Assembly: GCA_001779925.1 (NCBI GenBank)
Contig: MFEK01000016.1
Coordinates: 43,375 to 78,503, forward strand
DNA: 35,129 nucleotides
Source: Candidatus Doudnabacteria bacterium RIFCSPHIGHO2_01_FULL_46_14
GTDB taxonomy: Bacteria > Patescibacteriota > Doudnabacteria > UBA920 > 2-01-FULL-46-14
Reading direction: 5' to 3'
The notes beneath the pieces are model-generated. The model was not told where the DNA came from and ran no database searches. It saw nothing but the letters and a program-made list of their open reading frames with translations. Positions 1 through 35,129 of the stretch are shown here, in pieces. A program made the position numbers and the translations under genes. Within the stretch, counting starts at the first letter, position 1, and every line of letters begins with the position of its first letter.

Positions 1-33
1 TAGAATAAAAAGCTTTTTCATAATGTATTTCTT

Positions 34-63
34 CCCCTCCTCGTGAGGAGGGGCAGGGGAGGT
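34..63. repeat. Dispersed palindromic repeat, family A
   Basis: Positions 34-53 form a perfect palindrome of the type CCCCTCCTC-GT-GAGGAGGGG, followed by a G-rich tail. The same layout (C-run/G-run hairpin plus a GGGGAGG or GGGGT tail) recurs near 8938, 15826, 18822, 24144, 24572 and 29428. Here it lies downstream of the hydrolase gene and could also act as a hairpin in its 3' end. Confidence 0.75.
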
Positions 64-101
64 CTTAGTGTCTTCTGCTCCGCGACTCCCTCTATTTCTC
101 C

Positions 102-134
102 CTTCCGGCCTTCGCCAGAGGCTACGGCGGACAC
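102..134. repeat. Dispersed repeat, family C
   Basis: The stretch has a CCTTCG...AGAGGCTACGGCGGA pattern. Related sequence occurs at 3262-3310 and inside msrB at 24683-24722. It is intergenic here. Confidence 0.5.
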
Positions 135-150
135 AGCACGAGGGGGAGGA

Positions 151-1857
151 CTAAAACCTTCCATAGCAAGCCTCCACGGCCGGCGCGTAAACCCGCGTCT
201 GGCTGTAACCCGCATTGCACGTCAAATGCGCATTATCATCCCAGAGACATTCCCAGCGCTTGGTCTGGCGATTCTGGGCCGCACACGCATTGCACGAGCC
301 GCCAGTCCCGGCCGTGCCGCAGTTCACGCTCGGGTCGCAAGCGCCCGCGCCCCCCGCGCCGCCATTGTACCCGGCCGCGAGCTGGCGAATATCACAGCCG
401 CAACCGCTTACCAGTGTTTTTAGAAAAGCCGTGGCAATGCATGCCTGAGCCTGGGCATTTGCAGGATTGAGCAGCCAGGCCTGGTCAATGTTATCAGTAG
501 TACACCCGGCTTTCTTAGAGTTAGCTGTGCTGACTTTCATTTGAAAAAGACCAATAGAGGGCGGGTTTGATGAGGAAATTTTGTTTGGTTCTCCGTTTGA
601 TTCGCGAGCCATAATTGCTTTGAGCATTTTCACACTGTCCACGCCGGCACAGATTTGAGTGTTACTGTCCACGCCGGCAACAATTTGCGCGTCCCAGCCA
701 TTGACCACGCTCTCATAACAGCCGTCGCTCGGCATGACCGGCCCGCAAATGTTAAGGCGCGCGTCAGCACATGCCGCGCCCGTGCACTGCCCGCCGACAT
801 TGCCGCCTGCGCCGAAAGGCAGCGTCCAATGAATATGGTTAACGAGGGTTGTGTTGCAATCAAGCACATCAAGGTTGGGATTGGTTTTATCTTCACATTT
901 AGCATCGCCACCGTAGGTATCCAAAAGGTTGCGAACTTGCATCCAAACCGTGCGATTATATCCCGGCAGTGCAATATCAACTGCCTTGCCTTCATAATGC
1001 GTGCTGCCGGCACTGTGCTTTCCAGTGGTGAGCGATATTACAGTGAATCTGTAATTTTTTGCCAATTCCAGCAAACTAGATAAAATCGCCGGGTTCACTG
1101 TAACCGTGCCGCTTGTCCACCCGCCTGGGGTGCAACCCGGCCCTCCCTCCGCCGAACAGACTGCCGGGTAAAGCCCTTGGCTAATATCAATGACGTTTTG
1201 CTTGGCCTGATAAGGCTGCCCCCAGTCCGGGTCTGTATCCTTCAAGGTAATATTGCTGTTAGCCAGAACCGCGGCAGCTAAGGTTTGCAGGTCGCCGGAA
1301 GGAGCCGGTCCGCCAGGGCCTCCGGGCACCCCGGCATCCCCGCCATAGGTTCCTGTCCCGCCAAACTGGAGCTGGGGACAACCATTTGCAGTGTTGGCAA
1401 TGTCATACAAGCAACCCGGATCCCACCAGTTGCGGCTCGTACTTGTGCTGCCAAAAATCCCGTTAACCAACAGGTTCACAAACACAAAAGCCAGCATGAC
1501 TATGGCAAATCCCACCACCGCATTCTGAATCGCTTCTTTATTAGTCTGAATTTTCTCCGCATTACCCATGGCAAACACCAGACCAAAACCGCTGTTCAGC
1601 ACAAAGAAAATCGCCACCACCGCAGCCATGGAAATTAGATAGTTGATGACGCGGATGATCAAAATAAACAAATGCTGCAGCTGGCAGTTGGCGTGCGGGA
1701 AATCAGAATATTTGTAAGGAAGAGTTACTCCGTTTGCATCTTTGGGCGGCTGCTGGCCAGATCTCCCGCAAGGAACCAGCTCGAAAGCCTGGGCGGACAG
1801 CGGGATGATCATGGCCGCGGTTGAAAGAAGTATTAAAATTATGATTGCCTGTTTCAC
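151..1857 (-). CDS. Membrane-anchored murein hydrolase fusion: VirB2-like segment, M15-like peptidase, lytic transglycosylase
   Basis: A 568-residue exported protein. Residues 1-24 look like a signal peptide. Two hydrophobic helices at about 62-97 and 112-135, separated by a short polar loop, resemble the TrbC/VirB2 pilin-like segment. A Gly/Pro linker (165-188) leads to an M15-like D-Ala peptidase region (about 195-347) with STHYEGKAVD (His287, Asp294) and HIHW (341-344), the expected zinc ligands. Residues 375-568 form an SLT-type lytic transglycosylase: ARES with probable catalytic Glu419, GLFQM (436-440), AAGYNGG (494-500), and a late RVYAPAVEACY motif. Cysteines are frequent outside the membrane part. 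From family knowledge, the two enzymes would cut the peptide and glycan parts of peptidoglycan, perhaps opening the wall for a secretion or pilus machine. No other secretion genes are in view, so that role is inferred. Confidence 0.8.
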   Translation of the reverse strand: MKQAIIILILLSTAAMIIPLSAQAFELVPCGRSGQQPPKDANGVTLPYKYSDFPHANCQLQHLFILIIRVINYLISMAAVVAIFFVLNSGFGLVFAMGNAEKIQTNKEAIQNAVVGFAIVMLAFVFVNLLVNGIFGSTSTSRNWWDPGCLYDIANTANGCPQLQFGGTGTYGGDAGVPGGPGGPAPSGDLQTLAAAVLANSNITLKDTDPDWGQPYQAKQNVIDISQGLYPAVCSAEGGPGCTPGGWTSGTVTVNPAILSSLLELAKNYRFTVISLTTGKHSAGSTHYEGKAVDIALPGYNRTVWMQVRNLLDTYGGDAKCEDKTNPNLDVLDCNTTLVNHIHWTLPFGAGGNVGGQCTGAACADARLNICGPVMPSDGCYESVVNGWDAQIVAGVDSNTQICAGVDSVKMLKAIMARESNGEPNKISSSNPPSIGLFQMKVSTANSKKAGCTTDNIDQAWLLNPANAQAQACIATAFLKTLVSGCGCDIRQLAAGYNGGAGGAGACDPSVNCGTAGTGGSCNACAAQNRQTKRWECLWDDNAHLTCNAGYSQTRVYAPAVEACYGRF

Positions 1858-1872
1858 GGATAATTCCTACCC

Positions 1873-1926
1873 TTCGACAAGCTCAGGGAATAACTCGTTT
1901 ATTAGTTGGTGAGCCTGTCGAACCAT
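1873..1926. repeat. Dispersed repeat, family B (inverted pair)
   Basis: CCTTCGACAAGCTCAGG and GAGCCTGTCGAACCA form the two arms of an imperfect inverted repeat around an AT-rich centre. Pieces of the same unit occur at 4281-4294, 9523-9546 (in frame inside the exonuclease gene) and 14980-14998. Confidence 0.65.
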
Positions 1927-1960
1927 AGGTCAATTAGAGCAATTAGAAATTAGGTTAATT

Positions 1961-3253
1961 CTATCTTCCTCTCACCAATAGATCTACCTTTTGCGCACCG
2001 GCTCGGATGGCGTCCTCCACCGACACATTGCGCAGGGAAACATCGTTGATCATCTGTGCGAAAATATTTTCTACCGCATCGCTGTCCGGCTTGTAAAAAC
2101 TTTTCGCGGACAACGCGTTTTCCGCGAACACGCCGATTTCCGGATCCGAAATCTGCCCATCGAGAATATCGAGACGGGGCGAAACTTGCTTGACCGCTTC
2201 GTAATACGTTGCCAAAACCTCTTTATCAGTGATAAATTTCAGAAACTTCCACGCCATCTCCGGATTCTCGCTCTGTCTGGATACGCCTTCCGCCCAATAA
2301 TTGGCATAATTCACGCGCAGGTTTGCGCCCTTGATCTGCGGCATCTTCGCCACCGCATAGTTCAAAAACGGCGCTTTTTCCGCGAGTGTTTCGCGCAAAT
2401 ACGAATAGGAAAAAATCATGGCCGTCTGGCCGGAGGCAAACGCATCAATCGAGTTGGAACTGCGGTTATTCCAGGTATAGATATCTTTCCCCGGATCAGC
2501 AAACTGCGTATAAAACTGCAGGGCCCGCGCGCCGGGAATGTACTCCTTGCCCTGGCTGTCTTGAACGCGCTGGACAAATTCGGCTCGGCCTTTTTCCAGA
2601 GAAAATATTTTCGTTCCATTCTGCAACATCATCAGGCTCAAAATATCGGACGCGCGATTGACATTGTCCGCAGTGCCCAGAGCTACGGCGCTGCGCTGGA
2701 AATTTCCCTGGTCATCGAGTCTCGTAAAACGCGGTATGACGCCCACGAACTCATCCCAGGTCGCCGGCGGCAAAGCCAGGCCAGCGGAAGCAAATAAATC
2801 CTTGTTGTAAAAAAGCGCCAGCACGTCCACGGCCAGCGGCAGCGCGTAAACCTGGGAATCGGAAACAAGATCAGTTTCCAGAACCTCCACGAAATTCTGC
2901 CGCAAATCCTTGAGACCGAAAATTTCCTCAGACGCGGGCGTCATTTTCGCCTTATGCTTAGGTAGCCAGTCATTGTGGATGGAAAAAATATCGGGCCCCG
3001 CACCGGCAGCGAGCGCGTCCAAAAGCTCTTCCTCATAAGTCTCGATGTCTTTTTGGACAAATTTGATTGCCACGCCGGGATTGGCTTTTTCAAATTGCTC
3101 AACGAGAACCCCGACCTGGGACGAATCGTCAAAGACTTTCCACCACACAAGCTCGATTTTCGATCCGCCGGTTGTCGGACCGAGCCCGCAGGAAGCAGCC
3201 GTAAATATTACGGCAATGATTGGAACTAAAATTTTGAATTTGGTTTTTTTCAT
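1961..3253 (-). CDS. Extracellular solute-binding lipoprotein, family 1 (sugar ABC type)
   Basis: About 430 residues. I start it at ATG 3253 because this gives a clean lipoprotein signal: basic N-terminus, hydrophobic stretch, and lipobox TAASC with Cys22. A longer reading from 3346 would only translate repeat sequence. After the signal comes the classic binding-protein start (IELVWWKVFDDSSQVGVLVEQF), then AAGAGPDIFSIHNDWLP, ALPLAVDVLALFYNKDLF, and a late WKFLKFITDKEVLATYYEA segment, all typical of the family that binds oligosaccharides or similar polar solutes for ABC importers. No permease or ATPase gene is nearby, so the transporter partner must be elsewhere. A TrmB-type sugar regulator lies about 12 kb away. 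Substrate cannot be told from the sequence. Confidence 0.85.
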   Translation of the reverse strand: MKKTKFKILVPIIAVIFTAASCGLGPTTGGSKIELVWWKVFDDSSQVGVLVEQFEKANPGVAIKFVQKDIETYEEELLDALAAGAGPDIFSIHNDWLPKHKAKMTPASEEIFGLKDLRQNFVEVLETDLVSDSQVYALPLAVDVLALFYNKDLFASAGLALPPATWDEFVGVIPRFTRLDDQGNFQRSAVALGTADNVNRASDILSLMMLQNGTKIFSLEKGRAEFVQRVQDSQGKEYIPGARALQFYTQFADPGKDIYTWNNRSSNSIDAFASGQTAMIFSYSYLRETLAEKAPFLNYAVAKMPQIKGANLRVNYANYWAEGVSRQSENPEMAWKFLKFITDKEVLATYYEAVKQVSPRLDILDGQISDPEIGVFAENALSAKSFYKPDSDAVENIFAQMINDVSLRNVSVEDAIRAGAQKVDLLVRGR

Positions 3254-3261
3254 TTTGCTTG

Positions 3262-3310
3262 CCCGACTCCCGCCCGCAACGCCCTGAACGTTAGCTACGG
3301 CGGGCGGGGA
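3262..3310. repeat. Dispersed repeat, family C
   Basis: CCGCCCGC and GCGGGCGG flank AACGCCCTGAACGTTAGCTACG, making an inverted repeat. It sits just upstream of the lipoprotein start codon, in the leader, and is followed by a second small hairpin (AAATTTGC/GCAAATTT) at 3311-3330. Confidence 0.6.
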
Positions 3311-3362
3311 AATTTGCTTTAGCAAATTTGGGCGGGTTTTTCGCATTCGGTTTGCTAAATCT

Positions 3363-4232
3363 TTATTTAAATATGTGTTTCAATTTGTTTTTAAACTCTG
3401 GTCGAGCCTGGGCAAACGCCCTGACTGCTTCGAGATAGGATATCGGATCTCCGGTAGTATACCAGCGACCGCGTTCTATTCTTTTATAATAAGCTTTCTT
3501 GCCCGTATTTATCAATCTATGGATAGCGTCAATGAGCCAAAGCTCTCCGCCTTTGCCCAAGCGCTTTTTCGCCAACACTGGAAAAATTTCCGGAGGAAGG
3601 ATAAATCGGCCGATGTTCGCAAGATTCGAGGGGGCATTTTTCGCTTCTGGTTTTTCCACAACACCTTTGATCTCCCCTGTCGACCCCTTACCCCCTTTGC
3701 TCCCCTTTTTCGGCGATATGATGCCGTATTTGTGGACCTGGTCTTTTTGGACATCTTGCGCGCCAAGGTAAATGCCTGGATTTTTTTTATAGGCCTCGAT
3801 CATTTGCTTGGTAAAAGAGCTTCTCGAAAGGGCTAGGTCATCGCCAAATGCATAAACAAACGGTTCTGGCCCAATGATCTTTGCGGCATTCAGGCAAGGA
3901 GTGCCATTGCCATAAGGACCACGCTGGCGAATATAAATAAAATTGGCCATGTCCGCGATGCGGCGCATTTCTTGCAGGGCCTGCTTCTTTCCGCTTTTCC
4001 GCAAATGATCCTCCAGCTCTGTATTATGCCCAAAATGATTCTCGATCACGCTGTAGTCGGAAGACGTAACAATCACTATGTCCTTTATCCCAGCGCTGAC
4101 AAACTCTTCGACTATATATTGGATGATCGGCTTGTCTACCACGGGCAGCATTTCCTTTGGTATGGCGCGGGTAACGGGCAAAAACCTCGTGCCCTTGCCG
4201 GCAGCAGCGATTATTCCTTTTGTGATGCGCAT
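3363..4232 (-). CDS. galU: UTP--glucose-1-phosphate uridylyltransferase
   Basis: A 289-residue nucleotidyltransferase, the normal length for bacterial GalU. The N-terminal GIIAAAGKGTRFLPVT (residues 6-21) is the nucleotide-binding signature, followed by PKEMLPVVDKPIIQYIVEE, YGNGTPCLNAAK, VYAFGDDL (metal-binding Asp) and VVEKPEA. It makes UDP-glucose from UTP and glucose-1-phosphate, feeding cell-surface glycan and glycolipid synthesis; a processive lipid glycosyltransferase is encoded at 19795. A Gly/Lys-rich segment (KKGSKGGKGSTGEIKG) precedes the EKP motif; it is longer than I expect and its DNA is G-run rich, so it may be a small in-frame insertion. An AGGA about 8 bases upstream of ATG 4232 is a modest ribosome-binding site. 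Confidence 0.95.
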   Translation of the reverse strand: MRITKGIIAAAGKGTRFLPVTRAIPKEMLPVVDKPIIQYIVEEFVSAGIKDIVIVTSSDYSVIENHFGHNTELEDHLRKSGKKQALQEMRRIADMANFIYIRQRGPYGNGTPCLNAAKIIGPEPFVYAFGDDLALSRSSFTKQMIEAYKKNPGIYLGAQDVQKDQVHKYGIISPKKGSKGGKGSTGEIKGVVEKPEAKNAPSNLANIGRFILPPEIFPVLAKKRLGKGGELWLIDAIHRLINTGKKAYYKRIERGRWYTTGDPISYLEAVRAFAQARPEFKNKLKHIFK

Positions 4233-4245
4233 AGCGATCCTAATT

Positions 4246-4333
4246 TACGAATTCATCCGAATGACACGAATATATATAATGAGCCTGTCGAATTCATTCG
4301 GGACATTCGGGTGCAATTAGGGTCATTCGGGTC
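4246..4333. repeat. Composite dispersed repeat in the galU leader
   Basis: Contains GAATTCATCCGAATGACACG, a family B fragment (GAGCCTGTCGAATTC, 4281-4295), and three further copies of CATTCGGG. Such ATTCGGGTCATTCGG-type text is repetitive and non-coding. It fills the galU 5' leader. Confidence 0.5.
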
Positions 4334-4339
4334 GCTTTC

Positions 4340-4348
4340 ATTATACCA
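4340..4348 (-). promoter_or_regulatory. Extended -10 promoter for galU
   Basis: On the minus strand TGGTATAAT is a perfect extended -10 (TGnTATAAT). It lies just downstream of comM and about 107 bases upstream of the galU start, so galU would have a leader of roughly 100 bases made of repeat sequence. Confidence 0.55.
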
Positions 4349-4355
4349 TATTTCC

Positions 4356-5864
4356 CTAAACTTCACTCTTTGGGCGGAACATTAGGGCTTCTGCCACATG
4401 GTTCATGCGAATTTGCGGACAATCGTCCAGGTCGGCAATCGTTCTGGCAAGTTTTAAAACCCGGTGGTAAGAACGTGCTGAAAGATGCTGGCTCCCTACC
4501 GCATTTCGCAGGATGAGAAGCCCCTGGTCGTCCGGCCGGCAGAACTCTTTGATCTCCTTTATGCCCATTTCCGAATTGGTTTTGCCTGCCCGCGCTATCC
4601 CGCGTTTGCGCGCTGCAATAACCCGGGCGCGGACCGCAGCCGAGTCCTCCAGCTCGGTTTCATCCTCGATCTTTTCAAAGGACAAGCGCGGTACCTCCAC
4701 ATGCAAATCAATGCGGTCCAAAAGCGGACCGGAAATCTTTTTTTGGTAACGCAAAAACTGCGTAGGCGAGCAAACGCAGGTTTTTTCCGGGTCCCCGGAA
4801 AATCCGCACGGACAAGGGTTTTGCGCGGCCACCAGCATAAATTTTGCCGGAAACAAGACGCTCCGCGATGCTCTGGCCACATTGATAATCCCGTCTTCCA
4901 GAGGCTGTCGTAGGCTCTCTAAAACATCGCGATGAAACTCGGGAAATTCGTCAAGAAACAAAACCCCGCGGTGCGCCAGGGTGATTTCCCCGGGCCGCGG
5001 ATCAGCGCCCCCGCCCACGAGCGCGATCCCTGAAGCCGTATGATGGGGGCTGCGAAACGGCCGGCTGCTGATGAGCCCCTGTTTGCCGGGCAAAAGCCCC
5101 GAGATACTGTAAATTTTTGTGGCTTCCAAAGCTTCGCTCTCAGAAAGCCGGGGCAAAATCGAGGCAAGCGCCCGGGCAAGGAGTGTCTTGCCAGAGCCCG
5201 GCGGGCCAGACATGAGGACATTGTGGCTCCCTGCCGCCGCAATTTCCAAAGCCCTTTTGGCCAGCTCCTGCCCGCGGATGAGCTTGAAATCCCAGGCTGT
5301 AACCGGTTGTGGCTCTTCCACCGAATCCTTTTGTCTTTGAAAAGTTTTTATTTCGGAAAACCCGGAAAGCATTCGCAAAGCAGCGCCAAGGTTTGCTACA
5401 GCCACCACCGTGATGCCAGAAATGAGAGACGCCTCATAAGCATTCTCTTCCGGCACAAAAATCGTATTAAAGCCCCGCTCTCTGGCTGCTTCAGCAATTA
5501 CCAAGACCCCGGGAACCGGCCGAAGAGCGCCGTCCAGAGCCAGCTCCCCAATAAACAGCTTGCCTTTCGGATCAAAATCCAGCTGCTCAGAGCTCAATAA
5601 TATGGAAATTGCAATGGGCAGATCATAGTGAGTGCCGATTTTCGGCAAATCAGCTGGCGCGAGTTTTACCGCGACCCGGCTTTTGGGAAACTGGGTGCTG
5701 GAATGTTTGAGCGCGGATTTCACGCGCTCTCGAGACTCTCTGATGGCGGCATCCGGCAAACCGACAATGATCGTGGCCGGCAAACCGGAGGAGATGTCGG
5801 TCTCTATTTCTACTAATTCGGCGGATAGTCCTATGACTGCGGCTGAGTATATTTTTTGAAGCAT
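4356..5864 (-). CDS. comM: YifB/ComM family Mg-chelatase-like AAA+ ATPase
   Basis: 502 residues, the usual size. The N-terminal Lon-protease-like domain (about 1-170) contains VEIETDISSGLPATIIVGLPDAAIRESRERV. The AAA+ Mg-chelatase domain follows: Walker A GPPGSGKTLL (220-229), Walker B VLFLDEFPEF (301-310), sensor region AAQNPCPCG, and a C-terminal helical domain with HLSARSYHRVLKLARTIADL. ComM is known as a hexameric helicase that drives branch migration during natural transformation; YifB-like proteins are common in CPR bacteria, which often keep competence genes. It may work with RecA, encoded about 5 kb away. It starts at ATG 5864 and its stop is just upstream of the galU promoter. Confidence 0.93.
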   Translation of the reverse strand: MLQKIYSAAVIGLSAELVEIETDISSGLPATIIVGLPDAAIRESRERVKSALKHSSTQFPKSRVAVKLAPADLPKIGTHYDLPIAISILLSSEQLDFDPKGKLFIGELALDGALRPVPGVLVIAEAARERGFNTIFVPEENAYEASLISGITVVAVANLGAALRMLSGFSEIKTFQRQKDSVEEPQPVTAWDFKLIRGQELAKRALEIAAAGSHNVLMSGPPGSGKTLLARALASILPRLSESEALEATKIYSISGLLPGKQGLISSRPFRSPHHTASGIALVGGGADPRPGEITLAHRGVLFLDEFPEFHRDVLESLRQPLEDGIINVARASRSVLFPAKFMLVAAQNPCPCGFSGDPEKTCVCSPTQFLRYQKKISGPLLDRIDLHVEVPRLSFEKIEDETELEDSAAVRARVIAARKRGIARAGKTNSEMGIKEIKEFCRPDDQGLLILRNAVGSQHLSARSYHRVLKLARTIADLDDCPQIRMNHVAEALMFRPKSEV

Positions 5865-5879
5865 TGCTAAAAATTACAA

Positions 5880-5962
5880 ATAAATCTCAAATTCAAATTT
5901 CGAATTTTGGTCATTGGATTTTGGAATTTGTTTGAGATTTGGTATTTGGGATTTGGGATTTA
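5880..5962. repeat. Low-complexity AAATTC/AAATCTC dispersed repeat
   Basis: Runs of AAATCTCAAATTCAAATTTCG and, on the other side, TTTGGGATTTGGGATTT make an AT-rich simple text with internal inverted copies. It supplies the end of the lspA reading frame (last 15 or so codons), giving the peptide tail KSQIPNTKSQTNSKIQ. Confidence 0.65.
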
Positions 5963-6321
5963 AATAATAACAATACCCCTACCCATATCATTATATCTGC
6001 CAAATTCAATGTTGCGAAGCCAATATCAATAAAATCCCTAACGTATCCAAAATAAATCCGGTCAAACAAATTAGAAAACGCGCCGCCGAGAATCAGCGCG
6101 AATCCCATGGACGTTTTCCGGAAATAAAATAAATACAGGGAAATAAAAACCACTAAACACAAGGTCACAAAATAGAGATCAAAAAACCCCGGCAAGTTTA
6201 TGGCAAACGGCAGACCGGAGTTTTTTACGATTCTATAATTTTGCAAAGAAAGAAAAAATTTTATGGCTTGATCGGCAGCGACAAAAACAGCGATCGAAAA
6301 AATACTACTCAGCTTTGTCAT
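5911..6321 (-). CDS. lspA: Lipoprotein signal peptidase (signal peptidase II)
   Basis: 136 residues with four membrane helices. Family motifs: DQAIKFF (17-23), NSGLPFAIN (34-42), GGAFSNLFDRIYFGYVRDFID (79-99) with catalytic Asp96, and NLADIMI (106-112) with catalytic Asp109. It removes the signal peptide from diacylglycerylated prolipoproteins in the membrane; the solute-binding lipoprotein at 1961 is a likely client. The start overlaps the end of the dksA-like gene by 17 bases, so translation is probably coupled. The last 15 or so residues (after LLLLF) are polar and encoded by a dispersed repeat, so the native end has probably been replaced or extended. Confidence 0.93.
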   Translation of the reverse strand: MTKLSSIFSIAVFVAADQAIKFFLSLQNYRIVKNSGLPFAINLPGFFDLYFVTLCLVVFISLYLFYFRKTSMGFALILGGAFSNLFDRIYFGYVRDFIDIGFATLNLADIMIWVGVLLLFKSQIPNTKSQTNSKIQ

Positions 6322-6646
6322 GCGCTACGCAATTCTCTGCTTCTGGAACCGCGGCGAGTCGGGCTTCGGGAATTTCTTCGCCGCCAACTTTGCAGAGTCC
6401 GTAACTGCCGTTATCAATTCTTTGGAGAGCGGCAATGACGCGGTTCAGCTTTGGCTCCAGATCATGCTCTTCGGCAATGTTTGTTTCGTAGGCCGCAACC
6501 TCGGCGGCATTGTCTTCTTCCGAGTTTCCAAAATCCGGATACTTGGGCTGACCGTCTTTGTCTTCCACGCGCGCCAGCAAGCTCTGCAAACGCGTTCTCT
6601 CCTGCTCCAGCAGCTTCTTGTTTTTTTCGATGAGTGTGTGATTCAT
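6305..6646 (-). CDS. DksA/TraR-family protein with incomplete zinc finger
   Basis: 113 residues from ATG 6646. The N-terminal half is a charged coiled coil (IEKNKKLLEQERTRLQSLLARVE), the middle has the DFGNSEEDNAAEVAAYE acidic segment, and the C-terminus follows the DksA zinc-finger layout YGLCxxGGEEIPEARLxAxPxAxxC. Only two of the four usual cysteines remain (Cys85, Cys106); the other positions are Gly88 and His109, so zinc binding is doubtful or partial. DksA-type proteins bind the RNA polymerase secondary channel and tune initiation with ppGpp. The gene precedes and overlaps lspA, and follows a terminator at 6694-6752. Confidence 0.8.
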   Translation of the reverse strand: MNHTLIEKNKKLLEQERTRLQSLLARVEDKDGQPKYPDFGNSEEDNAAEVAAYETNIAEEHDLEPKLNRVIAALQRIDNGSYGLCKVGGEEIPEARLAAVPEAENCVAHDKAE

Positions 6647-6656
6647 ATGCACGTAT

Positions 6657-6684
6657 TGTATAGTAAACAAAATGACGAACGCAA
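6657..6684 (-). promoter_or_regulatory. Possible promoter of dksA-like/lspA pair
   Basis: On the minus strand TTGCGT, 16 bases, TATACA. It lies between the terminator at 6694 and ATG 6646, so the mRNA would have almost no leader. Weak -35, hence low confidence. Confidence 0.35.
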
Positions 6685-6693
6685 GCGGACAAT

Positions 6694-6752
6694 AAAAAAA
6701 GGCTTATGCACGATAGAGCTAAATTAAAATAATATATCTCTGGGCATAAGCC
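6694..6752 (-). terminator. Rho-independent terminator
   Basis: On the minus strand GGCTTATGC (6744-6752) pairs perfectly with GCATAAGCC (6701-6709) and is followed by seven T (6694-6700). The loop is long (34 bases) but contains its own small AGAG/CTCT helix. It ends the structured RNA described at 6694-6936. Confidence 0.8.
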
Positions 6753-6936
6753 CCCCTTCAGAACAGGGAGGCTTTGCGCCAACCTGGATCCCATTTCGCG
6801 AACCTGCGAATGGGGTGCAAATTGGCACAAAGCTTCACTACGTCGTCCTAAAGGAAATCTTGTATTATCCAACCTGTTTACAAGGAACATCTCCTGTACC
6901 GTTCTTATGGTCCGATGAATCGGGCCTCAAACATTT
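6694..6936 (-). ncRNA. Candidate structured non-coding RNA, family not recognised
   Basis: No convincing protein is encoded. On the minus strand, from 5' to 3': a hairpin CCGA-TTCA-TCGG (6912-6923); a 6-bp stem CTTGTA/TACAAG (6879-6884 with 6859-6864) whose loop holds AACAGG; a long stem of 12 pairs (6822-6833 with 6771-6782) topped by an 8-pair stem with one bulge (6806-6813 with 6791-6799); then CCTGTT (6762-6767), which can pair with the AACAGG loop (6873-6878) as a long-range pseudoknot; then the terminator. One pair in the 12-pair stem is G-U on the minus strand and would be a C/A mismatch on the plus strand, which supports the orientation. It does not match what I know of tmRNA, RNase P RNA, SRP RNA or 6S RNA. 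It could be a free RNA or a leader acting on dksA-lspA. Confidence 0.65.
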
Positions 6937-7188
6937 TTGTTTATTTTGGTTTTTTTAGGGAAACCCTAACTGTTATAACTATTTTGGTTATAACGCTTTC
7001 ATTTTGTTTTTGTTTTTTCGAGATAGGCGGGTTGGAACGCCTGCGACGAACAGTAAGTCAGGAGGGGGAACTCGAAATTCGTATATCGAGCTGCCTCTCA
7101 TGGCGACTGTTTGTCTTTTGTTTTGATTTCAAGGAGCAAGTTTCAATTTCTAGAACAATAATAGCAGAAATTTCGCAGTTTGTCAATG
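6937..7188. other. Non-coding stretch with inverted repeats
   Basis: No supported gene. It holds two copies of GTTATAAC (6972-6979 and 6987-6994, each itself palindromic), a TTAGGG/CCCTAA hairpin (6955-6969), a GGCG/CGCC hairpin (7026-7041) and a CTCGA/TCGAG hairpin (7071-7090). On the minus strand this is downstream of the exonuclease gene and upstream of the structured RNA, so it may be its 5' part or promoter region. A 37-codon frame at 6988-7101 (minus) has no ribosome-binding site and is not called. Confidence 0.4.
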
Positions 7189-9657
7189 CTAAGTTTTGGC
7201 TTCAGTTGGCGAAAATTGCGTATTCGGTGCTGTGGATATTAAAAAATCCGGAAATTCCTGAAAATATTTCATGAATGACTGGTCATAGTCAGTGAGGATC
7301 CGCGGATCGAGAATAAATACCTGTTTGCCGGCTCCCGGGGCAGCCAAAAAGCTAACCAGGGTTCGGTGAATCTGGTTTATGGCGCGCGGCAGTACAGCAT
7401 CCACAAAGGCGCTGTGGTCATCCAGTCCCAAAAGGGGCGGTTTGGAACCGCGCGCTTCAAAAGGCAGCTTGAAGATCACAAGGTTCTGAAGCTCGGGGAG
7501 GATTTTCCAATGTTTCACGAGCGCATGAAGCGTTAAAAGGAGGATCAGATTCTTTCCGGAAAAATTTTTCAGCTTTTTTTTAAGCGCGCCCACGCTGCCG
7601 GAAAATTTGTAAGCAAAAATTTCTGTCCCATCTTCCATCCTAACCTGAGAAAGCGCCTGATACATCTCGGCAAGCTTGGCCTCATTCGGCAATAAAAGCA
7701 GTGTGCGTCCGGAAAAACTCCGGGCGAACGCGATTTGCTCAGGGACGCTGGAATTTTTAGAAAAAATCTTTACTGGAACGGAAATGGGTTTGATTTGCTC
7801 GAAACATTTCTCGTAAACATAATCCGCCAATCCCAGGCGCTTTTGAAAATACGCGCGCGACACTGCCGGCAGATTCGTATCAACGATGGTCATTGACGAG
7901 AAATTTTTTATGAATCCCGCCCAAACCGGTTTCAGATCTCTGGACTGAAGATTGAGATCCACAAAGTCCGCGTTAAACTTTATCCAGGAAATAGTCGATT
8001 CCTCTGAGGCAATAAAAAAAATCTCCAAAAACATACTCAGTGCAGCCAAAGCTGTTTTCAAAATTTCAAGTTCCAATTGCAATTCACGGCTCGCCAGCTT
8101 CCGCTCGCGCTCGAGATACATCTCAAATTTCTTCAGTTTGTCTTTTAATTTATGTGCCGGGTGAAACAATTTTTGAAATCGTTCCTGGTTTCGTTCACGC
8201 TCGTCAATCACCAAATTTTCGGAAAATTCTCCATCTCGTTTTAGATACACTAAATGCAGAACTCCAAAAAACAAATCAAACTCGTTTAACATTTGCCCCA
8301 CCTCTGGCGGCATTTCTCCGGTCATGTTCGGCTGGCCTTCGTCCACAGGAAAAAGCGGCGCAAACAGATTGCGCACTTTGCGCAGATTCCAGATCTGCAT
8401 TGTTGTCGCGGTAAATTCATCCTCAATCGCGGACAAATCAAATAATATTGACTTCACCGATTTACCCAATACTCCCAATCTCCCCAGTTCAAACACAGTC
8501 TCCAAATCCCCAATCCGCGGCCCGGTATTTTTTTTATTAAGCTCCTGCACATACGCACAATCATGCCGATGGCACAGATCCAGGTTCACGGATAAATAAT
8601 GCAGAAATCCAATTTCATCCGGCGACCATTTTATGCGCGACAGATCAAGGCTCGCCTCGGTTTCTCGAAGGATGAGAACTTTGGCCAGGATTTTCGCCAT
8701 CTCGGGGGACAGCGCCTCTTCGAAAAGAAGCCAGGAAAAACGCTTCTCGCAAAGCGCGAGCCTGGGATTTACCAGTTTTTGCGTCCGAAAATCTGCCAAA
8801 AAAGCGCTATGCGACAAGCCGATTACCGCATTTTCTTTGCGTGCGGCCAAATCGGCCAGCGCTTCTCCCATGCGGTTAAACGACAGTGGGTAGCAAAAAA
8901 TCGTTTTATCAGCGAAATCAAGGTCAATGACCCCCTCTTTCTTCTCCCCCTCATGAGGGGGAGATTGAGTAGGGGTCTGGACTCCTCCCCTTAAGCTAAG
9001 GGGAGGCTGGGTTGGGTTATGAACCACTGGCAAATCTTGTATCAAATCCAAAAAATTAATATCAGACTTGCCCAATACCCGCTTAACCTCTGTCTGCAGT
9101 TTCTGCGGATAATCCAAAAACGCATTCAAAATCGCAGCCAGCACCCGAGCTGTGTTCTGACAATCCACAAGAGCGCGGTGCGGGATATCTTTGAGCACAT
9201 GGTAATTTTCCGCCAAAGATTCCAGAGAATGCGATTCCAAGAGCGGCGCCAGCGTGCGCGCTACCTCCAGAGTATCCAGGGATGGATTTTTCAATCGCAA
9301 TCCCTGGTTTCGCAAATACCCCAGGTCAAACTCGACATTATGCCCCACAATGATGCTGTCGTCGAGAAATTGCGTCACTTGCTCTTTGAGGTCTTTCCAT
9401 TTCGGCGCAGTCTTTAACTCTTCTTTTTTAATGCCGGTGATGGCGAGTGCGGTCTCTGATGGCTCGATTTCCGGATTGACCAATGACGAAAACGTTTTTC
9501 CAAACTTCACCTTAACAATCTTAGTCCCCGAGCTTGTCGAGGGGCTACAATATAATTCAAACTCGCAAACACCCACCTCCATGATCCGCCCCCGCTTCAT
9601 ATCCAAATCCGTCGTCTCCAAATCCACCGCCATAAATTTTTTCTGGTATTCCGCCAT
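7189..9657 (-). CDS. DnaQ-like DEDDh exonuclease fused to a degenerate DinG-like helicase region
   Basis: 822 residues. The N-terminal third is a complete 3'-5' exonuclease domain: VDLETT (Asp12, Glu14), GHNVEFD (Asp111), and HRALVD (His160, Asp165). The rest follows the DinG (XPD-like) plan: a Cys-containing segment CHRHDC near the place of the iron-sulphur cluster, a late LPFEARGSKPPLLG and AFVDAVLPRAINQIHRTL, and VFILDPRILTDYDQSFMKYF. But no Walker A is visible, the DEAH position reads FDLSAIEDE, and the usual QGxGRLIR has become QIHRTLVS. So it looks like an active nuclease with an inactive helicase body. Two dispersed repeats are translated in frame (residues 37-45 and about 211-241). 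The upstream region carries the palindrome also found before the PaaX/Cas2-like gene. Confidence 0.8.
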   Translation of the reverse strand: MAEYQKKFMAVDLETTDLDMKRGRIMEVGVCEFELYCSPSTSSGTKIVKVKFGKTFSSLVNPEIEPSETALAITGIKKEELKTAPKWKDLKEQVTQFLDDSIIVGHNVEFDLGYLRNQGLRLKNPSLDTLEVARTLAPLLESHSLESLAENYHVLKDIPHRALVDCQNTARVLAAILNAFLDYPQKLQTEVKRVLGKSDINFLDLIQDLPVVHNPTQPPLSLRGGVQTPTQSPPHEGEKKEGVIDLDFADKTIFCYPLSFNRMGEALADLAARKENAVIGLSHSAFLADFRTQKLVNPRLALCEKRFSWLLFEEALSPEMAKILAKVLILRETEASLDLSRIKWSPDEIGFLHYLSVNLDLCHRHDCAYVQELNKKNTGPRIGDLETVFELGRLGVLGKSVKSILFDLSAIEDEFTATTMQIWNLRKVRNLFAPLFPVDEGQPNMTGEMPPEVGQMLNEFDLFFGVLHLVYLKRDGEFSENLVIDERERNQERFQKLFHPAHKLKDKLKKFEMYLERERKLASRELQLELEILKTALAALSMFLEIFFIASEESTISWIKFNADFVDLNLQSRDLKPVWAGFIKNFSSMTIVDTNLPAVSRAYFQKRLGLADYVYEKCFEQIKPISVPVKIFSKNSSVPEQIAFARSFSGRTLLLLPNEAKLAEMYQALSQVRMEDGTEIFAYKFSGSVGALKKKLKNFSGKNLILLLTLHALVKHWKILPELQNLVIFKLPFEARGSKPPLLGLDDHSAFVDAVLPRAINQIHRTLVSFLAAPGAGKQVFILDPRILTDYDQSFMKYFQEFPDFLISTAPNTQFSPTEAKT
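8935..9027. repeat. Two family A repeats inside the exonuclease gene
   Basis: Two adjacent hairpins: CCCCCTCATGAGGGGG with tail, and CCTCCCCTTAAGCTAAGGGGAGG-type sequence with a GGGTTGGGTT tail. They are read in frame as VVHNPTQPPLSLRGGV and QTPTQSPPHEGEKKEG, a Pro/Gly-rich linker between the nuclease and the helicase-like part. Confidence 0.8.
9523..9549. repeat. Family B repeat fragment inside the exonuclease domain
   Basis: CCCCGAGCTTGTCGAGGGG is an imperfect palindrome matching family B. It is translated in frame as CSPSTSSGT in the loop between the first two strands of the exonuclease fold. Confidence 0.65.
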
Positions 9658-9682
9658 AGTCTCTAGAATTAATCAAAATACA

Positions 9683-9712
9683 AACATATCACGATCGTGA
9701 TATAGCTGTCTT
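9683..9712 (-). promoter_or_regulatory. Palindromic operator and promoter before the exonuclease gene
   Basis: A perfect 18-base palindrome with core TATCACGATCGTGATA spans 9686-9703. On the minus strand it fills the 18-base spacer between AAGACA (9707-9712) and TATGTT (9683-9688), a possible -35/-10 pair for the gene starting at 9657. The same arrangement precedes the PaaX/Cas2-like gene. Confidence 0.65.
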
Positions 9713-10286
9713 ATAAAATTTTCTTAGCTGTGAAATGCCTTTTTAATTCTTTATCAATATCAGTATAGCTGACTTCTGCATAGGTCGTATACTTTTCAAT
9801 ATTATAATAATCAGCGACAAAGGATAGCTCTTTACGGCAATCAAATGGGTAGGCAAAGACGCTTCGCTGAATATTATATAAGTCAAGCTGTTTCAATTTA
9901 CGCCGCAGATAATCTCGCTCATGGCGCATATCCTCCGGGATATCAAAAATGAACAGCCGCCATTTCCTGTCCCACTCTCCTGACTTGGCTAGTTGCAAAT
10001 TAGACATTTGAATTTTTCTATACCTAGCCTTGCCCTTATTCAAAATTCTAACTATCCACCCATTTTCGGTTTTTGTTAGAGCCACATATCCTTTTCTTTT
10101 CAAACGCCTAACCTCATGGTTAAAATCCTTCTGACGGAACAAATAATGACCGGCTCCCACCACAGCGAAAACTCCCACCACAGCGGCCACTGGTGAAACC
10201 ATGGCAATGCCGCCGAGGGCGGCGGCCAAAATTGTCTCAGCAAATTTTTCTTCTACTGGTTTATGAAATCTGCTTTTTGCTAACAT
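9711..10286 (-). CDS. PaaX/Cas2-like regulator with membrane-like N-terminus
   Basis: 191 residues. Residues 18-50 are hydrophobic (ILAAALGGIAMVSPVAAVVG and following), enough for a membrane helix or hairpin. Residues about 55-95 look like the end of a winged helix (EVRRLKRKGYVALTKTENGW). The C-terminal 90 residues match the Cas2-like ferredoxin fold of PaaX-type repressors: WDRKWRLFIFDIPEDMRHERDYLRRKL, then QRSVFAYPFDC, then ADYYNI. In true Cas2 the first strand ends in an Asp; here IFDIPE has it. No CRISPR array or cas1 is visible, so a DNA-binding regulator is more likely than spacer acquisition. A 32-base perfect palindrome lies two bases before its ATG, suggesting autoregulation. It sits between recA and a DnaQ-like nuclease gene. 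Confidence 0.7.
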   Translation of the reverse strand: MLAKSRFHKPVEEKFAETILAAALGGIAMVSPVAAVVGVFAVVGAGHYLFRQKDFNHEVRRLKRKGYVALTKTENGWIVRILNKGKARYRKIQMSNLQLAKSGEWDRKWRLFIFDIPEDMRHERDYLRRKLKQLDLYNIQRSVFAYPFDCRKELSFVADYYNIEKYTTYAEVSYTDIDKELKRHFTAKKIL

Positions 10287-10288
10287 AA

Positions 10289-10322
10289 GACAACTGTATC
10301 ACGATCGTGATACAGTTGTCCA
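10289..10322 (-). promoter_or_regulatory. 32-base perfect palindrome, operator before the PaaX/Cas2-like gene
   Basis: Positions 10289-10320 are a perfect palindrome; half-site GACAACTGTATCACGA. On the minus strand it overlaps a possible promoter, TGGACA (10317-10322), 18 bases, TACAGT (10293-10298). The core TATCACGATCGTGATA is identical to that at 9687-9702. Binding here would block RNA polymerase. Confidence 0.7.
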
Positions 10323-10337
10323 GTTGAGAAATTTACT

Positions 10338-10538
10338 CTACGCTACCTTTGGGGTGTTTTCTTTACTTTCTGCTATTGAAATTGCATTCTTTAACGACTC
10401 TCTGGTATTAGCTCCCATATATCGGACAGCTTTTTCTAGGACTGCCATATCAATATCTACCACCATCTCATCAAGCTTTGAAGCTATTTCGTATGCCTTG
10501 GCTTCATTTTCCGGATTATTTTCATTTTCAAATCCCAT
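10338..10538 (-). CDS. Small acidic helical protein downstream of recA, unknown function
   Basis: 66 residues from ATG 10538. The sequence is rich in Glu, Ala and Asn and predicted helical (NEAKAYEIASKLDEMVVDID, VLEKAVRYMGANTRESLKNA). I recognise no family; it does not resemble RecX, the usual small partner of recA. It begins 12 bases after the recA stop and ends 51 bases before the PaaX/Cas2-like start, so it is probably on the recA transcript. No Shine-Dalgarno site is visible. Confidence 0.6.
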   Translation of the reverse strand: MGFENENNPENEAKAYEIASKLDEMVVDIDMAVLEKAVRYMGANTRESLKNAISIAESKENTPKVA

Positions 10539-10549
10539 AAACAATGTTG

Positions 10550-11584
10550 TTAATTATTATCTTCCGCCTCTTTTCCCTCTTTTACGGCCTTTCTTATGGC
10601 CGCATCAATTTCTTTGGTGACTTTGGGTGTGTCGCGCAGGAACTGTTTGGCAGTTTCACGGCCCACTCCGAGGCGCTCCTCGCCGAACAGATAAGTGTTG
10701 CCGGTTTTGCCAATGACAGCGAGCGCCACTCCAGTATCAAGAAGGTCGCCGGAATAAGAAATGCCTTCGTTCCACATGATATCAAACTCGCAGGTCCGAA
10801 ACGGAGCCGCGACTTTGTTTTTCACGACCTTGACCTTCACCCGGTTGCCGATGACCTTTTCGCCCTGTTTGATCTGGGCAGACTTGCGGACCTCTATACG
10901 CACTGAGGAATAAAATTTCAAAGCCTGGCCGCCGGTGGTGGTTTCCGGATTGCCAAACATCACGCCAATCTTCATGCGAAGCTGGTTGATGAAAATAACA
11001 GTCGAGCGGGATTTGGAAATAATCGCCGTGAGTTTGCGCAAAGCCTGGCTCATCAGCCGGGCATGCAATCCCATGTGGCTATCACCCATCTCGCCTTCAA
11101 TCTCGGCCCGAGGCGTAAGCGCGGCCACGGAATCTACGACGATGAGATCAACAGCATTGGAACGCACCAAGGTTTCGACAATGTCGAGCGCTTGCTCGCC
11201 GGTATCCGGCTGAGAGATGAGCATCTCGTCGAGTTTCACTCCGATTTTTTGCGCGTAATCCGGATCCATGGCATGCTCCGCATCCACGAACGCGGCCTGC
11301 CCGCCTCGTTTTTGCACCTCGGCTATCATGTGCATGGTCAGCGTGGTTTTCCCCGATGATTCGGGACCATAAATTTCCACCACCCGGCCTTTCGGGATGC
11401 CGCCCACGCCGAGTGCCAGATCCAAGGAAATAGAGCCAGTTGGCCAGCTTTCCACATTCATGGTCCGGGCTTCGTTGAGCTTCATGATCGAGCCATCACC
11501 GAATTTCTCCCGGATCTGCTGAACCGCAGAGTCCAGAGAATCGTGCTTGATATCTGCTTGAGTTTCTTCCGAAGTTTTAGCCAT
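10550..11584 (-). CDS. recA: Recombinase RecA
   Basis: 344 residues, full length. Walker [11 protein letters not shown] (about 73-82), the [22 protein letters not shown] segment with loop L1, [22 protein letters not shown] with loop L2, and a C-terminal acidic tail ([10 protein letters not shown]). It forms filaments on single-stranded DNA for homologous recombination and for DNA-damage signalling. The start at ATG 11584 lies directly behind an extended -10 promoter, so the mRNA is probably leaderless. Genes downstream on the same strand are the small 66-residue protein and the PaaX/Cas2-like gene. Confidence 0.98.
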
Positions 11585-11591
11585 ATATCAT

Positions 11592-11600
11592 ATTATACCA
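11592..11600 (-). promoter_or_regulatory. Extended -10 promoter of recA
   Basis: Minus strand TGGTATAAT, a perfect extended -10, with only seven bases between the hexamer and ATG 11584. Transcription would begin at or next to the start codon. No good -35; the -35 region is repeat sequence. Confidence 0.6.
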
Positions 11601-11602
11601 GT

Positions 11603-11634
11603 CCCTACGAATTACGAATAGTTACTAATTACGG
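11603..11634. repeat. Dispersed repeat, family D (partial copy)
   Basis: CCCTACGAATTACGAATAGTT followed by ACTAATTACGG. The first arm is identical to the left arm of the complete copy at 12615-12687. It lies between recA and the RodZ-like gene. Confidence 0.7.
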
Positions 11635-11657
11635 ATCAAGTACGTTGATTCGCATGG

Positions 11658-12611
11658 TTATTTTGTAAATACAACATCTTTTAAACTCTCCCCTTCTTTC
11701 CCCATAATGCCAAGGTCGCGGCCGCCCAAAATCACTCGCGTAGAGCCAGCATTGCTGGTGTTTACCTTAATATTATTCCCCCTGGCGGTTCTGGCTGATC
11801 CGGCAAGCATTGTGCCGGTAAATTCATCGCGGCCGTCAGCCATAATGCTGACCCAGGAAGCCTCTGGTCCGATTTTTATTTCCAGCTCAACGCCAGACAT
11901 CATCTCGGGCGTAGTGGATGCACTCTGACCGTCAAATACTCCGGCAATTTGTTTTTCAACAATAACCACAGAGCGCGTTATCACGGTTTCCTTTTCGAAT
12001 TTGCTCACTGCCTTGATCACGAGCTGGTTAGTGCCGGGCGCCAGGCTGAGGTTTTCTCGAAACTCGCCTGACACGTCAACGACCACTGGTTGATTGTTCA
12101 AAAACACAGCCGCACCCGCTTCTGTTTTGCCCGCAACCGTGATCAGGCTTGTTTCCAGAGGGCCGCTTTGCTGAGGAGAAAACACCTCAAGTCGCGGAGG
12201 TTTTTTAACAGAGCTGATTTGAAAATACAGATAGGAAAGACTGGCAATCCCCGCAATCGCCAGACCGCCCAACGCTACGGTCCGAGGACTAAATACAAAA
12301 CTTGATAGAGGATTACGCAGTTTTTCCGGTTTAGTTTTAATATTATCATTGAGTATTTTTTCCGCGTCATAAAGCGCCGCAAGGTTTGCCTCGGAGGCCC
12401 GATAAATCCGCGAAAGCATTTTCAAAAATCCTTTCACGTATACAGGGGATGGCAGACTTGCGTAATCGCCCTGTTCCAGGGCTTCTAAATATTTTGGCGG
12501 AATTTTCGAGACCTTGGAAATCTCCTGCACGCTCACACCAAGATGGTTGCGTAACGCAACTAGCTGTTCGGACAAGGTTTGGATTTTTACTGGTTTGGTT
12601 TTAAAAGCCAT
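11658..12611 (-). CDS. RodZ-like helix-turn-helix membrane protein
   Basis: 317 residues. An N-terminal Cro/RodZ-type helix-turn-helix (about 12-75) contains LRNHLGVSVQEISKVSKIPPKYLEALEQGDY and PVYVKGFLKMLSRIY, both typical of RodZ. A single membrane helix follows at 111-131. Outside are an Ig-like repeat (about 138-220, TVAGKTEAGAAVFLNNQPVVVD) of the type often found in CPR surface proteins, and a final beta-rich DUF4115-like domain (SWVSIMADGRDEFTGTMLAG). RodZ links the MreB cytoskeleton to the cell-wall machine and keeps rod shape; no mreB is in view. It is flanked on both sides by family D repeats and precedes recA on the same strand. Confidence 0.85.
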   Translation of the reverse strand: MAFKTKPVKIQTLSEQLVALRNHLGVSVQEISKVSKIPPKYLEALEQGDYASLPSPVYVKGFLKMLSRIYRASEANLAALYDAEKILNDNIKTKPEKLRNPLSSFVFSPRTVALGGLAIAGIASLSYLYFQISSVKKPPRLEVFSPQQSGPLETSLITVAGKTEAGAAVFLNNQPVVVDVSGEFRENLSLAPGTNQLVIKAVSKFEKETVITRSVVIVEKQIAGVFDGQSASTTPEMMSGVELEIKIGPEASWVSIMADGRDEFTGTMLAGSARTARGNNIKVNTSNAGSTRVILGGRDLGIMGKEGESLKDVVFTK

Positions 12612-12614
12612 ATT

Positions 12615-12687
12615 CCCTACGAATTACGAATAGTTGCCAATATACGAACCGGATTCGTATATTCGTGCTGATTAGTAATTCGTAGGG
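12615..12687. repeat. Dispersed repeat, family D (complete, nested palindromes)
   Basis: Outer arms CCCTACGAATTAC (12615-12627) and GTAATTCGTAGGG (12675-12687) pair perfectly; inside, AATATACGAA (12639-12648) and TTCGTATATT (12654-12663) pair perfectly. It fills the gap between ftsK and the RodZ-like gene and could fold as a cruciform or as an RNA hairpin. Confidence 0.8.
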
Positions 12688-12692
12688 CCAAA

Positions 12693-14945
12693 TCAATTTT
12701 CATCTTCGTGTCCGTAACCTTCTTCCCTGGATACACCATCGCCTTCGGCCGGGGCCACATACACATCTCTGGGCTTAGCACCGTCCGCCGGACCAATCAC
12801 GCCCTGCTCTTCCATAAGGTCCAAGAGACGCGCGGCCCGCGCATAGCCCACACGCAGGCGGCGCTGCAGCAAAGAAGCAGAGGCTTTGCCCGCATTTTTT
12901 ACGACCTCCACGGCTTCGGCCATCATGTCATCCCCGCCTTCATCATCAGAAGCCCAACTGCCGCCGAGCGCGGTCCCTGGCCGCTGTTTTTCCAAAATCT
13001 CCGCAGAATATTCCACGGTACCTGCCTGCCCCGAAACAAAATCCACCACAGCTTTGACCTCGCGCTCAGAAATAAAAGAACCTTGCACCCGCTTGGGTTT
13101 ACCCAGCTCAGCCGTAATATAGAGCATGTCGCCTGCTCCAAGAAGCTTCTCCGCGCCTGACATATCGAGAATGGTGCGCGAATCCACCTGGCTTGCCACC
13201 GCGAACGCCATGCGGGCAGTAATATTAGCTTTAATAAGCCCCGTAATAATATCCACGCTCGGCCGCTGTGTGGCTACCACCAAATGTACGCCGACTGCGC
13301 GGGCCATTTGCGCAAGACGCACGATCGCGGCCTCCACGTCTGCCTGCGCCACAGCCATGAGGTCCGCCAGTTCGTCCACCACGATTACTATATAAGGAAG
13401 TTTGTCCTCAGCCTTGGAGTTGTATTCCAAAATATTTCTCTTTTTTGCCTCCGCCAGCAGATTATACCTGCGGTCCATTTCCGCGACCGCCCATTTCAGA
13501 GCATTGACTGCCTTGTCATGATCTGTAACCACTGGCGTGAGCAGATGCGGGATGCCGTTATAAAGATTTAGCTCGACCCGTTTTGGGTCAATGACTATCA
13601 TGCGTAATTCTTCCGGACTGTTGCGATAAAGCAAACTAATGAGAAGCGAATTGATGCCCACGCTCTTGCCTGTACCGGTCGCGCCGGCAATGAGCAAATG
13701 CGGCATGGCGGCCAGGTCGGAAACAATCGGATGCCCGGCTACGTCCCGCCCAAGCGCAAACGCCAGATTTGATTTGTGTCCCGCAAAATTATCCGTGGAA
13801 ATAACATCTTTGACGCGCACGATCGCAGTAGATTTGTTCGGAATCTCAATGCCCACGAGAGCTTTACCGGGAATCGGCAGTTCCATTCTGATGGAACTTG
13901 CAGCCAGCGCCAGCGCCAGATCATTTTGCAGAGCAGCAATTTGCGAGAGCTTGATGCCTTGTGCGGGCCGCAAAGTATACTGCGTAACTGTAGGGCCAAC
14001 ATTGACCTCGCCCATTTCTACATCAATGCCAAAATCCGCCAGAGTCTTCTGAATGATACTGACATTCGCCTCAATGTTGCCGCTGTCCACCTCAGTATGC
14101 GAATCTTCCAAAATATCCAGGGGCGGCAATTGCCAATTGCCTTTTTTGAATTTATTCAGAAGTGTCCCCCCGGCAAGCGCTGCCGCCACGGCCGTGTTGG
14201 CCGGCAGATCGCCAGGCTTGTTTACTTTAATGGGACGATTTTCCTCCTCATCCTCTACCGTATCGACCGCAGAGGAGGCTGGAACTTTGGACACATTAAA
14301 CCCAGCAGTCTGCATTTTATTGATCTTGATATCAGCCATCACTTCTCTTTGCATTTTCTTACCCAACGGCTCATTTTCTTCCCGCTCGCGCCGCTTAAAC
14401 AACGCGGCGATGTTTATATTGAAAAATAAAATAACGGAAATGATCAGCCCTGCGACATAAATTGCAAATGTCGGCCAAAAATCCAGAAAACTAAACAGCG
14501 GCAGGCTTGATAAAACCCCAATGTATCCGCCTCCTGACCCAAGCTTTACGAGTTCAAATCCCATTTCCGGGCTAGTCCGCAGTTCCAGCAAATGCAAAAG
14601 CCCGGTTAGAGCCACAGTGAGAATGCCGGCGCCAATGTAAATGCGCAGATTTGAGGACGGTGTTTCTTCTTCATCATTGACATCGCGCCGTGCGGCTAGA
14701 AACAGGGCGAGGGCCAGCGCAAAAAAGATCAGCGGCGAAACGAGCGCGGCCTGGCCAAACAGCAGGCCCAAAATCTTGTTGAGAATCTCCCCAAACCGCC
14801 CGGCCTGTTCAAAAAACGCCAAAAAGGAAATCACAGCCAGCACTAAAAAGATAACGATCAGAATCCCGCGCTTTACTCCCGGTGATAATTTGAACTCGGG
14901 CAGTTCGCCTTCTCCCCTGACTTTGATTTTTCGTTTCTTCGCCAT
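12693..14945 (-). CDS. ftsK: DNA translocase FtsK/SpoIIIE
   Basis: 750 residues. Four membrane helices lie within about 26-180 (the first at 26-46). A charged linker follows, then the alpha/beta motor: FGIDVEMGEVNVGPTVTQYTL, Walker A GATGTGKSVG near 420, Walker B YIVIVVDELADLMA, and VATQRPSVDIITGLIKANI. The C-terminal gamma winged helix is present (ASASLLQRRLRVGYARAARLLDLMEEQGVIGP), so it should read oriented chromosomal signals. It pumps DNA through the closing septum and clears the dimer-resolution site. The gene is full length. A minus-strand TGGTAGAAT (14960-14968) is a likely extended -10 just upstream of ATG 14945. Confidence 0.97.
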   Translation of the reverse strand: MAKKRKIKVRGEGELPEFKLSPGVKRGILIVIFLVLAVISFLAFFEQAGRFGEILNKILGLLFGQAALVSPLIFFALALALFLAARRDVNDEEETPSSNLRIYIGAGILTVALTGLLHLLELRTSPEMGFELVKLGSGGGYIGVLSSLPLFSFLDFWPTFAIYVAGLIISVILFFNINIAALFKRREREENEPLGKKMQREVMADIKINKMQTAGFNVSKVPASSAVDTVEDEEENRPIKVNKPGDLPANTAVAAALAGGTLLNKFKKGNWQLPPLDILEDSHTEVDSGNIEANVSIIQKTLADFGIDVEMGEVNVGPTVTQYTLRPAQGIKLSQIAALQNDLALALAASSIRMELPIPGKALVGIEIPNKSTAIVRVKDVISTDNFAGHKSNLAFALGRDVAGHPIVSDLAAMPHLLIAGATGTGKSVGINSLLISLLYRNSPEELRMIVIDPKRVELNLYNGIPHLLTPVVTDHDKAVNALKWAVAEMDRRYNLLAEAKKRNILEYNSKAEDKLPYIVIVVDELADLMAVAQADVEAAIVRLAQMARAVGVHLVVATQRPSVDIITGLIKANITARMAFAVASQVDSRTILDMSGAEKLLGAGDMLYITAELGKPKRVQGSFISEREVKAVVDFVSGQAGTVEYSAEILEKQRPGTALGGSWASDDEGGDDMMAEAVEVVKNAGKASASLLQRRLRVGYARAARLLDLMEEQGVIGPADGAKPRDVYVAPAEGDGVSREEGYGHEDEN

Positions 14946-14979
14946 GTATTAGTTGTTTTATTCTACCACAAAACCTTGT

Positions 14980-14998
14980 CCCGAGCTCGTCGGGGGAT
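14980..14998. repeat. Family B repeat fragment
   Basis: CCCGAGCTCGTCGGGGG, an imperfect palindrome of the same type as 9523-9546. It overlaps the stop codon region of the TrmB gene (which ends at 14998). Confidence 0.5.
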
Positions 14999-15813
14999 CA
15001 AACAATTTCGCTCTGCCCTTTGGGAACTTCAATTTTTAGCTTTTCACCGAATCTTTTAGCCTCGGCCCAGGATAGTTCATAAATAGTTTTCATGGCTTCA
15101 GCGATCTCTTTGCTTTCGATGATAATGCCGAGCTTTTCCCGCCAGGAGGCAATCATCACCTTATCATCGTAAATGTTTATCTCCGGAGAAAAATAATATT
15201 TGTCCGGCGGTACCAGCGCTGATTCGCGGATTTCTTCCGTGTCGCGGCTGGCGCGCTCTCTTCCAGCTTCGTTTGCCGGCACAATCGCGCGGATTTTGAT
15301 TTTGCTGCGTGTACGGCGGCGGTAATATTCAGGAAAATAATTCGGCACGCCTTTATGCATATCGTCCACATTCGCATAAGCGCGGATTGGCTCATGTGAG
15401 GTAAGCGTATCCTCATAAACCTGTTTCAAGCCTTCGACGCCTTCGTAGAATCTGACTTGCGGCCGCTGGCTCACATTATGTATGGACTTCAATTGCGGAA
15501 TTAAATCTTTCGATGCGGCCTCTAATTTCTTTTTATCCTGTTCGAGCTTTGCCTCGAGCAGTTTTTTGATGCTATCCGGCGATTCCGCCGCATATTCCTG
15601 TTTCGGCTCTTTGCCAGAAATGCTCACCAATCCCTTGGCCGCCAGGTCAGAGAGAATGTCATAGCCGGTCGTGCGGTTAATCTCCCCTTTCCTGGCAATC
15701 CTCGCCACAGTACTCCTGCCCAATTCCAGCACAGCCAGGTAGACCCTGACCTCTTTATCGCTAAAACCCAGGGAAATAAGGCTTTTATAGATTGGCGCTT
15801 CAGTATTTAACAT
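14998..15813 (-). CDS. TrmB-family transcriptional regulator
   Basis: 271 residues. A winged helix (about 12-75) contains SDKEVRVYLAVLELGRSTVARIARKGEINRTTGYDILSDLAAKGLV, the TrmB signature; a coiled coil follows (SIKKLLEAKLEQDKKKLEAASKDL), then an effector-like domain with RFYEGVEGLKQVYEDTL. TrmB proteins often sense sugars and control transport genes, or act more widely. I start at ATG 15813: a longer frame reaches 15906, but a consensus promoter (15878-15906) has its -10 over the upstream ATG at 15882, so that codon would not be transcribed, and the extra residues only translate a family A repeat. It is divergent from the radical SAM gene. Confidence 0.85.
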   Translation of the reverse strand: MLNTEAPIYKSLISLGFSDKEVRVYLAVLELGRSTVARIARKGEINRTTGYDILSDLAAKGLVSISGKEPKQEYAAESPDSIKKLLEAKLEQDKKKLEAASKDLIPQLKSIHNVSQRPQVRFYEGVEGLKQVYEDTLTSHEPIRAYANVDDMHKGVPNYFPEYYRRRTRSKIKIRAIVPANEAGRERASRDTEEIRESALVPPDKYYFSPEINIYDDKVMIASWREKLGIIIESKEIAEAMKTIYELSWAEAKRFGEKLKIEVPKGQSEIV

Positions 15814-15825
15814 CTTTGCATTCTT

Positions 15826-15862
15826 CCCTCCCCTTGAGGGGGAGGGACTGAGGGAGGGGTGA
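15826..15862. repeat. Family A repeat in the TrmB leader
   Basis: CCCTCCCCTTGAGGGGGAGGG hairpin with a GGGAGGGGT tail. Its minus-strand GGGAGGGAAG end lies 12-13 bases before ATG 15813 and may serve as the ribosome-binding site. Confidence 0.7.
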
Positions 15863-15877
15863 ATATTTGTCTTCTTA

Positions 15878-15906
15878 ATCATACACCCTTTTTTGAATTG
15901 TGTCAA
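15878..15906 (-). promoter_or_regulatory. Consensus promoter of the TrmB gene
   Basis: Minus strand TTGACA (15901-15906), 17-base spacer, TATGAT (15878-15883). It predicts a transcript starting near 15871 with a leader of about 58 bases that includes the family A repeat. Confidence 0.7.
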
Positions 15907-15985
15907 TATCTTTCCACAATATTCTTTTTGTGTCTATTTTTATCTCTAATTAGCTAAAATTTAGCTCTCAAAATGACGATAAGTA

Positions 15986-16014
15986 TTGACATTTCATAAA
16001 AAGTGATATATACT
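15986..16014 (+). promoter_or_regulatory. Consensus promoter of the radical SAM gene
   Basis: TTGACA (15986-15991), 17-base spacer, TATACT (16009-16014). It is divergent from the TrmB promoter, 80 bases away, so one bound regulator in the gap could affect both. Confidence 0.75.
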
Positions 16015-16078
16015 CAGCAGTTCAAATATGGAATCAGCCCTATTTGATGTACCTAACAAAATCCTGGAGGACATATAT

Positions 16079-17458
16079 ATGACCACAACAGCACACATGC
16101 TTAACATTGTTCTTGTTACCCTTCGCTATCCCTATGGCAAGTCTCAGACATTCATGAATGGATCGCTCTGCAGTGCAGCTTCCGTGCTCGTTGCGGCAGG
16201 CCACAAGGTCGAGGTGATTGATCTCAACCTTGATGATGAAGACCAGCTCCAGGACAAATTTGCTGCTACGGATTTTATAGGTGTGTCCTTGGTCGGCGCG
16301 CCTTTCATCCCTTCAAGTTTGGAATTCATTGACCGCATGAAGCGGCTTGTTCCAAAAACTCCGATCCTGCTCGGGGGGCAGGTGATCGAACGATTGTCTG
16401 AGAGAGAGTTCGCCGCAATCTATGGCGAAAGAGCAGTTCAGGTCAAAAACAAAACTGATTTGGCTAAAGCCTTAGGCTGCTCACCGTCCGATTTGCCAGA
16501 GTGGTCAGAAGCCCCCATGCTCCCGGTCTGGCAAACAATGGGAGACAAGAGGCTCAGACAGTATCTCTCAACCGAATTCACGCTTGTGATCTCTCAAGGA
16601 TGTGTGTTCCAGTGCGTCTTTTGCGCCGCGCGTAAAGCCATGAAAGAACAGCACGTGCATATCAGCATCTTTGAATCTGATATGCACTACCTTGCGGCCA
16701 AAGCGTTCGAGTTCGGCATCTCGGAACTGTCCTGCTACACATCCTCCCTCGATTTTTTTCAGAATCCCTTCACTGTTAAACAGCATCTGGAGATTCTGGC
16801 GAAAATCACAAGGGACACTGGGATCAGATTCAAAGTTCGCTGCCTTTCTTGTGTGAGTTCGTTTCTCAGAGCCGAACGTGCGGTTCCGGGTCTCGAAACC
16901 ATACTCAGGAATGCCGGGCTCTACTGCATTGGCTTTGGCGTTGACGGCACTGAGGAAATCTGGAAAGTCCAGAAAAAAACTCACAATGCCGAAGACGACG
17001 TTCCAATGTGCCTGGCCACCTGCCACAAAATGGGCATCCGCACGGAGATCCTGATCGTGATGGGTTATCAGGAGGATAACCTCGCCACCTTATCCAAACT
17101 CTTCCTCAACACTCTCCGCTACGTGTTCACCTGGCCGAAAGGCGTGGACATCAGGCCTTACCTCAACAAAGAGGTCGTGCCTGGCAACGAGGGTTGGAAC
17201 CGCGGCAATGGCCGGATCGCCAAGCTTCTGGCTAATCCGTCCCTATTCTACAACCTCGATTTCGCGGCTTGCGCAAGCAGGCTGACCCATCCGCGCGTGG
17301 GGCATCGGCATATGGTGAATGTCTTCTACCTCGCCATCATCGCTGTCTTCAAACTCATCGGCCGCTGTCCCAACAATCCGCTCTTCCCGCAGGGCGGCAA
17401 GGGACTCGGTCCGACTCTCGCAAAACTGGCGAACCGGCTCATGCCGTTCGACCGCTGA
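16079..17458 (+). CDS. B12-binding-like radical SAM enzyme, substrate unknown
   Basis: 459 residues from ATG 16079, chosen because GGAGG (16066-16070) lies eight bases before it; an earlier ATG at 16028 has no such site. The N-terminal 120 residues follow the cobalamin-binding Rossmann plan (LNIVLVTLRYPYG, HKVEVIDLNLDDEDQ, FIGVSLVGAPF, ILLGGQVIE) but the DxHxxG motif is missing. The radical SAM core starts at CVFQCVFC (Cys175, Cys179, Cys182), the CxxxCxxC that holds the 4Fe-4S cluster. The last 80 residues include a hydrophobic stretch (VFYLAIIAVFKLIG). Such enzymes methylate or rearrange unreactive carbons in lipids, peptides or cofactors; the target is unknown here. It is first in the plus-strand island and is followed 14 bases later by a 28-codon ORF. 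Confidence 0.85.
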   Translation: MTTTAHMLNIVLVTLRYPYGKSQTFMNGSLCSAASVLVAAGHKVEVIDLNLDDEDQLQDKFAATDFIGVSLVGAPFIPSSLEFIDRMKRLVPKTPILLGGQVIERLSEREFAAIYGERAVQVKNKTDLAKALGCSPSDLPEWSEAPMLPVWQTMGDKRLRQYLSTEFTLVISQGCVFQCVFCAARKAMKEQHVHISIFESDMHYLAAKAFEFGISELSCYTSSLDFFQNPFTVKQHLEILAKITRDTGIRFKVRCLSCVSSFLRAERAVPGLETILRNAGLYCIGFGVDGTEEIWKVQKKTHNAEDDVPMCLATCHKMGIRTEILIVMGYQEDNLATLSKLFLNTLRYVFTWPKGVDIRPYLNKEVVPGNEGWNRGNGRIAKLLANPSLFYNLDFAACASRLTHPRVGHRHMVNVFYLAIIAVFKLIGRCPNNPLFPQGGKGLGPTLAKLANRLMPFDR

Positions 17459-17472
17459 CATAAGGAGGACTT

Positions 17473-17559
17473 ATGCATAACAAATCACCGCCGGCAAGAG
17501 ATTCTCACTCTGAATTTCTTGCCCGCTCTTCAAAGGAAATTAAGTTTTGTTTCTTTTGA
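17473..17559 (+). CDS. 28-codon ORF with strong ribosome-binding site (leader peptide or small precursor)
   Basis: ATG 17473 follows TAAGGAGG (17461-17468), a near-perfect Shine-Dalgarno site, and starts 14 bases after the radical SAM stop. The peptide is MHNKSPPARDSHSEFL then ARSSKEIKFCFF. It overlaps two hairpins: GGCAAGA/TCTTGCC (17493-17499 with 17517-17523) and a 15-pair stem (17525-17539 with 17550-17564). Its stop lies in the second stem. It could be a regulatory leader peptide for the gene at 17594 or a substrate of the radical SAM enzyme; neither is proven and no known precursor family is recognised. Confidence 0.45.
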   Translation: MHNKSPPARDSHSEFLARSSKEIKFCFF

Positions 17560-17575
17560 AGAGCAATAGTGCTCT
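17525..17575 (+). promoter_or_regulatory. Competing hairpins before the 76-residue gene
   Basis: Stem 1 pairs 17525-17539 with 17550-17564 (15 pairs, one G-U). Stem 2 pairs AGAGCA (17560-17565) with TGCTCT (17570-17575). They share bases 17560-17564, so they exclude each other. They lie over the end of the 28-codon ORF and before the next ribosome-binding site (17582-17588). Confidence 0.45.
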
Positions 17576-17593
17576 GAATCAAAAGGAGTTTGC

Positions 17594-17824
17594 ATGAAAA
17601 TCCAAATCACAGTGATAAAAATGAGCGGAAAGCATTACGCCTCCAGATCATTTCCAGACCAAGACCGCGATCCTTACCAAGGAGCCTGGCCGGCATCAGC
17701 CAATATTGATAAAGTATTTACTGTAATTGAGGATATCGAACCCGAAGCATTACCGGATTTTGAAAGACGGGTAAAACAAGAAGCACGACGGCGTGGTATC
17801 ATGCATGTCGTGAACCTGGATTAA
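17594..17824 (+). CDS. Small protein of unknown function
   Basis: 76 residues from ATG 17594, with AAAGGAG six to twelve bases upstream. The N-terminus is a strand-like MKIQITVIKM, the middle is polar (FPDQDRDPYQGAWPASANID), and the C-terminus is a basic helix (EALPDFERRVKQEARRRG). I recognise no family. It has its own terminator at 17850-17900. It is the second real gene of the plus-strand island after the radical SAM enzyme; co-transcription across the hairpins is uncertain. Confidence 0.65.
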   Translation: MKIQITVIKMSGKHYASRSFPDQDRDPYQGAWPASANIDKVFTVIEDIEPEALPDFERRVKQEARRRGIMHVVNLD

Positions 17825-17849
17825 CGCGGCGCTTGGCAACTGCCGTTCG

Positions 17850-17900
17850 GGCAAGAGATCGCGAATCGCACATTCGCCTCTCTTGCCTTTTTTGTTTTTT
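17850..17900 (+). terminator. Rho-independent terminator
   Basis: GGCAAGAGA (17850-17858) pairs with TCTCTTGCC (17879-17887); an inner GCGAAT/ATTCGC stem extends it, followed by TTTTTTGTTTTTT. Confidence 0.9.
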
Positions 17901-17912
17901 AATTCAATTTTT

Positions 17913-17958
17913 ACATGGATTCACTTACTTCACGGCCGTGAAGTAAGTGAATCCATGT
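17913..17958. repeat. 46-base perfect palindrome, family E
   Basis: Half-site runs from ACATGGATTCACTTACTTCA to the centre at CGG/CCG (17935/17936). The core TTCACGGCCGTGAA is shared in altered form with 18725-18758 and 22099-22112. It lies between two terminators, with no gene in the gap. Confidence 0.9.
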
Positions 17959-17966
17959 TGCCCTTG

Positions 17967-17999
17967 GGTAAGACTTTCGAGTCTTGCCTTTTTCTTTTT
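17967..17999 (+). terminator. Second terminator after the palindrome
   Basis: GGTAAGACT (17967-17975), loop TTCG, AGTCTTGCC (17980-17988), then TTTTTCTTTTT. A stable tetraloop hairpin with a T-tract, only 67 bases after the previous terminator. Confidence 0.85.
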
Positions 18000-18064
18000 G
18001 AAATGCTAAATTATACTCTTCTATTACTGCAATCGTTTTCCCGAAAAATCGAAAGGAGCGACCA

Positions 18065-18640
18065 ATGACCGAATACCATCGCAACTGGCCGGCAATTTGC
18101 GCGTGTTCTGACCCTGACCTCAAATACCTGATCACCTGGACCAACAATAAAGCCGTTTTAAAAGGCTTGAGACAAGGCTTTTCACCGCTGTTTTCAGAAG
18201 TGCCAACGCCCTTACGTGTCCCGTACTCGGCACTGCAGCGCCGCGCGCTTCTTAGTGCAGTCGAGCGCGATCGAATGGAAGGCACCCTCGGCGACCCCAA
18301 TGGCGGACCAACGTTTGCATCTCTGTTGTACTATGAATCGTTCGTCGCAAAACTGCACGCTTTCCCTTTCCCGAAAAATAAGATAATAAAATGGAAATAT
18401 CGAGGCGAGGGAAAGGCCGCAGATATCCCCGAAGAAATCCTCGCACAACTCCGCGGCAAAAAACTCCGGGCCGGAATGACCGTGGTATATAAAAAGAAAA
18501 CCTATGTCGTCCTGGGACTCGGTGCTGAGAAGAGCACTGATTTCGATGACATGGCATTCCTCGGGACCATTTTGAATCGAAAGTTTTATTTCACGGACAT
18601 GTATTTGGTACCCGTAGGATACATTGATCTCGACGCATAG
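18065..18640 (+). CDS. Protein of unknown function
   Basis: 191 residues from ATG 18065, with GAAAGGAGCG (18051-18060) as the ribosome-binding site. No signal peptide or membrane helix. Notable stretches are TWTNNKAVLKGLRQGFSPLF, YSALQRRALLSAVERDRMEG, and a beta-rich end MTVVYKKKTYVVLGLGAEKS and FYFTDMYLVPVGYIDLD, which could be a small barrel. No family recognised. It has its own terminator and is probably a single-gene transcript in the plus-strand island. Confidence 0.7.
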   Translation: MTEYHRNWPAICACSDPDLKYLITWTNNKAVLKGLRQGFSPLFSEVPTPLRVPYSALQRRALLSAVERDRMEGTLGDPNGGPTFASLLYYESFVAKLHAFPFPKNKIIKWKYRGEGKAADIPEEILAQLRGKKLRAGMTVVYKKKTYVVLGLGAEKSTDFDDMAFLGTILNRKFYFTDMYLVPVGYIDLDA

Positions 18641-18660
18641 TCTGAACCGTTCAGATCCAA

Positions 18661-18703
18661 AAGGGCAAGAGATCGCGAGCTCGCACCTCTTGCCCTTTTT
18701 TAT
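18661..18703 (+). terminator. Rho-independent terminator
   Basis: AAGGGCAAGAG (18661-18671) pairs with CTCTTGCCCTT (18687-18697), then a T-tract. Nearly the same arms as the terminator at 17850. Confidence 0.9.
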
Positions 18704-18724
18704 TTAATCGAACTTTTCACGGTA

Positions 18725-18758
18725 ACTCATAGGATTCACGGTCGTGAATTCTATGAGT
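18725..18758. repeat. Near-perfect palindrome, family E
   Basis: Arms ACTCATAGGATTCACGG and TCGTGAATTCTATGAGT differ from perfect pairing at two positions. Like 17913-17958 it directly follows a terminator. Confidence 0.8.
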
Positions 18759-18821
18759 CATTTTCAAAAAACCATTATTATAATTCTCGGGTCTTTTACT
18801 CTTTTTTGCCTTTTGCTTCTG

Positions 18822-18862
18822 ACACCCCTCCCTCAATCCCTCCCCCTCAAGGGGAGGGAAAA
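18822..18862. repeat. Family A repeat
   Basis: CCCCTCCCTCAATCCCTCCC followed by CCTCAAGGGGAGGG. The same unit as 15826-15862 but in the opposite orientation, so these two copies bracket the plus-strand island. Confidence 0.75.
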
Positions 18863-18878
18863 TCCGGGAGAAGCCTGT

Positions 18879-18906
18879 TTGACAAATTTGCGATTGGTGG
18901 TAATCT
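18879..18906 (+). promoter_or_regulatory. Promoter of the coiled-coil gene
   Basis: TTGACA (18879-18884), 16 bases, TAATCT (18901-18906). It gives a leader of about 20 bases to ATG 18932, without a clear Shine-Dalgarno site. Confidence 0.55.
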
Positions 18907-18931
18907 TTAAATTACCCTTAATATTTTCTAT

Positions 18932-19231
18932 ATGGCAGAACTTACGAAAGAATACTTTGACCAAAAACTCGATACACTGGTTACTAAAACTGATCTCGAT
19001 CAGAAATTAGGCAACTTAGTAACCAAAACTGCCCTTGATCAGCAAACAGAGGAATTAAAAACACATATTAGCGACAAAACTGAGGAATTGGCACGCATGG
19101 TCAAAGAAGGTTTTGACGGTGTTGATCGTCAGCTTGGGGAAATCGTGGAAATGCTTGATGTGCGTAAGGATGTAGCGAAACTAAAACAGCAGATGTTTGA
19201 AATCCGCCACGCATTGAAGCTCAACGACTAA
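18932..19231 (+). CDS. Short coiled-coil protein, unknown function
   Basis: 99 residues. The N-terminus has two degenerate repeats, YFDQKLDTLVTKTDLDQKL and LVTKTALDQQTEEL, then a long helical stretch (ELARMVKEGFDGVDRQLGEIVEMLD, VAKLKQQMFEIRHALKL). The KTDLD repeat type is common in small CPR and phage-like coiled-coil proteins. Nothing points to a catalytic role; it may oligomerise. A bidirectional terminator follows at 19236. Confidence 0.7.
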   Translation: MAELTKEYFDQKLDTLVTKTDLDQKLGNLVTKTALDQQTEELKTHISDKTEELARMVKEGFDGVDRQLGEIVEMLDVRKDVAKLKQQMFEIRHALKLND

Positions 19232-19235
19232 ATTC

Positions 19236-19261
19236 AAAAAACTGGCGCAAACCAGTTTTTT
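19236..19261. terminator. Bidirectional terminator
   Basis: AAAAAACTGG and CCAGTTTTTT pair perfectly around CGCAAA. T-tracts exist on both strands, fitting its place between the convergent coiled-coil and hsp20 genes. Confidence 0.9.
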
Positions 19262-19298
19262 ACTTGCAACTTATTCACTTTCTATTTACTGACTCCCA

Positions 19299-19730
19299 CT
19301 ATTCCATCTGGGTTTTAACCTTGACCTTTTTCGTTTTGGACCGTGAGGCTTTGGGCAGGATCAATGTAAGAATCCCGTCTTTGATGTCTGCCACGCTTTT
19401 GTCCACGTCCACCTCAACCGGCAGGTCAAAGCTTCGGTAAAAACTGCCCCAGTAACATTCCTGCATGAGATAATCCTCGCCCTTCACCTCAGTATCCTGT
19501 TTGCGCTCGCCGCGGATCGTAACCTGATCGTTCTCAATACTAATATCCAAGTCCTCAGGCTTTACACCGGCAATCGTGGATTTGACCACAATATTGTCTT
19601 TGTCTTGATAGATGTCGAGAGCTAGCTGTCCTTCCGCGCTTTCTTCACTATCTTCCGCATCCGTTTCAGCCCCTTGTATCTCTACTGTCTCGTCATCTTC
19701 TGTGCCAAAAATTTTCTTGAATATATTCAC
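19299..19730 (-). CDS. Hsp20/alpha-crystallin small heat-shock protein
   Basis: 143 residues from GTG 19730. A variable acidic N-terminus (about 1-40) precedes the alpha-crystallin domain: ALDIYQDKDNIVVKSTIAGVKPEDLDISIENDQVTIRGERK, then GSFYRSFDLPVEVDVDKSVADIKDGILTLILPKA, with the typical GILTLxLPK end. It is an ATP-independent holdase for unfolding proteins. It stands alone between a terminator and the lipid glycosyltransferase gene. No CIRCE-like or other heat-shock operator was seen upstream. Confidence 0.93.
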   Translation of the reverse strand: MNIFKKIFGTEDDETVEIQGAETDAEDSEESAEGQLALDIYQDKDNIVVKSTIAGVKPEDLDISIENDQVTIRGERKQDTEVKGEDYLMQECYWGSFYRSFDLPVEVDVDKSVADIKDGILTLILPKASRSKTKKVKVKTQME

Positions 19731-19794
19731 CCTGTTGGAAATAAATGATTAATGTTGCTCCACGTATTGAATTACTAGAAATTTCTAACGGGAT

Positions 19795-20907
19795 TCATAG
19801 ATTCATATTAAAACGCGACAAGGCATCAGTCAAGCTGACACTGCCTTTCGGCTTGATTATCTTTTCAAAAGCCTCGGCTTTATCGTACTTTACCTCGCCG
19901 CGCAGAATCATTTCCACGAGTTTCGCCACTTCTGCCGGATTTCGCCCATGAAAAGCAATGTTATGGCGCTCCAAGTACTTCATATTTAGCGTCTCATGCC
20001 CGGGATGCGCGTCCGTCACTACAATGGGCAAACCCTTGGCCACAGCCTCGGCAATCGTCGGACCGCCCGGTTTAGAAATAAGCACGTCCACGGCAGACAT
20101 CAGCACCTCCTGGTCTGTAACGTAACCGAGAATTTTTAAATCATGTTCCGGCGTAGGTTTCAGCTCTTCGAGCTGTTTCTTTAATTCTTCATTCTTGCCG
20201 GTCACCACAGCGATCTGAAACGGCACAGGGCTGGCCAGTAAATCCATAACAATTTGTACCGAAGCCTGTAGGCCGCGGCGGCCCCCGGAAACCAGCACAG
20301 CTTTTTTTCGCGAGTCGAGGGCGAATTTTTTCGCGGCATCTTCACGCGAAACTTTTTGTAAATATTTTTCTGAAACGATCATGCCGGTGACAGCCAGGCG
20401 TTCCGGTGCTACGCCAAGTTTTTTCAATTCAATCGCTTGCTCCCCAATATTGCACAAATATAAATCAACCTCATCGTAGAGCCAAAAACGGTGCAGATGA
20501 TAGTCGGAAAATGCGACTACGAGCTTGCCACTATATAGTCCGCGAGTTTTAAGATAGGAAACAATGCCAGTCGGCGAGGTTTCCGTACTGATGATTATGT
20601 CGGGCTCAAATTTCTCAATGAGCTTGAGGGTTCTTTTATACTTGAAAGAAGAAATCAGCGGCCGCAGAGGAATAGTGAACGTGGCGACTCGTTCGGAATA
20701 AACCCAACCCCAAATAAACGGAAAGGTCTCGGTAAAGAAAAAATATATCTTTTCCAAAACCATAGCGAACATCCCGCGTTCCAGTTCCTGGAAATCCTCG
20801 ATGCGCGCCTCAAACCTCCCGCTTTTCACGAGCCGCGCGTAAATATTCTGCGCCGTGATTTTTATGCCATGCCCGACCGAGGTATGGAGGATTAAGACTT
20901 TTATCAT
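19795..20907 (-). CDS. MGDG synthase-type processive lipid glycosyltransferase (GT28)
   Basis: 370 residues. The N-terminal half matches the MGDG synthase domain: ILHTSVGHGIKITAQNIYARL, and IISTETSPTGIVSYLK. The C-terminal half is the GT28 nucleotide-sugar domain: LVSGGRRGLQASVQIVMDLL, KILGYVTDQEVLMSAVDVLISKPGGPTIAEAVAKGLPIVV, HPGHETLNMKYLE. These enzymes move glucose, galactose or GlcNAc from a UDP-sugar to diacylglycerol, at the inner membrane face. UDP-glucose could come from GalU. Its start overlaps the stop of the MFS gene by four bases, so the two are coupled. Confidence 0.85.
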   Translation of the reverse strand: MIKVLILHTSVGHGIKITAQNIYARLVKSGRFEARIEDFQELERGMFAMVLEKIYFFFTETFPFIWGWVYSERVATFTIPLRPLISSFKYKRTLKLIEKFEPDIIISTETSPTGIVSYLKTRGLYSGKLVVAFSDYHLHRFWLYDEVDLYLCNIGEQAIELKKLGVAPERLAVTGMIVSEKYLQKVSREDAAKKFALDSRKKAVLVSGGRRGLQASVQIVMDLLASPVPFQIAVVTGKNEELKKQLEELKPTPEHDLKILGYVTDQEVLMSAVDVLISKPGGPTIAEAVAKGLPIVVTDAHPGHETLNMKYLERHNIAFHGRNPAEVAKLVEMILRGEVKYDKAEAFEKIIKPKGSVSLTDALSRFNMNL

Positions 20908-22064
20908 TGATCTTTAGGCTTGAAAATCAAAAGCAATGAACCGACGGCCAGGACAAACCCGCCCAGGACAATGAGGATGTGCGTCACGCCAATGCGGTCC
21001 GTGAGAAACCCGATGAGAAAGAGCATTACGGCCGCAGTCATGGTGCCGATCATGCTTTGCACAGAGATCACAGTGGCGCGGTGGCTGCTCGCAATGTAGC
21101 GATTCGCATAAGTGCTAACAAGGGGCCGCGCGATTCCTTCTAAAAACATGTAGGCAAACACGATCACAAGCGCCCATTTGAAAGGAAACACGCCGAGTGC
21201 CGAGACGGCCAGCCCGATTCCTAATATGCCCAGCCAGAAAATCTTGTTTTCCCCAAACTTTAAAAATTTACCAAACGACCAGCCGCCAACAGCCTGCATC
21301 ACAAACATGACAGGCAGAATGAAACTAAACTGCGCCACCGGAAAACCGATGTTCACAAGGTATGGCTGATATGTGTTGCTGAAAGTATAAGAAATAGCGA
21401 ATACCAGGGCTAGGATGCCAGTGCTCCACAAAATAAACCTATTCGAATAGCCGATTTTAACGCCAGCTTTGATTTGCTCTAGATGATTGCGTATTGTAAA
21501 GCCTTTTGCCTCAAAATGCGCTTCGTGAAAAAAACTCACTGCCAGCGCGGCAAGGCCAAAGGTGAGGCTTGATCCAAAATACGCCCATCGGAAATTGAGA
21601 TTAAAAAGGTACGGCCCAACAATTCCGGCCAAGGCAGTGCCGAGAATCGCGTAAAATCCAGCCTTGCCGATAATCTGCCCAAACATCTGTTCATCTGCGA
21701 CGCGATCATACAAAAGAGCCTCGCTTGCCCCGGAAATAAGGGAAAAACCGCACGCCCACAAAAAATAGCTGGCAAACAATTGCCAGAAATTGTTACTGGC
21801 GCCGCTGGCAATCGCGGCCACAGCGAGCATAATGCAGCCGAGGATGATGGTTTTTTTGCGTCCCATGAGATCCGCAAACGCGCCCGTGGGAACCTCGAAC
21901 AGAATGAACATCAGCATGTAAACGCCAGTGAGCGTGAAAATCTGCGAATAGGCGAGACCCAGCTTTTGCGCGAACAAGACAGCCGTGCCATTGGCCACGT
22001 AAAAACCGATGAAAAAACAAAATGCGTAATATAGCCGAATATCTTTTTTGAGTGAATCAATCAT
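20904..22064 (-). CDS. MFS transporter
   Basis: 386 residues with about twelve membrane helices. The loop after helix 2 has the family motif FADLMGRKKTIILG, and the second half has a similar place after FILPVMFVMQAVGGWSFGKFLKF. The late SSHRATVISVQSMIGTMTAAVMLFLIGFLTDRIG is typical of drug/lysolipid-type MFS exporters. The stop overlaps the start of the GT28 lipid glycosyltransferase, so the pair may export or flip a lipid-linked product, but this is only context. Substrate unknown. Confidence 0.85.
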   Translation of the reverse strand: MIDSLKKDIRLYYAFCFFIGFYVANGTAVLFAQKLGLAYSQIFTLTGVYMLMFILFEVPTGAFADLMGRKKTIILGCIMLAVAAIASGASNNFWQLFASYFLWACGFSLISGASEALLYDRVADEQMFGQIIGKAGFYAILGTALAGIVGPYLFNLNFRWAYFGSSLTFGLAALAVSFFHEAHFEAKGFTIRNHLEQIKAGVKIGYSNRFILWSTGILALVFAISYTFSNTYQPYLVNIGFPVAQFSFILPVMFVMQAVGGWSFGKFLKFGENKIFWLGILGIGLAVSALGVFPFKWALVIVFAYMFLEGIARPLVSTYANRYIASSHRATVISVQSMIGTMTAAVMLFLIGFLTDRIGVTHILIVLGGFVLAVGSLLLIFKPKDQ

Positions 22065-22098
22065 GATTATGAATTTTATTTACTAGTGACCCACAGAC

Positions 22099-22112
22099 TT
22101 CGCGGCCGCGAA
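22099..22112. repeat. Family E palindrome core
   Basis: TTCGCGGCCGCGAA is a perfect 14-base palindrome, with looser arms (ACAGAC left, TCCTATGT right). It lies between the Nudix and MFS genes and relates to 17913-17958 and 18725-18758. Confidence 0.65.
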
Positions 22113-22114
22113 TC

Positions 22115-22558
22115 CTATGTCTCACTCTTCCATTTCAAAAACAACTCAATTGTCTGCAAGCCGTCGGAAATAAGCGGGAGGCTTGGAGCATCCTGAGGCT
22201 TAATCCATTTGAAATCACTGTGTTCGTCAGGGTTGGCTTTGGCCTCTGGACGCTCCAAAAAATTTATATAAAAACAGTGCATTACAAATTCTCGATCTGG
22301 TTTGCGAACAAAGACTTTTTTGACAAATTGTAGAGCCTCTACCGGCAGATCGATTGACGCTTCCTCTTTGATTTCTCTGATCACTGCCTGCATTGGAGTT
22401 TCGCCTGGGTCAACCATGCCGCCTGGCAGACACCATGTGCTGCCATCTGTTTCCCACGGCTGCCGCAGGAGTAGCAGAATCTCTCCTTCATGTTCAATAA
22501 AACAGGTTGCGAGATCGAATTCCGACTGAAAATTTTCCGGTTCTTGTTCAAAAATCAT
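22115..22558 (-). CDS. Nudix hydrolase
   Basis: 147 residues. Nudix box GGMVDPGETPMQAVIREIKEEAS (about 45-67) fits Gx5Ex7REUxEExGU except that Ser replaces the final Gly. Around it are LCLPGG-like WCLPGG and a later YINFLERPEAKANPDEHSDFKWI. The family cleaves nucleoside diphosphates linked to another group; the substrate cannot be told, though the SDFKWI end is seen in MutT-like 'house-cleaning' members. It overlaps the membrane-protein gene upstream by four bases and forms an operon with it and a second Nudix gene. Confidence 0.88.
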   Translation of the reverse strand: MIFEQEPENFQSEFDLATCFIEHEGEILLLLRQPWETDGSTWCLPGGMVDPGETPMQAVIREIKEEASIDLPVEALQFVKKVFVRKPDREFVMHCFYINFLERPEAKANPDEHSDFKWIKPQDAPSLPLISDGLQTIELFLKWKSET

Positions 22559-23571
22559 GAATTTACATGCTTAAGGATTCTGCGGCCAGCTTTGTAAGCA
22601 ACCAACGCGGCACACAAGGAAAATGCCAGAGTGAAAACCAAAACCGCAATGTCCATTTCGGCAAACCGGCCGATGCCCAACTGCGGCAGATAAATATTCT
22701 GAACCAAGTAAAAAACAAAAACAAATACCGCGGTCGCGCGCAGAAATCGCTTCAAATTTTCTGCGCTGTTCTTACTCAGCAAATAATCATAGAACATCGC
22801 GGCGGGGATTACGAGCGGCGGGAAAATCGGCCAAGAATCACCCGAAAACAGTATCAAACTGAGGGCGAAGCGGATAATAAAATATAGCGCAGCGATTCTG
22901 GTCGCGACGCCTTTGTTGTTTACCAAAACTTTCGCCAAGGTCAGCATGAAGCTGAACTGAACTGCCAGGATTGATAGATAAAGAAAATTCGGCCGCTGAT
23001 GCGAGATGTGATAGCCGGGAATGGTGCGAAAATATTCATATTCCGCCACAAAAATACTCAGGCCCACCAGCGCGATCGCGAACATCAGCTCCAGCTTGAA
23101 TTCATCACTGGTAAATCTGCCCACCCGGTCAAGACGCGTCACATGCAGGTAAAGGCGCTGAAAATAAATAAAACTCAAGGCAATCAGAAAACCCGTAAGC
23201 AACAAAAGCACGTGCGGCGGACTCCAAACCGTAATGTCCAGACCAAATATTCTGTGCCACAGATCGTCAATCGGCGCGGCGAGAATTTGCGAAATTACCG
23301 CGACAAATATTACGCCAACAGCCCACGATAATCTGCGGCGCAGTTTTTTATCAGCTATCTTCCTGACATTCCACAAACCCAACAGTGAACCGGCAAATAC
23401 CAGCACGACTCCGCCGTAAACCATCAGGTGCGGGTTGATCCAAAAACTGTCGCGCCCAAAATCAATATGATATTGGATATCCCAATATGTACCGCAGACT
23501 CCGAGAAGCGTTCCGGTCAATAACGTAAAATCAACCAATTCGTGCAGCCAAAAAAGTTTTTTTGAAACCAT
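22555..23571 (-). CDS. Polytopic membrane protein with conserved-looking His/Trp motifs
   Basis: 338 residues, about nine or ten membrane helices. I do not recognise a named family. Striking polar motifs lie near helix ends: YWDIQYHIDFGRDSFWINPH (about 29-48) with two His, then APIDDLWHRIFGLDITVWSPPH (about 99-120) with two more His, and YEYFRTIPGYHISHQRPN near 178. Paired DxxWH and WSPPH motifs look like metal or haem ligands, or an active site facing one side of the membrane. It sits between two Nudix genes with a three-base gap on one side and a four-base overlap on the other. Function unknown. Confidence 0.75.
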   Translation of the reverse strand: MVSKKLFWLHELVDFTLLTGTLLGVCGTYWDIQYHIDFGRDSFWINPHLMVYGGVVLVFAGSLLGLWNVRKIADKKLRRRLSWAVGVIFVAVISQILAAPIDDLWHRIFGLDITVWSPPHVLLLLTGFLIALSFIYFQRLYLHVTRLDRVGRFTSDEFKLELMFAIALVGLSIFVAEYEYFRTIPGYHISHQRPNFLYLSILAVQFSFMLTLAKVLVNNKGVATRIAALYFIIRFALSLILFSGDSWPIFPPLVIPAAMFYDYLLSKNSAENLKRFLRATAVFVFVFYLVQNIYLPQLGIGRFAEMDIAVLVFTLAFSLCAALVAYKAGRRILKHVNS

Positions 23572-23574
23572 TTT

Positions 23575-24129
23575 TTATTTAAAAAGTTTGTTTTTGAATT
23601 CGTCCAGCCGGCCCTCAAGCTTGAGCCGTAAAATATCATTGGAAAAACTGGGTGCCCAAAAGCTGTCGTCAGTAACCTTTTCTACAAATTGTTCAAAACC
23701 AATCTCATGCTGCTCGATTTTTTCACCGTTATCAAGGCGGGGTTCGGCGACCTTGCGGCAGTTGCGGGCAATAAACACATAAATCGTCCATTCCGCTTTC
23801 ACAAACGGCTGATAAGTTTTCCATAGCTCCCAATGGTCTGACTCCATTCCTGACTCTTCGAGCAGTTCTCGCTTGGCAGTTTCTAGCGGCTCCTCGCCCT
23901 CCTCGCCGCGGCCGCCATACAAACCGAACTCACGAACCGGCCGTTCAGGCTGCTCCTCGCGGGTAACTAAAATTTTCTTTTTCACAGTAGCGATAATCTG
24001 GATAGTATTCGGCCTTTTGAGCATCTCAAAAACCTCGGTGGAGCCGTCAAACATTTTCTGCTCCCACTGCCAGATCTCAAATATTTTTCCTTTGTACGCC
24101 CGTTTGGCGTTTGCCGGAATCTCTCCCAT
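23575..24129 (-). CDS. Nudix hydrolase, ADP-ribose pyrophosphatase-like
   Basis: 184 residues. Nudix box GRGEEGEEPLETAKRELLEESGM (about 74-96) is complete, preceded by GLYGG as in ADP-ribose and nucleotide-sugar pyrophosphatases. The N-terminal AYKGKIFEIWQWEQKMFDGSTEVFEMLKRPNTIQIIATV is also typical of that group. It would hydrolyse a nucleoside diphosphate sugar to two phosphates. First gene of the three-gene operon with the His-motif membrane protein and the second Nudix. Confidence 0.87.
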   Translation of the reverse strand: MGEIPANAKRAYKGKIFEIWQWEQKMFDGSTEVFEMLKRPNTIQIIATVKKKILVTREEQPERPVREFGLYGGRGEEGEEPLETAKRELLEESGMESDHWELWKTYQPFVKAEWTIYVFIARNCRKVAEPRLDNGEKIEQHEIGFEQFVEKVTDDSFWAPSFSNDILRLKLEGRLDEFKNKLFK

Positions 24130-24143
24130 ATGATTTTATTCTC

Positions 24144-24206
24144 CTCCTCGTGAGTGAGGGCGCGACCCCTCTCTTTCCCCCCTCATGAGGGGGGACTTAA
24201 GGGGGG
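24144..24206. repeat. Family A repeats (double)
   Basis: CCTCCTCGTGAGTGAGGG is followed by CCCCCCTCATGAGGGGGG with a GGGGGGT tail. They lie between the Nudix start and the stop of the DUF559 gene. Confidence 0.75.
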
Positions 24207-24569
24207 TCATAGTGAACTTAATTTAGTTAATAAATCCTCGAAAACACCATCAATATTATACAACACATCGCGATTGTTGTATCTGGCTATCTCATAGCCC
24301 AGATTTTCAAGATATTTAGATCGTGCTGGATCAGTTTTAGAATCCGCGTGGCTATCGCCATCAATCTCAATAATTAATTTCTTTTCTGGGCAATAAAAAT
24401 CGACAATATAATTGCCGATCCCGTGCTGTTTGCGAAATTTCAAGTTCGAAAATTGTCTGTTAGCGATTTTTGACCAGAATAATTTTTCAGCTGGCGTCAT
24501 CTCTACACGTAATTTTCTACGAAGTGGGATCGTTTTGCGAAAACCTGATTTTGCGCTTCTCAAATTCAC
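24207..24569 (-). CDS. DUF559-family endonuclease-like protein
   Basis: 120 residues if started at GTG 24569. Vsr-like fold: LRVEMTPAEKLFWSKIANRQFSNLKFRKQHGIGNYIVDFYCPEKKLIIEIDGDSH, with the Asp and the ExD-type acidic residues expected for metal-dependent DNA cleavage, then YLENLGYEIARYNNRDVL. DUF559 genes are scattered in CPR genomes and often stand alone. This one is directly bounded on both sides by family A repeats (24144-24206 and 24572-24604), so it may travel with them. The start is uncertain; the upstream repeat leaves no normal leader. Confidence 0.85.
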   Translation of the reverse strand: MNLRSAKSGFRKTIPLRRKLRVEMTPAEKLFWSKIANRQFSNLKFRKQHGIGNYIVDFYCPEKKLIIEIDGDSHADSKTDPARSKYLENLGYEIARYNNRDVLYNIDGVFEDLLTKLSSL

Positions 24570-24571
24570 TA

Positions 24572-24604
24572 GACCTCCCCTAGCCCCTCCTCACGAGGAG
24601 GGGG
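24572..24604. repeat. Family A repeat
   Basis: GACCTCCCCTAGCCCCTCCT followed by CACGAGGAGGGGG, the reverse complement of the copy at 34-63. It lies between msrB and the DUF559 start. Confidence 0.8.
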
Positions 24605-24617
24605 AATAATACCAAAT

Positions 24618-25037
24618 CTATTTCTCCTTAAAATCCAAGGCGCACGAATTAATACAAAACCGCTTGCCTGTCCAATACTTCGGGCCACCTGGCCTTCGTA
24701 GCCCAGAGGGCGGAGTAGGCTCATCAAACACGTGCCCCAAATGCGAGCCACAGTTTATGCACCTCACTTCAGTCCTATGTATTCCATGTGAATCGTCAGA
24801 AATCAATTCGACATGCTCGGCATTCACCGGATCGGTAAAACTCGGCCAGCCAGTACCGCTTTCAAATTTGGCTTCTGAGGAAAAGAGCGCTTGCCCGCAA
24901 GCTTTGCAATGAAACATGCCGTCCTCATGCGTATCCACATACTGCCCGGTAAACGCAGGTTCTGTCGCGCCCTCGCGCAGCACTGCGTATTCCTCAGCGC
25001 TCAATTTCTTTTTTAGTTCTTCTTCGTTGATTTTCAT
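24618..25037 (-). CDS. msrB: Peptide methionine-(R)-S-oxide reductase
   Basis: 139 residues. The zinc-site cysteines are CKAC (44, 47) and CINC (93, 96); the catalytic Cys128 lies in KRFCINSCAL, and SGTGWPSF (60-67) and CGSHLGHVF (96-104) are the family hallmarks. It reduces methionine-R-sulfoxide in proteins. Between GHVF and RFCIN there are about eleven more residues than usual (TPPSGLRRPGGPKYW region, 107-121); the DNA there matches a dispersed family C repeat read in frame. The enzyme probably still folds since the insert is in a surface loop near the active site. Last gene of an operon with a membrane protein and the VOC fusion. Confidence 0.92.
   Translation of the reverse strand: MKINEEELKKKLSAEEYAVLREGATEPAFTGQYVDTHEDGMFHCKACGQALFSSEAKFESGTGWPSFTDPVNAEHVELISDDSHGIHRTEVRCINCGSHLGHVFDEPTPPSGLRRPGGPKYWTGKRFCINSCALDFKEK
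24683..24722. repeat. Family C repeat inside msrB
   Basis: CCTTCGTAGCCCAGAGGGCGG shares the CCTTCG/AGAGG/CGG layout with 102-134. Translated in frame near the C-terminus of MsrB. Confidence 0.5.
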
Positions 25038-25039
25038 AT

Positions 25040-25621
25040 TTATGGTTTAATTATACTCTTTCTGCGGAGAATAATCATCGCTGTCAGCGCAGCATCATTT
25101 ACTATGATAACAATGGGAAATAACGCAGTTGTCAGATTGAACGACTTGAGGGCAAAAAGCTGAAGAATAAATTTGATTAAATCAATGCTCCAAGAAAATA
25201 GATTTTCCTCGTATGGCTTCAGATAAGTTTTGCGAAACGTCGGATAAATCGCAAAACAGTCAACAATGCTGATCAAAATCACCGCAGTCAACGGATTTCT
25301 AGTGATAATCCAGACAACAATTCCTCCCATGGCACCGAAAAGAGCGTACCAATCGCTTCTAGTGATGTTTTTTTCACCGCGAGATAAAGCAATGGCCGCA
25401 ACCAATGTGCAAAGCAAAGCGTTCGAGGCCGTGATCCAGGATCCTGCTCCGCCGCCCTTTACAAGCTGTGCAAAAAAAGCTGTCCAGTTGATAATAGTCC
25501 ACACGAGCCAAGAAAACACATGCGGTTTGGTCTGGCCGCGAAAAATTCCTCGGAAATAAGAAGCATAAGATACAAACCCTATCACAATCCCGATGCCAGT
25601 TAAAATAATTTTATAATCCAT
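25040..25621 (-). CDS. Membrane protein, possibly PQ-loop-like
   Basis: 193 residues with about six or seven membrane helices. The first 40 residues (GFVSYASYFRGIFRGQTKPHVFSWLVWTIINW) resemble the repeat of PQ-loop/SWEET-type proteins, and a second copy-like segment occurs at FAIYPTFRKTYLKPYEENLFSWSID. That suggests a duplicated three-helix unit. No substrate can be assigned. It starts 13 bases after the VOC-fusion stop and ends two bases before msrB, so the three genes form one operon. Confidence 0.65.
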   Translation of the reverse strand: MDYKIILTGIGIVIGFVSYASYFRGIFRGQTKPHVFSWLVWTIINWTAFFAQLVKGGGAGSWITASNALLCTLVAAIALSRGEKNITRSDWYALFGAMGGIVVWIITRNPLTAVILISIVDCFAIYPTFRKTYLKPYEENLFSWSIDLIKFILQLFALKSFNLTTALFPIVIIVNDAALTAMIILRRKSIIKP

Positions 25622-25634
25622 TAATATCCTTTTT

Positions 25635-26276
25635 TCACAAAAACCAATAGTTGATTACTCCGTTGATGACGATGAGGGTAATGACTATGGTAGTGATGAA
25701 GATCCCGAATTGATTGGCGCTCCTCCAGGCTTTATAGCCCGCGTAGATCCAAAAAAATTCAGAAATTAGATTAGCGAGAAGACCATATTGCGGGAGCTTC
25801 AATGAAGTCAATATGAATCCCAACATGGTAAATCCAGTCAGCCCGATCTGCATAATGGTATTGAAAGAAAAAAACTCTTTCTCACGGGTCTTTTTTGCAG
25901 TTTCGGTAAAAAAGGTAACCTCAAGCCCCTCAGGATCGCTGACCTTGAATGACGTATCACCCCAGGAATTATCCGTGAGGTCCTGCACAACCGGAGCTCT
26001 CTGCGCTTTCAGATATTCCGCAAGCTTCCAGACATTTACCACCTCGAGCGACACATTACAGCCAGCGACTGGAACATATCGGCCATGATGAGAAAGGAGC
26101 TCAATGATCGCGGATCCGCTATCAAACATCACCCCGCGGCTTTGTTCCCCGTCATCCCATTCATGGAATATTGGATATTTTAAAGTTTCTTCGTAAAACT
26201 TCTTTACCAACGCGAAATCCTTAGGATAGAGTTTGAAACGAAACAAACTGGCTTTGGTTAGAGGATCGAATCTCAT
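25635..26276 (-). CDS. VOC (glyoxalase-like) domain fused to membrane helices
   Basis: 213 residues. Residues 8-130 form a vicinal oxygen chelate domain: LFRFKLYPKDFALVKKFYEETLKYPIFHEWDDGEQSRGVMFDSGSAIIELLSH, and later TSFKVSDPEGLEVTFFTE with the usual final Glu. Residues about 140-213 hold three hydrophobic helices. VOC proteins include glyoxalases, dioxygenases and antibiotic-binding proteins; membrane tethering is unusual. It heads the operon with the PQ-loop-like protein and msrB. Substrate unknown. Confidence 0.75.
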   Translation of the reverse strand: MRFDPLTKASLFRFKLYPKDFALVKKFYEETLKYPIFHEWDDGEQSRGVMFDSGSAIIELLSHHGRYVPVAGCNVSLEVVNVWKLAEYLKAQRAPVVQDLTDNSWGDTSFKVSDPEGLEVTFFTETAKKTREKEFFSFNTIMQIGLTGFTMLGFILTSLKLPQYGLLANLISEFFWIYAGYKAWRSANQFGIFITTIVITLIVINGVINYWFL

Positions 26277-26319
26277 AGACTAATAATATTCCTAAAATAA
26301 AATAGCCGCTAGAAGGCAA

Positions 26320-26355
26320 TTGAAATTCGCAAACCCTTATGATACTATGGTTTGC
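26320..26355 (+). promoter_or_regulatory. Promoter of the GtrA gene with overlapping inverted repeat
   Basis: TTGAAA (26320-26325), 17 bases, TACTAT (26343-26348). GCAAACC (26329-26335) and GGTTTGC (26349-26355) form an inverted repeat around the -10, a possible operator. Confidence 0.6.
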
Positions 26356-26374
26356 AACTCGAGAGGAGGATAAG

Positions 26375-26764
26375 ATGCCGGTTTCGCACAGATCTTCGCA
26401 GATTCTTCGATTTTTGAGCGCAGGCAGTGTCGGGGTGACCCTCTACTATCTTATACTTTACACGCTGACCGATTGGGCGGGCGTATGGTACATCGCTTCT
26501 GCTGTTATCGGCAGAACAGTGAGCTTCAGCTTGACCTTTATTCTCCATAGATTTTGGACGTTCGGGGAGAAAAGCCGAGCTAACGCGCTCAATCAAGCGG
26601 CGCTCTATACGTGCATGGGTGTTGGGATATTCGTTGCTAACATGGCCATGCTTTACACCCTAGTGGAGCACGGCGGTCTCTGGTACATGGCCGCCCAAGT
26701 CATTACAAGCGTCACGCTTACCACTATCGCGTATTTCATTTCACGAAAAATCTTCGCGAACTAA
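26375..26764 (+). CDS. GtrA-family membrane protein
   Basis: 129 residues from ATG 26375, chosen because GAGGAGG lies just upstream (26363-26369). Four membrane helices; RFLSAGSVGVTLYYLILYTL at the start and a late TIAYFISRKIF are family typical, as is the central FILHRFWTFG. GtrA proteins help flip or transfer lipid-linked sugars for surface glycans or teichoic acids. It is a single plus-strand gene with its own promoter and terminator inside a minus-strand region. Confidence 0.88.
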   Translation: MPVSHRSSQILRFLSAGSVGVTLYYLILYTLTDWAGVWYIASAVIGRTVSFSLTFILHRFWTFGEKSRANALNQAALYTCMGVGIFVANMAMLYTLVEHGGLWYMAAQVITSVTLTTIAYFISRKIFAN

Positions 26765-26765
26765 C

Positions 26766-26804
26766 CCCAGCCTGTTTTGCAGAAATGCGCGGCTGGGTGT
26801 TTTA
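26766..26804 (+). terminator. Rho-independent terminator of the GtrA gene
   Basis: CCCAGCC (26766-26772) and GGCTGGG (26791-26797) pair, followed by TGTTTTAGTTT. It lies two bases after the stop codon. Confidence 0.8.
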
Positions 26805-26806
26805 GT

Positions 26807-28651
26807 TTACGGCTTTTTCACTCCTTTGACCTCGTCAATAAAAAAATCTGTGCCGTTTGTACGCAGCCTGATGTATCCTGAGTTGGCCATAGATCGAGGC
26901 GGCAATTTTTCTGCATAGCCTAAATGCGCGAGCAGAAGGCGCATCATGCCGCCATGAGACACTGCTAAAATAGTTTTTCTCGGATAAGCCGCGGTGGTTT
27001 GCCTGACAAAATTTAGGAATCTACCGATCATGGCCAAGCTCGTCTCTATTCCTTCTCTTGCCAGTTTCTGATTGTCCTCTTCTGTAGTGTGAGGATGTTT
27101 CAATAGAATGTCGAAAAGATCACCCAATCTATCCCACTGCCCGCCTTCAAATCTGGCAAGATTTCGCTCCCGAAGTAGTTCCGTAGTATTCACAGGCAGA
27201 TGTCTTGGAAGTGCGACTATTTCTGCAGTGTGCCTGGTGCGTTCTAAATCTGAAGAAAAGATCGCATCAAATTCCACATTCTCTAATTCACGAGCTAGAT
27301 CTCTAGCTTGCTGTTGCCCTTTGTCAGTAAGCGAAGTTTCAGATTGGCCGATTATAAAGCCTTTGACATTCCATTCTGCTTCCCCGTGGCGGGCGATATA
27401 TATAGTAGTGAGATTATCTTGGAGGGGTTTTTTGTCGTCATGGACGCGCGCGAGCGCGAATAGCCCGAGCAGGATAAATCCGGTGATCGCCAAGACTGCA
27501 TAACGGTAGCGGTCAGATCCTATAGAGACAAGGCTGGTGACCACAATGCCCCAGACCACTGGACCAAGTAAAGCAGAAACGCGTTCCGCCAGACTGTAAT
27601 AGGCAAAGGCCAGGTTGTGCCGGCCCAGAGGCGCTACAAAAGACATCACCGAGCGCGACACAGCCCAATTTGCGCCAAACCAAAAACCCATGAACACAGC
27701 AACAATTACCATAATCTTAAAATTGGTTAGCAAGGCTAACGCGGGTAGTAGCACTAGCCAGCCGACAAGCACCACAAATAAGGTGCGCTTATGCCCGAGC
27801 CGATCTGCCACAAAACCGGCAAGCCCCCCGCCCAAGGCAGAGGTGATGAGGATCGCCAGCAATAAATAAGTTTTGATTGTATCAGAAACGCCCCAGACCT
27901 GCTCCATGAAAATCGGAAAATTGTTCATGGCGGTTAGTATCGCATCATTGAACAAAAAGAAAGCAAGGAGAAACCAAGTCACACTGGGAAACGCCAAAAG
28001 CGCTTTGGTTTCCCTCAGGAAATTTTTACCCACGGATTTCGCGGAAATCCCAGCCTGAGCGCGTTTGGGTTCCTGAAAAAATAAAAGCATGGGCAGGGAC
28101 AAAATAAAAAACACCAAAACCGCGGGAAGCAATGTCTCAGCCCGAGGGCCAGCGCTAAAAAAATCCCAAGTGCCGGCAGAAAACGGCAACACCATAACGA
28201 GACCGGCGATTTGCCCGAGATAATTGGCAGCAATGCCGAGGCCTGAGATAGAACCTCTTTTTTCCGGAGTGGCTATATCATTGATAAGCGGAGTGTAAAA
28301 AACAAAGGACAGCTGATAAGAAAAAAGGCCGAGCGTAAAAAATATCAGCGCCGGGCCTGCCATGCCCGAGAGCGCAAAGCAAGCGCAGATGCCATAAAGG
28401 ATTGCCCCAGCAGCAGTCGCATAGCGCAGGCCGCTGATGCGCCGCCAATATTTATCAAGCATGACCCCGACCAGCGGCGCGGTGAGGAGCAATAAAAAGG
28501 CCGAGCCAGTAAATGTCAGGTTGAAAACAAAATCCGAAACACCGCTGTCAATCACTGCCCACTGTGCAAAATAAAGGAAAAACACGATTGAAACAATCGA
28601 GTTTGCAAAATCGTAAAGCACCCAGAGGAAAATATTTCTGCGCGTTCCCAT
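26807..28651 (-). CDS. UMF1-type MFS transporter fused to a histidine phosphatase
   Basis: 614 residues. Residues 1-410 form twelve membrane helices with the UMF1/Atg22-like start LWVLYDFANSIVSIVFFLYFAQW and GFVADRLGHKRTLFV. Residues 415-614 are a cytosolic histidine phosphatase (phosphoglycerate mutase-like) domain: ARHGEAEWN with His422, the SSDLERTRHTAEIV segment, NLARFEGGQWD, and AVSHGGMM with His566. All catalytic residues (RHG, second Arg, second His) are there. The branch can act on phospho-sugars, phospho-nucleosides or proteins. A single chain suggests that a transported solute is dephosphorylated on entry, or that phosphatase activity is gated by transport. The gene follows two small genes on the same strand. 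Confidence 0.88.
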   Translation of the reverse strand: MGTRRNIFLWVLYDFANSIVSIVFFLYFAQWAVIDSGVSDFVFNLTFTGSAFLLLLTAPLVGVMLDKYWRRISGLRYATAAGAILYGICACFALSGMAGPALIFFTLGLFSYQLSFVFYTPLINDIATPEKRGSISGLGIAANYLGQIAGLVMVLPFSAGTWDFFSAGPRAETLLPAVLVFFILSLPMLLFFQEPKRAQAGISAKSVGKNFLRETKALLAFPSVTWFLLAFFLFNDAILTAMNNFPIFMEQVWGVSDTIKTYLLLAILITSALGGGLAGFVADRLGHKRTLFVVLVGWLVLLPALALLTNFKIMVIVAVFMGFWFGANWAVSRSVMSFVAPLGRHNLAFAYYSLAERVSALLGPVVWGIVVTSLVSIGSDRYRYAVLAITGFILLGLFALARVHDDKKPLQDNLTTIYIARHGEAEWNVKGFIIGQSETSLTDKGQQQARDLARELENVEFDAIFSSDLERTRHTAEIVALPRHLPVNTTELLRERNLARFEGGQWDRLGDLFDILLKHPHTTEEDNQKLAREGIETSLAMIGRFLNFVRQTTAAYPRKTILAVSHGGMMRLLLAHLGYAEKLPPRSMANSGYIRLRTNGTDFFIDEVKGVKKP

Positions 28652-28659
28652 AGCAGAGG

Positions 28660-28833
28660 TTATTTGATTTTCTCCAGCTGTTCAAGCTCAGCTAGCATCA
28701 TTTTTATGAGCTCGCGCTGTTTTTCCTCTGCGAGATCATCGAAAATCTTCAACCAAAAATCAAACTCGTTCTGATTTTCACCAAGTTTCACAAGTTTTTG
28801 CGCGAGCTCTGCGAATTGCTGTTTATTATTCAT
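28660..28833 (-). CDS. Small helical protein, unknown
   Basis: 57 residues from ATG 28833. Mostly charged helix (FAELAQKLVKLGENQNEFDF, LAEEKQRELIKMMLAELEQL). It overlaps the end of the 188-residue gene by eight bases and ends eight bases before the MFS-phosphatase start, so it is translated from the same message. No family recognised. Confidence 0.6.
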   Translation of the reverse strand: MNNKQQFAELAQKLVKLGENQNEFDFWLKIFDDLAEEKQRELIKMMLAELEQLEKIK

Positions 28834-29392
28834 TGGTCGGCACACTTTCCAGATCAAGTTTTGCAAACGCGCTTGGCATGCTTTCGGCTAGCTTTTCCGG
28901 CGCCTCTTTCTTTTTTGAAAGAAAAGAGCTTGCAGCTTCAATCATATGTGCAAATTTGGGATTTTTTTCAGCAATCTTTGATCCGGCAGATTTCATTATA
29001 GCCAAGGCTGCATCGGATTTGCTCAGCGTCTCGGAAATCGCGTGCATGAGAGCCGCCTCTGAATATTGCCCGGAATAAACCAGAGCAGCGCTGACAAATT
29101 CAGTCACTGCGGCTGCGCCATAAACAAAACGCGTACGCGGCCTCAGGTCTTTACCACCCTCGCGGCCGAGTATCGCTTTACCAGCCATAATAATGTCCCC
29201 GAAACCAGGGGCTAAATTTACAGCTTTCTGAAAAGCTTGTGAATTACTTAGCTCTCGGGCGTAAGCCACCACCTGGCCACCGAGCAGACTCAGCCGCGCT
29301 GAAGAAGCCGCGTCCATGATCCGCTCCATTCGAGTTTCCGGCATCTGCATCAATTCCGGATTTATATAATATTCTCTATTTCCTTCACGCAT
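28826..29392 (-). CDS. Protein with glycine-rich hydrophobic centre, unknown function
   Basis: 188 residues. The N-terminus is polar, the middle (about 57-115) is hydrophobic with glycines: AVNLAPGFGDIIMAGKAILG, then GAAAVTEFVSAALVYSGQYSEAALM. The APGFGDIIMAGKAILGREGGKDL segment is reminiscent of the 'pre-toxin' GxGD motif of secreted polymorphic toxins, but the match is short and no toxin domain follows. The C-terminus is Lys/Glu-rich helix. First gene of the operon leading to the MFS-phosphatase fusion. Confidence 0.6.
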   Translation of the reverse strand: MREGNREYYINPELMQMPETRMERIMDAASSARLSLLGGQVVAYARELSNSQAFQKAVNLAPGFGDIIMAGKAILGREGGKDLRPRTRFVYGAAAVTEFVSAALVYSGQYSEAALMHAISETLSKSDAALAIMKSAGSKIAEKNPKFAHMIEAASSFLSKKKEAPEKLAESMPSAFAKLDLESVPTNE

Positions 29393-29427
29393 AAGCTAAT
29401 AGTATTTCAAAAACAAAAAAGCCGCCA

Positions 29428-29531
29428 CCCTCCTTAGTCCCGATCAAAATCGGGACTGCGGACGGGCAGGGGCTGGTAGATGGAAATTTCTCCCCCTCTC
29501 ACTCTCCCCCTCAGGCAGGGGGGAAAAAAGA
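29428..29531. repeat. Family A and related repeats
   Basis: AGTCCCGATCAAAATCGGGACT (29438-29459) is a perfect hairpin, and TCCCCCTCAGGCAGGGGGG (29505-29523) is a second. They fill the gap between the HMA-like operon and the 188-residue gene. No promoter is obvious. Confidence 0.65.
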
Positions 29532-29542
29532 TAAACGGAAAG

Positions 29543-29809
29543 TCACATTGGACAGCTTTGCGAAACGTCTTCTTTGAATCCATCGTGCAAGGCAACCGGC
29601 TCGAACGCGAGTCCCATTTCTTCGCCGATTTTTTTTGTGATGTCCGCTTCGCTCACCTTGGCATCGTCAAAACGCACATCCACTGATCTTTCCTCATAAT
29701 GGATTTTTGCCTCCTCCACTCCCGGCATGGACGACACGATTCCTTTCACTGTCCCGGGAATAGACGGACAGCCGATACGCGAGGGCCGAAATGTGAGAGT
29801 CTTTATCAT
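29543..29809 (-). CDS. HMA-like small protein (metal-binding domain with one Cys)
   Basis: 88 residues with the ferredoxin-like HMA plan: GCPSIPGTVKGIVSSMPGVEEAKIHYEERSVDVRFDDAKVSEADITKKIGEEMG. The usual MxCxxC is reduced to a single Cys14 (GCPS), and a second Cys86 lies near the end (SQSCPM). Possible roles are a divergent copper or mercury chaperone, or a sensor partner that has lost metal binding. Its start overlaps the histidine-kinase stop by four bases, so it belongs to the REC-FIST-kinase operon. Confidence 0.75.
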   Translation of the reverse strand: MIKTLTFRPSRIGCPSIPGTVKGIVSSMPGVEEAKIHYEERSVDVRFDDAKVSEADITKKIGEEMGLAFEPVALHDGFKEDVSQSCPM

Positions 29810-30813
29810 ATGACATGCGCCGGATCCGAACCGGGAGCGATAATTTTTTCCTTGGCTGGCAAATTTATAGCCACTGTGGTGCCGTGGCCTTCTCTGCTCT
29901 CAACATTGATTGTGCCGCCGTGGCCTTCAATAATATTTTTTACCACATAGAGTCCCAAGCCGTTTCCTGAGGTTTGAAACCGCAACGCATTATCCGCGCG
30001 GAAAAATTTATTAAAAATATGGTCAATCTGTTCGCGCGGAATGCCGATGCCCGTGTCAGTGACAACAACCTTGAATCCGGCCTGGGTTGGGCTGGCATCA
30101 ATCGTAACTGTGCCGCCGGGCGAGGTGTATTTTATCGCATTGTCAAGAATGTTGTCGATGGCAATTCCCATTTTTTCTTCATCCATTTCCATTACCGGCA
30201 AAGCCGGGGAGATTGTAGAGATAAATTTCACGCCCTTTTCCTCAGCGAAACGGTTGAGCCGTTCCACTATTGGCTCGACAAACCGCACGAAGGATAATTT
30301 TTTGAGCTGCAGGCCAAATTTGCCTTCTTCAATGCGCGCGACATTCAAAAGATCGTTAACCAAATCAATCATGCGCACTGAGGATTTTAGCCCGCTTTCC
30401 ACGGCCTTATATTGTTCAGGGTTGAGCTCCCCGAGCTCGCGATCCAAAAGCGCGTTGAATGTCCAGCGAATGCCCGTAAGCGGGGTGCGCAGCTGGTGCG
30501 CAGCAATCGAAACAAATTCTGATTTGCTTTGATCAAGCGCAGTCAGCCTCGTATTTGCATCCGTGAGCTCCATGTCGCGGCGGACCAAGATTTTGCCCAC
30601 CTCATAGTTCTCCTGGAGGAGTTCAGCCATCCGGCGGTTCAGATTTTTCAGACGGACAATAACAAACACCAGCCCCGTCAGCATTGCCGCCGCCGCAAGC
30701 ACAATCAAAAGCGTTTTGCTGGAATAGTTACGAGTGTTAAAAATCAGCCAAGCGTGGACAATCGACAAACTCAGAATAACCGCGATGACAATGACTGCGG
30801 TTTTGCGCGCCAT
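29806..30813 (-). CDS. Sensor histidine kinase
   Basis: 335 residues. Two membrane helices (6-26 and 33-53) with almost no outer loop, so it probably does not sense an extracellular ligand itself. A coiled coil (60-98) leads to HisKA with phospho-acceptor His106 in SIAAHQLRTPLTGIRW, then HATPase: IDNILDNAIKYT (N box), VVTDTGIGIP (G1), SGNGLGLYVVKNII (G2). It starts three bases after the FIST gene. The FIST protein is the likely sensor and the double receiver the likely target. Confidence 0.92.
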   Translation of the reverse strand: MARKTAVIVIAVILSLSIVHAWLIFNTRNYSSKTLLIVLAAAAMLTGLVFVIVRLKNLNRRMAELLQENYEVGKILVRRDMELTDANTRLTALDQSKSEFVSIAAHQLRTPLTGIRWTFNALLDRELGELNPEQYKAVESGLKSSVRMIDLVNDLLNVARIEEGKFGLQLKKLSFVRFVEPIVERLNRFAEEKGVKFISTISPALPVMEMDEEKMGIAIDNILDNAIKYTSPGGTVTIDASPTQAGFKVVVTDTGIGIPREQIDHIFNKFFRADNALRFQTSGNGLGLYVVKNIIEGHGGTINVESREGHGTTVAINLPAKEKIIAPGSDPAHVI

Positions 30814-30816
30814 CTG

Positions 30817-32019
30817 CTATTCCCCTACCGCGAACAGTACCATGGTTTCGTTATAAAACCGGGACTGTATTAATTTTTCATTCTTGGTTTCCCCTCCCAG
30901 GGGAGCCTGCTCGCCATAAGTATAAAATCCCAAAAGCGGCACGTCCTCGCCGAGAATCTTTTTCACGGCGTCAATTTCTTCTTTAGCTTTTTGCGCGAAC
31001 AATTTTTCCCGCGCAATGCAGTTGAACATCAAAACAAATTTCGGCACAGATTTATCGCTCTCCAGATCGGCCATGACCTTGCGCGCCGCTTCCTCAGCCG
31101 CCTCGATAGCTTTCTCTTTAGAACCGATCATCAGCCTGACCTCCGATCCTTCCGGCATTTCCGCAGCGCAAGTAATCGCTCCGTTAGCATCAACCGTGAT
31201 CGGATCCCTGATGAGATATTCATCCATGTCCGGGATTTTGATGCCCAACGGATAGGTGATGGCCATCCGCGCCAACGGCTCTTTGCGCAGTTCATCGGCT
31301 TTGGTCCCAAAATAATCCTCGTAAATGCTGATTGCCGGACGGTTATCAAGCGTGTGGATCACCGCGCCTTCCGATTTGGTAACCTTCATTGGATGACCGA
31401 TCGGCACCCAGCCGTGGCGCACACCCATGGCAAAACGAAAATCTCCGGAAAGACCGGCGCCTGCCACTGCGCCGCTGACAGCAGCGCCGTCGCGGTATTC
31501 GTAAGTTTTTTCGAAAATAAAATCGTCACCGGCAGCCCCGCCAACCACAGGGAAATGCGCGCCCAAGACGTCCAGAATGCCCCGGACAATTTCCGCGCCA
31601 TTGCCGGTCAGCACGTCGGGCAGCATGATCAAAGTTTTCAGGGGCGCTTTCGCGCGCTTTTTCACGTCTTCGGCCAGAGCGCGGCCAGCGGCCCGCGCGT
31701 CTTTCTTCACATCTGTGCCCAATCCGCTCGTGAATGCGATCTTGTCCGATTTAATCGCCATGACCGCGACAGATTTGGGGCTTGGGCCATCAGTAGTGAT
31801 TGCACCCGCATCGCTGCAACCGATCCCCGGAGCGTTATTACTGGCTTCTTTGATCCCGCTTACCACCTGCTCCTGGTTCATCACAACTGAAGAAAAAGCA
31901 ATGGTAAAATCCGGATTGCCCTCTCCCATATTCTCCATTGCCCTTTTGCAGGCCTCGAAACCGGCCTGCTTTGGGTCGTTAACATTTCTGCTCAGACCGA
32001 CTCCCGCGAGTATTGCCAT
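30817..32019 (-). CDS. FIST domain signal-sensing protein
   Basis: 400 residues. FIST_N (about 25-215): FTIAFSSVVMNQEQVVSGIKEA, then IGCSDAGAITTDGPSPKSVAV, then VVGGAAGDDFIFEKTYEY. FIST_C (about 225-385): NRPAISIYEDYFGTKADEL, LARMAITYPLGI, ITCAAEMPEGSEVRLMIG, and CIAREKLF. No membrane helix or kinase domain of its own. FIST proteins are predicted ligand sensors, thought to bind small molecules such as amino acids, and are usually encoded near histidine kinases and receivers, as here. It lies between the double receiver (12-base gap) and the kinase (three-base gap). Confidence 0.9.
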   Translation of the reverse strand: MAILAGVGLSRNVNDPKQAGFEACKRAMENMGEGNPDFTIAFSSVVMNQEQVVSGIKEASNNAPGIGCSDAGAITTDGPSPKSVAVMAIKSDKIAFTSGLGTDVKKDARAAGRALAEDVKKRAKAPLKTLIMLPDVLTGNGAEIVRGILDVLGAHFPVVGGAAGDDFIFEKTYEYRDGAAVSGAVAGAGLSGDFRFAMGVRHGWVPIGHPMKVTKSEGAVIHTLDNRPAISIYEDYFGTKADELRKEPLARMAITYPLGIKIPDMDEYLIRDPITVDANGAITCAAEMPEGSEVRLMIGSKEKAIEAAEEAARKVMADLESDKSVPKFVLMFNCIAREKLFAQKAKEEIDAVKKILGEDVPLLGFYTYGEQAPLGGETKNEKLIQSRFYNETMVLFAVGE

Positions 32020-32031
32020 ATGATTATTTTT

Positions 32032-32826
32032 TTACTTTTTAATAAGATCGAGAACTTTCACAACAATTTCGGCAGGCGTTGCATTGGCTTTGATAATATA
32101 AGCCGCTGCTCCTGCGGCCATGCCTTTTTTTATCTCCTCGGTCTGCCCGAGATTGGAAATGACGATTACGGGAATAGATTTTAGACGCTCGTCCACCTTG
32201 AATTCTTTGAGCAGTGTTATCCCGTCAATCCCCGGCAGAATAACATCAAGCAGTATAGCGTCAATCTTTTCGCGGCTCAAAATCAAACGCGCGTGATCCG
32301 CGTCCATTGCCACAAACGCTTTAATGTGAGAGCGTGTAAATTTTCTTTCTAAAAGATCGACAAGAAAATTATCATCTTCCACGATAAGGACCGTCGCAAC
32401 GGTAGGCTGATCTTTTCCGTTTTTATCGCGGCTTTCGCCAAACACCAGATTAACCTTGGTAATGACCTCATTGATATCAAAATTAACCTTGATGAGATAA
32501 TCCTTAACGCCCAGTTTGAGGGCGCGGTCAATCTCAATAGGTTGGCCTGAATTGGAGATGATGATCACCGGCAGTTCTGGCAAAAGTTTTTCCTCGTGGA
32601 GTTTTTCCAAAACTCCAAAGCCGTTCAAACGCGGCAGCATCATGTCCAAAAGCACCAAGGTGGGTTTTTCATCATGAATAAGCTGCAATCCAGCCACGCC
32701 ATCCAGCGCCGAGCGTACCGTGTAGCCTGCCTGCACAAGTTTATTGGTCAGCAGCGTAACCATTACTTCTTCGTCCTCTATGAGGACGATTGTTTTTTTG
32801 TTTGCGTTTTTATTTCCGACCGGCAT
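32032..32826 (-). CDS. Double response-regulator receiver protein (REC-REC)
   Basis: 264 residues holding two full receivers and nothing else. First: IEDEE (16-20), phospho-acceptor Asp61 in LLDMMLP, Lys113 in YLIK. Second: VEDDN (149-153), Asp194 in LLDVILPG, Lys246 in YIIK. Both Thr/Ser switch positions are Ser (ISNSGQ and ISNLGQ). No DNA-binding or enzymatic output, so it may shuttle phosphate or act on a partner protein. First gene of the four-gene operon; promoter at 32850-32878. Confidence 0.92.
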   Translation of the reverse strand: MPVGNKNANKKTIVLIEDEEVMVTLLTNKLVQAGYTVRSALDGVAGLQLIHDEKPTLVLLDMMLPRLNGFGVLEKLHEEKLLPELPVIIISNSGQPIEIDRALKLGVKDYLIKVNFDINEVITKVNLVFGESRDKNGKDQPTVATVLIVEDDNFLVDLLERKFTRSHIKAFVAMDADHARLILSREKIDAILLDVILPGIDGITLLKEFKVDERLKSIPVIVISNLGQTEEIKKGMAAGAAAYIIKANATPAEIVVKVLDLIKK

Positions 32827-32849
32827 GATTATGTAAAATTTATAATCTA

Positions 32850-32878
32850 ATTATAGCATAAAAAACCGCCTTTTACAA
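32850..32878 (-). promoter_or_regulatory. Promoter of the REC-FIST-kinase operon
   Basis: Minus strand TTGTAA (32873-32878), 17 bases, TATAAT (32850-32855) with an extended TGC before it. Transcription should start about 17 bases before ATG 32826. Confidence 0.7.
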
Positions 32879-32955
32879 GGTGCTCAAAAAACTTTGTCAT
32901 TTAAAAGTCAAAATTGCACTTTAGTAAAATCCGGTCTCGCGGGTTTAGGATATAT

Positions 32956-32971
32956 GGTTAACCGGTTAACC
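32956..32971. repeat. 16-base palindrome GGTTAACCGGTTAACC
   Basis: Perfect palindrome upstream of the transposase-like fragment; it may be the remains of an insertion-sequence end or an operator. Confidence 0.5.
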
Positions 32972-32993
32972 CTAACTTTAGAAAGGTAATCAT

Positions 32994-33062
32994 ATGCCCC
33001 AAATCCACAAACGTCTGAATGACGTCTTTGTAAGCACTGGAAAAAAGATTGGAATTTTTTGA
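32994..33062 (+). pseudogene. Possible N-terminal remnant of a transposase
   Basis: 22 codons from ATG 32994, preceded by GAAAGG, reading MPQIHKRLNDVFVSTGKKIGIF. The MPxIHKRLxDxFV start is one I associate with integrase-core transposases in CPR genomes; the frame then ends. It lies in a 370-base gap between divergent operons. If right, an insertion sequence once sat here. Confidence 0.35.
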
Positions 33063-33130
33063 ACCAAACGTGGGAAACGAATCATCAGATGTTAAGAAAT
33101 AATCTTCCTTGATACAGAATTTCGAACAAT

Positions 33131-33157
33131 TTGACAAATAGGGGGAGGGGGTATAAA
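33131..33157 (+). promoter_or_regulatory. Promoter with G-run operator for the metal regulator
   Basis: TTGACA (33131-33136), 15 bases, TATAAA (33152-33157). The spacer holds ATAGGGGGAGGGGGTATA; AT-flanked G-runs of this kind are typical sites of CsoR/RcnR-family repressors. Confidence 0.55.
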
Positions 33158-33197
33158 CTAAAACTAGAAACTTTTAACATTAATCATTTTGATTGTT

Positions 33198-33470
33198 ATG
33201 TTAGATCAAAAATTAAAAAAGAGAGCCATTCACAGGGCCAAAATCATCCGCGGCCAGATGGATGGCCTTATTAAGGCCATTGAGAAGGAAATTTACTGCC
33301 CCCGATTATTGGAGCAGTCGCTATCCATTCAAAGGTCGCTCAAAAGCCTTGACGCCTATATGCTCGAAAACCATCTCCGGACCCACGTCAAACACCAAAT
33401 GCGGGACAGAGGACAGGACGAGAGGGCTGTAAAAGAGCTTGTGAAAATTTATACTTTAGCTAATAAATAA
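33198..33470 (+). CDS. CsoR/RcnR-family metal-sensing repressor
   Basis: 90 residues, all helical (DUF156). I start at ATG 33198; an upstream TTG at 33189 is possible. Expected metal-ligand positions are Cys34 (EIYCPRLLEQ), His59 (ENHL) and His63 (RTHV) where copper-type CsoR has a second Cys. The HLRTHVKHQ string is closer to RcnR-type C-H-H than to copper CsoR C-H-C. From family knowledge it releases DNA when metal binds. The gene is followed five bases later by a DUF2933 remnant and then a P-type ATPase, the usual resistance cluster. The G-run in its promoter spacer is a likely operator. Confidence 0.88.
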   Translation: MLDQKLKKRAIHRAKIIRGQMDGLIKAIEKEIYCPRLLEQSLSIQRSLKSLDAYMLENHLRTHVKHQMRDRGQDERAVKELVKIYTLANK

Positions 33471-33475
33471 TTTCT

Positions 33476-33702
33476 ATGTGCGAGATCAATCAACATCATA
33501 ACCACGCCGACCAAGATCATAGAGGCCTGTTTTCCCGCAAAATATGGGTTGCCATTGCGGCAATCGGGACCTTCGGCCTTGTTTTTCTCTTATCCCCTAT
33601 TTGATCTTACTGCTATGCCCCCTGATGCATATCTTCATGCATAAAAATCATGGCAGCCAAAAAAAGATGACACCGGACAGCGCCCCCATTAAATTTAAAT
33701 GA
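33476..33702 (+). pseudogene. Frameshifted DUF2933-like small membrane protein
   Basis: ATG 33476 opens MCEINQHHNHADQDHRGL then a membrane helix (KIWVAIAAIGTFGLVFLLSP) and stops at 33602. One frame away the text continues as PYLILLLCPLMHIFMHKNHG and ends at 33700-33702. Joined, they match DUF2933: His-rich start, helix, then PYLLLLxCPLMHxFMH. The break lies in CCCC (33594-33597); one more C would restore the frame. Either a real mutation or a sequencing error in a homopolymer. DUF2933 genes often sit with copper or silver resistance genes. Confidence 0.65.
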
Positions 33703-33755
33703 AAAGTATCGACGAAGTCCCCGAACGCTCGTTTAAGTGGAGCATTAAATAATAT

Positions 33756-35129
33756 ATGAATCACGATCAGGACAAAAAACTAAACAGCGGGAAACAGATT
33801 TACACCTGCCCCATGCATCCAGAAGTGCGAAAAACTGAACCTGGCAAATGCCCTGGGTGCGGTATGGGTTTGATTCCCCTCGACGAATCTCAGGGCAGGC
33901 CGGAAAAGAAAAAGTCAGATGAAGGCGGAGATGAGCACGCTGGACACGATATGCAAGCCATGAGTCATATGGATCACGAAGCGGCGATGACCAATCCGCA
34001 GATGGCTAAAAAAATGGAGGCGGATATGCGCCGCCGATTTTGGATTTCCTTTATTTTATCCATTCCTATTTTCTTTCTCTCTCCCGTTGGCACAAATATT
34101 CTGAAGCTGCACATAGCATCACCCCAGATTTTGAACTTGATACTGCTCGTGCTCACGACGCCAATCGTCTTTTGGACCGGCTCCGTCTTTATCACCGGCA
34201 CATACTATTCGCTCAAAGCCAAAAAGCTCAACATGGCCGTGCTCATCGCCACCGGTGTTTTGGCGGCCTATCTTTTCAGCGTATTGCTGACGTTTATCCA
34301 GCCGGAATCAGAGACTTTTTACGAGGCCGCGGCTCTCCTCGTGACTTTTGTACTCTTTGGCCATTGGATGGAAATGCGCTCGCGCAGAGGAACATCGGAT
34401 GCGTTGCGCGCGCTTTTTGATCTGGTGCCGCCCAAAGCCAATGTTATCCGCAGAGGCAAAGAGATCAGTATTCCCAGTGCGGAAATAGTTCAAGGCGACA
34501 TTGTCGTGCTCCGGCCCGGAGACAAGGTGCCGGTGGATGGCGAGATCTCCCTTGGCGAAACTTCCATTGATGAATCACTCGTCACCGGAGAATCTATCCC
34601 GGTCATTAAAACTATCGGGGCAAAAGTAGTCGGAGGATCGGTAAATCTTACCGGCCTTGTGCAGTTTAAAGCTACAAAAATTGGATCAGAGACGGTATTG
34701 GCGCAGATTATTAAAATGGTGGAAACGGCACAAAACTCCAAAGCTCCCGGCCAGCGCATCGCAGACAAAGCCGCCGGTTGGCTGGTCATGGTCGCTATCG
34801 GCTCTGGTCTTGCCGCTTTCTTTGGCTGGTATTTCGGAGCTGGCGCGGGGCTTCTCGCCTCCCTTACCTTCGCGGTCTCAACCGTTGTTATCGCCTGCCC
34901 GGATGCGTTGGGACTCGCGACGCCGACCGCTGTTGCGGTCGGGACCGGCATTGGCGCAAAATATAACATCCTTATCAAGGACGCGGCAACGCTTGAAAAT
35001 ACCTCCCGGCTTACGGCCATTGTGCTTGATAAAACCGGCACGCTCACCGAGGGGAAACCAAAAGTTACCGACGTAGCCGCGTTTAATGGATTTACCGAAG
35101 AAGAGGTTTTACTTCATGAAGCCAGCGTT
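33756..35129 (+). CDS. Heavy-metal translocating P-type ATPase, 5' part
   Basis: 458 codons from ATG 33756, still open at the window end. N-terminal zinc-ribbon-like metal domain YTCPMHPEVRKTEPGKCPGC (about 18-37), then a His/Met-rich stretch (GDEHAGHDMQAMSHMDHE). Membrane helices start near 92. TGES (277-280) is the actuator motif; the metal-site motif in the membrane is CPD (Cys381-Pro-Asp383) in ACPDALGLATP, where CopA has CPC and CopB has CPH; the phosphorylation site DKTGT begins at Asp425. P1B ATPases export copper or related metals at the cost of ATP. Expressed with the CsoR/RcnR repressor and DUF2933. The ATP-binding end lies outside the window. Confidence 0.92.
   Translation, partial: MNHDQDKKLNSGKQIYTCPMHPEVRKTEPGKCPGCGMGLIPLDESQGRPEKKKSDEGGDEHAGHDMQAMSHMDHEAAMTNPQMAKKMEADMRRRFWISFILSIPIFFLSPVGTNILKLHIASPQILNLILLVLTTPIVFWTGSVFITGTYYSLKAKKLNMAVLIATGVLAAYLFSVLLTFIQPESETFYEAAALLVTFVLFGHWMEMRSRRGTSDALRALFDLVPPKANVIRRGKEISIPSAEIVQGDIVVLRPGDKVPVDGEISLGETSIDESLVTGESIPVIKTIGAKVVGGSVNLTGLVQFKATKIGSETVLAQIIKMVETAQNSKAPGQRIADKAAGWLVMVAIGSGLAAFFGWYFGAGAGLLASLTFAVSTVVIACPDALGLATPTAVAVGTGIGAKYNILIKDAATLENTSRLTAIVLDKTGTLTEGKPKVTDVAAFNGFTEEEVLLHEASV

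Follow-up and report, generated by a model that had tools for sequence, protein, structure and literature searches.

The window, by which we mean the whole stretch of 35,129 nt that was analysed, carries on its minus strand a gene for an 822-aa protein with an exonuclease domain (7189-9657) and, further downstream, dksA and lspA (6670-5911), and the gap between them is occupied by an RNA gene on the same strand, to which we give the working name DLR (dksA-lspA-linked RNA). The original prediction had placed at 6694-6936, between the exonuclease gene and dksA-lspA, a structured RNA of unassigned identity that contains a pseudoknot and ends in a terminator of its own. Both the placement and the headline proved right, as the RNA shows covariation, matches no known family and is conserved far beyond the strain. 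The interval given for it is a real 3′ half, but it leaves out about 215 nt of the 5′ half, in which half of the conserved core lies; neither the promoter nor the long-range helix nor the distribution was part of that picture. The features are as follows.

7158-7186, minus strand: sigma-70 promoter of the RNA gene, TTGACA (7186-7181) followed after 17 nt by the extended -10 TGC-TATTAT (7163-7158)
6694-7151, minus strand: whole RNA gene, about 458 nt, from the promoter-derived start and the alignment of family members
7065-7099, minus strand: 5′ hairpin region, from inspection and folding; its sequence differs among relatives
7048-7064, minus strand: 5′ strand of helix P1, CUCCUGACUUACUGUUC, from covariation and RNAalifold
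7025-7042, minus strand: hairpin H1, AGGCG-UUCCAACC-CGCCU, with the kissing bases UCCAACC at 7036-7030, from covariation and kissing-pair tests
7002-7018, minus strand: A-rich single strand AAAAAACAAAAACAAAA, almost invariant across the class
6972-6994, minus strand: lineage-specific hairpin GUUAUAAC-CAAAAUA-GUUAUAAC in the variable linker, from folding and alignment
6909-6926, minus strand: hairpin H3, then an invariant ACC and a nearly invariant AYAAGA, from the covariation alignment
6891-6904, minus strand: 3′ strand of helix P1, GAACGGUACAGGAG, from covariation and RNAalifold
6859-6884, minus strand: hairpin H4, with the kissing bases GGUUGGA at 6874-6868, from covariation and kissing-pair tests
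6771-6833, minus strand: long hairpin P5, from folding and inspection; family members have a hairpin of unrelated sequence at the same place
6751-6771, minus strand: small hairpin P6, which contains CCTGTT, from comparison with relatives
6694-6752, minus strand: intrinsic terminator, a 3′ hairpin with an AU-rich loop followed by seven T
6305-6670, minus strand: dksA/traR-type gene (zf-dskA_traR), next downstream of the RNA
5911-6321, minus strand: lspA (signal peptidase II)
4356-5864: comM/yifB, following lspA

The start near 7151, and with it the length of about 458 nt, is inferred from the promoter, which agrees with the consensus at 11 of 12 positions and has a TG before the -10 element. 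Promoter-like TTGACA/-10 pairs lie 5′ of the core in 39 of the 40 homologues, and a near-consensus promoter was found in all 27 homologues that were scored. At the other end, the terminator with seven T that had been predicted is present, with GC-rich arms (6752-6738 and 6709-6701), a loop of about 30 nt and TTTTTTT at 6700-6694. Terminators are found in the family of the source genome and in some other families; a strict scan of the homologues detected no canonical terminator in most members of the other families. It may be added that a long AU-rich apical loop of the 3′ hairpin (6710-6737 in the window), often flanked by GCC and GGGCGC, recurs in every lineage inspected, L103, L144, L225, L228 and L229 among them, which suggests that this hairpin may be more than a terminator.

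On folding the minus strand of 6690-6940 we obtained -85.1 kcal/mol (z -5.0, none of 200 shuffles as good), which bears out the strong structure claimed for the interval. The plus strand also folds well (z -6.5). Folding energy thus does not decide the strand, and the minus strand was assigned from the promoter, the terminator, the wobble pairs and the direction of the homologues. The predicted long stem at 6771-6833 is likewise present, with about 16 pairs on the minus strand whose U-G pairs would be A-C on the plus strand. The core of DLR lies mostly outside 6694-6936 and ends about 107 nt before the terminator. It is organised by the long-range helix P1 (7064-7048 with 6904-6891), where CUCCUG..ACUGUUC pairs with GAACGGU..CAGGAG over about 145 nt; P1 encloses H1, the A-rich strand (AAAACAAAAAYAAAA), the variable linker and H3, and H4 follows it. 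The same helix appears in the minimum-energy folds of nine single core sequences and was predicted unaided by RNAalifold on a sequence-only alignment.

P1, H1, H4 and the kissing pair all covary. In a model-fitted alignment of 30 sequences and 29 pairs, 90.1% of the cells are paired and 139 cells are changed on both sides, values that none of 500 shuffles reached on any measure, and when the partners were slid along as a control, pairing was only 38-49%. Since fitting to the model favours the structure, we counted again on a MAFFT alignment of the core made from sequence only, with the variable linker removed beforehand. Here 90.4% of cells are paired with 117 double changes, and 0 of 500 shuffles did as well for pairing, double changes or the covariation score, while the two measures based on numbers of pairs and of types were equalled by 17 and 40 of 500. 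At one position of P1, a clade-wide A-C mismatch is seen in family f3 (L014, L033 and others; alignment columns 14 and 111, 7 sequences), with the neighbouring pairs conserved.

The loops of H1 and H4 are complementary in the source genome, UCCAACC (7036-7030) with GGUUGGA (6874-6868), and the comparative evidence shows that they would form a kissing-loop pseudoknot tying together both sides of P1. Homologues have UCUAAUC with GAUUAGA, UCUAGUC with GACUAGA, UCCAAUC with GAUUGGA, UUAAGUC with GACUUAG, UCCAGC with GCUGGA and CCCGGC with GCUGGG. Over the seven registered positions, 197 of 203 cells are paired, with double changes at positions 2-7; the register was chosen by hand and two genomes with poorer pairing in the reassignment test (G027 and G028) were left out of this count. 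When loops were reassigned among the sequences 10,000 times, the mean own-loop pairing score exceeded every reassignment, a control that ignores relatedness, so that differences between families carry the result. An alignment-free search for P1, H1, H4 and the kissing pair together recovered most copies in Candidatus Doudnabacteria (0 of 40 shuffles as good) and missed G028, most ABY1-like copies and most f3 copies, the last because the A-C mismatch interrupts the contiguous run in P1. With relaxed settings and 200 shuffles, the architecture was recovered in the Falkowbacteria locus L103 (0 shuffles as good) and in L117 (1), and, among other patescibacterial families, in L228 (0), L229 (2), L168 (2) and L144 (2); in L225 it was not. 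A pseudoknot had thus been rightly foreseen, and it uses the other half of the loop that had been named, but not with the partner proposed, which was the CCTGTT downstream (AACAGG at 6873-6878 with CCTGTT at 6762-6767). That pairing did not hold up: it has 6 pairs here and 5 in the sister species, its register is lost in the remaining two members of the family, and the CCTGTT stretch is part of a small local hairpin in the relatives.

DNA searches of whole genomes found the RNA in all four genomes of the family, with weak matches elsewhere in the order, and on reading these loci we again met the RNA ahead of dksA-lspA. The core was then described by a covariance model (R1), which matched 40 of the 44 genomes of the class at E <= 0.01, in one place each; the unmatched four comprise two genomes of 80-82% completeness and two of 89-90%. 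These matches show that DLR, as defined by the sequence model, is single-copy and near-universal in the class Doudnabacteria. An independent pattern scan of 84,980 species returned mostly Candidatus Doudnabacteria, together with one genome of Candidatus Falkowbacteria (L103) and one of other Patescibacteria (L117), in both of which the same RNA precedes dksA-lspA-comM; one further match, from a bin of Flavobacteriales (L119), failed to score as the RNA. Scanning viral contigs for the pattern gave no match. A second model (R2), run over 380 genomes of the phylum with 8 candidates scored per genome, found Doudnabacteria only, which is weak evidence against a wider spread given that number of candidates and the fact that the Falkowbacteria copy was reached only through the pattern scan. 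Low-scoring DNA matches on the A-rich tract or on short stretches (L009, L011, L012, L016, L017, L019 and L020) were judged to be due to chance, as the motif is absent from their surroundings. In many ABY1-like genomes we saw by eye promoter-started stretches upstream of dksA-lspA that are similarly laid out, with an A-rich strand and a P1-like strand pair. Their homology to DLR is only likely, since it was judged by eye and since three loci outside Doudnabacteria (L133, L142 and L152) have P1-like strands and the A-rich strand together with a tetraloop or no clear hairpin instead of a recognisable kissing H1. On the comparative evidence as a whole, homologues occur in Falkowbacteria and in at least three other patescibacterial families.

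As to known RNAs, the original prediction had recognised none, and in agreement with this a search with the 4,227 models of Rfam 15 gave no match above cut-off in the window or in the homologues, the weak matches being far below cut-off and to unrelated families. tmRNA (RF00023) resembles DLR in being a stand-alone RNA of similar length with a strong promoter, a pseudoknot, A-rich single strands and one copy per genome. We reject this identity, as ARAGORN found no tmRNA in the window, no tRNA-like ends or tag frame were seen and the source genome has its own tmRNA elsewhere (G000:C5:5322-5712, 120.6 bits). RNase P RNA (RF00010) is alike in length, in its long-range pairing and in being present once per genome; it too is rejected, there being no similarity to DLR and a separate match in the genome (G000:C6:40066-40391, E 1.8e-25, below the curated cut-off). 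SRP RNA shares with DLR the near-universal, single-copy occurrence but differs in topology, and with no SRP match in the homologues this identity was also dismissed. 6S RNA (RF00013) is likewise a housekeeping-type small RNA with its own promoter, but DLR is a pseudoknotted multi-helix RNA rather than a single long hairpin with a central bubble, and no match was obtained. GOLLD, ROOL and OLE, the large ornate bacterial RNAs that came from comparative genomics (PMC12286853), are also large and structured, whereas DLR occurs once, on the chromosome, in almost all genomes of the class. No account of such an RNA turned up in a literature search to which preprints and many subscription papers were out of reach. 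Stand-alone structured RNAs are as such a known kind in bacteria; the family appears to be new, with no relative among the known families tested.

The reading that we favour, and regard as probable on sequence evidence, is that DLR is an independently transcribed, compactly folded noncoding RNA of a new family, of the stand-alone housekeeping type and acting in trans. A promoter, a terminator, covarying P1, H1 and H4 with the kissing loop, predicted unpaired A-rich and ACCAYAAGA stretches and one copy per genome are what the comparison shows; the existence and structure of the RNA are well supported by sequence, and it is presumably transcribed, and abundantly so. It would be made constitutively at a high level and fold into a pseudoknotted scaffold, whose A-rich strand and ACCAYAAGA motif would be displayed to a single partner, or a small number of partners, in the core machinery, the candidates being the ribosome, RNA polymerase or an RNA-binding protein. 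In this manner it may work as a housekeeping ribonucleoprotein or a global regulator, like tmRNA, 6S RNA or SRP RNA. Counting against action in trans are the tight linkage to dksA-lspA, which a purely trans-acting RNA does not need, the terminator missing under the strict scan in most members of the other families and the three loci where a kissing H1 is not clear.

This linkage is also the ground for the foremost alternative, which we consider unlikely, that DLR acts in cis as a large leader of riboswitch or attenuator type, which by termination would control transcription of the dksA-lspA(-comM) operon. Of 28 loci with sufficient sequence downstream, 27 have dksA and lspA after the RNA in the same direction, and the remaining one has lspA; order and strand are the same in Falkowbacteria. 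dksA lies 182-534 nt after the core, and the terminator stands before it. Against a leader, promoter-like sequences occur between the terminator and dksA (TTGCGT..TATACA before the likely dksA ATG in the source genome, and strong ones in L129 and L130), the conserved core stops well short of the terminator and no alternative antiterminator pairing was noticed on inspection. Moreover, in other lineages whole genes stand between the RNA and dksA, so that DLR is not simply a dksA leader: an unknown gene in L223, whose RNA shares 77% identity over 401 nt with the dksA-adjoining RNA of L137; lgt in L228 and L229; and a Fe/Mn SOD gene in L224 and yraN in L225, where the RNA was recognised by its promoter, A-rich strand and position and not by the full core. 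These intervening genes, the near-consensus promoters and the terminators point to an independent unit, and the linkage is probably one of conserved gene order. In keeping with a stand-alone structured noncoding RNA, DLR has its own promoter, a covarying structure and, in the family and some others only, its own terminator.

A second alternative, in which DLR would be a known but strongly diverged housekeeping RNA, with SRP RNA and 6S RNA as the most plausible choices, seems to us improbable. Neither SRP RNA (RF00169, RF01854) nor 6S RNA was detected in the four near-complete genomes of the family (G000-G003), which leaves DLR a small chance of doing one of those jobs, and its near-universal occurrence would suit an RNA of that rank; for SRP RNA the missing match is weak evidence, as RF00169 also misses some control genomes and the RNA may only be diverged. 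Kissing loops are also known from the Alu domain of large SRP RNAs, but in DLR H1 lies inside P1 and H4 outside it, a topology that is neither that of the Alu domain nor the single 6S-like hairpin. Further, neither DLR nor its homologues gave an SRP or 6S match at E up to 1 or 0.5, the SRP S-domain pattern occurs in only 17 of 49 genomes at scattered, chance-like places and is not class-wide, and none of the SRP or 6S features testable by sequence was found in the RNA. It is highly improbable that the locus serves a short peptide, as its leader or messenger, or gives an antisense transcript, and that the structure is a by-product. On inspection, some genomes (G000, G001 and G046) have a short frame beginning with ATG after the A-rich strand, but several homologues (G003, G004 and G006) lack this ATG, conservation tracks the base pairs and some indels between close relatives have lengths not divisible by three. 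A conserved DNA element with binding sites or a promoter region, as the very strong promoter and the A-rich tract might suggest, has a negligible chance and is in practice refuted by the covariation in both alignments, with compensatory changes in helix P1 and in the pairing of two loops that lie about 155 nt from each other, by the many U-G pairs and by the loop-reassignment result.

To our knowledge, structured RNAs that are near-universal and single-copy across a whole bacterial class are very rare. tmRNA, RNase P RNA, SRP RNA and 6S RNA serve core processes, and the genomes of Patescibacteria are streamlined and keep little that is not needed. A new near-universal RNA in them points to a basic function not described before, and it seems that an entire bacterial branch carries a basic RNA that had escaped description. 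We put forward, more tentatively than the trans-acting noncoding RNA itself, that DLR may be an ancestral and probably essential ribonucleoprotein RNA of Patescibacteria (the Candidate Phyla Radiation), equal in standing to tmRNA or RNase P RNA, and that it could even have taken over a job of SRP or 6S RNA; it would have been overlooked until now because these bacteria are almost all uncultured. The defined structure, the covariance models and the landmark upstream of dksA-lspA make it searchable at once in transcriptomes of cultured Patescibacteria.

Some observations on the neighbouring genes and on other loci may be recorded. The DksA/TraR-type protein encoded at 6305-6670 (minus strand) keeps two of the four zinc-finger cysteines (CKVG...CVAH), the corresponding motif being CAQG...CMNH in L014 and CRYC...CMEC in the Falkowbacteria locus L103. 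The product of 7189-9657 (minus strand) has an RNase_T exonuclease domain and a long C-terminal part that has no Pfam match and carries a DinG-like ILDPRI at its end, and is possibly a degenerate DinG-type helicase. In L009, L017 and L019, AAAACAAAAACAAAATGAAA-like stretches stand at other places in the genomes, directly before likely start codons near 1501-1520, where they are perhaps A-rich leaders without a Shine-Dalgarno sequence.

Follow-up and report, generated by a model that had tools for sequence, protein, structure and literature searches.

A PaaX/Cas2-like gene of Patescibacteria flanked by its own palindromes, a recurring and putatively mobile genetic unit

The window analyzed here is a 35,129-nucleotide stretch of contig MFEK01000016.1 (assembly GCA_001779925.1, positions 43,375 to 78,503) from Candidatus Doudnabacteria bacterium RIFCSPHIGHO2_01_FULL_46_14, whose 1.08-Mb genome is referred to below as G000, with other genomes numbered from G001. 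Between recA and a gene for a DEDDh exonuclease lies a small PaaX/Cas2-like gene bracketed by two palindromes, and further palindromes of a second family lie elsewhere in the window. The features are as follows:

10550-11584, minus strand: recA, a neighbor and not part of the unit (PF00154, E=2.9e-136)
10289-10320, no strand: upstream palindrome, 32 bp and perfect, overlapping the putative promoter of the PaaX/Cas2-like gene
9711-10286, minus strand: gene for a PaaX_M (Cas2-like) protein of 191 aa, predicted to be a winged helix plus Cas2-like ferredoxin fold
9679-9710, no strand: downstream palindrome, with a perfect core at 9686-9703 (18 bp) and imperfect outside it, 16 bp past the stop codon and 25/30 identical to the upstream palindrome
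7189-9657, minus strand: DEDDh exonuclease with a degenerate DinG-like C-terminal part, the ancestral neighbor of recA and not part of the unit
18725-18758, no strand: solo palindrome ACTCATAGGATTCACGGTCGTGAATTCTATGAGT of a second family, cognate to a PaaX unit at positions 160328-160901 of contig C16 of G000 and matching the flanks of that gene at 30/34
22089-22122, no strand: second solo copy of that same family in the window (C16:65463-65496), 30/34
17916-17955, no strand: perfect 40-bp palindrome with a related core (TTCACGGCCGTGAA), probably a solo relative of the same family

The palindromes reported by the sequence-only reading of this DNA are real. The core TATCACGATCGTGATA occurs exactly twice in the window, at 9687-9702 and 10297-10312, where 0.04 occurrences would be expected at up to 3 mismatches, and in the whole genome there is one further copy with one mismatch (C14:21896), which lies inside a glycosyltransferase ORF and was taken as chance. 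In G002 the orthologous gene has ACAACTATATAACGATCGTTATATAGTTGT as its upstream palindrome, with symmetric substitutions, and the downstream palindrome is in the same position. The claim that both sites lie within promoters holds only weakly, with TGGACA-18-TACAGT (9/12) at the first site and AAGACA-18-TATGTT (8/12) at the second. The stated absence of cas1 was confirmed for the genome by a profile search. What that reading missed is the geometry, in which the second palindrome follows the stop of the PaaX/Cas2-like gene, so the gene is bracketed by the pair.

Profile searches place the 191 aa protein in PaaX_M (PF20803, E=4.5e-21), as are 40 of 40 relatives; however, it scores 19.8 bits against TIGR02277, far below the PaaX equivalog cut-off of 264.55 bits, and no PaaX_C domain (PF08223) was found in it or in the other members of set A1, although longer homologs in Pelagicoccus and Omnitrophota do have this domain. 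The protein also falls below the Cas2 cut-offs (PF09827, 18.4 versus 23.8 bits; TIGR01573, 19.7 versus 24.5 bits). Its structural model (pLDDT 84.5) aligns with E. coli PaaX (PDB 8a39) over residues 5-186, with Z 9.0, 163 residues and an rmsd of 6.5. The suggestion that the protein is membrane-anchored remains undecided, since the hydrophobic N-terminus is modeled, at low confidence, as the first helices of a winged helix.

The sequence-only reading went on to propose that the PaaX/Cas2-like regulator and the exonuclease form a DNA-processing or defence module under one operator, and this interpretation is only partly supported. The palindrome is indeed specific to the PaaX/Cas2-like gene and overlaps its promoter region, and both genes have the palindrome upstream in G000 and G002. 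In G001 (same genus) and G003 (same family), however, recA is followed directly by the DEDDh gene with no PaaX gene and no palindrome, G004 and G005 also have recA next to the DEDDh gene, and elsewhere the same palindrome-gene-palindrome unit lies beside alanine racemase, tRNA synthetases, a PilB-type ATPase, BipA, PPDK and other unrelated genes. Lack of conservation of the gene pair had been named beforehand as grounds for refuting the module, and this is what was observed; a two-gene module is not supported and is very unlikely.

The same architecture surrounds most PaaX_M genes of at most about 235 aa in Patescibacteria. In the discovery set, palindrome pairs at a score of at least 58 were found at 75 of 95 PaaX_M genes, compared to 3 of 300 control ORFs, and in a fresh phylum-wide sample 15 of 17 proteins of at most 235 aa have the pair while 0 of 5 longer PaaX proteins do. 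The arrangement also occurs in Pelagicoccus and Omnitrophota. The scans for relatives were based on narrower alignments rather than a broad 40-protein alignment, and no relatives were found in viral contigs, phage records or plasmid records. Left and right palindromes of one gene are 85% identical whereas those of different genes are 45% identical, and across the 75 relatives palindrome divergence tracks protein divergence (Mantel rho 0.27, p=0.001). At one locus shared by G074 and G107 both palindromes have changed together, with 31/34 identity within each genome and 14/34 or less between them.

The downstream palindrome is tied to the stop codon of the PaaX gene (median 27 bp) and not to the start of the next gene (median 128 bp), and 19 of 72 next genes are convergent; a role as operator of the next gene is therefore rejected as a general rule. 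These data bear on the main rival explanation, in which the protein is an ordinary PaaX-type repressor whose two palindromes allow looping or tight autorepression and sometimes control of the next gene, with the gene moving only by general rearrangement and horizontal transfer. This possibility, which is tentatively held but is the strongest of the alternatives, is favored by the PaaX fold and winged helix, by the sigma70-like promoter signal of upstream palindromes (19/75 with at least 10 of 12 matches; mean 8.79 versus 8.08 in shuffles), by solo copies of which some lie just upstream of genes, and by a TrpR-like regulator in a dTDP-rhamnose operon that shows the same operator-gene-operator layout and looks like plain regulation. 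Against it, the downstream palindrome stays at the stop codon when the next gene is convergent and shows little promoter signal, the neighbors are unrelated housekeeping genes, and solo copies lie between convergent 3' ends. In addition, a 40-bp asymmetric palindrome was found exactly at a non-PaaX site in G036, and such exact copies are more than operator selection needs.

Units with related proteins and palindromes can lie next to unrelated genes. About half of the closest protein pairs share no flanking homology although their palindromes match; in G021 and G010, the proteins are 68% and the palindromes 30/30 identical, with homology ending at the palindromes. The other half share flanks, so many copies are inherited vertically. 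As mentioned, the unit is absent from the orthologous recA locus in G001 and G003, and it is likewise absent from a second locus (L074) in G038. An attempt to find closely related empty sites in another genus found only two genomes. Solo cognate copies were present in most of the nine families examined; they are intergenic, often between convergent 3' ends, and few, with 0 to 5 beyond the flanking pair, and for the one palindrome searched genome-wide in G003 only the two flanking copies exist. No target-site duplication signal was seen over 75 units (best z 1.9), though some element classes make none. No pair of recent identical full copies and no strain-level insertion was observed, and the protein has no known transposase or recombinase domain, only a Cas2-like aspartate that ordinary PaaX regulators also keep.

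Two further readings of the palindromes are very unlikely. Maintenance as REPs or hairpins by an unrelated Y1 (RAYT) transposase, with the PaaX genes sitting next to them passively, would fit the REP-like intergenic solo copies, but no Y1_Tnp (PF01797) was found in the four genomes of family f1 tested, among them G000, nor in G010, G021, G074 or G107 (the full set searched being these four and G000 to G003), the protein and its relatives match PaaX_M and no Y1_Tnp, and the palindrome sequence follows the PaaX paralog. Bidirectional transcription terminators around short genes would fit the strong hairpins and the several copies between convergent genes; however, no terminator-like site was called at the window palindromes, the upstream copy overlaps the promoter, and the sequence is gene-specific and matched on both sides.

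Taken together, the locus is best read as one copy of a recurring genetic unit, in which a gene for a predicted winged-helix plus Cas2-fold (PaaX_M) protein is bracketed by two copies of a 32-40 bp palindrome specific to that gene. The sequences themselves establish the pairing, its recurrence, the co-divergence of palindrome and protein, the presence or absence at orthologous loci, the unrelated neighbors and the solo cognate palindromes. That the protein binds its palindromes through the winged helix, represses its own promoter, and takes or took part in moving or copying the palindrome-bounded unit is inferred, as is mobility itself. In this view the unit would be a low-copy selfish, or formerly mobile, element working like a REP/RAYT pair but with an unrelated protein, and the copy here would have inserted between recA and the DEDDh gene; this reading as a whole is considered only slightly more likely than not. 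A bolder and more tentative proposal is that of a new class of minimal mobile element, widespread in Patescibacteria and present in Verrucomicrobiota, in which this single protein recognizes and mobilizes or copies the long palindromes that bound its own gene, possibly a relic of how a Cas2-fold protein came to work with palindromic repeats.

PaaX_M/Cas2-like genes occur in about a third of the Patescibacteria genomes sampled (37 of 116), with up to 11 per genome in the class of the window, and by family models they would be named 'PaaX regulator' or 'Cas2'. If they are palindrome-bounded units, these names mislead and a new kind of selfish DNA has been overlooked in reduced genomes, which would also give an example of a Cas2-fold protein partnered with palindromic repeats outside CRISPR. 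If the autoregulator explanation is right, the data still define a large set of protein-operator pairs that diverge together in this phylum. No paper joining PaaX with Patescibacteria or with Cas2 was found in the literature searched.

In comparing the unit to known systems, the PaaX transcriptional repressor (TIGR02277, PF20803, PDB 8a39) shares the winged helix and Cas2-like central domain, with likely DNA binding and autoregulation, but the proteins described here are about 160-230 aa, multicopy and flanked by palindromes. CRISPR Cas2, as in Cas1-Cas2 adaptation, shares the ferredoxin-like fold with a conserved first-strand Asp and has partly palindromic repeats of about 36 bp; here, however, the 'repeats' bracket the gene itself, and Cas1 (PF01867) is absent from G000 and from 13 of the 14 other genomes tested, so a link to CRISPR was rejected. 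Elements of the IS200/IS605 type are likewise small single-gene units with hairpin-capable ends and no target duplication, although the ends here are long perfect palindromes and the host genome has no Y1 transposase. The REP-RAYT systems differ in that their flanked gene encodes a Y1/HUH tyrosine transposase and their palindromes number tens to hundreds per genome, whereas the protein here has no HUH/Y1 domain and its palindromes are 32-40 bp, lack a GTAG/GTGG tag and are present in 2 to about 7 copies; in both, the gene is flanked upstream and downstream by its cognate palindromes, the palindrome class diverges with the gene, and solo copies are found between genes.

The palindromic core TATCACGATCGTGATA occurs twice in the window and nowhere else exactly in the 1.08-Mb host genome (G000), with one further near-copy lying inside a glycosyltransferase coding sequence. 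The observation in the sequence-only reading that a palindrome is repeated here is right. The features of the locus are as follows:
10289-10320: perfect 32-bp palindrome
9711-10286, minus strand: gene for a 191-aa protein with a PaaX_M Cas2-like domain
9686-9703: 18-bp palindrome with a degraded outside
7189-9657: gene for a DEDDh exonuclease with a long DinG-like C-terminal part that scores far below DinG cut-offs

The PaaX_M Cas2-like domain was identified with an E-value of 4.5e-21, while the protein scores below the Cas2 and PaaX equivalog cut-offs. The closest named relative, 75% identical (L130), and the next closest (L131-L136) are all Candidatus Doudnabacteria, so the host is very probably a member of that group. 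The AlphaFold2 model (pLDDT 84.5) aligns with E. coli PaaX over residues 5-186 (Z 9.0, 163 residues, rmsd 6.5); in further comparing the model to known structures, residues 10-98 resemble winged helices of the MarR/PadR type and the C-terminal half resembles Cas2 structures. The protein had been proposed to be membrane-anchored, however the hydrophobic N-terminus falls on the first helices of the predicted winged helix at low confidence, so a membrane anchor is not established. As the second palindrome lies 16 bp behind the stop codon of the PaaX-type gene, the gene is bracketed by its palindromes. The ortholog in the genome G002 (75% identical) has the same arrangement, and its upstream palindrome differs from that of the window by symmetric base pairs: ACAACTGTATCACGATCGTGATACAGTTGT versus ACAACTATATAACGATCGTTATATAGTTGT.

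To determine whether this arrangement recurs, PaaX_M genes were collected from the class, from other Patescibacteria and from beyond the phylum. A pair of matching palindromes at a score of >=58 flanks 75 of 95 genes, and many of the 20 without it are long PaaX proteins of other phyla; in comparison, only 3 of 300 control ORFs reach that score. As the threshold was set after the first set had been seen, a fresh, evenly drawn sample of the phylum was tested, in which 15 of 17 new proteins of at most 235 aa have the pair and none of five longer ones (236-249 aa) does. Three of four paralogs in Pelagicoccus mobilis and one Omnitrophota gene also have it. In the PaaX unit at locus L068 (genome G019, contig C14) two upstream palindromes are present in tandem, suggesting that palindromes can multiply locally.

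An unbiased search for paired similar palindromes in about 780 kb of sequence from G000 and a further genome, G010, found seven pairs, four of them around PaaX_M genes. A TrpR/YerC-like gene inside a dTDP-rhamnose operon of G010 (L220:7431-7855, G010:C4:47431-47855) is likewise flanked by two near-identical 30-bp palindromes (28/30), and is probably an ordinary autoregulator with operators. As this TrpR-like regulator shows a similar operator-gene-operator layout, the possibility that the PaaX-type protein is itself an autoregulator remains a serious rival explanation.

Palindromes of one gene are 85% alike and those of different genes 45%, and palindrome distance follows protein distance (Mantel rho 0.27, p 0.001), a pattern from which cognate recognition of the palindromes by the protein is inferred. 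At one locus shared by the genomes G074 and G107 both palindromes have changed together: 31 of 34 positions agree within each genome, and 13-14 of 34 between them. In these two genomes a repeat of about 80 bp made of two similar halves (L259:2028-2107 in G074) occurs more than twenty times, whole or in part, although neither genome has a Y1 transposase.

The palindrome-bearing gene and the exonuclease gene had been interpreted as a possible DNA-processing or defence module under one operator; this module interpretation was not supported. In G001 (same genus) and G003 (same family) recA is followed directly by the DEDDh gene, with no PaaX gene and no palindrome between them; the two genes are also neighbors in G004 and G005, and the place of the DEDDh gene next to recA is conserved in two families (G000-G005). 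Similarly, the unit at locus L074 of the genome G036 is absent from the matching locus of G038. Among the closest protein pairs, about half share flanking genes and half share none; for the loci L044 and L040 the homology ends at the palindromes, which are identical in 30 of 30 positions while the proteins are 68% identical.

Cognate palindromes are also found without a gene. In G000 and G010, most of the nine unit families examined have one to five such further copies, which are intergenic and often lie between convergent genes. In G036 a 40-bp palindrome, including its asymmetric positions, is repeated exactly (40/40) and nearly exactly (39/40) at two sites away from the PaaX gene. The window itself holds at least two solo copies of another family, along with a related palindrome:
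17916-17955: strong palindrome sharing a TTCACGG(C/T)CGTGAA core with that at 18725-18758
18065-18640, plus strand: 191-aa ORF with no Pfam match, with these two palindromes on either side
18725-18758: solo copy belonging to the family of another PaaX unit in the same genome
22089-22122: solo copy of that same family
A separate palindromic repeat, GTGTCCAATTCGCGAATTGGACAC-like, is dispersed in G010 without a PaaX gene (C4, 118868, 324315 and 324642).

The palindromes could alternatively serve as operators of the next gene, but as a general rule this does not hold. The downstream palindrome is a median 27 bp from the PaaX-type stop (10-90%: 14-67) but 128 bp from the start of the next gene (46-352), and 19 of 72 next genes are convergent. 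Upstream palindromes carry a promoter signal while downstream ones carry little, and the neighbors are unrelated housekeeping genes.

The finding is thus a member of a widespread palindrome-bounded PaaX/Cas2-like unit, for which no description was found in the literature searched, a body that excluded preprints and most subscription journals. The pairing of gene and palindromes, its recurrence, the joint divergence of palindrome and protein, the absence of the unit from matching loci and the solo copies are seen directly in the sequences, whereas recognition of the palindromes by the protein and any mobility of the unit are only inferred. In considering mobility, no target duplication was detected, no known transposase domain was found, no strain-level movement was seen, and in one family only the two flanking copies exist. 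In comparison to known systems, the unit would work most like a REP-RAYT pair (PMC3686654), but it is not a member of that family, as there is no Y1 protein and no Y1 gene in the host genome; it is not CRISPR either, as no Cas1 is present in the host genome.
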